Shown here piece by piece: positions 1-64,000 of a stretch of DNA of 64,000 nucleotides (position 1 is the stretch's first letter; every line of letters starts with the position of its first letter). The DNA lies in assembly GCF_006265115.1 (NCBI RefSeq), contig NZ_SMDR01000004.1:1-64000 (forward strand), in the 5' to 3' direction. A model generated the notes under the pieces. It worked only from the letters and a program-made list of their open reading frames with translations. It did no database searches and was not told the origin of the DNA. Made by a program: the position numbers and the translations under genes. Source of the DNA: Arenimonas terrae (GTDB lineage: Bacteria; Pseudomonadota; Gammaproteobacteria; Xanthomonadales; Xanthomonadaceae).

Positions 1-190
1 TATACGGCGCTTTCGAAGTTCGTCAACACCCTAAAACCGACTTTCTTCGAACCCCACCCCCGTCCAATCAACCCGGCCGGTGAAGGGCCGCGAAGAATAG
101 CGACAGGAGAGGGATTTGGGAAGCCCCCGGTTCGCTTGACAGTGCCGACAGGCATCCCCGAGTGTCCGGAAAAGCCCTCTGGAGCCGCGA

Positions 191-646
191 ATGCGCCCCA
201 CCGTCTCGATATCCGCCCTGCTCCTGACCACCGCACTGGCCGGTTGCGCCAGCAGCCAGCCCTGGGTGGAGCTCAAAGGCCAGCGCTACACCGTCGAAGT
301 CGCCGACACGCACGAGGAGCGCGCGCGCGGCCTGATGTTCCGCGACCGCCTCGACCGCGGCACCGGCATGCTGTTCGTGCACGACGTCGAGCAGCCTCTA
401 GCCTACTGGATGAAGAACACGCGGATCCCGCTCGACATCCTGTACTTCGACCAGAACCGCAAACTGGTGTCGGTCAGCCGTGGCGTCCCGCCCTGTTCGC
501 TCGGTGACCGCTGCCCGAACTACCCCAGCCGCGGCGCCGCGCTGTACGTGCTCGAACTCAACGCCGGCGCCGCGTCCGAGATCGACGTCCGCCCCGGCGA
601 TGAACTCCGCATCGGGCCCGGCATCGCCGAACGCGGAGCACCTTGA
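191..646 (+). CDS. DUF192 family lipoprotein
   Basis: 151-residue secreted protein of the DUF192 family, whose biochemical function is unknown. An N-terminal hydrophobic stretch ends in a lipobox-like LAGC at about residues 16-19, so it is probably a lipoprotein. The DUF192 core follows, with the typical EERARGLMFRD near residue 42 and MLFVHDVEQPLAYWMKNT around residues 60-77. The start ATG has a CTCTGGAG ribosome site 7 nt upstream. The next gene follows after 28 nt in the same direction, so they may be co-transcribed. Family assignment is from recognisable motifs; no role is claimed. Confidence 0.9.
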   Translation: MRPTVSISALLLTTALAGCASSQPWVELKGQRYTVEVADTHEERARGLMFRDRLDRGTGMLFVHDVEQPLAYWMKNTRIPLDILYFDQNRKLVSVSRGVPPCSLGDRCPNYPSRGAALYVLELNAGAASEIDVRPGDELRIGPGIAERGAP

Positions 647-674
647 TTCGAACACCGACGGGGACCACATCGCC

Positions 675-1523
675 ATGATGACAATGACAAATCCCCTGCC
701 CGACTGGAACGCGCTGGCCTCCCTGGGCGACGACGAGCTTCCGTTGCTCGACACGGCCCTGCTGATCGCGCGCGACGAATACCCCGACCTGGACGCCGCC
801 GGCTACGCCGCACAGGTGGACACTTACGCCGACGCCCTGCGCCCTCAGTTGGACCGCGACCTGGACCTGCCGGCCCGCCTGACCGCGATCAACCGCTATC
901 TGTTCGAGGAGGTCGGTTTCGCCGGCAACAACGTCCAGTACGACGATCCACGCAACAGCTACCTCAACGAGGTCGTCGACCGGAAGCTGGGCATTCCGAT
1001 CTCGCTGGCAGTCATCCAGATCGAAGTGACGCGGCGCCTGGGGCTGCCGCTCGACGGCATCTCCTTCCCCGGTCATTTCCTGGTGCGGCTGCCGGTGGAC
1101 GACGGCATCCTGGTACTCGACCCCTACAACAAGGGCCGCCCGGTCAGCGCCGAGGAGCTGCGCGAGCGCGCTTCGCCGCACATGGGCGGCCAGCCGCCGG
1201 ACGACCAGCAGCTGCTGCAGATCCTGGCGCCAGCGACGCACCGCATGATCCTGATGCGGATGCTGCGAAACCTGAAGGGTCTTTACCTGGAGCGCGGCGA
1301 CTGGGAGCGCGTGGCGCGCAGCGCTGACCGTCTGCTCAAACTTTTGCCGGACACCGCCGAGGCGCTGCGCGACCGTGGCCTCGCCTATCGCGAGCTGGGT
1401 TACACCAAGGGCGCGCGCGCGGACCTCGGCCGCTACCTGCAGCTGCTGCCGGAGGCCGATGACGTGGAGGCGATCCGATCGACCCTGATCGACCTCAGCG
1501 GCACGTCCTCGCGGGTGAACTAG
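675..1523 (+). CDS. SirB1 family transglutaminase-like/TPR protein
   Basis: 282-residue cytoplasmic protein of the SirB1 family. A transglutaminase-like fold (NNVQYDDPRNSYLNEV, then RKLGIPISLAVIQIEV and GISFPGHFLVRL) fills roughly residues 70-160. A TPR-like C-terminal region follows (GLYLERGDWERVARSADRLL and the next helices, about residues 200-265). I chose the ATG at 675 because the homologous region begins just after it; the longer open frame upstream is a GC artefact. The family is often found near peptide-release or methyltransferase genes, but not here. Its exact activity is unknown. Confidence 0.85.
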   Translation: MMTMTNPLPDWNALASLGDDELPLLDTALLIARDEYPDLDAAGYAAQVDTYADALRPQLDRDLDLPARLTAINRYLFEEVGFAGNNVQYDDPRNSYLNEVVDRKLGIPISLAVIQIEVTRRLGLPLDGISFPGHFLVRLPVDDGILVLDPYNKGRPVSAEELRERASPHMGGQPPDDQQLLQILAPATHRMILMRMLRNLKGLYLERGDWERVARSADRLLKLLPDTAEALRDRGLAYRELGYTKGARADLGRYLQLLPEADDVEAIRSTLIDLSGTSSRVN

Positions 1524-1529
1524 GCCCGG

Positions 1530-1721
1530 TCAGCCGACCGGCACCATCTCGAAGTCGTCCTTGGTCACGCCGCAATCCGGGCAGACCCAGGTGTCGGGAA
1601 TGTCTTCCCAGCGCGTGCCCGGGTCGATGCCCTCTTCGGGCAGACCGTCCGCCTCGTTGTAGATGAAGCCGCATACCACGCACATCCAGGTGCGGTAGGC
1701 GGTGGCGGTGTTCGTGCTCAT
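1530..1721 (-). CDS. rubA: Rubredoxin
   Basis: 63-residue rubredoxin, a one-iron electron carrier in the cytoplasm. Both cysteine knuckles are present: [13 protein letters not shown] near residues 14-26 and [12 protein letters not shown] near residues 47-58, which give the Fe(SCys)4 site. The length is normal for the family. It lies convergent to the SirB1-like gene, with 6 nt between the two stops, and its start is 57 nt from the divergent thiE start. A partner reductase or hydroxylase is not in the window, so the electron acceptor cannot be named. Confidence 0.95.
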
Positions 1722-1778
1722 TTCGGTCTCGGGGGTCGGGGACGGCTATCATTCTCGCATCTTGCCGGCCCTGCTGAA

Positions 1779-2420
1779 ATGAAGCCCCAGCCCCACTGGC
1801 CGCGCCGCGGCCTGTACCTGATCACGCCCGACGAACCCGACACCGCCCGCCTGCTGGCCCGCGTGGCCGGTCCGCTGGCCGCGGGCGCGGCCCTGCTGCA
1901 GTACCGGAACAAGGGCGCCGATGCCGCCCTGCGGCGCGAACAGGCCGGGGCCCTGCTGCCGATCTGCCGGGCCGCCGGAGTTCCGCTGCTGATCAACGAC
2001 GACTGGCGTCTGGCCGCGGACCTCGGTGCTGAGGGCGCCCATCTGGGTGAAGACGACGGTGAGATTGCCCACGCGCGCGCCGCCCTTGGTGCCGAGGCCC
2101 TCCTCGGCGCCTCCTGCTACAACGAGATCGCCCGCGCGGAAGCCGCGGCGACGGCCGGCGCGAGCTACCTGGCCTTCGGCGCCTTCTTCCCGTCGGGGAC
2201 AAAGCCGCTGGCGCGGCGCGCCGACCCGGGCCTGCTGCGGGCGAGCGCCCATTTCGGCCTGCCGCGGGTGGCCATCGGCGGGATCACGCCGGACAATGGC
2301 GCCCTGCTCGTCGCGGCCGGCGCCGATCTGCTGGCCGTGATCGGCGGCGTGTTCGGCGCCCCCGACCCGACCGCCGCGGCCCGCGCCTATGGCCGCTGCT
2401 TCGAAACCCCATCTCCTTGA
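1779..2420 (+). CDS. thiE: Thiamine phosphate synthase ThiE
   Basis: 213-residue TIM-barrel enzyme that joins HMP-PP and the thiazole phosphate to make thiamine monophosphate. Recognisable family blocks are [10 protein letters not shown] (about residues 39-48), [20 protein letters not shown] (about 70-89), [21 protein letters not shown] (about 133-146) and [10 protein letters not shown] (about 166-175). A TATCAT -10-like hexamer lies at 1747-1752. The stop is 13 nt from hemL, so they are likely co-transcribed. No TPP riboswitch is visible here, unlike thiC at 40711-42594. Confidence 0.93.
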
Positions 2421-2433
2421 GCCTGCCTCCGCC

Positions 2434-3723
2434 ATGAACACCGCCACCAGCCACGACCTCTTCACCCGCGCCCAGGCCCTGATGCCCGGCGGCGTCAATT
2501 CGCCCGTGCGCGCCTTCAAGTCGGTCGGCGGCGAGCCCTTCTTCGCCAAGCGCGCCGAAGGCGCCTACCTGATCGACGTCGACGGCAACCGCTACGTCGA
2601 CTACATCGGCAGCTGGGGCCCGATGATCGCCGGCCACGCGCATCCGAAGGTGCTGGCCGCGGTGGCCGAGGTGATGAGCGACGGCCTGAGCTTCGGCGTA
2701 CCCAATGCGCTCGAGGTGACGATGGCGGAAACACTGCGCCGCCTCGTGCCATCGATGGAGATGTCGCGGATGGTGAATTCCGGCACCGAAGCCACGCTGT
2801 CGGCGATCCGCCTGGCGCGCGGTGCCACCGGCCGCAGTCGCATCGTCAAGTTCGAAGGCTGCTACCACGGCCACGGCGACAGCTTCCTGGTGAAGGCCGG
2901 CAGCGGCGCGCTGACCTTCGGCCTGCCGAACTCGCCGGGCGTGCCCAAGGCGCTGGCCGACCTGACGCTGACGCTGCCGTACAACGATTTCGAGGCGGCG
3001 ACGAAGCTGTTCGAGGACGTCGGCAGCGAGATCGCTGGGCTGATCGTCGAGCCCATCGTCGGCAACGCCAACTGCATCCTGCCGCGCGACGGCTATCTGC
3101 AGCACCTGCGCGCGCTGTGCACGAAACACGGCGCCCTGCTGATCTTCGACGAAGTGATGACCGGCTTCCGGGTGGCGCTCGGCGGCGCCCAGGCGCGTTA
3201 CGGCATCACGCCCGACCTGAGCACCTTCGGCAAGATCATCGGCGGCGGCATGCCAGTGGGCGCCTACGGCGGCCGCGCCGAACTGATGCGCCAGATCGCG
3301 CCCAGCGGCCCGATCTACCAGGCCGGCACGCTCAGCGGCAATCCGGTGGCGATGGCCGCGGGCCTGGCCACGCTGGAACTGATCCAGGCACCGGGCTTCC
3401 ACGACGCCCTGGAAGCGAACACGCACAAGCTCTGCGACGGCCTGGAACGGGCGGCGCGCGAAGCCGGCGTCGCCGTCACCACCACCCGCAGCTGCGCGAT
3501 GTTCGGCCTGTATTTCACCGACCAGAAGGTCGAGACCTACGCCCAGGCCATCGCCAGCGACAGCGCCGCCTTCGGCCGCTTCTTCCACGCCATGCTCCGG
3601 CGCGGCGTGTACTTCGCGCCTTCCGCCTTCGAGGCGGGCTTCCTGTCCAGCGCCCACGGCGACGCCGAGATCGGCCACACCATCGAAGCCGCGCGCGAAG
3701 CCTTCCGCGAGATCCGCGGCTGA
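2434..3723 (+). CDS. hemL: Glutamate-1-semialdehyde 2,1-aminomutase HemL
   Basis: 429-residue PLP enzyme that converts glutamate-1-semialdehyde to 5-aminolevulinate in the C5 haem route. Signatures run in order: [14 protein letters not shown] near residue 15, [18 protein letters not shown] near 112, [22 protein letters not shown] (PLP-binding Asp) and [17 protein letters not shown] with the PLP lysine. The length matches the family (about 426-430). ATG at 2434 was chosen over an upstream in-frame ATG that lies inside thiE, because the conserved N-terminus [13 protein letters not shown] starts there. The stop overlaps the start of the HAD gene (TGATG). Confidence 0.97.
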
Positions 3724-4340
3724 TGGGTGCTCCGGCGCTCGTCCTGTTCGACCTGGACGGCGTGCTGGCGCACTACGACCACGGCCCACGCCTGCGCACG
3801 CTGGCCGAACGCTCCGGCGCTTCCTTCGAAGCCGTCGCCACCGAGCTGTTCGACTCGGGCCTGGAGCGCGCCGCCGACCTGGGCGACTACGACGCCGAAG
3901 GCCAGATGCAGGAGCTGTCGCGCCGGCTCGGCGTGCCGGTGTCGGTGCAGGACGGCATCGCCGCGCGCGCCGCCTCGATGCGCGCGGATGAAGCGGTGCT
4001 CGGTCTCGCGGGGGCGCTGCGCGCCGAAGTCGCGATCCTGACCAACAACGGCCTGCTGCTGCGCGACCACCTGCCCGAAATCTGCCCGCCCCTGTTCCCG
4101 CGCTTCGCCGACCGGGTGTTCTGCTCGGCGCAGTTCCGCCTGGCCAAGCCCGACCCCGAGATCTACCTCCGCTGCGTCGCCGCCTTGGGCTTCGCGCCGG
4201 AACAAACCCTGTTCATCGACGACAAGGCCGCAAACGCCGACGGCGCGCGCAGCGCCGGCCTCATGGCGTTCCACTTCCGCCACGCCGACGGCCTGCGCGC
4301 CGAACTGCTGGCCCTGAACCTGCTGGAGCCCGACGCATGA
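3723..4340 (+). CDS. HAD-superfamily hydrolase
   Basis: 205-residue HAD phosphatase-like protein. Motif I is LFDLDGVLAHYD at about residues 7-18 (nucleophile and acid-base Asp pair), motif II is ILTNNG, motif III is AKPDPEIY, and motif IV is FIDDKAANADGA near the C-terminus. A helical cap lies between motifs I and II. The start codon overlaps the hemL stop and the stop overlaps the next start (ATGA at 4337), so three genes are translationally coupled. The substrate cannot be told from sequence; epoxide-hydrolase-like or general sugar phosphatase HADs are the nearest types. Confidence 0.85.
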   Translation: MGAPALVLFDLDGVLAHYDHGPRLRTLAERSGASFEAVATELFDSGLERAADLGDYDAEGQMQELSRRLGVPVSVQDGIAARAASMRADEAVLGLAGALRAEVAILTNNGLLLRDHLPEICPPLFPRFADRVFCSAQFRLAKPDPEIYLRCVAALGFAPEQTLFIDDKAANADGARSAGLMAFHFRHADGLRAELLALNLLEPDA

Positions 4341-5464
4341 CCCGCATCGAAACCCTGGCCGTGCACGCCGGCGCCGAACCCGACCGCGAGACCGGCGCGA
4401 TCTCGCCGCCGATCCACCTGGCCACCACCTTCCAGCACGGCCCCGCCGGCGAACGGGTCGCGGGCTACGAATACCAGCGCGAGCACAACCCGACCCAGGC
4501 GCGCCTGGAAGAGACGCTGGCGGCCCTGGAGGTCGGCGCGGCCGCACTCGCCTTCGGCTCCGGCATGGCGGCCATGAACGGCCTGCTCGAATCGCTGCCG
4601 GCCGGCACGCACTTCCTCTATCCGCGCGACTGCTACACCGGCCTGCGCACCCTGGCGAACGAGTTCCTGCCCGAGCGCGGCATCACCGGCAGCGCCGTGG
4701 ACATGGCCGACCTCGATGCCGTGCGCGCCGCGCTGCGCCCCGAGACGAAACTGATCTGGGCCGAAACGCCGTCCAATCCGCTGCTGGAAGTCGCCGATCT
4801 GGCCGCGCTGGCGGACATCGCCCATGGCCACGGCGCGCTGCTGGCCTGCGACAACACCTTCGCCACGCCGGTGCTGCAGCGCCCGCTGGCGCTCGGCGCC
4901 GACGTGGTGATGCATTCGACCACCAAGTATTTCGGCGGCCACAGCGACGTGATGGGCGGCGCCCTGGTGTTCGCGAAGGCCGACGACCTGCACGCGCGGG
5001 CGGCGCACCGCCGGCACGTGACCGGCGGCATCCTCGCGCCGTTCAGCGCCTGGCTGATCCTGCGCGGCTGCCGCTCGCTGCCGGCGCGCCTGGCCTGGCA
5101 CTGCCGGAACGCGCGGGCGCTGGCCGAGATGCTGGCGGCGCATCCGGCGGTCGAGGCCGTGCACTACCCGGGCCTGGTCTCGCACCCCAACCACGCGGTT
5201 GCTGCGCGCCAGATGGCGGATTTCGGCGCCATGCTCAGCTTCCAGCTAAAGGGCGGGCGCGAGGCGGCGCTGCGCGTTGCCGGCGCGCTGCAGCTGGCGA
5301 TCAACGCCACCTCGCTCGGTGGTCCGGAAACGCTGGTCGAACACCGCGCCTCGGTCGAGGGCCGGCACCCGCACAGCGCGCAGAACCTGCTGCGCGTGTC
5401 GGTGGGGCTGGAACACATCGACGACCTGCGCGCCGATTTTGCGCAGGCCCTGTCCCGCGCCTGA
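4337..5464 (+). CDS. Cys/Met-metabolism PLP-dependent enzyme (cystathionine gamma-synthase/lyase type)
   Basis: 375-residue fold-type I PLP enzyme of the Cys/Met metabolism family. The N-terminus TLAVHAGAEPDRETGAISPP, the block FGSGMAAMNGLLESL near residue 75, DNTFATPVL near 172 and HSTTKYFGGHSDVMGG with the PLP lysine at about K197 are all intact. The C-terminus LRVSVGLEHIDDL is typical of gamma-synthases and gamma-lyases. Members differ in substrate (O-succinylhomoserine, cystathionine, methionine) and motifs alone do not decide. Coupled by a 4-nt overlap to the HAD gene. Confidence 0.85.
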   Translation: MTRIETLAVHAGAEPDRETGAISPPIHLATTFQHGPAGERVAGYEYQREHNPTQARLEETLAALEVGAAALAFGSGMAAMNGLLESLPAGTHFLYPRDCYTGLRTLANEFLPERGITGSAVDMADLDAVRAALRPETKLIWAETPSNPLLEVADLAALADIAHGHGALLACDNTFATPVLQRPLALGADVVMHSTTKYFGGHSDVMGGALVFAKADDLHARAAHRRHVTGGILAPFSAWLILRGCRSLPARLAWHCRNARALAEMLAAHPAVEAVHYPGLVSHPNHAVAARQMADFGAMLSFQLKGGREAALRVAGALQLAINATSLGGPETLVEHRASVEGRHPHSAQNLLRVSVGLEHIDDLRADFAQALSRA

Positions 5465-5499
5465 GCGGCGGCTGCAGGGCCGGCCGCCGCCGCAGTTTG

Positions 5500-6168
5500 T
5501 CAGCGCGGGATCAGGCCGATGTTGAGGGCGAGCAGCGCATCGCTTTCCGCGCCTGCGCGCGCATGGCGGGCGTGCATGGCCACGTCGGCGTCGCGCCCGT
5601 CGGCGGTCGCGACCAGGGCGGCGGCGAAACGCAGCCCCGCGTCGTCCGGCTGCATGGCTACGGCCTGCTGGATGCGCAGACTGCCGTCCGGCTGCGTCAG
5701 CAGCGCACGCAAGACGACGCGGTCCACTTCGCCGATGCCGGGCATGTCGTAGTCCTGCAGCCGGTCGATCTCCTGCAGGGTCTCCAGGAAATAGCCGGTG
5801 TCGAACAGGCCCAGCACCCGCGCCCCGGGTTCGTCCGCGGATTTCAGACGGCTTTCCAGACGCGCCGCCAGGTCGCGCAGCACGGCGCCGTCGCGGCTGG
5901 CGTAGATGGCGGCGCGCCGCAGGGTTTCCATGCGCGCGATGACCGGCGTGCCCGGCCCCAGCAAGGCTTCGGTGCGCTCGCCCAGCGCGGCCAGGTCGTA
6001 GTCGGCGCGCGCCTGGTTCCAGCCATCGCCGCCCCAGGGCAGCGTCGGCGCCTCTGCGGTTTCGAAGGGATGGCAAAGCAGGGGCGGCCCCGCCAGCACG
6101 GGCGACGAGAACAGCAGCGCCGACAGAAGCAGCCCGCGCCGCCAGGATGTTGAGGTTCCGAAATACAT
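5500..6168 (-). CDS. Secreted protein of unknown function, third gene of sigma/FecR cassette
   Basis: 222-residue exported protein that I cannot assign to a function. I take the ATG at 6168 rather than the in-frame ATG at 6186 because GGGAG lies 8 nt upstream of it and a clean signal peptide follows (basic WRRG, then LLLSALLFSSPVLA, cleavage before GPPLL). The mature part starts PPLLCHPFETAEAPTLPW and is otherwise soluble and helical, rich in Asp, Arg and Ala. It lies 87 nt downstream of the FecR-like gene on the same strand, which suggests it is an output or partner of that sigma system. Confidence 0.7.
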   Translation of the reverse strand: MYFGTSTSWRRGLLLSALLFSSPVLAGPPLLCHPFETAEAPTLPWGGDGWNQARADYDLAALGERTEALLGPGTPVIARMETLRRAAIYASRDGAVLRDLAARLESRLKSADEPGARVLGLFDTGYFLETLQEIDRLQDYDMPGIGEVDRVVLRALLTQPDGSLRIQQAVAMQPDDAGLRFAAALVATADGRDADVAMHARHARAGAESDALLALNIGLIPR

Positions 6169-6255
6169 GTAAGTGCTCCCGGTCATGTGACCCGCGCTTC
6201 GCGCGCGGTGGCGGCGAGTTGCCGCGACCAGGAGACGTCGCCAGCGCGATGGGTG

Positions 6256-7338
6256 TTAGCGGCCCTCGTCGCGAAGCAGCGCAGCGGACTCGTCACCGCT
6301 GGAGAACGCGTCCGGCCACTGCAGCCACCAGCGCTTGATGCGCGGATAAGGCAGGGCGTTCCACCACGGCGACAGGGCGGCGGCGCCGCGCAGGCGCAGT
6401 TCGTCGCGGCTGACGCGCGCCTCGGCCGGCATGATCTCCACCATGCGGTCGTACACCGGGCCCGCGGCCAGCGGCGGGTGGAACTGCAGCAGATAAAGCA
6501 GGCTGATCGCATCCTGCGGCCGCGACGCCGCCACCACCGCCCGCACCGCGGCACCGTCGGGTTCGGCACGACGGCCCTGCGCATGCAGCTCGCGCAGTGC
6601 CCCGATGAAGGCCGGGCTGGCGCCCAGGTCGTAGGGAATGCCCGGCTCGCCACGTGCACCGAACTCCACCCGCGCCCCCTCGGGCACCAACACCTCACGC
6701 CAGGCGTTTTCGACTTGCACCCAGCCGCTGCGCACGGTCAGCGCGCCGCTGCCGTCCCCGTTCGCCTGCAGCACGAACTCGCAGCCCAGGTCGAACACGT
6801 CTCCGGCCGGCGTCGACACCCCGAAGGCGCCGGGGGGCGCCCATATCCGCGCCCACAGGCGTCCGCGCTGGAGCCGGGTGCGATGGCGCCCGTCGCCGGT
6901 TTCCACCAGCGCGAACTGCGAGCCTTCTCCCAGAATCAACTCGCCGATGCGCGCCACCCGCAGCCGTGCGCTGGCGCCAGCGCCGGTCTCCAGCACATCG
7001 CCCGGCGCGAGCGCCGCGTCGGCAGCCACCGGTTCGCCGGCCATCGTCACGGCACCTTCGGTCGCCGTGATGCGCCATGGCTGCGCGGCCGGCCACTGCA
7101 GGCGGTAGGCGTACCAGGCCTGCAGGCCCAAGGCCAAGGTCGCGAGCACGGCGGCGGCGGCGAAAGCGACGCGCCAGGACCGGTGACGCGCCGGGCGTGG
7201 CCGCGGTGCGCCCAGCCCTGGCCGGGCGCTCGGCCGCCAGGCCTGCGGCGCCAGCAGCCGTTCGAGTTCGGCGATGCCGGCATCGGCCGGGCCGCTGCGG
7301 TCCCAGAGATAGTCGTCGCGTTCCGATCCGCTGTTCAT
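6256..7338 (-). CDS. FecR-domain transmembrane regulator (putative anti-sigma factor)
   Basis: 360-residue single-pass membrane protein. A short Pro/Arg-rich cytoplasmic part (1-55) leads to one membrane helix at about residues 56-76, then a periplasmic FecR domain with GDVLETGAGASARLRV, IGELILGEGSQFALVE and a RGRLWARI...VSTPAGDVFDLG block. A helical C-terminal region of about 110 residues has no family I recognise. It overlaps the sigma-factor gene by 4 nt (7335-7338), so the two are coupled and it probably holds that sigma factor. There is no TonB receptor nearby, so this is not a standard iron-siderophore FecIRA set. Confidence 0.82.
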   Translation of the reverse strand: MNSGSERDDYLWDRSGPADAGIAELERLLAPQAWRPSARPGLGAPRPRPARHRSWRVAFAAAAVLATLALGLQAWYAYRLQWPAAQPWRITATEGAVTMAGEPVAADAALAPGDVLETGAGASARLRVARIGELILGEGSQFALVETGDGRHRTRLQRGRLWARIWAPPGAFGVSTPAGDVFDLGCEFVLQANGDGSGALTVRSGWVQVENAWREVLVPEGARVEFGARGEPGIPYDLGASPAFIGALRELHAQGRRAEPDGAAVRAVVAASRPQDAISLLYLLQFHPPLAAGPVYDRMVEIMPAEARVSRDELRLRGAAALSPWWNALPYPRIKRWWLQWPDAFSSGDESAALLRDEGR

Positions 7339-7871
7339 GTCCCCTGCCTCCGCTGGCCCTGCGCCAGCACGTCGCGCAGCTGCGCCATGCCGCGATGGAG
7401 ATTCACCCGCACGCTGCCGGGCGTCAGGCCCGTGCGTTCGGCGATTTCAGGCCCGGTCAGCCCTTCGACCAGGCGCAGCACCAGGGTCTCCCGGTAGGCC
7501 TCGGGCAGCGCGCGGATCGCACGCAGCGAACGCTCTGCCTCGAAACGATCCTCCACGCTGCCCGGGTCGCTGGCCGGCTCGGTGTCCACGCCGGTCAGCG
7601 GCGCCGGACGCCGCTTCGCGTCGAGCGCCGCACGGCGCGCGATGCGGACGATCCAGCCCGGAAAAGCCGCGTCCTCGCGAAGCTCGTGCAGCCGCTGAAG
7701 CGCGGTCTCGAACACGTCCTGGGTCAGGTCGTCGGCATCGGCATGCTGCACGTACGACAGCAGCACCCCGTGCACCACCGGCGCGAAATGACGGTAAAGC
7801 CGGTCCATCGCGCCGGCATCGCCGGCACGTGCTGCCCTCACCATCGCGGTGGTGCCCGAAATCCCGTCCAT
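7335..7871 (-). CDS. ECF-type RNA polymerase sigma factor
   Basis: 178-residue sigma-70 family protein without regions 1 and 3, as in ECF sigma factors. Region 2 is LYRHFAPVVHGVLLSYVQHA followed by DADDLTQDVFETAL (about residues 25-58). Region 4 is ALPEAYRETLVLRLVEGLTG with the HTH PEIAERTGLTPGSVRVNLHR near residues 140-160. It is the first gene of a three-gene minus-strand cassette with the FecR-like protein and a secreted orphan. Such genes are usually autoregulated, but I do not see a clear repeated promoter motif upstream. Confidence 0.9.
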   Translation of the reverse strand: MDGISGTTAMVRAARAGDAGAMDRLYRHFAPVVHGVLLSYVQHADADDLTQDVFETALQRLHELREDAAFPGWIVRIARRAALDAKRRPAPLTGVDTEPASDPGSVEDRFEAERSLRAIRALPEAYRETLVLRLVEGLTGPEIAERTGLTPGSVRVNLHRGMAQLRDVLAQGQRRQGT

Positions 7872-7945
7872 TGCACCCCGGTGTCCGTCTCCTGGAACCG
7901 GACGTTACCGCAGGGCCGGGTGTTAACCGCCCGCCCGGGCCGCGG

Positions 7946-8365
7946 TCACCAGCTTCCGGTATTGGGCATCGAAAGCCATGGCTCCCGCGGCGGCAGCGCC
8001 TCACCCTGCTGCAGCAGCTCGATCGAGATCGCGTCGGGCGAACGCACGAAGGCCATGCGGCCGTCGCGCGGCGGGCGGTTGATCACCACGCCGTTCGCCT
8101 GCAGCCGCTCGCAGGTGGCGTAGATGTCGTCCACGGCGAAAGCCAGGTGGCCGAAGTTGCGGGCAGAGCCGTAGTCTTCGTCGTCATAGTTGAAGGTCAG
8201 CTCGACTTCGGCCTCGGGATTCGCGGGCGCGGCCAGGTACACAAGGGTGAAGCGCCCCTGCGGCACGTCCTTGCGGCGCGTCTCCACCAGGCCCAGCGCG
8301 TCGCGGAAGAAGCGCAACGACGCTTCGAGGTCGCGCACGCGCACCATCGCATGCAGGTATCTCAT
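7946..8365 (-). CDS. gloA: VOC-family glyoxalase I-like protein (lactoylglutathione lyase type)
   Basis: 139-residue vicinal-oxygen-chelate protein. The order MRYLHAMVRVRDLEASLRFF at the start, VELTFNYDDEDY near residue 55, NFGHLAFAVDDIYATCERL near 71 and SPDAISIELLQ near 110 follows bacterial GloA. The four expected metal ligands are visible (His5, Glu55, His73 and the Glu in SIELL). The likely role is methylglyoxal detoxification with glutathione. The start overlaps the stop of the SDR gene by 3 nt, forming a two-gene unit with it. A closely related VOC dioxygenase fold cannot be fully excluded. Confidence 0.82.
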   Translation of the reverse strand: MRYLHAMVRVRDLEASLRFFRDALGLVETRRKDVPQGRFTLVYLAAPANPEAEVELTFNYDDEDYGSARNFGHLAFAVDDIYATCERLQANGVVINRPPRDGRMAFVRSPDAISIELLQQGEALPPREPWLSMPNTGSW

Positions 8366-9210
8366 CGGCGCAGGCCCGCATCGAGTTCCGGATCGTCCAG
8401 GAACAGGTCCGGCATCAGCGGCTGCGACGGGTCGACGGCGTACGGCGCGAAATCGCTGACGCCGTGTGCGCGCAGCACGGTTTCGTCGATCAGGAATCGG
8501 CCGGAGAACCCCCGCGCCGGCGTGGTCAGCACCGCGTGCGCGGCGTCGGCCATGATCGCGGGCGTGCGGCACTTCGCCGGCTCGGTGCCCGGGATCATCT
8601 TCAGCGCGTCGGTGGCGATCACCGTGCGCGGCCAGAGCGCGTTCACCGCCACGCCCTGCGGCCCGAATTCGGCGGCCAGGCCCAGCGTGACGAAGCTCAT
8701 GCCCATCTTGGCCAGGGTGTAGCCGGTGTGCGGGCCCCACCACTTCGGGTCCAGGTTCGGCGGCGGGGCCAGGGTCAGGATGTGCGGATTGGCCGCCTTG
8801 AGCAGGTGCGGCAGGCAGGCCTGGGCGCAGAGGAAGCTGCCGCGGCTGTTGACCTGCAGCATCAGGTCGAAACGTTTCATCGGCGTCTGCAGCGCGCCCT
8901 GCAGCCAGATCGCGCTGGCGTTGTTGACCAGGATGTCGATGCCGCCGAAGCGCTCGACCGTGGCCGCCACCGCCGCCTGCACCTGGTCCTCCTCGCGGAT
9001 GTCGCACTGCAGGGCCAGGCCCTGGCCCCCGGCCGCGGTCACCTCGGCGGCGGCGCTGTGGATGGTCCCGGGCAGCTTCGGGTTGGGCACGCCGGACTTG
9101 GCCGCGATGGCCACGTTGGCGCCGTCGCGGGCCGCACGCAGGGCGATGGCCAGGCCGATGCCGCGCGAGGCGCCGGTGATGAAGAGGGTCTTGCCGCGAA
9201 GGTCGGCCAT
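8362..9210 (-). CDS. Short-chain dehydrogenase, HSDL2-like
   Basis: 282-residue SDR oxidoreductase. The dinucleotide motif TGASRGIG is at about residues 12-19, NNASAIWL follows at the NNAG position, and the catalytic YTLAK is present near residue 160. The usual catalytic Ser about 13 residues before the Tyr is absent: that place reads LAPPPNLDPKWW. The same PP-N pattern is known from the HSDL2/peroxisomal SDR group, so the gene belongs there and its chemistry is uncertain. ATG at 9210 was chosen because the Rossmann strand begins right after it. A GGAG-like site (GGAGCC) lies upstream. It pairs with the glyoxalase gene. Confidence 0.87.
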   Translation of the reverse strand: MADLRGKTLFITGASRGIGLAIALRAARDGANVAIAAKSGVPNPKLPGTIHSAAAEVTAAGGQGLALQCDIREEDQVQAAVAATVERFGGIDILVNNASAIWLQGALQTPMKRFDLMLQVNSRGSFLCAQACLPHLLKAANPHILTLAPPPNLDPKWWGPHTGYTLAKMGMSFVTLGLAAEFGPQGVAVNALWPRTVIATDALKMIPGTEPAKCRTPAIMADAAHAVLTTPARGFSGRFLIDETVLRAHGVSDFAPYAVDPSQPLMPDLFLDDPELDAGLRR

Positions 9211-9264
9211 GAAGGGCTCCTGTACTTTGGTCGGAGTGTAAACCGGGTGCCGCGCTGTCGAGCC

Positions 9265-9270
9265 TATAAT
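9265..9270 (+). promoter_or_regulatory. Consensus -10 hexamer close to a start codon
   Basis: A perfect TATAAT lies at 9265-9270, only 7 nt before the ATG at 9278, and there is no Shine-Dalgarno between them. Transcription from this hexamer would start at or next to the ATG, so the DedA fusion mRNA may be leaderless. No good -35 is seen 17 nt upstream. Confidence 0.5.
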
Positions 9271-9277
9271 CCCGGCC

Positions 9278-11290
9278 ATGGATTCCGCCCGGCTGGACGC
9301 ACTCGTCACCTGGATCGGCCAGCACCCGATCGCCGCGGGCCTGGTCATCTTCCTGATCGCCTTCGGCGACGCGCTGGTGATCGTCGGCGTGGCCATCCCG
9401 GCGGTACCGCTGCTGTTCGCGGTCGGCACGATGGTGGGCCTGGGCCACGTGGACGGCCTGTACGCCCTGGTCTGTGCCAGCCTCGGCGCCTTCTTCGGCG
9501 ACGGCATCAGCTTCTGGGTCGGCCACCGCTACGGTGCCCAGCTGCGCCAGCGCTGGCCCTTCTACAAGCATCCCCAGTGGCTCGAGCGCGGCGAGATCAC
9601 CTTCCGCCGGCACGGCATGAAGTCGATCGTGATGGCGCGCTACATCGGCGCCATCCGCCCGTTCGTGCCGGCCATCGCCGGCATGCTGAAGATGCGCCTG
9701 CGCCAGTACGTTCCGGCCAGCGGCCTGGCGGCGGTGATCTGGTCGGCGACCTTCCTGGCACCGGGTTGGGTGTTTGGCACCTCGCTGGAGCTGGTGGCGG
9801 CGGTGGCGGGACGGCTGGCGGTGGTGCTGGCGGTGGTGCTGGCCCTGGTGGCGCTGATCTGGGCGACGGTGTTCTACACCTGGCGCTGGCTCGGCGCCCA
9901 CACCACCGAGATGATCGAACGCGCCCTGGCCTGGTCGCATCGACACCCCGTGCTGGGCAAGTACTCCGAAGCCCTGATCGACCCGAACCGGCCCGAATCG
10001 GCCTCGCTGCTGCTGCTGGGCGTGGTGCTGCTGGCGGCTGGCTGGGGCTTCTTCACGATCCTGATCTCGGTGGGCGGCGGCAGCGCGCCGTCCCAGCTCG
10101 ACCTGGCGGTGCACCAGGCCATGTTCGGCCTGAGGAACCCCTTGGCCGACACCGCCATGGCCTTCCTGGCGACGCTGGGCGACGTCGCGGTGCTGACGCC
10201 GGCCGTGCTCGGCGTGTTCGCCTGGCTGTGGTGGCGCAAGCGCCACGCCGCGGCCTGGCACTGGCTGGCGGCACCGGCCTTCGCCCTGGTGCTGACCTGG
10301 TTCCTGGGCTACCTGCTCGACATGCCCAAGCCGCCGGCCTCGACCGCGGTGCTCGGTTTCAGCTTCCCGTCGGCGACGGTGACGATGGCGACGGTGGTCT
10401 ACGGCTTCTTCGCCGTGCTGATCGCCCGCGAACTCCCGGGCCGCCGCCGCGTCTGGCCCTACGTGGTCGCGGCGCTGGCGGTCACCCTGCTCGGCTTCGC
10501 TCGCCTGTACCTGGGCGCGCACTGGCTCAGCGACGTGCTGGCCGGCATCCTGCTAGGCCTGCTCTGGATCGCGGCCCTGGGCATCGCCTACCGGCGCCGC
10601 GTGGTGCGTTCGTTCTGGGTGCGCCCAACCGCCACCATCTTCTTCGTCGCCATCATCGGCATGGCGGTCTGGCACGGCAGCCGCAGCGCCGACGAAACCC
10701 TGGTGCGCTTCGACCCGCCGCTGGTGCGTGCGCCGCTTTCGGCCGACGCCTGGTGGCAGCAGGACTGGCAGCAGGGCCTGCCGGCGCGCCGCAACGAGCT
10801 GCACGGCGGCGACGCCTGGCCGCTGAACGTGCAGCTCGCCGGTCCGCTGGACGGCGTGCGCGCACGCCTGCTGCTGTCGGGCTGGGAAAACTACCGCACC
10901 GGCGGCTGGCACGGCCTGCTGCAGACGCTCGACAAGGGCGCCACGCCCGAGACCCTGCCGGTGCTGCCGGCAACCCACCAGGGCCGCTCCGAAGCGCTGG
11001 TGATGGTGCGCGCCGGCGCCACGCCCGGGCGCATGACCGTGCTGAGGCTGTGGGCGGCGCCGGTCAAGCTCGAGCCCGGCGACGAGCCGCTCTGGATCGG
11101 CACCGTGCAGGAACTGCAGTTCACCCGCCGCCTCGATTTCTTCAGCTTCTGGCAGGCGCAACCGGACGAGGACGCGCTGCTCGACGGCCTGCGCGCCGAC
11201 CTGCACGGGATGGAAACGGCGCTCGGCCCGCGCGACGACGACGGCCAGCGCGTGCTGCGCCTGCGCACCGCCGCACCCGGCGGCGGCTAG
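9278..11290 (+). CDS. DedA/PAP2/LssY-C fusion membrane protein
   Basis: 670-residue membrane protein with three joined parts. Residues about 1-200 are a DedA/VTT domain (GDALVIVGVAIPAVPLLFAVG, FFGDGISFWVGHRYG, ARYIGAIRPFVPAIAGM). Residues about 240-450 are a PAP2 phosphatase-like domain. Residues about 470-660 are soluble and match the LssY C-terminal type (LNVQLAGPLDGVRARLLLSGW). In the PAP2 part the third motif R409-x5-H415-x3-D419 is intact, but the PSGH motif reads P364-S-A-T367 and the K-x6-RP motif reads only DMPKPP, so two of three catalytic motifs are damaged. A role in envelope lipid turnover or transport is inferred from family membership. Confidence 0.85.
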   Translation: MDSARLDALVTWIGQHPIAAGLVIFLIAFGDALVIVGVAIPAVPLLFAVGTMVGLGHVDGLYALVCASLGAFFGDGISFWVGHRYGAQLRQRWPFYKHPQWLERGEITFRRHGMKSIVMARYIGAIRPFVPAIAGMLKMRLRQYVPASGLAAVIWSATFLAPGWVFGTSLELVAAVAGRLAVVLAVVLALVALIWATVFYTWRWLGAHTTEMIERALAWSHRHPVLGKYSEALIDPNRPESASLLLLGVVLLAAGWGFFTILISVGGGSAPSQLDLAVHQAMFGLRNPLADTAMAFLATLGDVAVLTPAVLGVFAWLWWRKRHAAAWHWLAAPAFALVLTWFLGYLLDMPKPPASTAVLGFSFPSATVTMATVVYGFFAVLIARELPGRRRVWPYVVAALAVTLLGFARLYLGAHWLSDVLAGILLGLLWIAALGIAYRRRVVRSFWVRPTATIFFVAIIGMAVWHGSRSADETLVRFDPPLVRAPLSADAWWQQDWQQGLPARRNELHGGDAWPLNVQLAGPLDGVRARLLLSGWENYRTGGWHGLLQTLDKGATPETLPVLPATHQGRSEALVMVRAGATPGRMTVLRLWAAPVKLEPGDEPLWIGTVQELQFTRRLDFFSFWQAQPDEDALLDGLRADLHGMETALGPRDDDGQRVLRLRTAAPGGG

Positions 11291-11877
11291 TCGGGCTGGA
11301 AGTCCGGCAGCCGGTCGACGAGCTGCTGCAGCCTTTCGTGCGGATCGTCCAGCTGCAGCAGCCACTGCCGCTCCGACGGCGACAGCGGCAGCCATTCCGC
11401 GAGCCGCCAACCGACGAAACCGGCCTCGGCCAGCCGCCCCTTGCCGACACCGTCGTGTTCGACGCCGGCCTTGTCGAGGATGCGCGCCAGCAGCACGCCG
11501 AGCAGGGCATGTTCGGCGCGCACGGGTTCGACCGCGGTCTCGGGCAGCCAGCGCACGTCGGCGATGATCAGCCCGTCTGCGCGCACGCGCGTGCGCTCGA
11601 CGTGGAAACGCCGGCGGCCTTCGACGGTGATGCCGAGCAGGCCGTCGTCGGTCATCGCGAAATCGACGATCGCCGCTTCGGTGCCGTGCGCGGCCGGGAT
11701 GGCCGGGGCGCCAGCTTCGTGGCCCTCGAGGATCAGGCAGATACCGAAGCCTTCGCCGCTGCGGCCGCAGCGTTTGACCAGCTCGAGATAACGCGGCTCG
11801 AAGATGCGCAGGCCCAGGCTGCCGCCCGGAAACAGCACCGACGACAGCGGGAACAACGGCAGCTCGCTCAGGGCCAC
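11287..11877 (-). CDS. Lon N-terminal (LON substrate-binding) domain protein
   Basis: 196-residue stand-alone LON domain protein without ATPase or protease parts. The start LPLFPLSSVLFPGGSLGLRIFEPRY (residues about 6-30) is the family signature, followed by GFGICLILEG and a helical C-terminus. It starts at GTG, 7 nt from the mpl stop, and its stop overlaps the convergent DedA fusion stop region by 4 nt. Its function in bacteria is not settled; it is the last gene of the adk-mpl unit. Confidence 0.87.
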   Translation of the reverse strand: MALSELPLFPLSSVLFPGGSLGLRIFEPRYLELVKRCGRSGEGFGICLILEGHEAGAPAIPAAHGTEAAIVDFAMTDDGLLGITVEGRRRFHVERTRVRADGLIIADVRWLPETAVEPVRAEHALLGVLLARILDKAGVEHDGVGKGRLAEAGFVGWRLAEWLPLSPSERQWLLQLDDPHERLQQLVDRLPDFQPD

Positions 11878-11884
11878 GCCGGGC

Positions 11885-13243
<1,359 letters not shown>

Positions 13244-13256
13244 GGCGCTCAGGATG

Positions 13257-13829
13257 TCAGGAAGCCGGCGCGGCGGGAACCGGCGGCGAAACGCCCAGGA
13301 TCAGGAAAAATTCCGCCAGCACCAGGCTCACCGCCAGCACGTAGGCGGCACCGACCGGGATCTCCAGCGCCTGACGCCAGATCGCCGCGTCCACCCGCAA
13401 CTTCCAGACGAACAGCCCGATCGCCGCCAGCGACGCCATCAGCGCCAGGCCGGAAACCTCCGCCGGCGCCGAAGGCCCCGGAGCCGCCGGCAGCACCGCC
13501 AGGGCAACCGGCACCATGGCCAGCGTGAACAGCAGCCCCGCGCCGGCCATCGCCAGCTGGGTCTGTGCCGTCCGGTTGACCATGCCGCGCAGGCGCAGCA
13601 GCCAGGCGGGCACGGCCAGCACCAGGCCCAGGGTGATCAGGACGCGTCCGGCCAGCGCGGCCAGCGGCGGATCCACGGCGAAGCGCGCCACCGCGACCTG
13701 CACCGCGACCAGGGCGAGCGCGAAGCCCAGGGTCGCCGCCGGCGAAAACGGCAGGTCCTGCGGACCGCGCCGCAGCAGGCAGAGTTCGAACAGCTGGCGC
13801 AGCAGCGCGGCCACGACGGGCCGGCTCAA
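13257..13829 (-). CDS. Conserved membrane protein, function unknown
   Basis: 190-residue integral membrane protein with about five hydrophobic helices (for example ATLGFALALVAVQVAV, VLITLGLVLAVPAWLL, LAMAGAGLLFTLAMV and AAYVLAVSLVLAEFFLIL). The proposed start is a TTG that overlaps the adk stop as TTGA; a GTG five codons later is an alternative. I do not recognise a family. Its place between adk and mpl, with a 4-nt overlap and a 13-nt gap, makes it a real translated gene despite the weak start. Confidence 0.7.
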   Translation of the reverse strand: MSRPVVAALLRQLFELCLLRRGPQDLPFSPAATLGFALALVAVQVAVARFAVDPPLAALAGRVLITLGLVLAVPAWLLRLRGMVNRTAQTQLAMAGAGLLFTLAMVPVALAVLPAAPGPSAPAEVSGLALMASLAAIGLFVWKLRVDAAIWRQALEIPVGAAYVLAVSLVLAEFFLILGVSPPVPAAPAS

Positions 13830-14404
13830 CCGATCTCGGGGGTCGGCGCCAGGGTGCTGAGGATGCGCGAGAACACCTCGTCCATGCCACCGACGCCGTC
13901 CACGCAGGCCAGGCGGCCGGAGTTGCGGTAGAAGTCCACCACCGGCGCGGTCGCGTCGTTGTAGACCGTCAGGCGGTTGCGCACCGCGTCCGGGCTGTCG
14001 TCGGCGCGGCCTTCGGCCTGCGCGCGGCCGGCCAGGCGGCCGATCAGCAGTTCGGTGTCCACGTCCAGCTGCACGGCGATGTCCACCGGCTGGTCCAACC
14101 GCTTGAGCAGGGCGTCCAGGGCATTGGCCTGGGCCAGGTTGCGCGGGTAGCCATCGAGGATGAAGCCGTTGCCGGTGTCGCCGGCGGTCAGGCGCTCTTC
14201 GAGCATGCCCAGCACGATCTCGTCCGACACCAGCGAACCGGCCTCCATCACGGCCTTGGCCTGCAGGCCCAGCGGGGTGCCCGCCTTGACCGCGGCGCGC
14301 AGCAGTTCGCCGGTGGAGATGTGCGGAACCTGCAGGTGCTCGCGCAGCCGGGTGGCCTGGGTGCCCTTGCCCGAACCGGGCGCGCCGAGAAGTACCAGTC
14401 GCAT
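13826..14404 (-). CDS. adk: Adenylate kinase
   Basis: 192-residue nucleotide kinase that interconverts ATP + AMP and 2 ADP. It carries MRLVLLGAPGSGKGTQATRL (P-loop), the AMP site HISTGELLRA, and GFILDGYPRNLAQA. The LID region is short (GRAQAEGRADDSP), so it is a short-type enzyme without the zinc LID, as in xanthomonads and actinobacteria. ATG at 14404 was chosen over an upstream in-frame ATG because the beta-strand MRLVLLG must be the N-terminus. It heads a minus-strand operon and is divergent from the PPi-phosphofructokinase gene. Confidence 0.96.
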   Translation of the reverse strand: MRLVLLGAPGSGKGTQATRLREHLQVPHISTGELLRAAVKAGTPLGLQAKAVMEAGSLVSDEIVLGMLEERLTAGDTGNGFILDGYPRNLAQANALDALLKRLDQPVDIAVQLDVDTELLIGRLAGRAQAEGRADDSPDAVRNRLTVYNDATAPVVDFYRNSGRLACVDGVGGMDEVFSRILSTLAPTPEIG

Positions 14405-14541
14405 TGCTTCAAAACCCCTATAAACAAGGACGCACGGCACCGTCTTCACCCCATTTGGCTATAGTGGGGCCGCCGACTGGCCGTGCGGACATGGAAACGC
14501 TACTGGCCGGGCGGGTCCAAGTCAATGAAAGGCAGGAAAAA

Positions 14542-15795
14542 ATGGGCAAAGGAACGCTCCTCTACGCACAGTCCGGCGGCGTCACCGCCGTCATCAACGC
14601 CACCGCCAGCGCGGTGATCCAGGCCGCCCGGGCCCGCAAGGTCAAGGTGCTGGCCGCCCGCAACGGCATCCTGGGCGCGCTGCGCGAGGACCTGGTGGAC
14701 ACCTCGAAGGAATCGGCCGCGGCCATCCGCGCCCTGGCGCACACGCCGGGCGGCGCCTTCGGGTCCTGCCGCTACAAGCTCAAGTCGCTCGAGCAGGACG
14801 GCGCGAAATACCAGCGCCTGCTCGAAGTCTTCAAGGCGCACGACGTGCGCTGGTTCCTCTACAACGGCGGCAACGATTCCGCCGACACCGCGCTCAAGCT
14901 CTCGAAGATGGCTGCGGCCTCGGGGTATCCGCTCACCTGCATCGGCGTGCCCAAGACGGTCGACAACGACCTGGTGGTCACCGACTGCTGCCCCGGTTTC
15001 GGTTCGGCGGCGAAATACACGGCGGTCTCGGTCGCCGAGGCCGCGCTCGACGTCGCGGCGATGGCCGACACGTCCACCAAGGTCTTCGTCTATGAAGTAA
15101 TGGGCCGCCACGCCGGTTGGCTGGCCGCGGCCGGCGGTCTGGCCGGTGCCGGCAAGGACGATGCGCCGCAGATCATCCTGTTCCCCGAGATCGCCTACGA
15201 CGAGGCGAAGTTCTTGGCGCGTGTGCAGGAAACGGTGAAACGCGTCGGTTGGTGCGTGGTGGTGGTGTCGGAGGGCATCCGCCACCCCGACGGCACCTTC
15301 GTCGCCGACGCCGGCGCCGGCAAGGACGCCTTCGGCCACAGCCAGCTCGGCGGCGTCGGACCGCTGCTGGCCGCGACCGTGAAGGACAAGCTGGGCCTGA
15401 AGGTGCACTGGACCGTGCCCGACTATCTGCAGCGTTCGGCCCGCCACCTGGCCTCGAAGACCGACCTGGCGCACGCCCAGGCCGTGGGCACGGCCGCGGT
15501 CGACTACGCGCTCAAGGGACTCAACGGCGTGATGCCGGTGATCGTGCGCACCAGCGACCGGCCCTACCGCTGGAAAATCGAACCGGCGGCGCTCGACCGC
15601 ATCGCCAATGCCGAGAAGACCATGCCCAAGGGCTTCATCGACAAGTCCGGCTACGGCATCACCGCCGCCTGCCGCACCTACCTCGAACCCCTGGTCCGCG
15701 GCGAGGCGCCGCCGCCCTACCGGCCGGATGGGCTGCCCAATTACGTTCGTCTCAGGCTGACCGCCGTGGCGAGGAAACTGCCTCCCTTCGGCTGA
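14542..15795 (+). CDS. pfp: Pyrophosphate-dependent 6-phosphofructokinase
   Basis: 417-residue phosphofructokinase of the PPi-using class, making fructose-1,6-bisphosphate from fructose-6-phosphate and PPi, reversibly. The phosphoryl-donor loop is GGNDSADTALK and the substrate loop is GVPKTVDNDLVVTD; the Lys in PKTVDND replaces the Gly of ATP-PFK and marks PPi use. MGRHAGWLAAA follows. GGCAGG lies 6 nt before the ATG; the longer upstream frame is rejected. No ATP-type PfkA is in the window. The gene sits opposite adk, an arrangement known in xanthomonads. Confidence 0.93.
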   Translation: MGKGTLLYAQSGGVTAVINATASAVIQAARARKVKVLAARNGILGALREDLVDTSKESAAAIRALAHTPGGAFGSCRYKLKSLEQDGAKYQRLLEVFKAHDVRWFLYNGGNDSADTALKLSKMAAASGYPLTCIGVPKTVDNDLVVTDCCPGFGSAAKYTAVSVAEAALDVAAMADTSTKVFVYEVMGRHAGWLAAAGGLAGAGKDDAPQIILFPEIAYDEAKFLARVQETVKRVGWCVVVVSEGIRHPDGTFVADAGAGKDAFGHSQLGGVGPLLAATVKDKLGLKVHWTVPDYLQRSARHLASKTDLAHAQAVGTAAVDYALKGLNGVMPVIVRTSDRPYRWKIEPAALDRIANAEKTMPKGFIDKSGYGITAACRTYLEPLVRGEAPPPYRPDGLPNYVRLRLTAVARKLPPFG

Positions 15796-15918
15796 TCCCC
15801 AGACCGTGTCCTCCGGCTGGATGGCACGGTGACCACCGGCACATCCGGGCGCGCGGAACGGCTGGGAGCATTCCTCCCCTTTGTCGACCGTCGTCATCCG
15901 CGTTCCCGGAGAACCCCA

Positions 15919-17016
15919 GTGAAACCGATCCGCCCGCTGTCCTTCCTCGCCCTGGTGCTGGGTGTCTCCGTCGCCGGGGCCGTGCTGGCCCAGGCCGGCA
16001 CCGGCAACCTCTACAGCGTCACCACCAAGATGGAGATGCAGGGCATGCCCTTCGCCATGCCGGCGAACACGGTGCAGGTCTGCGGACCCAAGGACCAGGC
16101 CAGCGACAAGATGGTGCCGGCCGACGAGAACTGCACGGTCAGCAACTTCCGCAACACCGGCAACAAGTCCAGCTTCACGATGGTCTGCCGCGGCGAGAAC
16201 CCGATGACGGCCACCGGCGAATTCGAGCGCCTCAGCGCCGACGCCTACCGCGGCCGCATGCAGATGAAGGGCGAGATGGAAGGCGAACCCATGGACATGA
16301 CCATGACGTTCGAGGGCAAGAAGATCCGCGACTGCAACTACGCCACCGAGTCGCCGGAAGCCCAGGGCCGCGCCATGCTGGCCAAGACCTGCGAAGAGCA
16401 GCTGCGCATGCCGGCCTGGCAGGCCTACGAGTCCTTCGCCGGCCCCAACGCGGTCTGCGCCAGCTTCAAGCCGCGCTACTGCAGCGCGATGCTGGCGGCC
16501 TCGCTCAAGCCGGATTTCATCCGCAATGCCGACTACACCGCGCAGGAAATGGCCAAGCACGGCGCCCAGGGCCCGACGCTCTGGACCGCGTTCCAAGCCT
16601 GCGGCACCACGCGCCCCGCGGCCCTGGCCAAGACCTGCCCGATGGCCGAGAAGACCCGCGACTACGTCTTCATCACCGGCTACTGCCCGACCCTGGTGGC
16701 CAAGGCCTGTGCCGCGGCGGACCCGGCCAAGGACTACGAGTTCGTGATCCGGAGCTGCCCGGCCCAGGCCCAGGCCGCCGCGGGCGCGCACTGCGCCGGC
16801 CGCGACTTCACCGCCATGCGCATGTCGCCCTACGCCAACTTCTGCAGCCAGTACGCCGCGGGCAGCCTGCAGCAGCGCAACGCCGGCTCGGCCGGTTCGG
16901 CCGCCCCGGGCGCGCGCCCGGCCGCGGTGCCGGCGCCCAAGCCGGAAGAGCCGGCGGCCAAGCCGTCCTGGCGCGACCGGCTCAAGAGCGCCAAGGACAA
17001 GCTCACCGGCGGCTGA
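15919..17016 (+). CDS. DUF3617 exported protein with Cys-rich C-terminal region
   Basis: 365-residue exported protein. The start is a GTG at 15919 with GGAGA 7 nt upstream, giving a clean signal peptide (KPIRPLSFLALVLGVSVAGA, cleavage near VLA-QA). Residues about 30-150 match DUF3617 (MEMQGMPFAMPANTVQVCG, FTMVCRGENPMTATGEFE, MTMTFEGKKIRDC). Residues about 155-320 form a separate Cys-rich stretch with a dozen cysteines, which I do not recognise. The C-terminus is Pro/Ala/Lys-rich (PAAVPAPKPEEPAAKPSWRD). An upstream ATG at 15829 would hide the signal peptide and is rejected. The next gene starts 3 nt after the stop. Confidence 0.8.
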   Translation: MKPIRPLSFLALVLGVSVAGAVLAQAGTGNLYSVTTKMEMQGMPFAMPANTVQVCGPKDQASDKMVPADENCTVSNFRNTGNKSSFTMVCRGENPMTATGEFERLSADAYRGRMQMKGEMEGEPMDMTMTFEGKKIRDCNYATESPEAQGRAMLAKTCEEQLRMPAWQAYESFAGPNAVCASFKPRYCSAMLAASLKPDFIRNADYTAQEMAKHGAQGPTLWTAFQACGTTRPAALAKTCPMAEKTRDYVFITGYCPTLVAKACAAADPAKDYEFVIRSCPAQAQAAAGAHCAGRDFTAMRMSPYANFCSQYAAGSLQQRNAGSAGSAAPGARPAAVPAPKPEEPAAKPSWRDRLKSAKDKLTGG

Positions 17017-17019
17017 CCG

Positions 17020-17823
17020 ATGCGTTGCTGGATGGCGCTGTGGCTGCTGATCGCAGCGCCGTCCTTCGCGGCGGCGCCCGTGGACGCCTATCCGGACGTC
17101 GCCGCCGCCTACTGGGTCGAGATCGACGGCCAGCCCGCCTGGGCCGGCCAGCCCGACCGCCGCCTGCCGATGGCCAGCCTGGCCAAGCTGATGACCGCCC
17201 TGGTGATCGCCGAAGCCGGCGGCCTGGACGAGATGGTCACGGTTGGCCCCGGCACCGCCCAGGCCACCGGCACGCGCCTGGGCCTGCGCCCGGGCGAGCG
17301 GTATGTCGCCGGCGACCTGTTCACCGCGATGCTGGTGCGCTCGGCCAACGACGCCTGCCGCGCCCTCGCCGACTGGAAGGGCGGCGACCTGGCGAGCTTC
17401 GTGGTGCGGATGAACGCCCGCGCCGCCGAGCTCGGCATGAAGGACACCCGTTTCGCCAACGCCTGCGGCCATGACGCCCCGGGCCAGGCCAGCAGCGTGC
17501 GCGACCTCGCCGTGCTGGCGCGCGCGGCGATCGCCCAGCCCCGCATCGCGCTGGACGCGCGCCGCCTGCGTTACACGCTGCGCAGCCAGGCCGGCCGCCA
17601 GTTCACGATGAACAGCACCAATGCCCTGCTGGAACAGGTGCCCGGCGCCATCGGCCTCAAGACCGGCTACACCCCCGGCGCCGGCCGCTGCCTGATCGCC
17701 CTCGCCCAGCGCGACGGCCACGAGGTGCTGGTGGTGCTGCTGCATGCGCCCGACCGCTGGTGGGACAGCGTCGCGCTGATCGAGCTGGCCTTCGACGAAG
17801 CACAACGCCGGGCCCTGCGATGA
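17020..17823 (+). CDS. D-alanyl-D-alanine carboxypeptidase (peptidase S11)
   Basis: 267-residue periplasmic serine peptidase that trims peptidoglycan stem peptides. A short signal peptide (WMALWLLIAAPSFAAA) is followed by the three penicillin-binding motifs: S53-L-A-K56 in MASLAKLMTAL, S108-A-N110 in VRSANDACRAL, and K214-T-G in GAIGLKTGYTPGAG. It lacks the C-terminal beta-domain and membrane anchor of DacA/PBP5, so it resembles PbpG-size enzymes. It is coupled by a 4-nt overlap to the next membrane protein. Confidence 0.9.
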   Translation: MRCWMALWLLIAAPSFAAAPVDAYPDVAAAYWVEIDGQPAWAGQPDRRLPMASLAKLMTALVIAEAGGLDEMVTVGPGTAQATGTRLGLRPGERYVAGDLFTAMLVRSANDACRALADWKGGDLASFVVRMNARAAELGMKDTRFANACGHDAPGQASSVRDLAVLARAAIAQPRIALDARRLRYTLRSQAGRQFTMNSTNALLEQVPGAIGLKTGYTPGAGRCLIALAQRDGHEVLVVLLHAPDRWWDSVALIELAFDEAQRRALR

Positions 17824-19223
17824 ACGGCGCGACGACGCGGCCCGTATCCGGCCGCGGGGCCGTGGCCTTGGCCGCCGTGCTGGTCGCGGTCGTGGCTGCC
17901 TATGGCGCGAGCCTGTATGCGCCGTTCCAGTTCGACGACTGGTGGGCGATCGCCGGCGATGCGCGCGTGCAGTCGCTGGCCGCCTGGTGGCAGGCACTGC
18001 CCGGCATCCGGCCCCTGCTCAAGCTCAGCCTTGCGCTGAACTGGACGCTGTCGCCTGCGCCCTGGGGATTCCGGCTGGTCAACGTCGCGGCGCACGCCGC
18101 CAACGCGCTGCTGCTGGGTTGGCTGATGCGGCACTGGCTGCCGCGGCTGGCGCCCGGCCAGCCGCATGCGGCGCCGCTGGCGCTGGCGATCGCGCTGCTG
18201 TTCCTGCTGCATCCGGCCGCCACCGAAGCGGTGACCTATGTGAGCGGCCGCTCGGTCTCGCTGATGGCGACGTTCTACCTGCTGGCGTTGTTCCTGCTCA
18301 CGCGCGCGGCGGCGTCCCCGGCCGAGCGGCGGTGGCCATGGCTGGCGGCCCTGGCTTTCGCCGCGGCGCTGGCGGTCCGCGAAACCGCGGTGACCCTGCC
18401 CTTGGCCTGGCTGCTGCTGGCGCGCTGCGCAGGCCAATCCTGGCGCGACGCGCTGCCGCCGACGCGCGGTCTGCTGGCGGTACTGCTGCTCGCCGCCGTT
18501 GCCGCCCTGCTGACCCCGGGTTACCACAGCTTCTTCGGTTGGAGCCTGCAGACCCGAGGGCTGGGGCCGCAGTTGCTCGGCCAGATCGAAGCGCATGCGT
18601 ATCTGCTCAGCCACCCGCTGCCCGGCCTCGCGCTCAACATCGATCCCGACGTGCGCGTGCCGGGCGCGTTCGAACTCCGCCACGCGCTCTGGCTGCTGAT
18701 GGCCGCGGCGGCGGGCGTCATCGCCTGGCAGCAGCGCCGCGCGCGGCCGTGGCTGCTGTTCGCGCTGGGCTGGTACCTGCTGCACCTGGCGCCGAGCAAC
18801 TCGCTGCTGCCGCGCTTCGACCTGGCCAACGACCGCCATCTCTACCTCGCGCTGCCCGGTCCAGTGATGGTTTTCGCGCTGGCGCTGGCGGCGCTGCGGC
18901 CGCCCCGGCTGGGCGGCGCCCTGCTGCTGGTCGCCATGCTGGCGCTGGGCCTGAAGACCCACGACCGCAACCACGACTACCGCAGCGAACTGGCCCTGTG
19001 GCAGGCCACCGTCGCCGCCTCGCCGGCCAAGGCCCGGCCCTGGACCAATCTCGGCTACGCCCGCCAGCAGGCCGGCGACTCGGCCGGCGCCGCGGCCGCC
19101 TACCGCTGCGCCTTGACCCTCGATCCAGACCACCGGCAGGCCGCTTGGAACCTCGCGGCCCTGGCACCGGGCCCGGTCGAATTCCGCAAGGACGACTGCC
19201 GGCTGGCGCGCGCCGGAAACTGA
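17820..19223 (+). CDS. Polytopic GT-C-like membrane protein with C-terminal TPR
   Basis: 467-residue protein with about ten membrane helices and a soluble C-terminal TPR (PWTNLGYARQQAGDSAGAAA, ALTLDPDHRQAAWNLAAL). The first periplasmic loop has FQFDDWWAIAGDARVQ, with the Asp pair typical of GT-C mannosyl/oligosaccharyl transferases, and GIRPLLKLSLALNW follows. This layout resembles TMTC-type proteins, so a lipid-linked sugar transfer to proteins or envelope polymers is a reasonable guess but not shown. ATG at 17820 overlaps the preceding stop by 4 nt and was preferred over an internal upstream frame. Confidence 0.75.
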   Translation: MNGATTRPVSGRGAVALAAVLVAVVAAYGASLYAPFQFDDWWAIAGDARVQSLAAWWQALPGIRPLLKLSLALNWTLSPAPWGFRLVNVAAHAANALLLGWLMRHWLPRLAPGQPHAAPLALAIALLFLLHPAATEAVTYVSGRSVSLMATFYLLALFLLTRAAASPAERRWPWLAALAFAAALAVRETAVTLPLAWLLLARCAGQSWRDALPPTRGLLAVLLLAAVAALLTPGYHSFFGWSLQTRGLGPQLLGQIEAHAYLLSHPLPGLALNIDPDVRVPGAFELRHALWLLMAAAAGVIAWQQRRARPWLLFALGWYLLHLAPSNSLLPRFDLANDRHLYLALPGPVMVFALALAALRPPRLGGALLLVAMLALGLKTHDRNHDYRSELALWQATVAASPAKARPWTNLGYARQQAGDSAGAAAAYRCALTLDPDHRQAAWNLAALAPGPVEFRKDDCRLARAGN

Positions 19224-19290
19224 GCAGCGCTGCCTGTTCGGAGGAAACCGGGCCTGCTAGTGTTCGCGGCAGCCCTCTCGTCGACAGTCC

Positions 19291-20085
19291 ATGCCAGCCA
19301 TCCGCCCCGTTCCCCTCGTGCTCCTGTCGTGGATGCTGGCATCGGGGGTGGCGCTCGCCGCCGACGGTTCCGCGACCGCGGTCCCCGCCCAGATCCCGCC
19401 GCCGGCCAACGTCGCGGTGCCGGACGCCGCCCCCGCGACCGTCGCGACGGGCCGCCTGATTACAGTGCCCGCCGGCACCGAGCTGGCCTTCGAAATGGTG
19501 GATTCGCTGAGTTCGAAGACCAGCCAGCGCGGCGACCGCTTTTCGCTGAAGCTGACCGAGCCGCTGACGCTCGATGGCCAGCGGCTGGTTCCGGCCGGCA
19601 CGCTGGCCGTGGGCGAAGTCGTGCATGCCGATCGCGCCAAGGCCGGTGGCCAGGCCGGCGAGCTCGTTCTCGCCGCGCGTTATCTCGACTGGGACGGCCG
19701 GCAGCTGCCGCTCAAGGCCTTCCGCACCGGCCTCGGCCGCAACCGCACCGACACGGCGATGGGCGTGATGATCGCCGCCGGCGTGGCCGGGTTCCTGGTG
19801 CGCGGCGGCCAGATCGAAATCGCCGCCGGCAGCCCGATCACCGCCACCCTGCGCGAGGCGGTCGAATTGCCGGTGCTGGCGCCGGTCGTCACGACGGAGC
19901 CGGCGACGGCGGAAGCGGACGGGGAGTCCGCGGCAACTGCAGCACCCGAAGTAACCGCAGCATCCGAAGCAGCTGAAGAAGCCGAAGTGCCAGCAGCAGC
20001 GGAAGCGGCCGCAATACCTGCAACACCCGCAACACCCGCAACCACAGATACCAACGACACCATCCCAGGGGAAACTGAAGAATGA
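19291..20085 (+). CDS. Exported hypothetical protein with Ala/Glu/Pro-rich tail
   Basis: 264-residue exported protein. The signal peptide covers PVPLVLLSWMLASGVALAA. The folded middle (residues about 55-185) has GRLITVPAGTELAFEMVDSL, QRGDRFSLKLTEPLTLDGQ and DRAKAGGQAGELVLAARYLD, a beta-rich pattern seen in small periplasmic proteins, followed by a hydrophobic Gly stretch GVMIAAGVAGFLVRGG. The last 70 residues are low complexity (EAAEEAEVPAAAEAAAIP). The stop overlaps the next start as ATGA. I cannot assign a function; the pairing suggests joint action with the next gene. Confidence 0.7.
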   Translation: MPAIRPVPLVLLSWMLASGVALAADGSATAVPAQIPPPANVAVPDAAPATVATGRLITVPAGTELAFEMVDSLSSKTSQRGDRFSLKLTEPLTLDGQRLVPAGTLAVGEVVHADRAKAGGQAGELVLAARYLDWDGRQLPLKAFRTGLGRNRTDTAMGVMIAAGVAGFLVRGGQIEIAAGSPITATLREAVELPVLAPVVTTEPATAEADGESAATAAPEVTAASEAAEEAEVPAAAEAAAIPATPATPATTDTNDTIPGETEE

Positions 20086-20675
20086 TTCCGCAGCAGATCA
20101 AGATTTCGCTGTTCGCCCTCGCGCTGTGCTTCGGCATGAGCGCAACCGCGCAGGACGCCGCCGCACCCGAGACCGCTCCGGCCGCCGAAGCCGCGCCCGC
20201 TGCCGAGGCTGCTCCGGCCGCCGAGGCCGCTCCGGCCGCTGAAGCCGCGCCCGCCGCCGAAGCCGCTCCGGTCGCCGAAGCCGCGCCTGCGGCGGAAGCC
20301 GCTCCGGCGGCCGAAGCCGCGCCCGCCGCACCGGCCGCCACCGGCCGCATCATCTTCTTCCGTCCGAAGAAGTTCGCCGGCGCCGCGATCTCGTTCAAGG
20401 TCCGCGAAGGCGACGCCGTGCTGGGCAAGCTCTCCAGCGGCAGTTTCTTCGCCGTGGATGTGCCGGCCGGCACCCACGAGTACTACGCCAAGTCCGAAGG
20501 CAAGGACGACACCCTGGTGATGGAAGTCGAAGCCGGCGAAACCTACTACGTCAGCGGCACCATCTCGATGGGCGTGTTCGCGGGTCAGGGCAACCTGGCG
20601 CCGTCCGACCAGGCCGCGTTCGACGAGGCCAACAAGAAGACGCTGAAGGACCGCACCGGCGAGAAGGTCGACTGA
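20082..20675 (+). CDS. DUF2846-like exported protein with hexapeptide repeats
   Basis: 197-residue exported protein. A signal peptide ([16 protein letters not shown]) is followed by nine tandem units of about APAAEA (residues 32-85), then a folded domain [45 protein letters not shown]-like [14 protein letters not shown], which matches DUF2846-type proteins. The repeat section is probably an extended linker across periplasm or peptidoglycan. It is coupled to the preceding gene and ends before a strong terminator at 20707-20740. Confidence 0.78.
20175..20336 (+). repeat. Tandem 18-bp repeat encoding APAAEA units
   Basis: Nine consecutive 18-bp units encode APAAEA or close variants (one APVAEA, last APAAPA). 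Synonymous codons differ between units, which points to selection for the peptide and limits slippage, but unit number may still vary between strains. Confidence 0.85.
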
Positions 20676-20706
20676 CCCGCCGCGCCACCGCGATCCACCT
20701 CCCAAA

Positions 20707-20740
20707 GGGGCCGGCCGGCAACGGCCGGCCCCTGTTTTTT
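20707..20740 (+). terminator. Rho-independent terminator
   Basis: A perfect 10-bp GC stem (20707-20716 with 20723-20732, loop GGCAAC) is followed by TGTTTTTT. It closes the two-gene unit ending at 20675 and precedes the pyrophosphatase gene. Confidence 0.9.
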
Positions 20741-20871
20741 GGCCCTGGAACGCCCTGCCGAGCCCGTTTCCGGGCCCGTGTGGCGCCCCCTCCGCGTCCT
20801 TGCCATACTCGGGCCAGGCAGCCGTTCGGCTGCCTCTCGCTATTCATGGTTTGACTCTGGGGAGGGTTGGC

Positions 20872-22914
<2,043 letters not shown>

Positions 22915-22937
22915 TCTTCCGCAAGACCGCTGCACCC

Positions 22938-22969
22938 GAAGCCCCGGCCATGCCGGGGCTTCGTTTTTT
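22938..22969 (+). terminator. Rho-independent terminator of hppA
   Basis: A perfect 11-bp stem (22938-22948 with 22952-22962, loop CAT) is followed by GTTTTTT. Its stem core AAGCCCCGGC recurs in the terminator at 23601-23629. Confidence 0.92.
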
Positions 22970-23007
22970 CGGCCGTCGGGACCAGGGCTTGCCTGGCAAA
23001 GAGTCGT

Positions 23008-23490
23008 GTGGAAGCCTACCGGCATGGACCGTTCGTTCGATGCTGCCGCATCGCCCCCCCCCTGCCGGCCGCGCCGGGGCAGTTCCCCGAAGGCACCTGG
23101 TACGGATATGCCACCAGGGTCCTGCTTTGGCTTCTGGGACTGGTACTGCCAGCACTCATCTTCTCGCGCTGGGGACCCGACCTGGATGCGGCTGCAACCG
23201 CTCAAACGGCGCTGGTATGGATGCGCGGGCTGATCATGTACTACACGTCCTTCGTGCTCGTTTCTGCGGGGATCGTCGGCCGCGCCGGCTGGCTCACGTT
23301 GCGCAGCGGCCGCTATCCATATCCGGGCCAATGGGCTCTGATCCCGGTCAGTCGAAATCCCTGGTGGGTGGGGTTCAACGCAGCTGCGTATCTCTGCGTC
23401 GCGGTGGGCCTGCTAGGGGGCATCGGATATCTCTGGATTGACTTGGACATCGCCTCACTATTCATCTCCGTCCAGGACACAGCGACATGA
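23008..23490 (+). CDS. Putative small membrane protein, unrecognised
   Basis: 160 codons open from a GTG at 23008; a later start is possible because there is no clear ribosome site. Three hydrophobic segments are present (RVLLWLLGLVLPALIF near residues 37-52, LIMYYTSFVLVSAGIVG near 75-91, and AAYLCVAVGLLGGIGYLW near 125-142). I do not recognise a family. Base composition is more mixed than in neighbours (for example GATATCTCTGGATTG), which suggests lower expression or later acquisition. It stands alone between two terminators that share a stem core. Confidence 0.5.
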   Translation: MEAYRHGPFVRCCRIAPPLPAAPGQFPEGTWYGYATRVLLWLLGLVLPALIFSRWGPDLDAAATAQTALVWMRGLIMYYTSFVLVSAGIVGRAGWLTLRSGRYPYPGQWALIPVSRNPWWVGFNAAAYLCVAVGLLGGIGYLWIDLDIASLFISVQDTAT

Positions 23491-23600
23491 AATGACTGCC
23501 CGCCATCCCCCTCTCCGCAGGACCGCACCGAAGGACGTGACAATGCGACAGAGCACGTCGACGTTGGCTGCTGCGACGGAAGGCTGAACGGAGGGAAGAA

Positions 23601-23629
23601 AAGCCCCGGCATCGCCGGGGCTTCTTTTT
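23601..23629. terminator. Bidirectional terminator between small ORF and katE
   Basis: A 10-bp stem (23601-23610 with 23614-23623, loop ATC) is followed by CTTTTT on the plus strand, and by a T/C-rich run on the minus strand, so it can serve both convergent genes. Confidence 0.85.
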
Positions 23630-23637
23630 GCGTCGCT

Positions 23638-25755
23638 TCAGGCCAGCGTGCGCAGCTTCGGTTCGCGCTTCCACTGCCGGGTCTTGGCCAGCGCCAGGAA
23701 GGCGTCGATCTCCTTGGGGTCCACCACGCCGGCATCGGGCTTGATGCCGCCGGCCTTGAGGATCATCCGCGTGCCCTGGCAGGCGGCGATCGCCTTGAGG
23801 TGGCCGAAGGCATCGCGGAACCAGTCGACGGCGGCGGCCTCGTCCTTCAGTGCCTCCGCGGCCTCCAGCGACAGCACGCTGGCCACGGCGTCGAACAGCG
23901 CGGACGGCGTGCCGGCGAGTTGGCCGTCGGCATCGAAGGGCTTGCCGTCCGACAGCCGGATCGAGAGCTTGGGCGCCACCACCTTCACCTGCGCCCCGGC
24001 CTTCTTCGCGGCCTTGGCCAGCGCTGCGAGGCCCGCGGCATCGCTGCCGTCGGCGACCAGGATGCCGATGCAGCGGCCCTGCAGCGTGTCCTTCATGCGG
24101 TCGATGATGCGCAGCGCGGGCGAAAGCGGCAGGTCCACCACCGGCGCCGCGGGCTCCGGAGCAGGCGGCAGCGCGGCCAGGCCCAGGCCATCGGCGACGC
24201 GCTGCGCCAGTTCTTCATCGATGTTGCGCAGGTGGCCGACGATCGCCTCGCGCACGTGCGCGGTGCCGACCTTGGACAGCTCGAACACCAGCGCCGACGC
24301 CATGTGCGCCTGCTCGGGCGCCGACTGGCTGTGCAGGAACATCCGCGCCTGGCTGTAGTGGTCGGCGAAACTCGCCGGGCGGAGGCGGCCCTTGCGGCCG
24401 TCGTCGGCGGCTTCCGCGAAATGGCGGAACCCGTCGGCACGGCTGGCGCGCGGCGACTCCGGATCCAGGCTCGAGGGCTCGTAGGCGACGCGACCCTTCG
24501 GCACGTCCATCTGCATGTGGCCGTCGCGCTGGTGGTTGGCGAACGGGCACTTGGGCGCGTTGATCGGGATCTGGTGGAAGTTCGGGCCGCCCAGGCGCGA
24601 GAGCTGGGTGTCCAGGTAGGAGAACAGCCGCCCCTGCAGCAGCGGGTCGTTCGAAAAATCGATGCCCGGCACGATGTTCGCCGGGCAGAACGCCACCTGC
24701 TCGGTTTCGGCGAACAGGTTGTCCGGGTTGCGGTCCAGCACCATGCGGCCGATGACCTGCAGCGGCACCAGTTCCTCCGGCACCAGCTTGGTCGGGTCGA
24801 GGTGGTCGAAGGGAAAGGCCTCGGCCTCGGCTTCCGTGAACAGCTGTACCGCGAACTCCCACTCGGGGAAGTCGCCGGCGTCGATCGCTTCCCACAGGTC
24901 GCGCCGGTGGAAGTCGTTGTCGGCGGCCTGCAGTTTCACCGCCTCGTCCCACACCGTCGACTGGATGCCCAGCTTCGGCCGCCAGTGGAACTTCGCGAAC
25001 GTGCTCTTTCCCTCTGCATCGAGCAGCCGGAAGCTGTGCACGCCGAACCCCTCGATCATGCGCAGGCTGCGCGGGATCGTCCGGTCGCTCATCGCCCACA
25101 TGATCATGTGCATGGATTCCGGCATCAGCGACACGAAATCCCAGAAGGTGTCGTGCGCGCTGCCGGCCTGCGGCCAGCCGCGGTCGGGCTCCATCTTCAC
25201 CGCATGCACCAGGTCGGGGAACTTCATCGCGTCCTGGATGAAAAACACCGGGATGTTGTTTCCCACCAGGTCCCAGTTGCCCTGCTGCGTGTAGAACTTC
25301 ACCGCGAAGCCGCGCACGTCGCGCGGCGTGTCCACCGATCCGGCGCCGCCGGCCACCGTGGAGAAACGGGTGAACACCGGCGTGCGCACGCCCTTCTCGG
25401 TCAGCAGCCTGGCGGTGGTGAACTTCGCCAGCGACTTGGTCAGCTCGAAGTAGCCGTGCGCGGCGCTGCCGCGGGCATGCACGATGCGCTCGGGAATGCG
25501 CTCGTGGTCGAAGTGGGTGATCTTCTCGCGCAGGATGAAGTCTTCCAGCAGCGTGGGTCCGCGCGCGGTGGGCCGCAGCGAATTCTGGTTGTCCGCCAGC
25601 GCGATGCCCTGGGCGGTGGTCATCACCGGATGGCCGCCGCCGGCCTGCTGCTGGGTTTCGCCGCCGTTGCCGCGGGGCAGCGCGCTGCGGTCGCGGCGCG
25701 GGGCGGCCGCCGGTGGCGTCGGGGATTTTCGGGGAGCGGTCTTCTTCGAAGTCAT
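23638..25755 (-). CDS. katE: Large-subunit monofunctional catalase (HPII/KatE type)
   Basis: 705-residue haem catalase of the large, clade 2 type. The catalytic His lies in [15 protein letters not shown], the catalytic Asn in [19 protein letters not shown], and the haem-ligand Tyr in [16 protein letters not shown]. The C-terminal 150 residues form the extra flavodoxin-like domain ([35 protein letters not shown]) typical of HPII. I chose ATG at 25755 ([12 protein letters not shown]), giving near-normal length; the longer frame to 25980 has no family similarity and would start at TTG. Role: removal of H2O2, often in stationary phase. Divergent from the ilv leader. Confidence 0.93.
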
Positions 25756-25993
25756 GGTCGTGTCATCCGGGCTTTGGGGGGAGGAAGCGCCGTTGGCCCG
25801 ACCGGTGGAAACGGAGTCGTCGGGCAACATCGACAGGTGCGGCAACGGCCGGGCCGATGCCTGGTCCCACCATCCGACATCGCGGTTATCCGTGCGTGAA
25901 CCCGCCGGGGCCGGTGTCGGAGAATCCGCCGAACGGGGCCGCGCGACGGCCGCAAACACCTGATTGGAGTAGAGATTCAAAAACTACCCGATC

Positions 25994-26045
25994 TTGAAAA
26001 AACTTCACGCTGGCTATTGACATCGTTTTTTGGCCGTGTTTCTCT
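25994..26045 (+). promoter_or_regulatory. Candidate promoter region of the ilv leader
   Basis: Two -35-like hexamers occur in this relatively AT-rich stretch: TTGAAA at 25994 (with TATTGA at 26015) and a perfect TTGACA at 26017-26022 whose -10 region (26040-26045) is poor. One of these probably drives the leader and ilvD. The rest of the 296-nt gap to katE, 25756-25993, holds nothing else I can support. Confidence 0.35.
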
Positions 26046-26051
26046 CGACCC

Positions 26052-26177
26052 ATGCCTTCCGCAGCCGCCACCGCCCAGACCCTGAAGCCGACCCTCCCGG
26101 CCGGTCTCTTCGTCGCGTCCGTCGCGCTGCTTACCGTCGTCGTCGTCCTTATTACCACCCTCACCGGTGCGGGATAG
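26052..26177 (+). CDS. ilvL: ilv operon leader peptide
   Basis: 41-codon open frame that ends 108 nt before ilvD and is too short for routine gene calling. Residues 24-38 read VALLTVVVVLITTLT: codons 29-34 are four GTC in a row, then CTT and ATT, with more Leu and Thr on both sides. Such a run of branched-chain codons just before an intrinsic hairpin is the hallmark of a transcription attenuation leader, as in the enterobacterial ilvGMEDA leader. No strong ribosome site is visible before its ATG. It most likely has no function as a protein; its translation senses charged Val, Leu, Ile (and perhaps Thr) tRNA. Confidence 0.85.
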   Translation: MPSAAATAQTLKPTLPAGLFVASVALLTVVVVLITTLTGAG

Positions 26178-26254
26178 ACGAGCGCGTAGAAACCTAGAGC
26201 CAACGCCTCGAAACTAGAACCCCGCACCGGAAACGGTGCGGGGTTTCTCGTTTC
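26163..26254 (+). promoter_or_regulatory. Transcription attenuator: antiterminator and terminator arms
   Basis: Three arms are visible. Arm 2 at 26164-26173 (CCGGTGCGGG) lies over the last leader codons. Arm 3 at 26218-26229 pairs with arm 4 at 26234-26245 as a perfect 12-bp stem with a GAAA loop, followed by TTTCTCGTTT, which is the terminator. Arm 2 is also perfectly complementary to 26221-26230, that is to arm 3, giving a 10-bp antiterminator. A ribosome stalled at the Val/Leu/Ile codons (26136-26153) leaves arm 2 free for arm 3; a ribosome at the stop codon (26175) covers arm 2 and lets the terminator form. Confidence 0.85.
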
Positions 26255-26285
26255 GGGGCCTGGAAAACCACCAGGACCCGATGCC

Positions 26286-28025
26286 GTGAACAGCGACGCG
26301 ATCAAGACAGGCCCCGCCCGCGCCCCCGCCCGCGCGATGCTGCGCGCCACCGGGCTGGACGACGCCGCCATCGCAAAACCGCTCATCGCGGTGGTGCACA
26401 CCTGGTCCGACGTCTCGCCCTGCAACCTGACGCTGCGCGACCTGGCGCAGCACGCGCGCGCCGGCATCCAGGCCGCGGGCGGCACGCCGGTCGAGTTCAA
26501 CACCATCGCGATCACCGACGGCATCGCGATGGGCAGCGAAGGCATGCGCGCCTCGCTGGCCTCGCGCGAAACCATCGCCGACTCGATCGAACTGGCCGTC
26601 AGCGGCCACTGCCTGGACGGCGTGGTGGTGCTGGTGGGCTGCGACAAGACCATTCCCGCCGCCGCGATGGCGCTGGCGCGCCTGGACCTGCCCAGCGCCA
26701 TCCTCTACGGCGGCACGATCATGCCGGGGCAGTGCAAGGGCAGGAAACTCACGGTGCAGGATGTGTTCGAAGCGGTCGGCGCCCATTCCGCCGGCACGCT
26801 CGACGACGCCGGCCTGGCCGAGGTCGAACGCCACGCCTGCCCCGGCGCCGGCGCCTGCGGCGGCCAGTTCACCGCCAATACGATGGCGATGGTGCTGACC
26901 TTCCTGGGCCTGTCGCCGCTGGGCCTGAACGACATCCCGGCGCTGCATCCCGACAAGGCCGCGGCCGCCTTCGCCTGCGGCGAGCTGGTGATGCAGCGGC
27001 ATCGCGACCAGGGCCCCACGCCATCGACGATCCTGACGCGGGCGGCATTCACCAATGCCGCCCGCGCCGTTTCCGCCACGGCCGGGTCCACCAATGCCGC
27101 CCTGCACCTGCTGGCGATCGCGCACGAGGCCGGCGTCGAGTTCACGCTGGAGGATTTCGAGCAGGCCGCGCGCACGCCGGTCATCGCCGACCTCAAGCCG
27201 GGCGGTCGTTACACCGCCGCCGAGATGTTCGAGATGGGCGGCAGCGCCCTGATCGCCAACGCGTTGCGTGCGGCCGGCCTGTTGCTGGATGGGGCGACAG
27301 TGACCGGCCGCACGCTGTTCACCGAACTGGACGCGGTGCCGACGCCCGCGCCGCAGGACTGCGTGTTCCCCGTGTCCCGGCCGCTGAAACCGCGCGGTGG
27401 CTATTCGATCCTCTACGGCGACCTGGCACCCGAGGGCTGCATCGTCAAGCTCGCCGGCCACGGCCGCGACCACTTCGAAGGCCCGGCCCGCGTGTTCGAT
27501 TCCGAAGACGCCGCTTTCGCCGCCGTGCAGTCGCGCGCAATCCACGCCGGCGATGTGGTGGTGATCCGCTTCGAGGGCCCGGCCGGTGGCCCCGGCATGC
27601 GCGAAATGCTGGCGGTGACCGCGGCCCTGGTCGGCCAGGGCCTGGGCAACGACGTCGCGCTGGTGACCGACGGCCGCTTTTCCGGTGCCACCCACGGCTT
27701 CATGGTCGGCCACGTCTCGCCCGAAGCCGCGCGCGGCGGCCCGATCGCGCGCCTGCGCGAGGGCGACCGCGTGCGCATCGACGTCGCCACGCGCCGCATC
27801 GATGTCGACGCCGACCTGACGGCCCGCGGGCCCGCGCGCATCGCGCCGCGCGTCGCCGGCGGCGCGCTCGCCAAGTACGCGCGCGATGTCGGCTCGGCGT
27901 CGCTCGGCGCCGTCACCAGCCCGGCGCCGGTACGAAAGCCCACGCGCATCGCCGCGCAGCTGATCGAAGCGGGGAAAGGAGCTCAGGTTCACGTTCCGGA
28001 CCCGGCCGTCGCGGAGACCCCCTGA
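26286..28025 (+). CDS. ilvD: Dihydroxy-acid dehydratase IlvD
   Basis: 579-residue iron-sulfur dehydratase that makes the 2-keto acids of valine and isoleucine. Three candidate cluster cysteines are seen in [28 protein letters not shown] and [16 protein letters not shown], as in [2Fe-2S]-type enzymes. The C-terminal signature [20 protein letters not shown] is present. The start is GTG at 26286 with AGGA 9 nt upstream; the ATG at 26281 meets a stop after two codons. It is the first structural gene after the attenuator. The last ~17 codons (from AGKGAQVHV) run into an imperfect REP-like inverted repeat and are probably not native. Confidence 0.95.
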
Positions 28026-28060
28026 CCCTGCTTCGAGAAATGGACCTGACCCCCCTTTCC
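27973..28060. repeat. Degenerate REP-like inverted repeat at ilvD 3' end
   Basis: Arms 27973-27995 and 28038-28060 are imperfect inverted repeats (about 18 of 24 positions match with gaps). The right arm reads AAATGGACCTGACCCCCC, a variant of the AAATNNACTCTGACCCC arm found at 32010 and 42691. The left arm is partly decayed (GCTCAGGTTCACGTT). It spans the ilvD stop codon and the ilvD-ilvC gap. Confidence 0.5.
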
Positions 28061-28096
28061 CTTCACGCCTGACCTCCAACCCAAGGACCCGCCGCC

Positions 28097-29140
28097 ATGA
28101 CCCAGTCCCATGCCAAGACCCCGAACCCACCCCGCCCGCGGATCGCCGTCGTCGGCTACGGCAGCCAGGGCCGCGCGCATGCGCTGAACCTGCGTGAATC
28201 CGGTTTCGAGGTCACGGTCGGCCTGCGTCCCGGCGGTCCGACCGAGGCCAAGGCGCAGGCCGATGGCTTCACCGTGAAGACGCCGGCGGAAGCCGTCGCC
28301 GGCGCGGAGCTGGTCGCGGTGCTGACGCCGGACATGGTGCAGCCGCGGCTGTATCGCGAAGCCATCGAGCCCTACCTCGCCAAGGGCGCCTGCCTGTTGT
28401 TCGCCCACGGGTTCAACGTGCACTACGGGCAGATCGCGCCCCGCGCGGACCTGGACGTCGTGCTCGTCGCCCCGAAAGGCCCGGGTGCGCTGGTGCGGCG
28501 CGAGTTTGAAATTGGCCGCGGCGTGCCCTGCGTCTACGCCGTGCAGCAGGACACCAGCGGCCGCGCCGAACAGCTGGCCCTGGCCTACGCGGCCGGCCTC
28601 GGCGGCGCGCGCGCCAACGTGATCAAGACCACCTTCAAGGAAGAGACCGAGACCGACCTGTTCGGCGAGCAGGCGGTGCTGTGCGGCGGCGCGACCAAGC
28701 TGGTCCAGGCCGGCTGGGAAACCCTGGTCGAGGCCGGCTACCAGCCGGAGGTCGCGTATTACGAGTGTCTGCACGAACTCAAGCTGATCGTCGACCTGCT
28801 GTACGAAGGCGGCATCACCCGCATGCACGAGTTCATCAGCGAAACCGCGCAGTACGGCGACCTCACCCGCGGGCCCTACGTCATCGACGCGCACGCCCGC
28901 GCGCAGATGAAGAAGATCCTGGCCGAAATCCAGGACGGCACTTTCGCGCGCCAGTGGATCGCCGAATACGCCGCCGGCAACCCGAACTACAAGGCCCTGA
29001 AGCAGGCCGACCTCGACCACCCGATCGAAGCCACCGGCCGCAAGCTGCGCGCGGCGATGAGCTGGATCGGCGCCGACGGCAACGTGCAGCCCGCGCGGCC
29101 CGCCGCGCCCCGACCCACGGCGGAGGCCGCCGCCGCATGA
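28097..29140 (+). CDS. ilvC: Ketol-acid reductoisomerase IlvC (class I)
   Basis: 347-residue NADPH-dependent enzyme that isomerises and reduces acetolactate or acetohydroxybutyrate. The Rossmann loop is [19 protein letters not shown] (about residues 17-35). Metal-binding acids lie in [18 protein letters not shown] and [19 protein letters not shown]. Length fits the short class I form rather than the 491-residue enterobacterial class II. An AAGGA site lies about 10 nt upstream. The stop overlaps the ilvG start (ATGA). Confidence 0.96.
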
Positions 29141-30852
29141 AAACCCGACAAAACGGCGCGCAGCTGCTGGCGCGATGCCTCGAGGCCGAAGGCACCGACC
29201 GCCTGTTCGGCTATCCCGGCGGCGCGATCATGCCCTTCTACGACGCCCTCACCGGCTCGAAACTCAGGCACATCCTGGTGCGGCACGAACAAGGCGCGGC
29301 CCTGGCCGCGAACGGCTACGCCCGCGCCAGCGGCCGCGTCGGTGTCTGCATCGCCACGTCCGGCCCAGGCGCGTCCAACCTGGTGACCGGCATCGCCGAC
29401 GCCTTCCTCGACTCGGCGCCGATGGTGGTGATCACCGGCCAGGTCTCGACCGCGCTGATGGGCACCGACGCCTTCCAGGAACTGGACGTGTTCGGCATGA
29501 CCCTGCCGATCGTCAAGCACAGCTTCCTGCTGCGTCACGTCGACGACCTGCCCGAGGTCGTGCACGAAGCCTTCCGCATCGCCCGCGAAGGCCGCCCCGG
29601 CCCCGTGCTGATCGACCTGCCCAAGGACGTGCAGCTGGCCGACGCCTCGCATCTTTCCCCGAAGATTCCCGCGGCGGCGGTGCCTCCCCCGCCGCCGTCG
29701 CGGGAATCCCTTGCGGCAGCGATCGCCGCGATCGAAGCGGCCGAACGCCCGGTGATCTACGGCGGCGGCGGCATCGCGCTGGCGGAAGCGGTGAATGCCT
29801 TCCGCGGTTTCGTCGATTCCAGCGGCATCCCGACCGTGCTGACCCTGCGCGGCCTGGGCGCCCTGCCCACCGGCCACCCGCTGCTGCTGGGCATGCTGGG
29901 CATGCACGGCTGCCGCGCCGCCAACATGGCCGTGCAGGAGGCCGACGTGCTGATCGTGGTCGGCGCGCGTTTCGACGACCGCGCCACCGGCAAGCTGGCC
30001 GAGTTCGCACCGCGCGCGCGCATCGTGCACCTGGATGCCGACCGCCGCGAAATCGGCAAACTGCGCCAGGCCGATGTCGCCGTGCCCGGCGATGTCGCCA
30101 CCGCGCTGAAGTCGCTGACCGGCGTGCACCCGGATTGTGGCGACTGGCGCCGGCACTGCCTGGAGCAGGGCGAACGCCACGCCGCGCGTTACGACGCCCC
30201 GGGCCGCGACGTATACGCCCCGGCCCTGCTGCGCCGCCTGTCCGAGATCGCGCCGCGAGATGCGATCGTCGCCTGCGATGTCGGCCAGCACCAGATGTGG
30301 GTCGCGCAGCACTGGAAGTTCAGCCACCCGCGCAACCACCTGACCAGCGGCGCGCTGGGCACGATGGGCTTCGGCCTGCCGGCGGCGATCGGCGCGCAGT
30401 TCGCCTGCCCCAACCGCACGGTGGTGCTGGTCAGCGGCGACGGCAGTTTCATGATGAACCTGCAGGAGCTGGCGACGGTCGCGCGCTGCAAGCTGCCGAT
30501 CAAGATGGTGCTGCTCGACAACCAGGCCCTTGGCATGGTGCGGCAGTGGCAGGAGCTGTTCTTCGACCGCAACTACAGCGAAGTCGACCTGAGCGACAAC
30601 CCGGACTTCGCGGCCCTGGCGCGCGTGTTCGGCATTCCCGCGCTGCAGGTCGACCAGCGGGCCGACGTGGAGGATGCCCTGCACGCGCTGATGTCCACGC
30701 CGGGTCCGGCCTTCCTGCATGTCGCCATCGACGCCCGCAGCAATGTCTGGCCCCTGGTGCCGCCCAACCACAGCAACGCGACGATGCTGGAGGGCGAAGC
30801 CGCCGCCGTGGCGTCGCCCGCGCCGGAGCCCGCCCATGCGCTACCGGCTTGA
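29137..30852 (+). CDS. ilvG: Acetolactate synthase large subunit
   Basis: 571-residue ThDP/FAD enzyme that condenses pyruvate with pyruvate or 2-ketobutyrate. The catalytic Glu is at about E51 in [18 protein letters not shown], the FAD-domain segment is [16 protein letters not shown], and the ThDP motif is [13 protein letters not shown] followed by [18 protein letters not shown] at 29137 overlaps the ilvC stop. The last 17 nt overlap the small-subunit gene, so the subunits are translationally coupled, which fits a large-small complex. Confidence 0.96.
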
Positions 30853-31072
30853 ACTGGTGCTGCGCCCGGCCGAAGGCGCCCTGCTGCGGGTGCTCGGCAC
30901 CGCCGAGCGCCGCGGCTTCACGCCGCTCGCCATCGCCGGCGAGCAGCCGCCCGACGGCGGCGACTGGCGGGTGCAGCTGACCGTGCGCGGCCAGCGCCCA
31001 CCCGAGCCCCTGCAGCGCCAGATCGAACAGTTGCACGACTGCCTTTCCGTGGAGATCGCCCCATGTCCCTGA
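30836..31072 (+). CDS. ilvM: Acetolactate synthase small subunit, IlvM-like
   Basis: 78-residue protein made of one ACT-like domain ([20 protein letters not shown], then WRVQLTVRG and LHDCLSVEIA). It matches the short IlvM-type regulatory subunit in length and position right after the large subunit. The start overlaps ilvG by 17 nt and the end overlaps ilvE by 10 nt. IlvM-type subunits usually do not confer strong valine inhibition. Confidence 0.85.
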   Translation: MRYRLELVLRPAEGALLRVLGTAERRGFTPLAIAGEQPPDGGDWRVQLTVRGQRPPEPLQRQIEQLHDCLSVEIAPCP

Positions 31073-31923
31073 ATCTCTGGTTCGACGGCCGCATCGGCCC
31101 GCAGGACCAACTGGCCGCCCCGCTCACCACCCACGCCATGCATTACGGCACGGCGGTGTTCGAAGGCATCCGCAGCTACGCCACGCCCGACGGCGCGGCC
31201 GTGTTCCGCCTGCCCGAGCACCTGGAGCGCATGCGCAAGGGCGCCGAGGCTTTCGGCGCCAGGTTCGACGTCGTCGAAGCGGCGGCGGCGGTGATCGCGG
31301 TGCTGCAGTCCAACCAGCACCGCGACGCCTATGTGCGGCCGCTGCTCTGGTACGGCACCGGCTCGCTGGGCCTGGACGTCGCGCCGCTGAGCCGGCACCT
31401 GATGGTGGCCTCGATGCCGTGGAAGCCGCACCTGGGCGACAAGCCCGTACGCCTGACCGTCTCGCCCTTCCGCCGCAACCGCGCCGAAGCGCTGCCGCCG
31501 CTCAAGCTCAGCGGCGCCTACGTCAACTCGATCCTGGCCAAGCGCGAGGCCGGCAGCCGCGGGTTCGACGATGCGCTGTTCATGGATGACGCGGGGTTCG
31601 TGGTCGAGTGCACCGGCGTCAACGTTTTCCTGGTCAAGGGCGGTCAAGTGGTCGCGGTCGAACACCCAGACGCATTGCCGGGCATCACCCGCGACACCAT
31701 CGTCGAACTGGCGGGTGCAGCGTCGCGGCCGGTCACGCTGGAGGAGCTGCTGGAGGCCGACGAGGTCTTCCTCACCGGCACCTCGGCCGAGGTGATGCCG
31801 GTGGCGGCGCTGGACCGCAGGGCCTACGGCGCCACGCCGGTCGCCAATGAACTGCGCGCCCGCTACCTGCGCGTCGTGCGCGGCGGCTCGCCGGCGCACA
31901 CGCACTGGCTGACGAGCGTATGA
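31063..31923 (+). CDS. ilvE: Branched-chain amino acid aminotransferase
   Basis: 286-residue fold-type IV PLP aminotransferase that performs the last step for Ile, Val and Leu. The start LWFDGRIGPQDQLAAPLTTH, the block HYGTAVFEGIRSYATPDG (about residues 27-44), the PLP Lys in LPPLKLSGAYVNSILAKREA, VECTGVNVFLVKGG, and LPGITRDTIVELA follow the family order. Length is slightly under E. coli IlvE (309). Placement between ilvM and ilvA supports the branched-chain role rather than the related D-amino acid or lyase members. Its stop overlaps ilvA as ATGA. Confidence 0.92.
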   Translation: MSLNLWFDGRIGPQDQLAAPLTTHAMHYGTAVFEGIRSYATPDGAAVFRLPEHLERMRKGAEAFGARFDVVEAAAAVIAVLQSNQHRDAYVRPLLWYGTGSLGLDVAPLSRHLMVASMPWKPHLGDKPVRLTVSPFRRNRAEALPPLKLSGAYVNSILAKREAGSRGFDDALFMDDAGFVVECTGVNVFLVKGGQVVAVEHPDALPGITRDTIVELAGAASRPVTLEELLEADEVFLTGTSAEVMPVAALDRRAYGATPVANELRARYLRVVRGGSPAHTHWLTSV

Positions 31924-33077
31924 CGCCCTCCAATCCGGGGTCAGAGTCGATTTATCTTCCGCGGCCGAGCGGGACGACAGCCTCGCGCCATCCCTCGCGG
32001 ACGGAAGTTAAATCGACTCTGACCCCGGATGTCGTCGGCGTCGCCGACGTCCTGGCCGCGCACGCGCGCCTGCGCCGCTACCTGCCGCCGACGCCGCTGC
32101 ATTACGCGGAGCGTTTCGGCACCTGGCTCAAGCTCGAGAACCTGCAGCGCACCGGCTCCTACAAGGTGCGCGGCGCATTGAACGCGCTGCTGGCCGCGCG
32201 CGAGCGCGGCGACCGCCGCCCGGTGATCGCCGCCTCGGCCGGCAACCACGCCCAGGGCCTGGCCTGGGCCGCGCACCGGCTGGGCATGCAGGCGATCACC
32301 GTGATGCCGCTCGGCGCGCCGGAAACCAAGATCGCCGGCGTCGCCCACTGGGGCGCCACGGTACGCATGCACGGCGCCAGCTTCGACGAGGCGCGCGCCT
32401 TCGCGCTGGAGCTGGCGGGGCTGCACGGCTATCGCTTCCTGTCCGCTTTCGATGATCCCGAGGTGATCGCCGGCCAGGGCACGGTCGGTCTCGAACTGGC
32501 AGCGCACGCGCCGGACGTGGTGATCGTGCCGATCGGCGGCGGCGGCCTGGCCGCCGGCGTCGCCCTGGCGCTCAAGTCGCAGGGCGTGCGCATCGTCGGC
32601 GCCCAGCCCGAGGGCGTGGACGCGATGGCGCGCGTGCTGCGCGGCGACGACAGCGCGCCGGTACCCGGCCCCACGCTGGCCGACGGCGTGCGCGTGCGCC
32701 ATCCGGGCCAGCTCACCCGCCGCCTGCTGGCCGGCCTGCTCGACGACCTGGTGATCGTGCGTGAAGCCGAGCTGCACGAAACCCTGGTGCGCCTGGCGCT
32801 GGAGGAACACGTGATCGCCGAAGGCGCCGGCGCGCTGGCCCTGGCGGCCGGGCGCCGCGTCGCCGGCCGCAACAAGTGCGCGGTGGTCTCCGGCGGAAAC
32901 ATCGACGCCGCCGTGCTCGCCGGCCTGCTCTCCGACGTGCGGCCACGCGCGCCGCGCAGGCCGCGCCGCCGCCAGCAGGCCAGGCCCCTGCCCGCCTCCC
33001 TTCCCACGGCGCCGGTCGTCCGGCTGCCGATCCCCGTTCTGGAACAAACCCCCTTGCTGCAGGAGTGCACGCCGTGA
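31920..33077 (+). CDS. ilvA: Threonine dehydratase without ACT domain, REP-encoded N-terminal extension
   Basis: 385-residue PLP enzyme that deaminates threonine to 2-ketobutyrate for isoleucine. The PLP lysine is K82 in [28 protein letters not shown] and [16 protein letters not shown] follow. There is no ACT-like regulatory domain; after about residue 342 the tail is Arg/Pro-rich ([16 protein letters not shown]). Residues 5-37 are encoded by a palindromic REP-like element at 31933-32030. No in-frame ATG, GTG or TTG exists between the REP and the catalytic core, so translation must start at the ATG at 31920, coupled to the ilvE stop, and read through the element. Confidence 0.9.
31933..32030. 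repeat. REP-like palindrome inserted in ilvA
   Basis: A perfect 22-bp inverted repeat (31933-31954 with 32009-32030) is extended after one mismatch by 6 more pairs, leaving a 40-nt loop. The outer core is ATCCGGGGTCAGAGTCGA. The same core, with a different inner part, forms the element at 42652-42709. Elements with this GGGGTCAG core are, in my knowledge, associated with RAYT-type transposases; no such gene is in this window. Confidence 0.9.
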
Positions 33078-34615
33078 CCACGGACCGCATCCGGATCTTC
33101 GACACCACCCTGCGCGACGGCGAACAATCGCCCGGCTGCAGTCTGCGTCCGGCCCAGAAGCTGGTGATGGCGCGCGCACTCGCCGAGCTCGGCGTGGACG
33201 TGATCGAGACCGGCTTCCCGGCCAGCTCGGCCAGCGACATGGAGGCGACCCGGCTGATCGCCGCCGAGATCCAGCGGCCGTCGCTGTGCGCGCTGTCGCG
33301 CTGTGCGCCCGGCGACATCGAGGCCGCCGCCAAGGCGCTGGAGAAGGCGCGCCGGCCGCGCATCCACGTCTTCATCTCGACCAGCCCGCTGCACCGCGAG
33401 CACAAGCTCGGCCTGAGCCGGCAGCAGGTGCTCGAGCGCGCCATCGAAGGCGTGCGGCTGGCGCGGCGCTACGTCGAGGACGTCGAGTTCTCGGCCGAGG
33501 ACGCGCTGCGCACCGAGGAGGACTTCCTGGTCGAGGTCTTCAGCGAGGCGATCGCCGCCGGTGCGCGCACCATCAACGTGCCCGACACCGTCGGCTACAC
33601 CACGCCCGAGGAGATCCGCGGCCTGTTCCAGCGCCTGATCGCCGGCGTGCGCGGCGCCGGGCAGGCGGTGTTCAGCGCGCACTGCCACGACGACCTGGGC
33701 CTGGCCGTGGCCAACTCGCTGGCCGCGATCGAGGGCGGCGCGCGCCAGGTCGAGTGCACCATCAACGGCATCGGCGAACGCGCCGGCAACGCCGCGCTGG
33801 AAGAGATCGTGATGGCGCTGAAGGTGCGCGGCGCGCGTTACGGCACCGGCACCGGCATCGACACCCGGGCGCTGCTGCCGGCCTCGCGCCTGCTGTCGCG
33901 GCTGACCGGCATGACCGTCCAGCGCAACAAGGCCGTGGTCGGCGCCAACGCCTTCGCGCACGAAGCCGGCATCCACCAGCACGGCATGCTGCGCAACCGC
34001 AATACCTACGAGATCATGCGGCCGGAAGACGTCGGCTGGCCGGCATCGCAGATGGTGCTGGGCCGGCACAGCGGCCGGCACGCAGTGAACGACCGGCTGC
34101 GGGCGCTGGGCTTCGTGCTCGAGGAGTTCGAGTTCGAGCGGGTCTTCGCCGCCTTCAAGAAGCTCTGCGACCACCAGCGCCTGGTGCGCGACGCCGACCT
34201 GCAGGTGCTGGTGACGGGCGACCCGGACGCGGCCGGCCGCGGCTACCGGCTGGCCGCACTGTCGGTCAGCGACAGCGGCAAGCGCGCCCGCGCCCACGTC
34301 GAACTCTCCGACCCCGAGGGCCACCTGGTCGCCGAGATCGCCGAAGCCGACGGCCCCGTCGCCGCGCTCTTCGAGGCCATGACCCGCGCCACCGGCGTGC
34401 CGATGCAGCTCGAGAGCTACCAGGTGCACAGCATCGGCATCGGCGCCGACGCCCGCGGCGAAGCCAGCCTGAGCGTGCGCTGCGAAGGCGCCGAGCACAC
34501 CGGCGTCGGCACCAGCCGCGACATCATCGAAGCCAGCGCCCTGGCCTGGCTCGACGTCGCCAACCGCATCCTGCGCCAGCGCGAAGCGCCGGCCACCTAC
34601 GCCGCCACTGCCTGA
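33074..34615 (+). CDS. leuA: 2-Isopropylmalate synthase LeuA
   Basis: 513-residue enzyme that starts leucine synthesis from 2-ketoisovalerate and acetyl-CoA. The TIM barrel shows [15 protein letters not shown] near residue 7, [13 protein letters not shown], and the metal-binding [16 protein letters not shown] near 200-215. The C-terminal LeuA dimer/leucine-binding domain is present ([20 protein letters not shown] and STGVGTS-like [19 protein letters not shown]), so leucine feedback is expected. The start is GTG overlapping the ilvA stop (GTGA), with AGGAG about 9 nt upstream. Confidence 0.96.
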
Positions 34616-34622
34616 GGATCCC

Positions 34623-36044
34623 ATGGCCCCGCCCAAGACCCTGCTCGACAAACTCTGGGACGCCCACGTGGTCGTACCCGAAACCGCCGACGCGCCCGCC
34701 GTGCTTTATGTCGACCTGCACCTGGTGCACGAGGTGACCTCGCCGCAGGCCTTCACCGAACTCGAGGCCCGCGGCCTGTCGCCGCGCCGGCCCGACCGCA
34801 CCAAGGCCACGCTCGACCATTCGACGCCGACCCTGCCCGCCGCCACCGACGGCCGCCTGCCCTATGCCAGCGCCCAGTCCGAGGCGCAGGTCGAGGCGCT
34901 GCGGCGCAACTGCGCGCGGCACGGCATCGAGCTGTTCGACCTGGGCGATGCCCGCCGCGGCATCGTGCACGTGGTCGCGCCCGAACTCGGCCTGACCCAG
35001 CCGGGCCAGACCATCGTCTGCGGCGACAGCCACACCAGCACCCACGGCGCGTTCGGCGCCCTGGCCTTCGGCATCGGCAGCAGCGAGGTCGGCCACGTGC
35101 TGGCCACCCAGTGCCTGCTGCAACGCAAGCCGCGCGCGCTGGCGATCACGATCGACGGAGAGCTCGGCCCCGGCGTCGGTGCCAAGGACGTGGTGCTGCA
35201 CGTGATCGGCCGCATCGGCGTCAACGGCGGCACCGGCCACGTCATCGAATTCCGCGGCTCCACCGTGCGGGCGATGTCGATGGAGCAGCGCATGACCCTG
35301 TGCAACATGGCGATCGAAGCCGGCGCGCGCGCCGGCCTGGTGGCGCCGGACGCGACCACGTTCGCCTGGCTGGCGAAAACGCCGCGCGCGCCGACCGGCG
35401 AGGCGCTGGACGAGGCGATCGCGCACTGGCGCACCCTGGCCAGCGATCCGGACGCGGCGTTCGACCAGGAAGTGCGCATCGACGCGCGCGGCATCCGCCC
35501 GACGGTGACCTGGGGTACGCACCCGGGCACCGCGCTGGCGGTGGACCAGCGCATTCCGGCGCCGGCCGACGGCGCCGAGACCAAGGCGCTGGCCTACATG
35601 CAGCTGCAGGCCGGCGCGCACATCGCCGGCACGCCGGTGGACGTGGTGTTCGTCGGATCCTGCACCAATGGCCGGCTGTCGGACCTGCGCGACGTCGCCC
35701 GGGTGCTCGACGGCCGCCGCGTGCATCCGCGCGTGCGCATGCTGGTGGTGCCGGGCTCCGAACAGGTCAAGCGCGAGGCCGAAGCCGAGGGCATTGACGT
35801 CATCGTGCGCGCCGCCGGCGCCGAGTGGCGCGAGCCGGGCTGTTCGATGTGCATCGCCATGAACGGCGACCTGGTGGCGCCCGGGCAGCTGGCGGTCAGC
35901 ACCAGCAACCGCAATTTCGAGGGCCGCCAGGGCCCCGGGGCCCGCACCCTGCTCGCCTCGCCGCTGACCGCCGCCGCCTCGGCGGTGGCCGGCGTCGTGG
36001 CCGACGTGCGCGAACTCGAGACCGCCGCCACGGAGGCCGCATGA
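34623..36044 (+). CDS. leuC: Isopropylmalate isomerase large subunit LeuC
   Basis: 473-residue aconitase-family subunit. The start [12 protein letters not shown], the block [20 protein letters not shown] near residues 135-155, and the iron-sulfur cysteines in [13 protein letters not shown] and [11 protein letters not shown] are present, as is [20 protein letters not shown]. Length is standard. It lies 7 nt after leuA and its stop overlaps leuD (ATGA). Confidence 0.97.
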
Positions 36045-36640
36045 GCACCGCCATCCGCCACATCCGCTCCGCCAGCGTCGTGCTGGCGCAGGCCAACATC
36101 GACACCGACCGGATCATTCCCGCGCGTTTCCTGTCCACGACCACGCGCACGGGGCTGGGGCAGCATGCCTTCGCCGACTGGCGCAAGCGCAGCGACGGCA
36201 GCGTGGACCCGGACTTCGCCTTGAACCGTCCGCAGAACGCCGGCCGCTCGATCCTGATCGCGGGGCGCAACTTCGGCTGCGGCAGCTCCCGCGAGCACGC
36301 GCCCTGGGCCCTGGTGGACGCCGGCCTGCGCGCCGTGGTCAGCAGCCAGGTCGCCGACATCTTCCGCGCCAACGCGCTCAAGAACGGCCTGGTGCCGGTG
36401 GTGCTGGACGAAGGCACCGTGCAGGACCTGATGCGGCGCCCCGACGACGTCCTGGAGATCGACATCGCCGCCGGCGAACTGCGCACACCCGCCGGCGAAG
36501 CGCACCGTTTCGAACTCGACGCCTTCGCCCGCACCTGCCTGCTCGAGGGCGTGGACGAACTGGGCTACCTGCTCGCCCGCAGCCCCGACATCACCCGCTA
36601 CGAAACCCGACAGACTCCGGAGTTCCGCCATGGCTTCTGA
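36041..36640 (+). CDS. leuD: Isopropylmalate isomerase small subunit LeuD
   Basis: 199-residue swivel-domain partner of LeuC. The motifs [14 protein letters not shown] (about residues 18-31), [20 protein letters not shown] and [19 protein letters not shown] are typical. ATG at 36041 overlaps the leuC stop by 4 nt; the end overlaps leuB by 11 nt. Confidence 0.96.
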
Positions 36641-37718
36641 AATCGTCGTCCTGCCCGGTGACGGCATCGGTCCCGAAGTCACCCGCGCGGCGGTGGCCAC
36701 CCTGCAGGCGGTCGGCCGCCGCTACGGCCACGACTTCCGCTTCCAGACCCACCTGATCGGCGGTGCGGCGATCGATGCTACCGGCGAGCCGCTGCCGGCC
36801 GCGACGCTGGCCGCCTGCCGCCAGGCCGATGCGATCCTGCTCGGTGCGGTCGGCGGGCCGAAGTGGTCGGACCCGTCCGCGACCGTGCGGCCGGAGCAGG
36901 GCCTGCTGGCGCTGCGCCAGGCGCTGGGCCTGTACGCCAACCTGCGGCCGGTGCGCCCGCATCCGGTCGCGCTGGGCGCCTCGCCGGTGAAACCGCACCT
37001 GCTCGCCGGCGTCGACCTGCTGGTGGTGCGCGAGCTCACCGGCGGCCTGTACTTCGGCGAGAAGCAGCGCCACGCCGACCGCGCCAGCGACCTGTGCGAA
37101 TACAGCGTGCTGGAGATCGAGCGCGTGCTGCGCCGCGCCTTCGGCTTCGCGCGCGCGCGCCGCGGAAAACTGGTGTCGGTGGACAAGGCGAACGTGCTGG
37201 AGACGTCGCGGCTGTGGCGCGAGACCGCCACCCGGATCGGCCGCGAGGAGTACCCCGACGTCGCGCTCGACCACCAGCTGGTGGACTCGATGGCCATGCA
37301 CCTGATCGCCCGCCCGCGCGACTTCGACGTGGTGGTGACCGAAAACCTGTTCGGCGACATCCTCACCGACGAGGCCTCGCTGCTGGCCGGTTCGCTGGGC
37401 CTGCTGCCCTCGGCCTCGCTGGGCGACGGCCGGCGCGGCCTGTACGAACCCATCCACGGCTCCGCCCCGGACATCGCCGGCCGCGGCATCGCCAACCCCT
37501 TCGCGACCATGCTCAGCGCCGCCCTGCTGCTGCGGCATTCGCTGGGGCTGGAGGAAGAGGCGCTGGCGGTCGAACTGGCGGTCGCGGCTGCGCTGGACAG
37601 CGGCGCGCTGACGGCGGACCTGGCCGCACCCGGGCAGGCGGTGTCGACGCAGGCGGCCGCGGACGCGGTGCTGGAACGCCTCGAGCCGCGCTGCCACGTC
37701 GCCGAACTGCGCGACTGA
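36630..37718 (+). CDS. leuB: 3-Isopropylmalate dehydrogenase LeuB
   Basis: 362-residue NAD-dependent oxidative decarboxylase. Recognisable are [16 protein letters not shown] at the start, [10 protein letters not shown] near residue 70, [14 protein letters not shown], the metal/active-site block [20 protein letters not shown] and [18 protein letters not shown] near residues 270-290. It is the last gene of the ilv-leu operon. A GC hairpin follows 8 nt after the stop. Confidence 0.97.
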
Positions 37719-37725
37719 CCAGAAC

Positions 37726-37749
37726 GGTGTCGGGCCGCGGCCCGGCACC
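37726..37749 (+). terminator. GC hairpin after leuB
   Basis: An 11-bp stem (one G-U pair) between 37726-37736 and 37739-37749 lies 8 nt after the leuB stop. There is no T-run, so if it terminates the ilv-leu transcript it is atypical or Rho-assisted. Confidence 0.4.
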
Positions 37750-37757
37750 GCCCCTGA

Positions 37758-38117
37758 TCAGATCTGGGGGACTTCCTGGAGCAGCAGGATCAGGGCGTCG
37801 CGGGTGCGGCGGCGCAGGTCGTCCAGGCGGGCGCCCATGTCGGGCGCCTGGATCTGGGCGGCGCCCAGGTGCTCGAGGCCGTGGCAGACCTCCACCAGCT
37901 GCACCGCGCCCATGGCCAGGGCGGCCGAGCGCAGGTAGTGCGCGGCATTGCCCAGTGCCTCCGGGTCGCCGGCCAGATGGGCCTGCTCCATCTTCTTCAC
38001 CAGGTCCGGCGCTTCGTGCACGAACATGCGCACGAACTCGCTGAACGAGCCGGGCTGGTCGCGGTCGAGCATGCGCAGCAGTTCGAGCGCCTTCGGATCG
38101 AGCAGGGATTCGGCCAT
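37758..38117 (-). CDS. Histidine phosphotransfer (Hpt) domain protein
   Basis: 119-residue single Hpt domain. The four-helix pattern has the phospho-accepting His in [20 protein letters not shown] near residues 58-77, and [20 protein letters not shown] before it. Stand-alone Hpt proteins pass phosphoryl groups from hybrid kinases to response regulators; no kinase or receiver gene is adjacent. ATG at 38117 was chosen because the family-like part begins there. It is convergent to the ilv-leu operon. Confidence 0.8.
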
Positions 38118-38278
38118 GGCGGGGGTTTTCCGGTCGACGACGGGCCTATTCTGGCCGTTGGGCGCTGCCCTGCCTAGCCCGCCCGCGGCGTCGGTCCGAG
38201 TGCGGGCTCCAGGCCTTTCCCGTATCCTTGCGCCCCCCACATCAAGACGCCCGCGCCCCGGGCAAGAAGGAGTTCCCC

Positions 38279-38827
38279 ATGGCCCTGGACCTGGTGCCGA
38301 CCGGCCGCGACGTGCCCAACGAGATCAACGTCGTCATCGAGATCCCCAAGGACGCCGACCCGGTGAAGTACGAGGTCGACAAGGCCACGGGCGCGATCTT
38401 CGTCGACCGCATCCTGTCCACGCCGATGCGCTACCCCTGCAACTACGGCTACGTGCCGCACACCCTGTGCGGCGACGGCGACCCGGTGGACGTGCTGGTC
38501 ATCCTGCCCCTGCCCCTGATCCCGGGCGCGGTCATCCGCTGCCGCCCGGTCGGCATGCTGAAGATGAAGGACGAGGCGGGCGAAGACACCAAGCTGCTGG
38601 CCGTGCCGGTGGACAAGGTGTTCGGCGGTTACTCCCACATCCACGACATCGCCCAGGTCAGCCCGCACTGGCTCGAGCGCATCGGCCACTTCTTCGAGCA
38701 CTACAAGGACCTGGAGAAGGGCAAGTGGGTCAAGCTCGACGGCTGGGAGGGCGCCGACGCCGCGCGCCGCGAGATCCTGGAGTCGGTCGAGCGCTTCGAG
38801 GCCAGCCCGGAAAAGCTCAACTTCTGA
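38279..38827 (+). CDS. ppa: Soluble inorganic pyrophosphatase (family I)
   Basis: 182-residue cytoplasmic pyrophosphatase. It shows [19 protein letters not shown], the block [20 protein letters not shown] with the metal-binding Asps, and [21 protein letters not shown] strong AAGGAG lies 7 nt before the ATG. A bidirectional terminator follows. It is one of three PPi-linked enzymes in this window. Confidence 0.97.
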
Positions 38828-38847
38828 GCGCCCGGCAGGGAAACGGA

Positions 38848-38874
38848 AAAGCCGCCCGAGGGGCGGCTTTTTCT
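38848..38874. terminator. Bidirectional terminator after ppa
   Basis: A perfect 10-bp stem (38848-38857 with 38861-38870, loop GAG) flanked by A-run and T-run (CTTTTTC) serves ppa on the plus strand and the convergent DUF4136 gene on the minus strand. Confidence 0.9.
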
Positions 38875-38925
38875 TGCCTGGTCTCCGGGTCCGGCCGATG
38901 CGCGGCCCGGGAATCCGGCGCCGGT

Positions 38926-39501
38926 TCAGCTGCCGCCGGCGCGATGCGGATAGGCGGCGAAGATCTCGGCGATGGTGCCGTTGATGCGCTGCTCGCGCTC
39001 GCCGGGCTTGAGCCGGGCGACGCGGCCCACGGCCACGCCTTCCCAGACCAGGCGCTTGCCGCGCGCGTCCACCAGGTCGATGTTCAGCGTGCCCTCGCGG
39101 TAGCGGCGCACGTCGGTGCGCTCGCTCCAGAACGGCACGGCGAAATAGGCATTGGCTCGGTAGCTGTAGTAGTAGCCGTAGTTCACCTCGGGCACGCTGA
39201 TCACGTCCTCGCGCTCGCTGATGTAGGCGTTGATGTTCACCAGCAGGTCGGGCGCGCTTTCGCTGTAGGTGTAGCCGCGCGCTTCCATCTCGCGGCGGGC
39301 GGCGGCGCGCATGATCGAGCTGGCCGGCGTGGCGTAACCCTTGTTTTCCACCGCCAGCGGCGCATAGAAGGCGAAGCTGCGGTAGCTCGAGAAGTCGGCC
39401 TGGGGGTCGGTGTCGCTGCTGATCTGCGGGCCGGTGGCGCAGCCGGCGAGGACGATCAGCGACAGCAGGGCCAGGCGCTGCAACACGCGCGAAACGGTCA
39501 T
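38926..39501 (-). CDS. DUF4136 lipoprotein
   Basis: 191-residue lipoprotein with signal LALLSLIVLAGC (Cys at about residue 21). The mature part shows DTDPQADFSSYRSFAFYAPL, AARREMEARGYTYSESAPDLLVNI, a Tyr-rich stretch VNYGYYYSYRANAY, and GTLNIDLVDARGKRLVWEG, which matches DUF4136. Function unknown; outer-membrane or periplasmic location is inferred. It is separated from the upstream GGDEF gene by 128 nt in which I see nothing certain. Confidence 0.85.
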   Translation of the reverse strand: MTVSRVLQRLALLSLIVLAGCATGPQISSDTDPQADFSSYRSFAFYAPLAVENKGYATPASSIMRAAARREMEARGYTYSESAPDLLVNINAYISEREDVISVPEVNYGYYYSYRANAYFAVPFWSERTDVRRYREGTLNIDLVDARGKRLVWEGVAVGRVARLKPGEREQRINGTIAEIFAAYPHRAGGS

Positions 39502-39629
39502 GACGGCATCTCCGGTGGGGACGCGGCCACGCTAGCACGCGGCCAGAGCACCCGGCATTAACGCCGGCTGAGCCGAACCACGCCTTTCGACCGCAGGCTT
39601 TCGCCGGCGGACGGACGGCGGGCGATTGA

Positions 39630-40694
39630 TTACCCCGGCGGCGCCGACTCGACCCGGTTGCGGCCGTTGCGTTTGGCCCGATAGAGCGCGGCATCGGCCG
39701 CTTCGGTCAGGCGTTCAGGCCCGTCCTCGCCCGGCACGCCGCCCGCCACGCCGATGCTGATGCTTACCCGGCCCGACGCGCTGCCGCCGTGCCCGATGTC
39801 CAGAGCCTCGACGGCCGACCGCAGCCACTCCGCGGTGGCCAGCATGCCATCGCGGTCGACGCCGGAGGCGATGGCCGCGAACTCCTCGCCGCCGTAGCGC
39901 GCCAGCCGCAGCGGCGAGCCTTCGACGACGTCCGCCAGGCAGCGGGCGATCCGCCGCAGGCAGGCGTCGCCGGCCGGATGGCCGTAGCTGTCGTTGTAGT
40001 CCTTGAAGTGGTCGACGTCGACCAGCAGCACGGCCATGGGCCGGCCGCTGCGCTGCGCCGCATCGCCGGCTTCGGCCAGCCAGTAGTCGAAGCGGCGCCG
40101 GTTCGCGATACCGGTCAGCGCGTCCGTGCGCGAGGTGTTTTCGAGCGTGCGGTAGGCGTCCTGCAGCTGCCGGTTGGCGAGCTGGAGCTGTTCGAGCAGG
40201 CCGGCGGCATGGATGACGCCGGCGACCAGGCTGGCCACCGTCTGGAACAGCGTCAGCTGGCCGCGGAACGCGCCGACCCGCAGGCTCTCGGCGTTCAGCA
40301 CCGCCAGCACGCGGCCGTCGTGCAGCACCGGCACGCAGAGCTCGGAGCGGGTGCCGTCGAGCGTGTCGACGAAGTTGGGATGCCCGCGGGTGTCCTCGAT
40401 GTCGAAGCTGCGGCCGGTGGCCGCACATTCGCCGACCACGCCCGACCCCAGCGCCCGCCGGTAGCCGATGCCGACATCGCTGCGCAGGCGGCTGTGCAGG
40501 GCGCGGCAGACGAACTCGCCGCGGGCGTGGTCGACCACGGCGCAGGCGACGAACTCCCAGTCGAACTCCGCCGCCAGCGCGTCCACGACGCGCTGAAGCA
40601 GCGGGTCCAGCGCCAGGTCCTGGCCGGCGATGCTGGCGATGCGGCCCAGCGTTTCCAGCTGGCGTCTGGCCTGCCCCTGCTCGCCGCTGTCCAT
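39630..40694 (-). CDS. GAF-GGDEF diguanylate cyclase
   Basis: 354-residue cytoplasmic protein. A GAF domain covers about residues 25-165 (LLQRVVDALAAEFDWEFVAC, GSGVVGECAATGRSFDIEDT, LCVPVLHDGRVLAVLNAES), then a linker helix and a GGDEF domain (about 185-350) with DALTGIANRRRFD, DVDHFKDYNDSYGHPAGD and the intact active site GGEEF at 268-272. The RxxD inhibitory site before GGEEF is missing (RLAR), so product inhibition through it is not expected. It starts 16 nt after thiC with GGGGAG before the ATG and no terminator between, so it is probably in the thiC transcript. Confidence 0.9.
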   Translation of the reverse strand: MDSGEQGQARRQLETLGRIASIAGQDLALDPLLQRVVDALAAEFDWEFVACAVVDHARGEFVCRALHSRLRSDVGIGYRRALGSGVVGECAATGRSFDIEDTRGHPNFVDTLDGTRSELCVPVLHDGRVLAVLNAESLRVGAFRGQLTLFQTVASLVAGVIHAAGLLEQLQLANRQLQDAYRTLENTSRTDALTGIANRRRFDYWLAEAGDAAQRSGRPMAVLLVDVDHFKDYNDSYGHPAGDACLRRIARCLADVVEGSPLRLARYGGEEFAAIASGVDRDGMLATAEWLRSAVEALDIGHGGSASGRVSISIGVAGGVPGEDGPERLTEAADAALYRAKRNGRNRVESAPPG

Positions 40695-40710
40695 CGGTTC
40701 TCCCCGGGCG

Positions 40711-42645
<1,935 letters not shown>

Positions 42646-42651
42646 TCAGAT

Positions 42652-42709
42652 TCCGGGGTCAGAGTGCATTTATCTGATGGCGGCCAGATAAATGCACTCT
42701 GACCCCGGA
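42652..42709. repeat. REP-like palindrome in the thiC leader
   Basis: A perfect 25-bp inverted repeat (42652-42676 with 42685-42709) with an 8-nt loop. The outer core TCCGGGGTCAGAG is shared with the element in ilvA; the inner part here is TGCATTTATCTG. It lies 6 nt from the riboswitch aptamer and 58 nt before the thiC start, so it is transcribed as a strong hairpin in the thiC leader. Confidence 0.93.
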
Positions 42710-42715
42710 TTACGT

Positions 42716-42800
42716 CGCGAAGCTCCCTACGCCGGTACCAACCGGATCAGGTTCGAAGGGTATTTCTCAGCCCGCTTCCCGCCGGGCACCCCCGCTTCCG
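42716..42800 (-). promoter_or_regulatory. TPP riboswitch aptamer (THI element)
   Basis: On the minus strand the conserved parts run in order: GGGGGTGCC, CTGAGA followed by AATACCC, GAACCTGATCCGGTT, GTACCGGCGTAGGGA. A GAAGC/GCTTC pair closes P1 (42794-42798 with 42719-42723). It lies upstream of thiC and should lower expression when thiamine pyrophosphate is plentiful. Confidence 0.95.
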
Positions 42801-42862
42801 GTCGCCATTCTTCCACGGCCGGGCTCCGGGAGCCAGAAGCGGGCCGGCCCGGCCGTCGCGGC

Positions 42863-45800
42863 TCAGCGGCGGCCGGATTCGAAGGCCTGCGGATGGCGCG
42901 GCCCGCCCACGGGCTCCGCCGGCGGCGGCGGCACGCGGAACCAGGCCGCGTACAGCGCCGGCAGGAACAGCAGCGTCAGCGCGGTGGCCACGATCAGGCC
43001 ACCCATGATCGCCACCGCCATCGGCCCGAAGAACACGCTGCGCGACAGCGGGATCATCGCCAGCACCGCCGCCAGCGCGGTCAGCACGATCGGCCGGAAG
43101 CGGCGCACCGTGGCGTCGATCACCGCCTGCGTGGGCGGATGCCCGGCGGCGATGTCCTGCTCGATCTGGTCCACCAGGATCACCGAATTGCGCATGATCA
43201 TGCCGCTGAGCGCGATCGTGCCCAGCATGGCCACGAAGCCGAAGGGCACCCGGAACACCAGCAGGAACAGCACCACGCCGATCAGCCCCAGCGGCGCGGT
43301 CAGCAGCACCATCGCCGTGCGCGGGAAGCTGCGCAGCTGCAGCATCAGCAGCGTCGTCACCACGCCGAGGAACAGCGGCACGCCGGCGGCGACCGACTTG
43401 GAGCCGCGGCCGGAATCCTCGACCGTACCGCCGGTCTCGAGCAGGTAGCCGGGTGGCAGCGAGGCGCGGATGTCCTCCAGCGTCGGCAGGATCTGCGCGG
43501 TGACGCTGGGCGGCGTCTGCTCACCGTAGATGTCGGCGCGAACGGTCACCGTCGGCAGGCGGTTGCGGTGCCAGATGATGCCGTCCTCGAAGCCGTATTC
43601 CAGCGTCGCGATCTGCTCCAGCGGCACGCTGCGGCCGGTGGTCGCAGGCACCGCGAGACTGCCCAGCAGACTCAGCCGCTCGCGCTCCTCGTCCGGTCCG
43701 CGCAGCAGGATCTCGATCAGCTCGTTGCCGTCGCGATAGGTGCTGACCGAAGTGCCCGACAGCGACCCGCGAAGGAAGGCGGCGACGTGCGCCGAGCTCA
43801 CGCCCAGCACGCGCGCACGCTCCTGGTCGATGTGCAGGCGCACGACCTTGCTGGGTTCGTCCCAGTCCAGGTTGACGTTGCTGACGTGCGGGTTGGCGCG
43901 CACCTTGTCGGCGACCTGGCGCGCCAGCCGGCGCACTTCGTCCACGTGCTCGCCCGAGACGCGGAACTGCAGCGGGAAGCCGACCGGCGGCCCGTTCTCC
44001 AGCCGCGACACGCGCGCCTGCACGTCGGCGAACTTCTCGTCGAACAGCCCGATCAGCCAGCCGCGCACCGCTTCGCGCGCCTCGATGTCCGGCGTCAGGA
44101 TCACGAACTGCGCGAAGCTTGCCTGCGGCAGCTTCTGGTCCAGCGGCAGGTAGAAGCGCGGCGAGCCGGTGCCGACGTGGGCGACGTAGCTCTCGATGTC
44201 CTTGCGCGTGGCCAGTTCGGCCTCGAGCCGCTTGGCCACGGCTTCGGTCGCGTGCAGCGACGAGCCTTCGGCCAGCTCCAGGTCGACCATCAGTTCCAGG
44301 CGCGTGGACGAGGGGAAGAACTGCTGCGGCACGAAGCGGAACATCAGGATCGAGGCGACGAAGGCCAGCACCGTCACCGCGATCACCGTCTTGCGGTAGC
44401 GCACGCACCAGGTGACCCAGCTGCGGAAGCGGCGGTAGAACTTCGTGGCATACGGGTCGTGGGCCTGGCCGTCCTCGTCGTGCGGCTTGGGCGCCGGCAG
44501 CAGCTTGTAGCCCAGGTAGGGAATGAACACCACCGCCGCGATCCAGGACAGGATCAGCGAGATCGTCACCACCTGGAAGATCGAGCGGGTGTATTCGCCG
44601 GTGCTCGAGGCCGCGGTGGCGATCGGCAGGAAACCCGCCGCCGTCACCAGGGTGCCGGTCAGCATCGGGAAGGCCGTGGACCGGTAGGCGAAGGCCGCCG
44701 CCTTCATGCGGTCGTAGCCCTGCTCCATCTTCACCGCCATCATCTCGACGGCGATGATCGCGTCGTCCACCAGCAGGCCAAGCCCCAGCACCAGGGCGCC
44801 GAGCGAGATCTTGTGCAGGCCGATGCCGAAGTAGTGCATCGCCGCGAAGGTCATGGCCAGCACCAGCGGGATCGACAGCGCCACCACCAGGCCGGTGCGG
44901 AAACCCAGCGAGAAAAAGCTGACCAGCAGCACGATCACCACGGCTTCGGTGAGCACGCGCACGAACTCGGCGACCGAACTGCGCACCGCCTTGGGCTGGT
45001 CGGACACCTTCTGCAGGGTCATGCCGACCGGCAGGGTTTCCTGCAGGCGGGCGAAATCCTCGTCCAGCACCTCGCCCAGCCGGATGATGTCGCCGCCGGC
45101 GCGCATGGCCACGGCGATGCCGATGGCGTTTTCGCCCATGAAGCGCATGCGCGGCGCGGCCGGATCGGCGAAGCCGCGGCGGATCTCGGCGACGTCGCCC
45201 AGGCGGAAGCTGCGGTCGCCGACCCGGATCGGGAAGTCGCGGATCTCCTCGACGCTGTCGAAGCGGCCCGACACCCGCAGCTGCACGCGGTCGGTGCCGG
45301 TCTCGAAGAAGCTCGCCGGCGCGATCGCGTTCTGTTCGTCCATCGCCTGCTGCACGACGGCCAGCGGCACGCCCAGCGTGGCCAGCTTGGTGTTCGACAG
45401 TTCGATCCAGATCTTCTCGTCCTGCAGGCCGATCAGCTCGATCTTGCCGACGTCCGGCAGCCGGTGCAGCTCCAGCTCGATGCGCTCGGCGTAATCCTTG
45501 AGCGTGGCGTAGTCGAACCCGTCGCCCTGCAGCGCGTAGATGTTGCCGAAGGTGTCGCCGAACTCGTCGTTGAAGTAGGGCCCGACCACGCCCTGGGGCA
45601 GGTTCTGGCGGATGTCGCCGACCTTCTTGCGCACGTCGTACCAGAGCTGCGGCAGTTCCCGCGACACCAGCGAATCACGCGCGACCAGCATCACCAGCGA
45701 TTCGCCCGGACGCGAGTAGGAGCGCACGAACTCGTAGCGCCCGGTCTCCATCACCTCCTTTTCGATGCGGTCGGTGACCTGGCGCGCCACTTCCTCGGCG

Positions 45801-45976
45801 GTCGCGCCCGGCCAGAAGGTCCGCACCACCATCACCTTGAAGGTGAAGGGCGGATCCTCGGACTGGCCCAGGCGCTGGTAGCTGAAGAAGCCGACGAAGG
45901 CGAGCACCAGCATCGCGTACAGCACCAGCGGCCGGTTGCGCAGCGCCCACTCGGACAGGTTGAAATCGGAGGCCAT
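42863..45976 (-). CDS. RND-family efflux pump, inner-membrane permease
   Basis: 1037-residue AcrB-like permease. It has the first helix LVLYAMLVLAFVGFFSYQRL, large periplasmic loops between helices 1-2 and 7-8, and the helix-4 proton-relay motif LGLGLLVDDAIIAVEMM near residue 410. Helices 10-12 include GVVLFLLVFRVPFGFVAMLG and SGMIMRNSVILVDQIEQD. The pattern SEDPPFTFKVMVVRTFWPGA near residue 40 is of the drug/detergent exporting subgroup that works with small adaptors. The adaptor gene lies 12 nt upstream and a TetR gene is divergent. The substrate is unknown. Confidence 0.93.
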   Translation of the reverse strand: MASDFNLSEWALRNRPLVLYAMLVLAFVGFFSYQRLGQSEDPPFTFKVMVVRTFWPGATAEEVARQVTDRIEKEVMETGRYEFVRSYSRPGESLVMLVARDSLVSRELPQLWYDVRKKVGDIRQNLPQGVVGPYFNDEFGDTFGNIYALQGDGFDYATLKDYAERIELELHRLPDVGKIELIGLQDEKIWIELSNTKLATLGVPLAVVQQAMDEQNAIAPASFFETGTDRVQLRVSGRFDSVEEIRDFPIRVGDRSFRLGDVAEIRRGFADPAAPRMRFMGENAIGIAVAMRAGGDIIRLGEVLDEDFARLQETLPVGMTLQKVSDQPKAVRSSVAEFVRVLTEAVVIVLLVSFFSLGFRTGLVVALSIPLVLAMTFAAMHYFGIGLHKISLGALVLGLGLLVDDAIIAVEMMAVKMEQGYDRMKAAAFAYRSTAFPMLTGTLVTAAGFLPIATAASSTGEYTRSIFQVVTISLILSWIAAVVFIPYLGYKLLPAPKPHDEDGQAHDPYATKFYRRFRSWVTWCVRYRKTVIAVTVLAFVASILMFRFVPQQFFPSSTRLELMVDLELAEGSSLHATEAVAKRLEAELATRKDIESYVAHVGTGSPRFYLPLDQKLPQASFAQFVILTPDIEAREAVRGWLIGLFDEKFADVQARVSRLENGPPVGFPLQFRVSGEHVDEVRRLARQVADKVRANPHVSNVNLDWDEPSKVVRLHIDQERARVLGVSSAHVAAFLRGSLSGTSVSTYRDGNELIEILLRGPDEERERLSLLGSLAVPATTGRSVPLEQIATLEYGFEDGIIWHRNRLPTVTVRADIYGEQTPPSVTAQILPTLEDIRASLPPGYLLETGGTVEDSGRGSKSVAAGVPLFLGVVTTLLMLQLRSFPRTAMVLLTAPLGLIGVVLFLLVFRVPFGFVAMLGTIALSGMIMRNSVILVDQIEQDIAAGHPPTQAVIDATVRRFRPIVLTALAAVLAMIPLSRSVFFGPMAVAIMGGLIVATALTLLFLPALYAAWFRVPPPPAEPVGGPRHPQAFESGRR

Positions 45977-45988
45977 GGCGTCCGGTCC

Positions 45989-47122
45989 TCAGCGCGCGTC
46001 GGCGGCGGCAGGGGCGGGTGCGGCGGCGGCCAGCGCGACCGGCCGGTTCTCGCGATCGATCGGCTTGATGCGCTGGCCTTCCAGCAACAGGTGCACGCCC
46101 GCGGCGACCACCCACTCGCCCGGCTCGAGCCCGGCGAGCACAGGCACCGCCGTTTCGCCGTAGGGGCCGACCTTGACCACGCGCAGGCTCACCTTCGCGC
46201 TGGCCGGGTCCACGACCCACAGCGCGGGCTGGCCGTCCTTTTCATGCAGGGCCGACAGTGGCACCGCCAGGGCCTGGCTGTCGTCGGCGAGCGCATAGAC
46301 GCGCGCGCTCTGGCCGATCTCGGCGCGACCGGCGCCGGCATCGAAGCTCACGCGCGCGGCGAAAGTGCGCGCCTGCGGGTCGGCCGCCGGCGCGATCTCG
46401 CGCAGCTTGCCGGGGAAACGCTTGCCGGGCGCCGACCACAACTCGACCAGCAGTTCGCGGCCCGGCACGAAATCCGCCGCGCTCTGCTCGGGCACGCTGA
46501 TGGCGACTTCGCGCTCGCCGTCCTCGGCCAGCACGAACACGGTCTGGCCCGCGGCCACCACCTGACCGGCCTCGGCCAGGCGCTGCGCGATCACGCCGCT
46601 CTTGGGCGCGCGCAGTACCGCATAGGTCGCCTGGTTGCCGGACACGGCGGCCTGCGCCTTGGCCTGGCGCACCCGCGCCTGCGCGGCCTGCTGGGCCGAC
46701 ACGCGGGCGTCGTAGAGGGAGCGGCTGACCAGCTGGCGTTCGAGCAGGCTCTTGTAGCGCTCGAGTTCGGAGTCGGCGAGCGCGAGGTCGGACTCGGCCG
46801 AGGCCAGCTGCGCGCGCGCGGCCTCGAGCTGCAGACCGACATCGGCCGCATCGAGTTCGGCCAGGGCCTGGCCGGCCTTCACCCGGTCGCCGACGTCGAC
46901 CATGCGGCGGCTGATCTTGCCGCCGATGCGGAAGGCCAGGGCCGGTTCATGCTGGGCGCGCACCTCGCCCGGATAGGCGCTGGCGGCTGCGCCCGCGGCC
47001 CCGGGCTGTACCACCATGGCCGGACGGGCCGGGCCTTCTTGGGGTTCGTCCTTGCCGCAGGCCACGAGGGCCAGCAGGCCGACCATCAGGAAAATCCGGG
47101 GAATCATGCGTGCGGCGCTCAT
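45989..47122 (-). CDS. RND efflux periplasmic adaptor lipoprotein
   Basis: 377-residue membrane-fusion protein. A lipobox LLALVAC lies near residues 16-22. The lipoyl half-motif VGDRVKAGQALAELDAADV, an alpha-helical hairpin (LEAARAQLASAESDLALADS) and the second half APKSGVIAQRLAEAGQVVAA are present. An alternative start is the ATG at 47107. It is the first gene of the pump operon and is read from a promoter that overlaps the tetR promoter inside a long palindrome. Confidence 0.92.
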   Translation of the reverse strand: MSAARMIPRIFLMVGLLALVACGKDEPQEGPARPAMVVQPGAAGAAASAYPGEVRAQHEPALAFRIGGKISRRMVDVGDRVKAGQALAELDAADVGLQLEAARAQLASAESDLALADSELERYKSLLERQLVSRSLYDARVSAQQAAQARVRQAKAQAAVSGNQATYAVLRAPKSGVIAQRLAEAGQVVAAGQTVFVLAEDGEREVAISVPEQSAADFVPGRELLVELWSAPGKRFPGKLREIAPAADPQARTFAARVSFDAGAGRAEIGQSARVYALADDSQALAVPLSALHEKDGQPALWVVDPASAKVSLRVVKVGPYGETAVPVLAGLEPGEWVVAAGVHLLLEGQRIKPIDRENRPVALAAAAPAPAAADAR

Positions 47123-47136
47123 CGGAGGGTCATCTA

Positions 47137-47187
47137 ATTATTGAACCGGGGGTATACTATCTTTACAATACCGCCGAGTTCAATAAT
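47137..47187. promoter_or_regulatory. Palindromic TetR operator with face-to-face promoters
   Basis: A 10-bp perfect inverted repeat ATTATTGAAC (47137-47146) and GTTCAATAAT (47178-47187) continues inward as CGGGGGTAT and ATACCGCCG with one mismatch. On the plus strand TTGAAC (47141) and TACAAT (47164) are 17 nt apart, a near-consensus promoter for tetR. On the minus strand TTGAAC (47183-47178) and a TAGTAT-like -10 are similarly placed for the pump. Both promoters lie inside the palindrome, so one bound regulator can block both. Confidence 0.8.
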
Positions 47188-47197
47188 ATTTTTCGCC

Positions 47198-47839
47198 ATG
47201 AGCCTGACCGCCAAGACCCCCTCCCCCGGCCGCCCCAAGGACCTGGAAAAGCGCGCCGCCATCCTCGAGGCGGCCAAGCTGCTGTTCCCGGCCCGTGGCT
47301 ATGACGGCGTCAGCATGGACGCCATCGCCCAGGCCGCGGGCGTGTCCAAGCTCACCGTTTACAGCCACTTCCAGGACAAGGACACCTTGTTCATCGAGGC
47401 CGTGCAGGCGCGCTGCGAGGAACTGCTGCCTTCGGACCTGTTCGTGCCGCGTTTCGAAGGTCCGGTGCGCGCGCACCTGCTGCGGATCGCCCACGCCTTC
47501 TTCCGCCTGATCACCAGCGACGAGGCGATCTCGATCCATCGCATGATGTCGGCCCGCACCGCCGACGACTCGCACCTGCCGCGGCTGTTCTGGGAAGCCG
47601 GGCCGAAGCGGGTGCAGGAGGCGCTCACCGCCTTCCTGCAGGCCGAACACGCGGCCGGCGAACTGCACGTGCCGGACTGCGCGCTCGCCGCCTCCCAGTT
47701 CTTCAGCCTGCTCAAGGGCGAATGCCATGCGCGCCTGCTCTGCGGTCTGCAGGACCACTTCCCCCAGGCCCAGATCGACCGCCACGTCGAAGCGACCGTG
47801 GACCTGTTCCTGCGCGCCTACGGCCCGGCCCGCCGATGA
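47198..47839 (+). CDS. TetR-family transcriptional regulator
   Basis: 213-residue regulator with an N-terminal HTH (KRAAILEAAKLLFPARGYDG, then MDAIAQAAGVSKLTVYSHFQ, residues about 17-58) and a C-terminal helical ligand domain of the AcrR/TetR_C type. ATG at 47198 was chosen since the family begins shortly after; the upstream in-frame ATG lies in the operator. It is divergent from the RND adaptor gene by 75 nt and is the obvious repressor of that pump and of itself. The inducer is unknown. Confidence 0.92.
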   Translation: MSLTAKTPSPGRPKDLEKRAAILEAAKLLFPARGYDGVSMDAIAQAAGVSKLTVYSHFQDKDTLFIEAVQARCEELLPSDLFVPRFEGPVRAHLLRIAHAFFRLITSDEAISIHRMMSARTADDSHLPRLFWEAGPKRVQEALTAFLQAEHAAGELHVPDCALAASQFFSLLKGECHARLLCGLQDHFPQAQIDRHVEATVDLFLRAYGPARR

Positions 47840-48052
47840 GCCCTGAATGCCGGCCCACCCTGTCCTCGGTCGCGGTGACTAATGGCACTACGGCCGTAGT
47901 TCCGGGCCCCAGCATCCTGTCCATGCCCGGAATCGATCCGCGCAGGTCAACGGTTTCATGTCCCTTCCGTTACCAGACCGACCGCCCGACTACCGCCGGG
48001 CGCCGGCCGGGGCGTAAAATCACGACCCTTGCGATTCAAGGATTTAGCCGTC

Positions 48053-48706
48053 ATGCCCATTGATTTCCAGCAGGCCCGCTTTGCCATGGTCGAACAGCAG
48101 GTGCGTCCGTGGGACGTGCTCGACCCGCGCGTGCTCGAGACCCTGATGACTGTGCGCCGCGAGGACTTCGTGCCGGTGCGCCACCGCAAGCTTGCCTTCG
48201 CCGACCTGCCGCTGCCGCTGGAGCATGGCGAAGTGATGATGAAGCCGGTGGTCGAAGGCCGCCTGCTGCAGGCGCTCAACCTCGAGGCCAACGACGAGGT
48301 GCTGGAGATCGGCACCGGTTCGGGCTTCGTCACCGCCTGCCTGGCGATGCTGGCGCGCGAAGTTGTCAGCATCGACCGCCACGCCGATTTCATCGAGCGA
48401 ACCCGCGCCCGCCTGGTGGCGGACAACGTCACCAATGTCCGCCTGGAAACCGTGGACGCCTTCGCCTGGCAGCCCGGCCGCCAGTTCGACGCGATCTGCG
48501 TCACCGGCGCCGTCGCCACCGACCCGGAGCGTTTCGGCGCCTGGCTCAAGCCCGACGGCCGACTGTTCGTGATCCACGGCCAGTCGCCGGTGCAGGAAGC
48601 CCTGCGCATTACGCGACGCGGCGAGGGTTTCCACCGCGAAAGCCTGTTCGAGACCGACGTCCCCTATCTGCACGGTGCCGCCCCGGCGCCGCATTTCTCT
48701 TTCTGA
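48053..48706 (+). CDS. Protein-L-isoaspartate O-methyltransferase family protein
   Basis: 217-residue SAM-dependent methyltransferase of the Pcm family. It has ARFAMVEQQVRPWDVLDPRV at the start, REDFVPVRHRKLAFAD, the SAM motif VLEIGTGSGFVTACLAMLA near residues 79-97 and VVSIDRHADFIERTRARL. This short Pcm-like form, directly before a TolC gene, is common in xanthomonads and differs from canonical Pcm in the C-terminus, so repair of isoaspartate is likely but not certain. A TAAAAT -10-like hexamer lies at 48014-48019. tolC follows after 22 nt. Confidence 0.88.
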   Translation: MPIDFQQARFAMVEQQVRPWDVLDPRVLETLMTVRREDFVPVRHRKLAFADLPLPLEHGEVMMKPVVEGRLLQALNLEANDEVLEIGTGSGFVTACLAMLAREVVSIDRHADFIERTRARLVADNVTNVRLETVDAFAWQPGRQFDAICVTGAVATDPERFGAWLKPDGRLFVIHGQSPVQEALRITRRGEGFHRESLFETDVPYLHGAAPAPHFSF

Positions 48707-48728
48707 AAAGACACCAGGACCCTCCCCA

Positions 48729-50087
48729 ATGCGCCTGAGCCTCCGTCCCCTGACCTTCGCCATCCTGCTGGCCGGCACCACCGCCGGCACCGCCGGCGCC
48801 GCCGACCTGATGCAGGCCTACGAAATGGCGCGGCAGAGCGATCCGCAGCTCGCCGCCGCCGAATCGACCCGCCAGGCCATCGGCGAAAATGTCGTGCAGA
48901 GCCGCGCGCGCCTGCTGCCCAACATCACCGGCTCGGCCAGCCTGACCGACAGCCGCACCCGCGGCGAAGACCTGTACAGCCGCGGCCGCAGCTACGGCCT
49001 GAACCTCAGCCAGTCGCTCTACGACCACGGCAACTACACCAGCCTCAGCGCCGCCCGCCTGCGCCGCGACCAGGCCGACGCCGACTACAAGGCCGCCGCC
49101 GACAACCTGGTGGTGCGCGTCGCCGACGCCTACTTCAACGTGCTGACCGCGATCGAAACGCTGGCGTCCTCGCGCGCCGAAGAACGTTCGGTCAAGCGCC
49201 AGCTCGACCAGGCCGAGAAGCGCCTCGAAGTCGGCCTGGCGCCGATCACCGACGTGCACGAAGCCCGCGCCCGCTACGACACGGCCCGCGCCAACGCCAT
49301 CGCCGCCGCCACCGCGCTCGACGACAGCCGCGAAGCCCTGGCCGAGATCACCGGCGAGCCGCTCGAGAACCTGCGCGGCCTGTCGCCGGACTACAAGCCG
49401 GTGAACACCGAGGAACTGGCCGGCCAGGACTGGGTCGCGATCGCGACCGAGCGCAACCCGACCCTGCTCTCGCGCGAGCTGGCCCTGGCGGCCGCCGAGC
49501 GCGACATCGCCACCGCGCGTTCCGGCCACCTGCCGTCGCTGGGCCTGACCGCCTCGATCGGCGACGAAGCCGGCTGGCAGAACCAGTTCCCGGGCGGCCC
49601 GAACACCTCCGGCGGCGGCAGCACCGTCGGCGTCACGCTGAGCGTGCCGATCTTCAACGGCTTCGCCACCCAGTCGGGCGTGCGCCAGGCCGTCGACTAC
49701 CGCGACGTCGCCGCCGACCAGCTCGAGCAGCAGCGCCGCGCCGTCGTGCGCCAGACCCGCAACGCCCAGCGTTCGCTCTCCGCCGGCGAAGCCGAAGTCG
49801 AAGCCCGCCGCCTGTCGGTGGTTTCGGCGCAGGCCGCCTACGAGGCCAGCGAAGCCGGCCTGGAAGTCGGCACCCGCACCATCGTCGACGTGCTGATCAG
49901 CCAGCAGGCGCTGTTCCAGGCCCAGCGCGAGTACGCGCGTTCGCGCCACGCCTTCCTGGTCAACACCCTGCGCCTGAAGCAGGCCGCCGGCACCATCGAG
50001 CTGGAAGACCTGCAGGAAGTGAACGCCGTGCTGGTCGCCGACGCCGAGGCCTCGCTGGCCGCGGACGCCAACGGTACCGCCGAATAA
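48729..50087 (+). CDS. tolC: TolC-family outer membrane efflux protein
   Basis: 452-residue outer-membrane channel protein. The signal peptide PLTFAILLAGTTAGTAGA is followed by two TolC repeats with long helices: ADLMQAYEMARQSDPQLAAA, GRSYGLNLSQSLYDHGNYTS, VADAYFNVLTAIETLASS, and in the second half VGVTLSVPIFNGFATQSGVR and DVLISQQALFQAQREYARSR. It probably serves the RND pump(s) and type I exporters. It is 22 nt after the Pcm-like gene, in one unit. A GC palindrome separates it from waaA. Confidence 0.93.
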   Translation: MRLSLRPLTFAILLAGTTAGTAGAADLMQAYEMARQSDPQLAAAESTRQAIGENVVQSRARLLPNITGSASLTDSRTRGEDLYSRGRSYGLNLSQSLYDHGNYTSLSAARLRRDQADADYKAAADNLVVRVADAYFNVLTAIETLASSRAEERSVKRQLDQAEKRLEVGLAPITDVHEARARYDTARANAIAAATALDDSREALAEITGEPLENLRGLSPDYKPVNTEELAGQDWVAIATERNPTLLSRELALAAAERDIATARSGHLPSLGLTASIGDEAGWQNQFPGGPNTSGGGSTVGVTLSVPIFNGFATQSGVRQAVDYRDVAADQLEQQRRAVVRQTRNAQRSLSAGEAEVEARRLSVVSAQAAYEASEAGLEVGTRTIVDVLISQQALFQAQREYARSRHAFLVNTLRLKQAAGTIELEDLQEVNAVLVADAEASLAADANGTAE

Positions 50088-50097
50088 GCCCGCGAAC

Positions 50098-50122
50098 CCG
50101 GCGCGCCGCTCAGGCGCGCCGG
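50098..50122. terminator. GC hairpin between tolC and waaA
   Basis: A perfect 10-bp stem (50098-50107 with 50113-50122, loop GCTCA) between convergent genes, overlapping the last waaA codons. There is no T-run, so its role in termination is only suggested. Confidence 0.4.
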
Positions 50123-51414
50123 CCCTGCAGCACCTCATCCACCAGGTCCAGCGTCCGCGCCAGCGCGCCGGACAGCTCCGCGACCTGGGCCCGGCCCGCC
50201 GCGCCCATCGCGGCACGGCGCGCCGGGTCCGCCATCAGCGCCAGCACCGCGTCGGCCATCGCCACCGCATCGGCGGTCTGCACCAGCGCATCGGCCTGGC
50301 GCAGGCGCCGGGTGACTTCGGCGAAATTGAAGGTGTGCGGCCCGACCACGCTGGGCACGCCCAGCGCCGCCGGTTCCAGCACGTTGTGGCCGCCGACGTC
50401 GCAGAGGCTGCCGCCGACGAAGGCGACATCGGCCGCGGCGAAGAAACCCAGCAGTTCGCCCATCGTGTCGATCACGAAGACCTGGGTGTCAGGCGCCGGC
50501 ACGCCGTCGGCGCGTCGCGTGCGCACCGAGAACGCCAGCGCGCGCGCGGCATCGGCGACCGGCGCGAAGCGCTCCGGATGCCGCGGCGCCCACAGCAGCA
50601 GGCCGTCGGGATGGCGCGCCAGGAACTTCGCGTGGGCGTCGAGCACCGCCTCCTCCTCGGGCGGATGCGTGCTGGCGGCGATCCACACCGGCCGCGCCCC
50701 GCCCCAGGCCTTGCGGCAGACCGCGGCCTGTTCCGCCAACCCCTCGGGCACCGCGAGGTCGTACTTGAGGTTGCCGGTGACGACGGTGCGCGCCGGGTCT
50801 GCGCCGATGCGCGCCAGGCGCTCGGCGTCGGCCGACGACTGCGCCGCGACCAGGCGCACCGCCCGCATCGCCAGCCTCGCCAGCGCCCGCACCGGCAGGT
50901 AGCCGCGCAGTGAACGCTGCGACAGCCGCGCATTCACCATCATCAGGGGAATGCCGCGGCGGCCGCATTCGACGTAGAGATTGAGCCAGATCTCGGTCTC
51001 GACGATCACCGCCAGCGCCGGCTTCGCGCGGTCGAGGAAGCGCCGAACCATGCTGCCCAGGTCGTAGGGCAGGTAGACGTGATGCACGCGCTCGCCCCAG
51101 AGCGCACGCACACGCTCGGAGCCCGTCGGGGTGATGGTGGTGACCAGCAGCGGCCGGTCCGGATACTTCGCCAGCAGGCCGTCCACCAAAGGCCGCGCCG
51201 CCAGCACTTCGCCGACCGATACCGCATGCACCCAGATCGTGCCCTCGGGCAGGGCCTGGTCGCCGAGCCAGGCGTAGCGCTCGTTCCAGCGGTGCAGGTA
51301 TTCGCGCTGGCGCAGGCCGCGCCAGATCAGGTGGTAGAGGGTGACCGGGAAGGCGATGTGCAGGACCAGGGAGTACAGGCCCAACATCAACCGCTGCCCG
51401 AAGGTGAGATGCAT
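50110..51414 (-). CDS. waaA: Kdo transferase WaaA
   Basis: 434-residue GT30 glycosyltransferase that adds Kdo to lipid IVA at the inner membrane. A membrane anchor LMLGLYSLVLHIAFPVTLYH is followed by TIWVHAVSVGEVLAARPLVD (catalytic Glu region, about residues 60-79), TTITPTGSERV, AVIVETEIWLNL and the C-terminal AFVGGSLCDVGGHNVLEPAA. Length is standard. It is divergent from the acyltransferase gene with 54 nt between. Confidence 0.95.
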   Translation of the reverse strand: MHLTFGQRLMLGLYSLVLHIAFPVTLYHLIWRGLRQREYLHRWNERYAWLGDQALPEGTIWVHAVSVGEVLAARPLVDGLLAKYPDRPLLVTTITPTGSERVRALWGERVHHVYLPYDLGSMVRRFLDRAKPALAVIVETEIWLNLYVECGRRGIPLMMVNARLSQRSLRGYLPVRALARLAMRAVRLVAAQSSADAERLARIGADPARTVVTGNLKYDLAVPEGLAEQAAVCRKAWGGARPVWIAASTHPPEEEAVLDAHAKFLARHPDGLLLWAPRHPERFAPVADAARALAFSVRTRRADGVPAPDTQVFVIDTMGELLGFFAAADVAFVGGSLCDVGGHNVLEPAALGVPSVVGPHTFNFAEVTRRLRQADALVQTADAVAMADAVLALMADPARRAAMGAAGRAQVAELSGALARTLDLVDEVLQGRRA

Positions 51415-51468
51415 GGGCGAAGGATACCCGAGCTCCCGCCGGGACGGCGCCGGCTAGAATGGCGCGGC

Positions 51469-52380
51469 ATGAGCGAGACCCCGCCCCCGCCACCGCTGTC
51501 CCCGCGCAACTGGCCGACCTGGCTGCTGGTTGGCCTGGGCTGGACGGTGGCGCGCTGGCCCTGGTGGCTGCAGCGCGCCGCGGGGCCGGTGCTGGGCCGC
51601 GCGCTGCTGCACGTGGCCGGCGGCCGCCGGCGCGTCGCCGAGGCCAACCTGGCCCTGTGTTTTCCCGAACTCGACGACCGCGCGCGCCGGAACCTGCTGC
51701 GCGCCAACTTCGAATCGCTGGGCCTGGGCCTGTTCGAATTCCTGCGCGCCTGGTGGGGCCGGCTGGCGCCGGTGGACCGCGGCTTCGAGATCACCGGCCT
51801 CGAGCACCTGCGCGCCGCGCAGGCCGGCGGACGCGGTGTGATCCTGGTGTCGGCGCACTTCACCACGCTGGAGGTCTGCCTGCGCCTGCTCTGCCAGCAC
51901 GTGGCCCTGGGCGCGATGTACCGCCCGCACGAACAGCCGGCGATGGAATGGGCGGTCAAGCGCGGCCGCCTGCGCCACGCCCGCGCCATGTTCGCGCGCG
52001 ACGAGCTGCGGCCGGCGGTGCGCCACCTCAAGCAGGGCGGCGTGCTGTGGTTCGCGCCGGACCAGGAGACGCGCCGCGGCGAGAGCGTGTTCGTGCCCTT
52101 CTTCGGCCAGCCCGCCTGGAGCCTGACCTCGACCCACCAGCTGGCGCGGCTGGGCAACGCGGCGGTGCTGCCGCTCTTCCACGAACGCCTGCCGGACGGC
52201 CGCTACCGCATCGAAGTGCTGCCGCCGCTGGACGACTTCCCGACCCGCGACGCCACCGCCGACACCGCGCGCATCATGGCCACGCTCGAGGGCCTGATCC
52301 GCCGCCGCCCCGAGCAGTACCTGTGGCTGCACCAGCGCTTCAAGCGCCAGCCCGACGGCAGCCGCCGCCGTTACGACTGA
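51469..52380 (+). CDS. lpxL: Lipid A acyltransferase, LpxL/HtrB family (copy 1)
   Basis: 303-residue late acyltransferase of lipid A. A membrane helix near the N-terminus (WLLVGLGWTVARWPWWL), EANLALCFPELDDRARRNLL, the catalytic H-X4-E in SAHFTTLEVC (about residues 128-137), and VLWFAPDQETRRGESVFVPF follow the family. A TAGAAT -10-like hexamer lies 8 nt before the ATG with no ribosome site, so the transcript may be leaderless. The second family member is convergent and starts its stop codon right next to this stop. Confidence 0.92.
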   Translation: MSETPPPPPLSPRNWPTWLLVGLGWTVARWPWWLQRAAGPVLGRALLHVAGGRRRVAEANLALCFPELDDRARRNLLRANFESLGLGLFEFLRAWWGRLAPVDRGFEITGLEHLRAAQAGGRGVILVSAHFTTLEVCLRLLCQHVALGAMYRPHEQPAMEWAVKRGRLRHARAMFARDELRPAVRHLKQGGVLWFAPDQETRRGESVFVPFFGQPAWSLTSTHQLARLGNAAVLPLFHERLPDGRYRIEVLPPLDDFPTRDATADTARIMATLEGLIRRRPEQYLWLHQRFKRQPDGSRRRYD

Positions 52381-53265
52381 TCAGTACACCGGCGGTTCGC
52401 CCGGCGGCCGCGTCTTGAAGCGGCGGTGCGCCCACAGGTACTGCTCCGGGCATTCGCGCACCACGGTTTCCAGTTCGGCCATGTAGCGCGCCGCGTCCTG
52501 CACGGGATCGCCGCTGGGCCAGCCCGTCCAGGTCGGCTCGATGCGGAGCCGGTAGCGGCCATCGGCCCCGCGCCGGTACCAGAACGGCAGCAGCACCGCG
52601 CCGGCGCGCCGCACCAGGTCGGGCGTGGCGGTGAGCGTCGCGGCGGGCACGCCGAAGAAGGGCACGAAGGCGTTCTGGTAGGTGAAGTTCTGGTCGGCCG
52701 AATACACCACCGGCTGGCCGTCCATCAGGTTTCGCAGCAGTGCGCGCACGTCCTTCTTGCCGATGGTCGGGCCGTAGACCGCGGCGCGCGCGCGGTCGAA
52801 CCAGGCTTCCAGGCAGGCGTTGTTGTGCCGGCGCACCACCACGCGCACCTCGCGGCCCAGCGCCTGCGACAGCAGCCGCACGGCCAGCTCGGTGTGGGTG
52901 AAGTGGCCGCACATCAGCAGCACGCCCTGGCCGCGCGCCAGCGCCGCGCGCAGGTGCTCCAGGCCTTCGACGTCCGCCAGCCCGGCCAGCACCCGCGGTG
53001 GCGCGAACCAGGCGCGCACCAGCTCGAGCGCGCCCACCACGGTGTTGACGACGCTGGCCCGGGCCAGGCTTCGCTGCGCCGCCGGATGGAGCGCCGGAAA
53101 ACACAGCGCGACATTGATGCCGGCGATGCGCCGCCGCGACGCCAGCAGCGGCCAGCACAGCCAGGCCAGGCCGCGGCCGAGGGCGAGCAGCGCCGGCTGC
53201 GGCAACCGCGCCAGCACGCGTGCGAGCAGGTCGAGCGGGGCCAGGAAAAAACAGCGCGCCGCCAT
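52381..53265 (-). CDS. Lipid A acyltransferase, LpxL/HtrB family (copy 2)
   Basis: 294-residue second acyltransferase. It has INVALCFPALHPAAQRSL, the catalytic H-X4-E in CGHFTHTELAVRLL, VVRRHNNACLEAWFDRARA and PVVYSADQNFTYQNAFVPFF. Together with copy 1 it suggests a lipid A with two secondary acyl chains. Which copy is LpxL-like and which LpxM-like cannot be decided here. It lies 1 nt from the ligase-like gene in the same direction. Confidence 0.9.
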   Translation of the reverse strand: MAARCFFLAPLDLLARVLARLPQPALLALGRGLAWLCWPLLASRRRIAGINVALCFPALHPAAQRSLARASVVNTVVGALELVRAWFAPPRVLAGLADVEGLEHLRAALARGQGVLLMCGHFTHTELAVRLLSQALGREVRVVVRRHNNACLEAWFDRARAAVYGPTIGKKDVRALLRNLMDGQPVVYSADQNFTYQNAFVPFFGVPAATLTATPDLVRRAGAVLLPFWYRRGADGRYRLRIEPTWTGWPSGDPVQDAARYMAELETVVRECPEQYLWAHRRFKTRPPGEPPVY

Positions 53266-53266
53266 T

Positions 53267-54589
53267 TCAGTCGCGGCGCGGCGCCGGCGCGGTGCCGGCC
53301 TTGCCGCTGGCCAGCAGGCTGCCGGCGTAGAGCGCCGCCAGCAGCAGGGTCAGTCCGCCCCAGAAGGTCGAATAGAAGGCCAGGTGGGTGTTGAGCGGGA
53401 ACACCGTGACCGCCAGCGCCAGCATCGCCGGCCGCGCCCGGTCGCGTGCTTCCACCGACGCGAAACGCCAGGCACGCCAGGCCATCGCCACGCCGGAGAG
53501 CCAGAACAGCAGGCCGATCACGCCGGTTTCGCTCAGCACCTCGAGCACGATCTGGTGCGCGTGGTAGGCCGCGCCCTTGCCCCACTCCGCCTCGACCGCC
53601 GGATTGGGGTCGCAGGCGGGGAAGGCCTTGCGGAAACCGCGCACGCCGATGCCGTTGATCGGGTGCTTCTCGATCATGCACCAGGCCGCCGACCAGATCC
53701 GCGTGCGCCCGGACAGCGCGACGTCCACGCCCTCGGCGTCGGCGCTCATGGCCTGGGTGGTGCGCTCGAGGCGCTCGCGCACCTGCGGCGAGCCCAGGCC
53801 CAGCGCGACCAGGGCCACGGACCCGAACACCAGGGTCAGGCCCATGCGCTTCCAGCCCAGCAGCCGCCAGCCGCTGAACACCAGCACCAGCGCATAGGTG
53901 AGCCAGGCGGCGCGGGCACCGGCCAGCAGGATGACGACACCCACCAGGGCCGCGGCGATGTACCAGCCGAACTTCCCGAAGCGCACCGCGGCACCGTGCA
54001 GCACGAAGGGCGAAAGGCTGGCCAGCACCAGGCCCAGCTTGAGGTTGCAGGGCCCGAAGACGCCGCTCAGCCGGTCCAGGGCCGCGAGGTCGCTGGCCGA
54101 GCACATGCCCTTGTCGCTGAAGAGCCGGGTGAGCGCGTCGAGCGCGGCGTACATCGGACTGGTGCCGGTCAGCGCCTGCACGATCGCGCCCAGGGTCCAC
54201 ACCGCGGCGATCACGCCGAGGCCGCCGAAGGTGATGCGGCGGCCGCGCTCGCCCGCCACCGCGATCGCCACCAGCCAAAGGAAGGGCAGGTAGCGCAGGT
54301 CGAGCAGCGATTCGCGCAGGGCCCGCGCCGGGTTGATCGCGTCCGGCGACGAAAGCAGCTCCGGCAGCCAGTAGCTGAAGAAGAGCACCGTCGTCAGCGC
54401 CCAGGCCTCGTGGCTGAGCAGGGCGATGCCGCCGCGGAAGCGGCTCAGCGCCAGCGCACCCAGGGCCAGGATCGCGCCCAGCGACAGCACGGTTTCGGCC
54501 GGGCCGGGCAGCGGCCACAGCGCCACGAACGCCAGCACCCACCAGGGTGCCCAGCGCAGGCTGACGTCAGTCGGCGGCGAGGCGTTCAT
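53267..54589 (-). CDS. O-antigen ligase/polymerase-like membrane protein
   Basis: 440-residue membrane protein with about eleven helices of the Wzy/WaaL (O-antigen ligase) family. The conserved large periplasmic region carries AGARAAWLTYALVLVFSG, SGRTRIWSAAWCMIEKHPING, GVRGFRKAFP and YHAHQIVLEVLSETGVIGLL, with the His and Arg pattern of WaaL. ATG at 54589 was preferred over the longer frame because hydrophobic segments begin just after it. It overlaps the glycosyltransferase stop by 23 nt. Ligase versus polymerase is not decided by sequence. Confidence 0.85.
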   Translation of the reverse strand: MNASPPTDVSLRWAPWWVLAFVALWPLPGPAETVLSLGAILALGALALSRFRGGIALLSHEAWALTTVLFFSYWLPELLSSPDAINPARALRESLLDLRYLPFLWLVAIAVAGERGRRITFGGLGVIAAVWTLGAIVQALTGTSPMYAALDALTRLFSDKGMCSASDLAALDRLSGVFGPCNLKLGLVLASLSPFVLHGAAVRFGKFGWYIAAALVGVVILLAGARAAWLTYALVLVFSGWRLLGWKRMGLTLVFGSVALVALGLGSPQVRERLERTTQAMSADAEGVDVALSGRTRIWSAAWCMIEKHPINGIGVRGFRKAFPACDPNPAVEAEWGKGAAYHAHQIVLEVLSETGVIGLLFWLSGVAMAWRAWRFASVEARDRARPAMLALAVTVFPLNTHLAFYSTFWGGLTLLLAALYAGSLLASGKAGTAPAPRRD

Positions 54590-55691
54590 AAAGTTCCAGG
54601 GTGGCGGACTGCATGGCCGCCAGGGTGTGGGGGATGGTAACCGGCATCGGCGGCGGCGCGGCAAGCAGGGCGTGCGCGGCGCCGGTCAGCGCCTCCAGGT
54701 CGCCCAGCGGCACCGCGCCGACCGGATACAGGCTGCGCAGCAGTTCGCCGACACCGCCGTGGTCCCAGCCCAGCACGGGACGGCCGACCGACAGCGCCTC
54801 GAGCACGGTGCGGCCGAAGGCTTCGGGCTTGTTCGACAGCTGCAGCACCAGGTCGGCGACCGCATACGCTTCGCGCACGTCGGCGCGCGGTGGGCTGATC
54901 GCGGTCACCGCGCGTACGCCCAGCGCACCGGCGAGCTGCTCGAGTTCGGCGACGTAGCGCTCGCGTCCCGGTTCGCGCGCGCCCAGCAGCCACAGGCGCG
55001 CGTCTTCGCCGGTGGCGCGCAGCGCCGCCAGCAGGCGCAGCGCGTCGGCATGGCCCTTGAGCCGGGTGCCGCGCCCGGGCAGCAGCAGCAGGCGGCCGCC
55101 CTGCAGTTCCGGAAGCTCGGCGGCGAAGTTCTCCTGCCAGGCCAGCGACGCGGGTACGCCGCGCGGGAACTCCGCGGGATCGATGCCGCGCGGCACCACC
55201 GTCAGCCGCGCCGGATCGGTGTCGGGCCAGTGCCGCAGCACGTACTCGCGCACCGTGTCCGACACGCAGATCACCCGTTCGCCGCGCCGCATGATGCCGC
55301 TGTAGCGACCGGGCGAATTCATGCCGTGCACCGTGGTGACGAAGTGCGGCCGCGGCGCCGGCAGGCCGCGCAGCGCCAACCAGCCCAGCCAGGCCGGCAG
55401 CCGCGAGCGTGCGTGCACGATGTCGGGGCGCAGTTCGGCCAGCTGCGCGCGCAGGCGGCGCATCGTCGCGAAGGCGCGCAGCGACTTGCGGCCGATGTCC
55501 AGCCGGATGTGCTCGCTGCCGCCGTCGGCCAGCGGCCGTTCGAGCCGGCCTCCGGCCGAGATCACGACCGAACGGTGCCCGGCGGCCACCAGGGCCGCGG
55601 CGATTTCCAGGGTGGAGCGCTCGACGCCGCCGCTATGCAGGGCCGGCAGCAGCTGGACGATGGTCAGGCGGCGCAAGGCCCGGCCCGCCAC
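54567..55691 (-). CDS. Glycosyltransferase family 4 (LPS core type)
   Basis: 374-residue GT-B glycosyltransferase. An N-terminal Rossmann fold (VQLLPALHSGGVERSTLEIA, HGMNSPGRYSG) and the C-terminal GT4 block KPEAFGRTVLEALSVGRPVLG with the E-X7-E motif are present, as is VPRGIDPAEFP. The start is GTG immediately after the stop of the zf-CHCC gene. With waaA, the two acyltransferases and the ligase-like gene it forms a lipooligosaccharide block. The sugar donor is unknown. Confidence 0.88.
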   Translation of the reverse strand: MAGRALRRLTIVQLLPALHSGGVERSTLEIAAALVAAGHRSVVISAGGRLERPLADGGSEHIRLDIGRKSLRAFATMRRLRAQLAELRPDIVHARSRLPAWLGWLALRGLPAPRPHFVTTVHGMNSPGRYSGIMRRGERVICVSDTVREYVLRHWPDTDPARLTVVPRGIDPAEFPRGVPASLAWQENFAAELPELQGGRLLLLPGRGTRLKGHADALRLLAALRATGEDARLWLLGAREPGRERYVAELEQLAGALGVRAVTAISPPRADVREAYAVADLVLQLSNKPEAFGRTVLEALSVGRPVLGWDHGGVGELLRSLYPVGAVPLGDLEALTGAAHALLAAPPPMPVTIPHTLAAMQSATLELYERLAAD

Positions 55692-55895
55692 TCAGTCCTT
55701 CAGGACGTAGACGGCACCGCAGTAGGGGCAGGTGGCGCTGCCGGAAGCCTCGACCGGGAGGTAGACGCGCGGGTGCGAGTTCCACAGCGCCATCGCCGGG
55801 GTCGGGCAGGACAGCGGCAGGTCGGCGCGGCGGACCTCGTAGCGGCGCTCGGCATTGGCGGGCGCGCGGCCGGTGGCGGTGTCGGTTCGCGACAT
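55692..55895 (-). CDS. zf-CHCC zinc-finger protein
   Basis: 67-residue small protein with the CHCC ligand order: Cys in LPLSCPTP, His in NSHPRVYLPVE, and the pair CPYCGAVYVL at the end. This domain is shared with the NDUFS6 subunit of complex I and with many stand-alone proteobacterial proteins of unknown role. ATG at 55895 fits the usual length. The next gene on the strand starts with no gap, so they are coupled. Confidence 0.88.
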   Translation of the reverse strand: MSRTDTATGRAPANAERRYEVRRADLPLSCPTPAMALWNSHPRVYLPVEASGSATCPYCGAVYVLKD

Positions 55896-55987
55896 GGCGG
55901 CAATTCCTCGGGAGACGGCGGGCATTTTACACCCGCCGGCGCCCGGAAGGCGGGGCCCGGCGCCGCGGCGCCGGGCCTCCGGCCGGA

Positions 55988-56563
55988 TTACGGCTTGGCC
56001 AGGCGCGATTCGACCGTGATCTCGATGGTCACTTCGTCGCTGACCGCCGGCGCGTAGCCGCCGACGCCGAAGTCGCTGCGCTTGATGACGGTACGGGCGT
56101 CGAAGCCGGCGGCCGGGGTCTTGGCCATCGGGTGCTCGCCGATCTTGTTGATGGTCACGTCCAGCACAACTGGACGGGTGACGCCGTGGATGGTGAGGTC
56201 GCCGGCGACCTTGAGCTGACCTTCGCCGGCCGCGGTGACGGCGGTGCTGGTGAAGGTGGCGGTGGGGAATTTCTCCGCGTCGAAGAAGTCGGCGTTGAGC
56301 AGGTGCGCGTCGAGCTTCTCGACGCCAGTGCTCAGGCTGGCCATCGGGATGGTCACCTTCACCGAGGACTGGGTCGGGTCCTGGGCGTCGAACAGGAACT
56401 CGCTCTCGACCGTGTCGAAGCGGCCGGTGATGTTGGAGAAGCCGAAGTGGCTGTAGGTGAACTCGACCTGGGTATGGGTCGGGTCGATGGTGTAGCGGTC
56501 GGCGGCCTGGGCACCGAAGGCGGCGACGGCGAGCAGGCTGGCAAGGACGAGGCGCTTGAACAT
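55988..56563 (-). CDS. YceI-family periplasmic protein
   Basis: 191-residue exported lipocalin-like protein of the YceI family, which binds polyisoprenoid-type lipids in characterised members. Signal peptide LVLASLLAVAAFGAQA, then RYTIDPTHTQVEFTYSHFG, SNITGRFDTVESEFLFDA, VEKLDAHLLNADFFDAEKFP and VAGDLTIHGVTRPVVLDV. Length is normal. Starts at ATG 56563, divergent from the following secreted protein; the 273-nt gap between them holds no recognised element. Confidence 0.93.
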   Translation of the reverse strand: MFKRLVLASLLAVAAFGAQAADRYTIDPTHTQVEFTYSHFGFSNITGRFDTVESEFLFDAQDPTQSSVKVTIPMASLSTGVEKLDAHLLNADFFDAEKFPTATFTSTAVTAAGEGQLKVAGDLTIHGVTRPVVLDVTINKIGEHPMAKTPAAGFDARTVIKRSDFGVGGYAPAVSDEVTIEITVESRLAKP

Positions 56564-56836
56564 GGGGCGGACTCCGGAAAGGGATCTGGCGTGGGGCTTG
56601 GATCGAGGCAGGTTGTCCGGGGGCCCGTTCATCGAACGGCTCCCGTGCGCGTCCACCGGACCAAAGACGGACCCCAGTGTAGGCAGCAGGCCTGCCGCGG
56701 ACAGCCCAACCGGCAAAACGTATCGTTGCAGCGACCGGATCGGGCGCCTGCCTGCGTGAATTCCCTGCGAACGCGCCGCCACCCGCGCGCGTCCCGGTCC
56801 GCCACCCGGCGCACCGGCCCCGAAACGGAGCCTTGC

Positions 56837-57586
56837 ATGAACCGTTCGTCCCTGTTCGTCGCCCTGCTCGCCGCCGGCGCGGCGGCCGCCACCCCCGCCC
56901 TCGCCGCCAAGCCCGATCCCGTGCTAGCGCCCGCCGCCGTCACCACCGAGGAGGTCGGCGACGCCGGCAGCTTCGGCAAGAACGTGAAGTGGCTGGGCCT
57001 GGCCTCCGGTTTCGTGCAGCTGCTCGACACCTGCACGCCGGCCCCGGGCGATCCGGCGCCCGAGAACTGCATCGAGGTCAACCCGGCCCCCGCCGTCACG
57101 ACCTTCAACCTCAGCAACCTCGACAGCGTCACCCTGCCGGGCCGCAGCACCGACACCCTGATCTGCCACTGGCAGACCCCGATCGTCAGCTACAGCGCCG
57201 CCAACACCACCGGCGCCAGCGCCAGCTTCCAGTTCCGCGTGACCCCGGTCTACCGCATCCAGAGCGAAGTGCTGAACGATCCCGCCCTGATCGACCCGAC
57301 CACCGGCCTGCCCTTCGGCGGCGTGCTGGAGCTGGCGCTGACCTCGATCAACCTGTCCTCGCAGATTCAGCCGGGCGACTTCGAGTTCGAGACCATCACC
57401 GGCACCCGCATGTGCATCGGCGGCCTGGTCAGCAAGGAAAGCCTGGTCGGCACCTACGGCCTGACCGAGGCGCAGGCCAACCGCTTCTTCCGCCGCCCGA
57501 TCACCATCAGCCTGGGCATCCGCGGCCAGTCGCGCCTGGTCGACGGCGCCAGCATCAACATCGGCACGCGCTTCGTCGGCGACTGA
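56837..57586 (+). CDS. Exported hypothetical protein
   Basis: 249-residue exported protein that I do not recognise. Signal peptide RSSLFVALLAAGAAAATPALA. The mature part is beta-rich, with GKNVKWLGLASGFVQLLDTC, LPGRSTDTLICHWQTPIVSY, a TGASASFQFRVTPVYRI segment and ITISLGIRGQSRLVDGASIN; four cysteines could form two disulfides. ACGGAG lies 6 nt before the ATG. A 16-bp perfect GC hairpin follows right after the stop. Confidence 0.75.
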   Translation: MNRSSLFVALLAAGAAAATPALAAKPDPVLAPAAVTTEEVGDAGSFGKNVKWLGLASGFVQLLDTCTPAPGDPAPENCIEVNPAPAVTTFNLSNLDSVTLPGRSTDTLICHWQTPIVSYSAANTTGASASFQFRVTPVYRIQSEVLNDPALIDPTTGLPFGGVLELALTSINLSSQIQPGDFEFETITGTRMCIGGLVSKESLVGTYGLTEAQANRFFRRPITISLGIRGQSRLVDGASINIGTRFVGD

Positions 57587-57590
57587 TCCG

Positions 57591-57626
57591 CCGCGGCGGC
57601 ACCGCGATCTCGCGGTGCCGCCGCGG
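57591..57626 (+). terminator. Long GC hairpin after secreted protein
   Basis: A perfect 16-bp stem (57591-57606 with 57611-57626, loop ATCT) starts 5 nt after the stop codon. It lacks a T-run, so it may be a transcript-end stabiliser rather than a classic terminator. Confidence 0.5.
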
Positions 57627-57646
57627 TTCCGGCTACCCTGCGCGGG

Positions 57647-58597
57647 ATGGCCGATCCTTCTTCCTGCTGGTTCCTGCACGACGGCGCCGCCGGCCACCGC
57701 CAGCAGGCCGGCGCGCTGGCGCATGCGCTCGCCCCGGAGCCGGTCGAATTCCTGCTGCAGGCCCGTGCTCCCTGGTCCTGGCTGGCGCCCCGCCGCCTGC
57801 CGGGCGACCAGGCGGCCTTCGGCCCTGCGTTCGCCGCCGCGCTGGCCTCGCCGCCTGCCCTGGCCATCGGCTGCGGGCGCCGCGCCGCGCTGTCGACGCG
57901 CCTGCTGCGCGAACGCGGCAGCCGGGTGGTGCAGGTGCTGCATCCGCGCCTGGATCCCGCATATTGGGATCTCGTGGTCGCGCCCGAACACGATGGCCTG
58001 ACCGGCGCCAACATCATCACGCTCTGCGGCAGCCTGCATCCGGTCGATGCCGGATGGCTCGCCGCCGCACGCGCGCAGTTCGCGCACTTCGCCGCCCTGC
58101 CCTCGCCGCGCACCGTCGTGCTGCTGGGTGGCCGCACGCCCGCGGTGCGCTTCGATCGCGGCGCCTTCGAAGTGATGGCGGCGAAACTCGAACATTGGCT
58201 GGCGACCGAAGGCGGCAGCCTGATCGTGCTCGGCTCGCGGCGCACGCCGCCGCTGATCGCGACGCTGGCGCGCAGCTACTGGGCCGACACGCCCGGCCAG
58301 CGCTGGTTCGATCCCTCGGACGGCGACAACCCTTATGCCGGCGCGCTGGCCTGGGCCGACCGCTTCGTGGTCTCGCCCGATTCGGTGAACATGGTCTCGG
58401 AAGCCTGCGCCACCGGGGCGCCGGTGTACGTCGCCGAACCGGGCCGTGCCACCGGGCGCGTACGCGCCTATCTGGACGAGCTGCTTCGGCGGGGCCGCAT
58501 CCGCGCCCAGGGCCGGCACCCGGATGCTTTCGACGCCGAACCGCTGCGGGAAACCGCCCGCGTCGCGGCGCAGGTGCGGGAGCGGCTCGGGCTCTAG
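57647..58597 (+). CDS. ELM1 family protein (DUF1022)
   Basis: 316-residue protein of the mitochondrial fission ELM1 / DUF1022 family, which has a GT-B-like fold. Visible blocks are FLHDGAAGHRQQAGALAHAL near the start, AIGCGRRAALSTRLLRERG, VVAPEHDGLTGANII, RTVVLLGGRTPAVRF, LIVLGSRRTPPLIATLA and the C-terminal RFVVSPDSVNMVSEACATGA, where a glycosyltransferase would bind the nucleotide sugar. Bacterial function is not established; a sugar-transfer role is inferred only from fold. TACCCT lies 7 nt before the ATG. Confidence 0.85.
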   Translation: MADPSSCWFLHDGAAGHRQQAGALAHALAPEPVEFLLQARAPWSWLAPRRLPGDQAAFGPAFAAALASPPALAIGCGRRAALSTRLLRERGSRVVQVLHPRLDPAYWDLVVAPEHDGLTGANIITLCGSLHPVDAGWLAAARAQFAHFAALPSPRTVVLLGGRTPAVRFDRGAFEVMAAKLEHWLATEGGSLIVLGSRRTPPLIATLARSYWADTPGQRWFDPSDGDNPYAGALAWADRFVVSPDSVNMVSEACATGAPVYVAEPGRATGRVRAYLDELLRRGRIRAQGRHPDAFDAEPLRETARVAAQVRERLGL

Positions 58598-58661
58598 CGA
58601 CGGATCATCACCGACGGATGCCGCGCCGCTCCGAACGGGCGCGGATGGCGTGGCGGGGCGA

Positions 58662-61484
58662 TCACGCGCCCGGATGTGCCGCGCCGGTGTCCACCTCGAA
58701 CGCCAGGTCCGCCTCCGCGCAAGCGTTGCGCACGACCGCCCGTGCGGCGTCGAGCGCCGGATCCGGCGGCACCAGCCGCGGCCGCTGGTCGAGCGTGCAG
58801 TCCAGGCCCAGGCCAAGCATCAGTGCATGCGCCTGCAGCAGCGCATCCACGCTGGCGCGCGCCAGCACGCCGGCCTGCGCCAGCGCCTGCAGCAGACCCG
58901 GCGTGTCGCGCGGCCCGACCAGCGCCGGCGCGCGGCCGGCGTGCTCGAGCACCAGGGCCTGCAGCAGGAACTCCAGGTCCACCAGGCCGCCCTCACCCTG
59001 CTTGAGGTCGAAACGCACGGCGCTGCTGCGGTCGAGTTCGCCGCGCATGCGCCGGCGCATCGCCCGCACGTCCTCGCGCAGCGCGTCATGCGGCCGCGCG
59101 GCGGTCAGGGTCCGGCTGCGAATGGCTTCGAAGGCATCGCCCACCGCGGCCGCGCCGGCGATCGGCCGCGCGCGCACCAGGGCCTGGCGTTCCCAGGTCC
59201 AGGCGCGCTGCTGCTGGTAGTCGGCGAAACTTTCCAGGCTCGACACCAGCATGCCCTTGGCGCCGTCGGGCCGCAGGCGCACGTCGATCTCGTAGAGCTT
59301 GCCGGCGCCGGTGACCGAACCCAGCAGGCTGACCAGGCGCTGCGCGAGGCGCGCGAAATAGCGGCCGGCGTCCAGCGGCCTCGCGCCATCGGAACCAGCG
59401 TCGGGCGCCGCGTCATGCAGGAAGACCAGGTCGAGGTCGGAGCCGAATCCCAGCTCGTGTCCCCCCAGGCTGCCGTAGCCGAGCACCGCCAGGCCGGCGC
59501 CGGGCACGCGGCCGTGCGCGGCGGCGAGGTCGGCCTCGGCCAGCGCCAGCGTCGCCGCCAGCAGCGATTGCGCCAGCGCGGCCAGCCGGCGCGCGGCGTC
59601 CACCGCCGGCAGACGCTGGCCCAGGGTCGCCAGCGCGATGCGGAAGCCGATCGCCTGGCGCAGTTCGTTGAGCGCGTTGAGCGCCGCTTCGGTGTCGCCC
59701 GGCGGCAGCGGCGCCAGCGCCTCGGCGACCAGCGCCTCGAAGTCCGCTTCTTCCGGCACCGGGCCGGCCGCGCGCGAATCCAGCAGTTCGTCCAGCAGCA
59801 GCGGATGCGCGGCCAGGCGGTCTGACAGCAGCGCGCTGCGCGCGGTCACGTCGGCCAGGCGCGCCAGCGCCGCCGGCTGTTCTTCCAGCAGGGCGAGGTA
59901 GCTGGTGCGGCGCGTGATCGCCTGCAGCAGGGCCAGCCCGCGCGGCAGGGACGCGTCGGGCGCCTCGCTGCGCGCGGCGGCTTCCAGCAGCTGCGGCAGC
60001 ACGTTGTCCAGGCGCTGGCGGCCGCGGCCCGACAGGGCCCGCACCGCCGGCGTGCGGGCGAAGTCGCGCAGCGCGGCGTCCTGGGCGACCGCATCGCTGA
60101 AGCCGGCATCGGTGAGCACCGCCGCATCGCCGCCATCGGGAAGCGCGCGCCAGTACTGTTCGATCGCGCCGGCGTGGGCGCGACGGCGGCGGCGCGCCTC
60201 GAGCAGGCCGGAGAACTCCTCGGCCACCACCGCGCGATGCCCGTCCAGCTCCGCCAGCATCGCCGCCTCGTCCGGGAACGCCAGCGCGCGGGCGATGCGC
60301 GCGCGCGCCAGCGCATCGTCCGGCAACGTGTGCACCTGCTGGTCGCCCAGCATCTGCACGCGGTTCTCGAGCCGGCGCAGGAAACGGTAGGCCGCGGCCA
60401 GGCGCTGCGCCGTGGCCGTCGCGATGTGTCCGGCCGCCGACAGCGCGGACAGCGCCGGCAGCAGCGAGCGGTGCCGCAGCGCCGGCTCGCGCCCCGCGCG
60501 GATCAGCTGCAGGGCCTGCACCAGGAACTCCACCTCGCGGATGCCGCCAGGCCCGAGCTTGAGGTCCTCCGCCAGCTCGCGGCGCTGCACTTCGGCGGCG
60601 ATCAGCGCCTTCATCTCGCGCAGGCCGTCGAGCGCGCTGTAGTCGAGATAACGCCGGTAGACGAAGGGCCGCAGCGTTTCCAGCAACCGCTCGCCGGCCG
60701 CAAGATCGCCGGCCACCGGCCGCGCCTTGATCCAGGCGTAGCGCTCCCAGTCGCGGCCTTCGCGCTGGTAGTACTGCTCCATCGCGCCGAAGCTCAGCGC
60801 CAGCCGGCCGCTGGCGCCGAACGGGCGCAGGCGCAGGTCGACGCGGTGGCTGAAGCCGTCCGCCGTGACGTCGCCCAGCAGCTGCGCCAGGCGCTGGCCC
60901 AGCCGCGTGAACCAGGCCTCGGCGTCCAGCGGGCGTGCGCCGTCGCTTTCGCCGTGTTCGGGGAAGGCGTAGACCAGGTCCACGTCGGAGCTGAAGTTGA
61001 GTTCGCCGCCGCCGAGCTTGCCCAGCCCGAACACCACCAGCGACTGCACGTCGCCGGCGGCGCTGCGCACCCAGCCGTGCCGGCCGGCGAGTGACGCCGA
61101 CAGCGCGTCGACGCCGGCCTGCAGCGCCTGGTCGGCGATGCGGCTGCTGCCGGCGAGCGTGGCGTCGACGTCGTCGAGCCCGCGCAGGTCGCGCCAGACC
61201 AGCCGCGTCGACTCGCCCGCGCGCCAGCGCCGCAGCTGCGCCGGCCAGTCGGCTTCGCGGTCGGCTTCCAGCCGCAGCAGCGCGGGCGCGCCGTCGAGCG
61301 TGTCCAGCAGCTCAGGCTGCCGGCCCAGCGTGTCGATGGCGAAATCGCTGCACAGCGCCAGCTGCGCCAGCGCCTCGCGACGCGGCGGATCGGCGAGCAC
61401 CGCCGGCGCACGTTCGGCCAGCCGCGCAAGCGAGCGCTCGACCAGGGACGTCAGGGCATGATCGATCGAAGTCGGCACGGGCAT
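58662..61484 (-). CDS. glnE: Glutamine synthetase adenylyltransferase/deadenylase GlnE
   Basis: 940-residue bifunctional enzyme that adenylylates and deadenylylates glutamine synthetase. The two nucleotidyltransferase domains are seen as FGLGKLGGGELNFSSDVDLV (N-terminal, deadenylylase, about residues 153-172) and GYGSLGGHELGFGSDLDLVF (C-terminal, adenylylase, about 670-690). Both have the Gly-Gly and Asp-x-Asp active site. Length matches the family (about 945). The mgtE terminator lies just upstream, so it has its own promoter. Confidence 0.96.
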   Translation of the reverse strand: MPVPTSIDHALTSLVERSLARLAERAPAVLADPPRREALAQLALCSDFAIDTLGRQPELLDTLDGAPALLRLEADREADWPAQLRRWRAGESTRLVWRDLRGLDDVDATLAGSSRIADQALQAGVDALSASLAGRHGWVRSAAGDVQSLVVFGLGKLGGGELNFSSDVDLVYAFPEHGESDGARPLDAEAWFTRLGQRLAQLLGDVTADGFSHRVDLRLRPFGASGRLALSFGAMEQYYQREGRDWERYAWIKARPVAGDLAAGERLLETLRPFVYRRYLDYSALDGLREMKALIAAEVQRRELAEDLKLGPGGIREVEFLVQALQLIRAGREPALRHRSLLPALSALSAAGHIATATAQRLAAAYRFLRRLENRVQMLGDQQVHTLPDDALARARIARALAFPDEAAMLAELDGHRAVVAEEFSGLLEARRRRRAHAGAIEQYWRALPDGGDAAVLTDAGFSDAVAQDAALRDFARTPAVRALSGRGRQRLDNVLPQLLEAAARSEAPDASLPRGLALLQAITRRTSYLALLEEQPAALARLADVTARSALLSDRLAAHPLLLDELLDSRAAGPVPEEADFEALVAEALAPLPPGDTEAALNALNELRQAIGFRIALATLGQRLPAVDAARRLAALAQSLLAATLALAEADLAAAHGRVPGAGLAVLGYGSLGGHELGFGSDLDLVFLHDAAPDAGSDGARPLDAGRYFARLAQRLVSLLGSVTGAGKLYEIDVRLRPDGAKGMLVSSLESFADYQQQRAWTWERQALVRARPIAGAAAVGDAFEAIRSRTLTAARPHDALREDVRAMRRRMRGELDRSSAVRFDLKQGEGGLVDLEFLLQALVLEHAGRAPALVGPRDTPGLLQALAQAGVLARASVDALLQAHALMLGLGLDCTLDQRPRLVPPDPALDAARAVVRNACAEADLAFEVDTGAAHPGA

Positions 61485-61513
61485 CGCCGGATTCTGTCAC
61501 GCGCGGCGGCCGC

Positions 61514-61556
61514 GCAAAAAAAGAAAGCCCGCAGCGCAAAGCAGCTGCGGGCTTTC
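61514..61556 (-). terminator. Rho-independent terminator of mgtE
   Basis: On the minus strand a 13-bp perfect stem (61556-61544 with 61535-61523, 8-nt loop) is followed by seven T. It ends the mgtE transcript before glnE. Confidence 0.93.
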
Positions 61557-61649
61557 AGCTCCCTCCCCCACGTCGGAAGCGCAGGCATCGTGGCCCGGGG
61601 CCAGAACGCTTGCACGTTGCACTGCAACATGTACCGCCGGGTACAGGAA

Positions 61650-62864
61650 TCAGACCACCAGCCAGGTCACCAGGCCCAGGAAACTGCCCATGCTGACCAC
61701 GTCGGTCATGGTGGTCAGGAAGATGCTCGAGGCGGTCGCCGGGTCGGCGCCCAGGCGCTTGAGGATCAGCGGGATGGTGGCGCCGGACAGGCCGGCGATC
61801 ATGCAGCTGAAGGCCATGGCGGCCATCGTGATCAGGCCCAGGATCAGCCCGTCCGAGCCGCCGTCGCGCGACACCACCCAGTACATGGCCGCGCCGGCGA
61901 TCGCGCCGGTGACCAGGCCGTTGAGCGCACCCAGCAGGCCCTCCTTGCCGACGATGGCGGCGATGCGGGCCGAGCGCAGTTCGCCCAGGGTCATGCCGCG
62001 CAGCATCACCGCCAGCGCCTGGCAGCCCAGGTTGCCGCTCTGCCCGCCCAGCACCGGCAGGAACACCGCCAGCACGACCACCTTGTTGATGGTGTCCTCG
62101 AAATAGCCGACCACCGCCGCCGCCACGAACACCGTGAGCAGGTTGATCAGCAGCCAGGGATTGCGGAACTTGAAGCTGCGCCACAGCGGCGTCGCCAACC
62201 GCTCCTCGGTGTCCACGCCGACCATCGCACCGGCCTGCGCCGAGATCTCGAAGGCCTGCTGTTCGAACAGCACCTGGCCGCGCACCTGGCCGACCAGGCG
62301 GCCGTCCTCCTCGCAGACGGGGTAGACCGGATAGTGCCGCGTCACCACCTCGCGCATAGCGTCCACCAGGTCGGTGCCCGGGCGCAGGAAAAACGGCGCG
62401 CGGATCATGATCTGGTCGAGCGGCCGGTCGCGTTCGGCGTACAGCAGGTCGCGGAAGGCGACCACGCCCTGCAGCTTCTGCGCGCCGTCCACCACCCACA
62501 GGTAGGTGACCAGGCGCTTCTTCACCACCTCGCGCAGGGCTTCCACCGCTTCGGCCACCGTGGTGGTGGACGGGAACACGGCGGGCGGATCCTCGATCAG
62601 GCGGCCGACCGAGCCCTCGGGGTAACGCTGGCTGTCGGTCCAGTCGGTGCCCGCGGGCGCGGCGGCCATGATGGCGCTGCGTCGATCACCCGCCATCGCG
62701 GCCAGCAGCACATTGGCCTGCGCCGGCGACAGCCCGGCCAGCAGCTGCGCCACCTGCGCCGGCGGCAGCGGCTGCAGGCGATCGAGCGCCGACTGCGTGT
62801 CGAGCGCCGGCAGCTGGCGGGCAAGGTCGGACGGCGGGGGCAACGCGGCGGTGTCTTGGGTCAC
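61650..62864 (-). CDS. mgtE: Magnesium transporter MgtE
   Basis: 404-residue Mg2+ channel. An N-terminal helical domain (LAGLSPAQANVLLAAM), two CBS domains (about residues 75-200, with YLWVVDGAQKLQGVVAFRDL and VYPVCEEDGRLVGQV), and five membrane helices follow. The pore region shows VFLPVLGGQSGNLGCQALAV. I chose GTG at 62864 because GGAG lies 8 nt upstream; the open frame can be read six codons further to a TTG at 62882. The N domain is shorter than in MgtE with intact superhelix. No M-box riboswitch was recognised upstream. Confidence 0.92.
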   Translation of the reverse strand: MTQDTAALPPPSDLARQLPALDTQSALDRLQPLPPAQVAQLLAGLSPAQANVLLAAMAGDRRSAIMAAAPAGTDWTDSQRYPEGSVGRLIEDPPAVFPSTTTVAEAVEALREVVKKRLVTYLWVVDGAQKLQGVVAFRDLLYAERDRPLDQIMIRAPFFLRPGTDLVDAMREVVTRHYPVYPVCEEDGRLVGQVRGQVLFEQQAFEISAQAGAMVGVDTEERLATPLWRSFKFRNPWLLINLLTVFVAAAVVGYFEDTINKVVVLAVFLPVLGGQSGNLGCQALAVMLRGMTLGELRSARIAAIVGKEGLLGALNGLVTGAIAGAAMYWVVSRDGGSDGLILGLITMAAMAFSCMIAGLSGATIPLILKRLGADPATASSIFLTTMTDVVSMGSFLGLVTWLVV

Positions 62865-62991
62865 TTCGGTATCTCCGGGCAAGCGCCCCTGAAAAACGCC
62901 TTAAGACTAGCCCACCGGACAGCCCGCGCACACGCCGCAGGAACGTTCGCTCTGAGACAATCGCCGCCTCGCACCCCACGGCGAACCACCG

Positions 62992-64000
62992 ATGCCCCGT
63001 TTCCGCAGCCTCCTGGCCCTGTCCTGCCTGCTCCTGGTCGCCTGCTCCGGCGAATCCGAAACCCAAGCTCCCGCCGATCCCCCCGCCAGCCTCACCGTCA
63101 GCGTCGCTCCGCCCGCCCAGCAGGCCCTGCCCCAGCGCATCACCGCCTCGGGTTCGGTCGCGGCCTGGGAAGAGATGTCGCTGGGCGTCGAACTCAGTGG
63201 CCAGCGCGTGGCCGAGGTGCTGGTCGAAGTCGGCGACACGGTCACGAAGGGCCAGCCGCTGCTGCGCCTGGACACGCGCAGCCTGGAGATGGAGCAACGC
63301 CAGGCCGAGGCCGCGCTGGCGCAGGCGCAGGCCAACCTGACCGTCGCCGCCGCCAACGCCCGCCGCGGCGAGCGCCTGAAGAAGGAGCAGCTGGTCGCCG
63401 CCAGCGAGGCCGACCAGCTGATCGCCGGCGAGCTCACCGCGCAGGCCCAGCGCAACACCGCCCAGGCCCAGCTCGAGAACGCGCGCCTGCGCCTGGGCTT
63501 CGCGACGCTGCGCGCGCCCGACGACGGCGTGATCTCGGCCCGCAGCGTGCAGCCCGGCCAGGTCGTGGTGACCGCGGCCGAGATGCTGCGCCTGATCCGA
63601 AAGGGGCGCCTGGAGTGGCGCGCCGAACTGCCCGAGGCCGAACTGATCCGCGTCTCGCCCGGCGCAGCGGTCGAGCTGCGCAGCCCGGATGGCGCCGCGG
63701 TGCGCGGCACCGTGCGCGCGGTCTCGCCCTCGCTCGACGCCCAGAGCCGCACCGGCACCGTCTACGCCGACCTGCCCGAACCGGGCGCGCTGCGCGCCGG
63801 CATGTACGCCAGCGGCGACATCGTGCTGGGCGAACGCACGGCGCGCACCGTGCCCGAATCGGCCATCGTCGAGCGCGACGGCCACCGCTACCTGTTCGTG
63901 CTGGGCGACCAGGACGTGGTGTCGCAGCGCCGGGTCCAGACCGGCGCCCGCAGCAACGGTGTGGTCGAGATCCGCGACGGCCTGCAGGGCGACGAACAGG
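62992..64000 (+). CDS. RND efflux periplasmic adaptor (partial, runs off the window)
   Basis: At least 336 residues of a second membrane-fusion lipoprotein, cut by the window end. Lipobox LLALSCLLLVAC near residues 7-18. Lipoyl half-motif VGDTVTKGQPLLRLDTRSLE, a helical hairpin (AEAALAQAQANLTVAAANAR), the second half APDDGVISARSVQPGQVVV, and barrel part VSPSLDAQSRTGTVYADLPE. It differs in sequence from the adaptor at 45989. An RND permease gene is expected downstream. Confidence 0.92.
   Translation, partial: MPRFRSLLALSCLLLVACSGESETQAPADPPASLTVSVAPPAQQALPQRITASGSVAAWEEMSLGVELSGQRVAEVLVEVGDTVTKGQPLLRLDTRSLEMEQRQAEAALAQAQANLTVAAANARRGERLKKEQLVAASEADQLIAGELTAQAQRNTAQAQLENARLRLGFATLRAPDDGVISARSVQPGQVVVTAAEMLRLIRKGRLEWRAELPEAELIRVSPGAAVELRSPDGAAVRGTVRAVSPSLDAQSRTGTVYADLPEPGALRAGMYASGDIVLGERTARTVPESAIVERDGHRYLFVLGDQDVVSQRRVQTGARSNGVVEIRDGLQGDEQ

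Follow-up and report, generated by a model that had tools for sequence, protein, structure and literature searches.

The window, which is the whole 64,000-nucleotide stretch of Arenimonas terrae DNA that was analysed, carries on its + strand ten genes of branched-chain amino acid biosynthesis (26286-37718), arranged as a joint ilv and leu cluster behind a short leader reading frame, and an intrinsic terminator lies between this frame and the first structural gene, ilvD (Table 1). Such a joint cluster behind the leader had been read in an earlier note on this DNA, and the profile matches bear it out. The match of ilvD lies above the cut-off of NF002068 and below that of TIGR00110. Upstream of the leader, on the opposite strand, a catalase HPII gene has been recognised (928.6 bits, with a cut-off of 1102). 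Elsewhere in the window, an ordinary TPP riboswitch (42707-42803, - strand, 72.8 bits) precedes thiC (40711-42594, same strand).

Table 1. Features of the leader region and of the gene cluster behind it (positions of the window).
Feature	Position	Strand	Basis or remark
-35 element TTGACA	26017..26022	+	35 nt 5' of leader ATG; exact TTGACA in 83/88 copies
Presumed -10 element TTCTCT	26040..26045	+	poor match; missed by simple scan
Predicted transcription start, A of leader ATG (±1-2 nt)	26052	+	suggested by the distance from the -35 element and by C at -1
Leader peptide ORF, 41 codons, MPSAAATAQTLKPTLPAGLFVASVALLTVVVVLITTLTGAG	26052..26177	+	ATG 26052, TAG 26175-26177; frame kept in 88/88 copies
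Control codons GTC GTC GTC GTC CTT ATT	26136..26153	+	GTC×4 26136-26147, CTT 26148-26150, ATT 26151-26153
Region 1, protector strand	26140..26149	+	predicted to pair with about 26170-26184; without covariation support
Region 2, antiterminator strand, CCGGTGCGGG	26164..26173	+	overlaps end of leader ORF; covariation
Region 3, left terminator arm, common to the antiterminator	26218..26230	+	pairing; covariation
Region 4, right terminator arm	26234..26245	+	pairing; covariation
Interrupted U tract TTTCTCGTTT	26244..26253	+	sequence reading
ilvD, GTG start, first structural gene	26286..28025	+	profile match
ilvC	28097..29140	+	profile match
ilvG, acetolactate synthase 2 large subunit, start approximate	29137..30852	+	profile match
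ilvM-like small subunit, start approximate	30845..31072	+	32.3 bits, below curated cut-off of 68
ilvE	31063..31923	+	264 bits, just below curated cut-off of 279
Threonine dehydratase, ilvA/tdcB type	31920..33077	+	profile match
leuA, start approximate	33080..34615	+	profile match
leuC	34623..36044	+	profile match
leuD, start approximate	36041..36640	+	profile match
leuB	36630..37718	+	profile match

The anatomy of the leader agrees to the base with what the earlier note had described, that is, a 41-codon frame with the run GTC×4-CTT-ATT, followed by a 12-bp stem (AACCCCGCACCG, 26218-26229, against CGGTGCGGGGTT, 26234-26245) closed by a GAAA loop (26230-26233). The perfect pairing it had claimed between region 2 and the left terminator arm is also found, region 2 being the exact reverse complement of 26221-26230 (10/10), with the first base of the loop as the last paired base. 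A T-rich tail, the remaining element of that description, is present, but the tract is broken, and a simple terminator and promoter scan of the window lists neither this + strand terminator nor the leader promoter. In the window copy, both the U tract and the -10 box are weak.

The RNA from 26040 to 26262 folds better than its shuffled versions (z -4.1; 1/200 shuffles equally good). The predicted energy of the terminator is -27.2, and that of the antiterminator window, before the right arm exists, is -31.5. With the right arm in place, every computed case has the terminator as its more stable fold, and so the choice between antiterminator and terminator must be kinetic. Other attenuators likewise choose their fold kinetically.

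A DNA search with a 291-base stretch of the window in 60 genomes of the family, Lysobacteraceae (Xanthomonadaceae), gave 30 loci, 27 of which are leaders by inspection (L026, L027 and L030 are not), and this query alone reached a best E value of 1.9e-23 for leaders in other genomes of the family. The leaders found in this way precede ilvD or ilvC, which speaks against a chance resemblance. A model, R1, was built from 25 aligned leaders, that of the window included and with L013 (a near copy of L012) and L028 omitted. In the genome of origin, R1 has a single strong full-length match (126.9 bits); it is followed by the terminator of this same copy read on the opposite strand (28.0 bits), and other full-length alignments reach at most 16.6 bits. 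In the order Lysobacterales, R1 matches 266/397 genomes at E <= 1e-9 (254/342 of those of good quality, and 69/98 genera), and no match is obtained in 131/397 at this threshold. At E <= 0.01 the number rises to 343/397, a count that is too loose because terminators alone can reach such scores.

For closer reading, 88 loci were assembled, 27 from the DNA search and 61 from R1 matches (7 + 6 + 8 + 40) picked for spread. All 88 match R1 by construction, since 25 of them trained the model and the others were found with it or with the DNA query, and one place is present twice (L029 = L201), so that the set covers 87 places and counts over 88 double that place. A frame with a run of Val, Leu and Ile codons occurs in 88/88 loci, with a script that favoured such frames, and the aligned Leu codon stands in register with the leader frame in 88/88.

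The codons that could respond to amino acid supply have been delimited with a ribosome mask, in which the ribosome is assumed to shield the RNA as far as 11 nt beyond the first nucleotide of the codon in its A site. A ribosome at any of the codons of GTC×4, CTT or ATT leaves 10/10 antiterminator pairs free, which marks Val, Leu and Ile as the control codons, as had been suggested for these three amino acids. Across the control runs of the 88 leaders, Leu is written as CTC in 54%, CTT in 44% and CTG in 1.6% of cases (n=310), Ile as ATT in 96% (n=125), and Val as GTA in 58% and GTC in 34% (n=217). The ten genes of the window's cluster use CTG for 78% of their Leu residues (n=387), ATC for 95% of Ile (n=152), and GTG, GTC and GTA for 55%, 40% and 2% of Val (n=310). 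The leader control codons nearly mirror-invert the usage of the window's cluster in this comparison, which sets leaders of many genomes against genes of one genome; in the leader of the window itself, Val is encoded by GTC, which is a common codon. That attenuators use rarely used, supply-sensitive codons has been argued in the available part of a published work (PMC1183508), and the codon bias of these leaders offers a natural data set for this idea.

The sequence CUC-GUA-CUU also pairs with region 2, so that pairing may contribute to the choice of codons. It could even be that the unusual codons (CTC/CTT, GTA, ATT) serve pairing and not tRNA sensitivity, with CUC-GUA-CUU acting as strand 1 to region 2 (AGGUGCGGG). 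The pairing tests used 86 distinct rows and 500 shuffles, on sequences that are related and with kinship uncorrected, by which such tests are inflated. Between regions 1 and 2, 88.6% of cells pair and the predicted duplexes are strong, but neither this proportion nor the covariation exceeds that of the shuffles, and the duplexes are only weakly better than re-dealt ones (8/500). Moreover, the window has GTC×4 instead of this sequence, and ATT, the most extreme codon (96%), falls in the loop. A purely structural role of these codons is thus a possibility to be taken seriously, although we think it does not provide the better account of them.

Upstream of the leader, exact TTGACA stands 35-39 nt ahead of an in-frame ATG in 83 of the 88 copies (3 at 35, 34 at 36, 35 at 37, 10 at 38 and 1 at 39), the remaining five have a 5-of-6 match at about the same distance, and elsewhere in the loci, excluding the 250 nt before leaders, the hexamer occurs 7 times in 336,218 positions. 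The base at -1 of the leader ATG is C in 81-83/88, depending on the ATG chosen in copies with more than one. The 16-nt spacer separating the two promoter boxes has a mean identity of 31% between copies, and the -10 box is only weakly conserved. A constant distance from TTGACA to ATG across an unconserved spacer is what would be expected if transcription has to begin on the AUG. Among 60 named loci from a pattern scan, which overlap partly with the genomes of the 88-locus set, 57 share a spacing of 36-38 nt, with C at -1 in 46/57, and the other three have longer leaders with the same promoter-ATG spacing.

Taking this geometry into account, the leader message is predicted to be leaderless, its transcription starting at the A of the ATG or 1-2 nt from it. 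A start at the ATG means that the message would lack a 5' untranslated region and that the ribosome would load on its very end. In 43/88 copies the peptide begins with MTQR, MLQR or MSQR, encoded by a U-poor, C/A-rich stretch after the AUG that may aid a ribosome starting on a bare 5' end (in the window the peptide begins with MPSA). A 5-base Shine-Dalgarno core ahead of the leader ATG is found in 0/88 copies. This is little evidence, because such a core occurs within 70 nt 3' of the terminator, where the structural gene starts, in only 15/88.

The same scarcity gives room to an ordinary attenuator with a 5' untranslated region, in which TTGACA would belong to a promoter but the real start, or a second promoter, would lie further upstream and a weak ribosome binding site would have gone unrecognised. 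The -10 box of the window is poor, as well as weakly conserved elsewhere, and the ilvL leader of Escherichia coli has a promoter-like TTGTAC 69 nt before its ATG. Such an arrangement would not account for exact TTGACA at 35-39 nt in 83/88 copies despite a spacer of 31% identity, nor for the C at -1, even if the latter falls to 46/57 in the named loci. We therefore regard a conventional 5' end as unlikely and a leaderless one as the better reading of this promoter.

The earlier note had added threonine as a possible fourth amino acid sensed alongside Val, Leu and Ile. In the window, ATT is followed by ACC, a ribosome at the first ACC leaves 8/10 pairs free, and a threonine dehydratase is encoded within the cluster. 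At the second ACC five pairs are left, and none (0/10) at the Leu codon CTC 26160, which is too far downstream for control, or at the stop codon. Many copies have ACC behind ATT, but others carry AGC, ATT, CGC, GGC or TCC in its place, and its replacement by Ser, Ile, Arg or Gly codons makes sensing of threonine improbable; this part of the suggestion is not supported, and control by Val, Leu and Ile is retained.

The alignment across relatives that the earlier note had proposed as a check of the two alternative pairings gives covariation in both. The outcome by which that note would have been refuted in relatives, a frame or pairing that is not conserved, did not occur. In the antiterminator (regions 2 and 3), 93.4% of cells are paired against 90.5% in the shuffles (0/500 as high), 24 cells are changed on both sides against 7.0 (reached by 0/500), and the covariation score is 0.108 against 0.055 (0/500 as high). 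For 2:3, neither the number of pairs nor that of pair types is exceptional (333 and 108 of 500 shuffles), and the covariation comes almost wholly from one pair, columns 73/163, which appears as U-A, C-G and A-U. In three loci, all of one genus (L107, L173 and L176, genus g61), an extra base in region 2 is matched by an extra base in region 3. Region 2 forms a stabler duplex with the region 3 of its own species than it does when the partners are re-dealt (-18.18 against -16.97; 0/500). In the terminator (regions 3 and 4), 95.0% of cells are paired, with 43 changed on both sides against 12.9 (0/500). Region 2 is read in three reading frames (74, 11 and 3 of the 88), and the keeping of its RNA sequence across them indicates that it is the RNA, and not the peptide, that is conserved there.

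It might be supposed that the hairpin is a constitutive terminator, or the 3' end of a small RNA, preceded by a fortuitous frame and free of control by leader translation, as terminators of the form CCCCGC...GCGGGG score alone and most of the 27 genomes of the class matched at 1e-5 match only the 3' part of R1, but this is very improbable in view of the Val/Leu/Ile run in 88/88 frames, the 2:3 covariation, the lack of a standard pair at column 163 in 9/86 rows for the antiterminator against 26/86 for the terminator, and the position of the leader ahead of branched-chain amino acid operons.

We consider, with a probability of roughly 87%, that 26017-26253 is a ribosome-mediated transcription attenuator of the ilvDCGMEA-leuACDB cluster, leaderless start included, which agrees with the attenuator proposed in the earlier note and extends it to the 5' end. 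RNA polymerase would start at the A of the leader ATG, or within 1-2 nt of it. When charged Val, Leu or Ile tRNA is short, the ribosome would wait at GTC×4-CTT-ATT and leave region 2 free to pair with region 3 (26221-26230), by which the terminator would be blocked and the cluster transcribed. With an ample supply, the ribosome would reach the stop codon and cover region 2, and the 3:4 terminator would end the transcript near 26250. If the message does begin with the start codon, translation of the leader would need ribosomes able to start on a bare 5' AUG, and the switch could be sensitive to the condition of the ribosome pool besides the charging of the tRNAs of three amino acids.

The first gene behind the leader, as found with ten query proteins, is ilvD in 44 of the 88 loci, ilvC in 22, leuA in 20 and an ilvM-like gene in 2, a branched-chain amino acid gene of the query set being first in 88/88. 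The position ahead of ilvD, which the earlier note had set apart from the arrangement in E. coli, does differ from it; these loci show at least three arrangements, of which this one is the most frequent. In 20 longer loci, the ilv and leu genes are mostly together behind the leader, in varying order. Within 13 kb behind the leader, no leu genes are found in L101 and L104, no ilvD or ilvE match in L091 and L092, and no match at all in L093. Three genomes of family f3 (G097, G123 and G129) have two or three R1 matches each at E <= 1e-9, and the places read in G123 and G097 (L175 and L190) precede an ilvM-like small-subunit gene.

Within the genus of the window, the leader is present in 7/21 genomes, and most of the rest are also without ilvD. 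A near-full ilvD relative (>=74% identity) is found in 5/21, the window's own included and one of them split in two, and all five have the leader; 1/21 has a piece of ilvD at a contig end, without the leader; 2/21 have the leader and then leuA, with no ilvD match (G328 being of the leuA-first type); and in 13/21 both a close ilvD and the leader are missing. Synthesis of branched-chain amino acids has possibly been lost in much of this genus, some of whose genomes are incomplete. The ilvD query was used as a control for the presence of the pathway only inside the genus. At E <= 1e-120 it matches 199/397 genomes of the order and was rejected as an order-wide control, because the ilvC-first genomes listed are unmatched at this threshold, presumably because another ilvD is used there.

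From these loci, the leader seems to persist while the first gene behind it changes among ilvD, ilvC and leuA. We lean, with some reserve, towards the view that the order keeps a leaderless branched-chain amino acid attenuator as a rigid 5' module of promoter, AUG and switch, which would stay constant while ilvD, ilvC and leuA are exchanged behind it. A regulatory leader could in this way outlast the reshuffling of its operon.

The leader belongs to a known kind of enteric attenuator, as R1 aligns with E. coli ilvL from end to end (positions 1-147 of 147; 39.6 bits, against 10.7 bits for the terminator on the other strand). As in the leader of the window, the frame of ilvL, which precedes ilvGMEDA, is rich in Val and Ile codons and runs into a region-2 core (CCGTGCGGGG), and its terminator begins with CCCCGCACC. 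Unlike the window, E. coli has its promoter-like hexamer (read by eye and unlisted by the script) at a distance that would give a 5' untranslated region, and the order of its genes within the stretch compared is ilvX-G-M-E-D. The enteric attenuator would have a close relative in much of Lysobacterales, where translation seemingly starts in a different way.

Searches of Rfam at gathering and relaxed thresholds give no leader family above its cut-off for the window's leader. RF02744 gives 12.5 bits there (cut-off 88), for the terminator part only. This family, named Rev39 as a 5' UTR of soft-rot bacteria, matches E. coli ilvL with an E value of 5.2e-44, and so seems to represent the enteric ilv leader, filed under a different name. 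A paper by Vitreschak et al. of 2004, in FEMS Microbiol Lett 234:357-370, is said to have predicted ilv attenuators in gammaproteobacteria, reportedly including Xanthomonas, with an ilvC-first operon.

Leaderless leaders of attenuators are known elsewhere. According to PMC11857589, the ilv leader of the ilvBNC operon of Corynebacterium glutamicum is leaderless, and CUU and GUA serve as its control codons; it differs in belonging to an actinobacterium, in the ilvBNC operon itself and in another hairpin layout. In Sinorhizobium meliloti, PMC7298713 places the 5' end of the trpL attenuator RNA (rnTrpL/peTrpL) at the leader ATG, in this case for tryptophan, in an alphaproteobacterium and with trans functions reported for the products. 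A leader with Ile and Val codons ahead of ilv genes is given for ilvBN of Caulobacter in PMC4117421, for another operon and another bacterial class. In the portions available of the literature searched, mostly open-access, we noticed no description of an ilv attenuator in Xanthomonas or other Lysobacterales, of a leaderless start of this kind in Gammaproteobacteria or of the exchange of the first gene, and the accessible part of a study of Xanthomonas start sites (PMC3744752) mentions neither ilv nor leaderless messages. What would go beyond the earlier reading is the leaderless geometry, the exchange of the first gene and the inverted usage of control codons, all of them as judged from sequence comparison.

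In the class as a whole, R1 matches 27/274 genomes at 1e-5, three of which are from the window's own family. Of the remaining 24, G500, G682, G549 and G574 match along the entire model and the rest only its 3' part. The locus in G682 (L210), outside the order, has a leader at about 1483-1569 (MVNVLFNTRVIIRIIVVVISPTLCGALR) with a Shine-Dalgarno-like AGGAG before it, ahead of a branched-chain amino acid transporter (PF05525). A similar leader in G500 (L209; MTFLKQLVTRTLTLLVVIIITSAGCGSSA), also outside the order, precedes an MFS transporter that could be one for branched-chain amino acids. The full-length matches in G549 (L213) and G574 (L231), likewise outside the order, are weaker and precede an ilvC-like (34%) and an ilvG-like (44%) gene, respectively.

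A second full-length R1 match in genome G029 (L233) has a leader at 1464-1562 (MSSFLATAVNNNNRNNLRANSRARPMRDCDQS), a terminator and then asnB from 1709, whose product is recognised as asparagine synthase B (766.6 bits, cut-off 499). Stretches of this type are found in 25/99 genomes of the family at E <= 1e-4, and the window's own genome has none. In 11 of the 12 loci of this type that were read (L237-L248) there is an Asn-rich frame. The frame carries NNNNRNN and ARPMRDCD, and its CCGATGCGGG is able to pair with CCCGCATCGG, the left arm of the terminator; no TTGACA stands at the leaderless distance in these leaders. Judging from these features, the asnB leader (L233, L237-L248) is likely a candidate asparagine attenuator.
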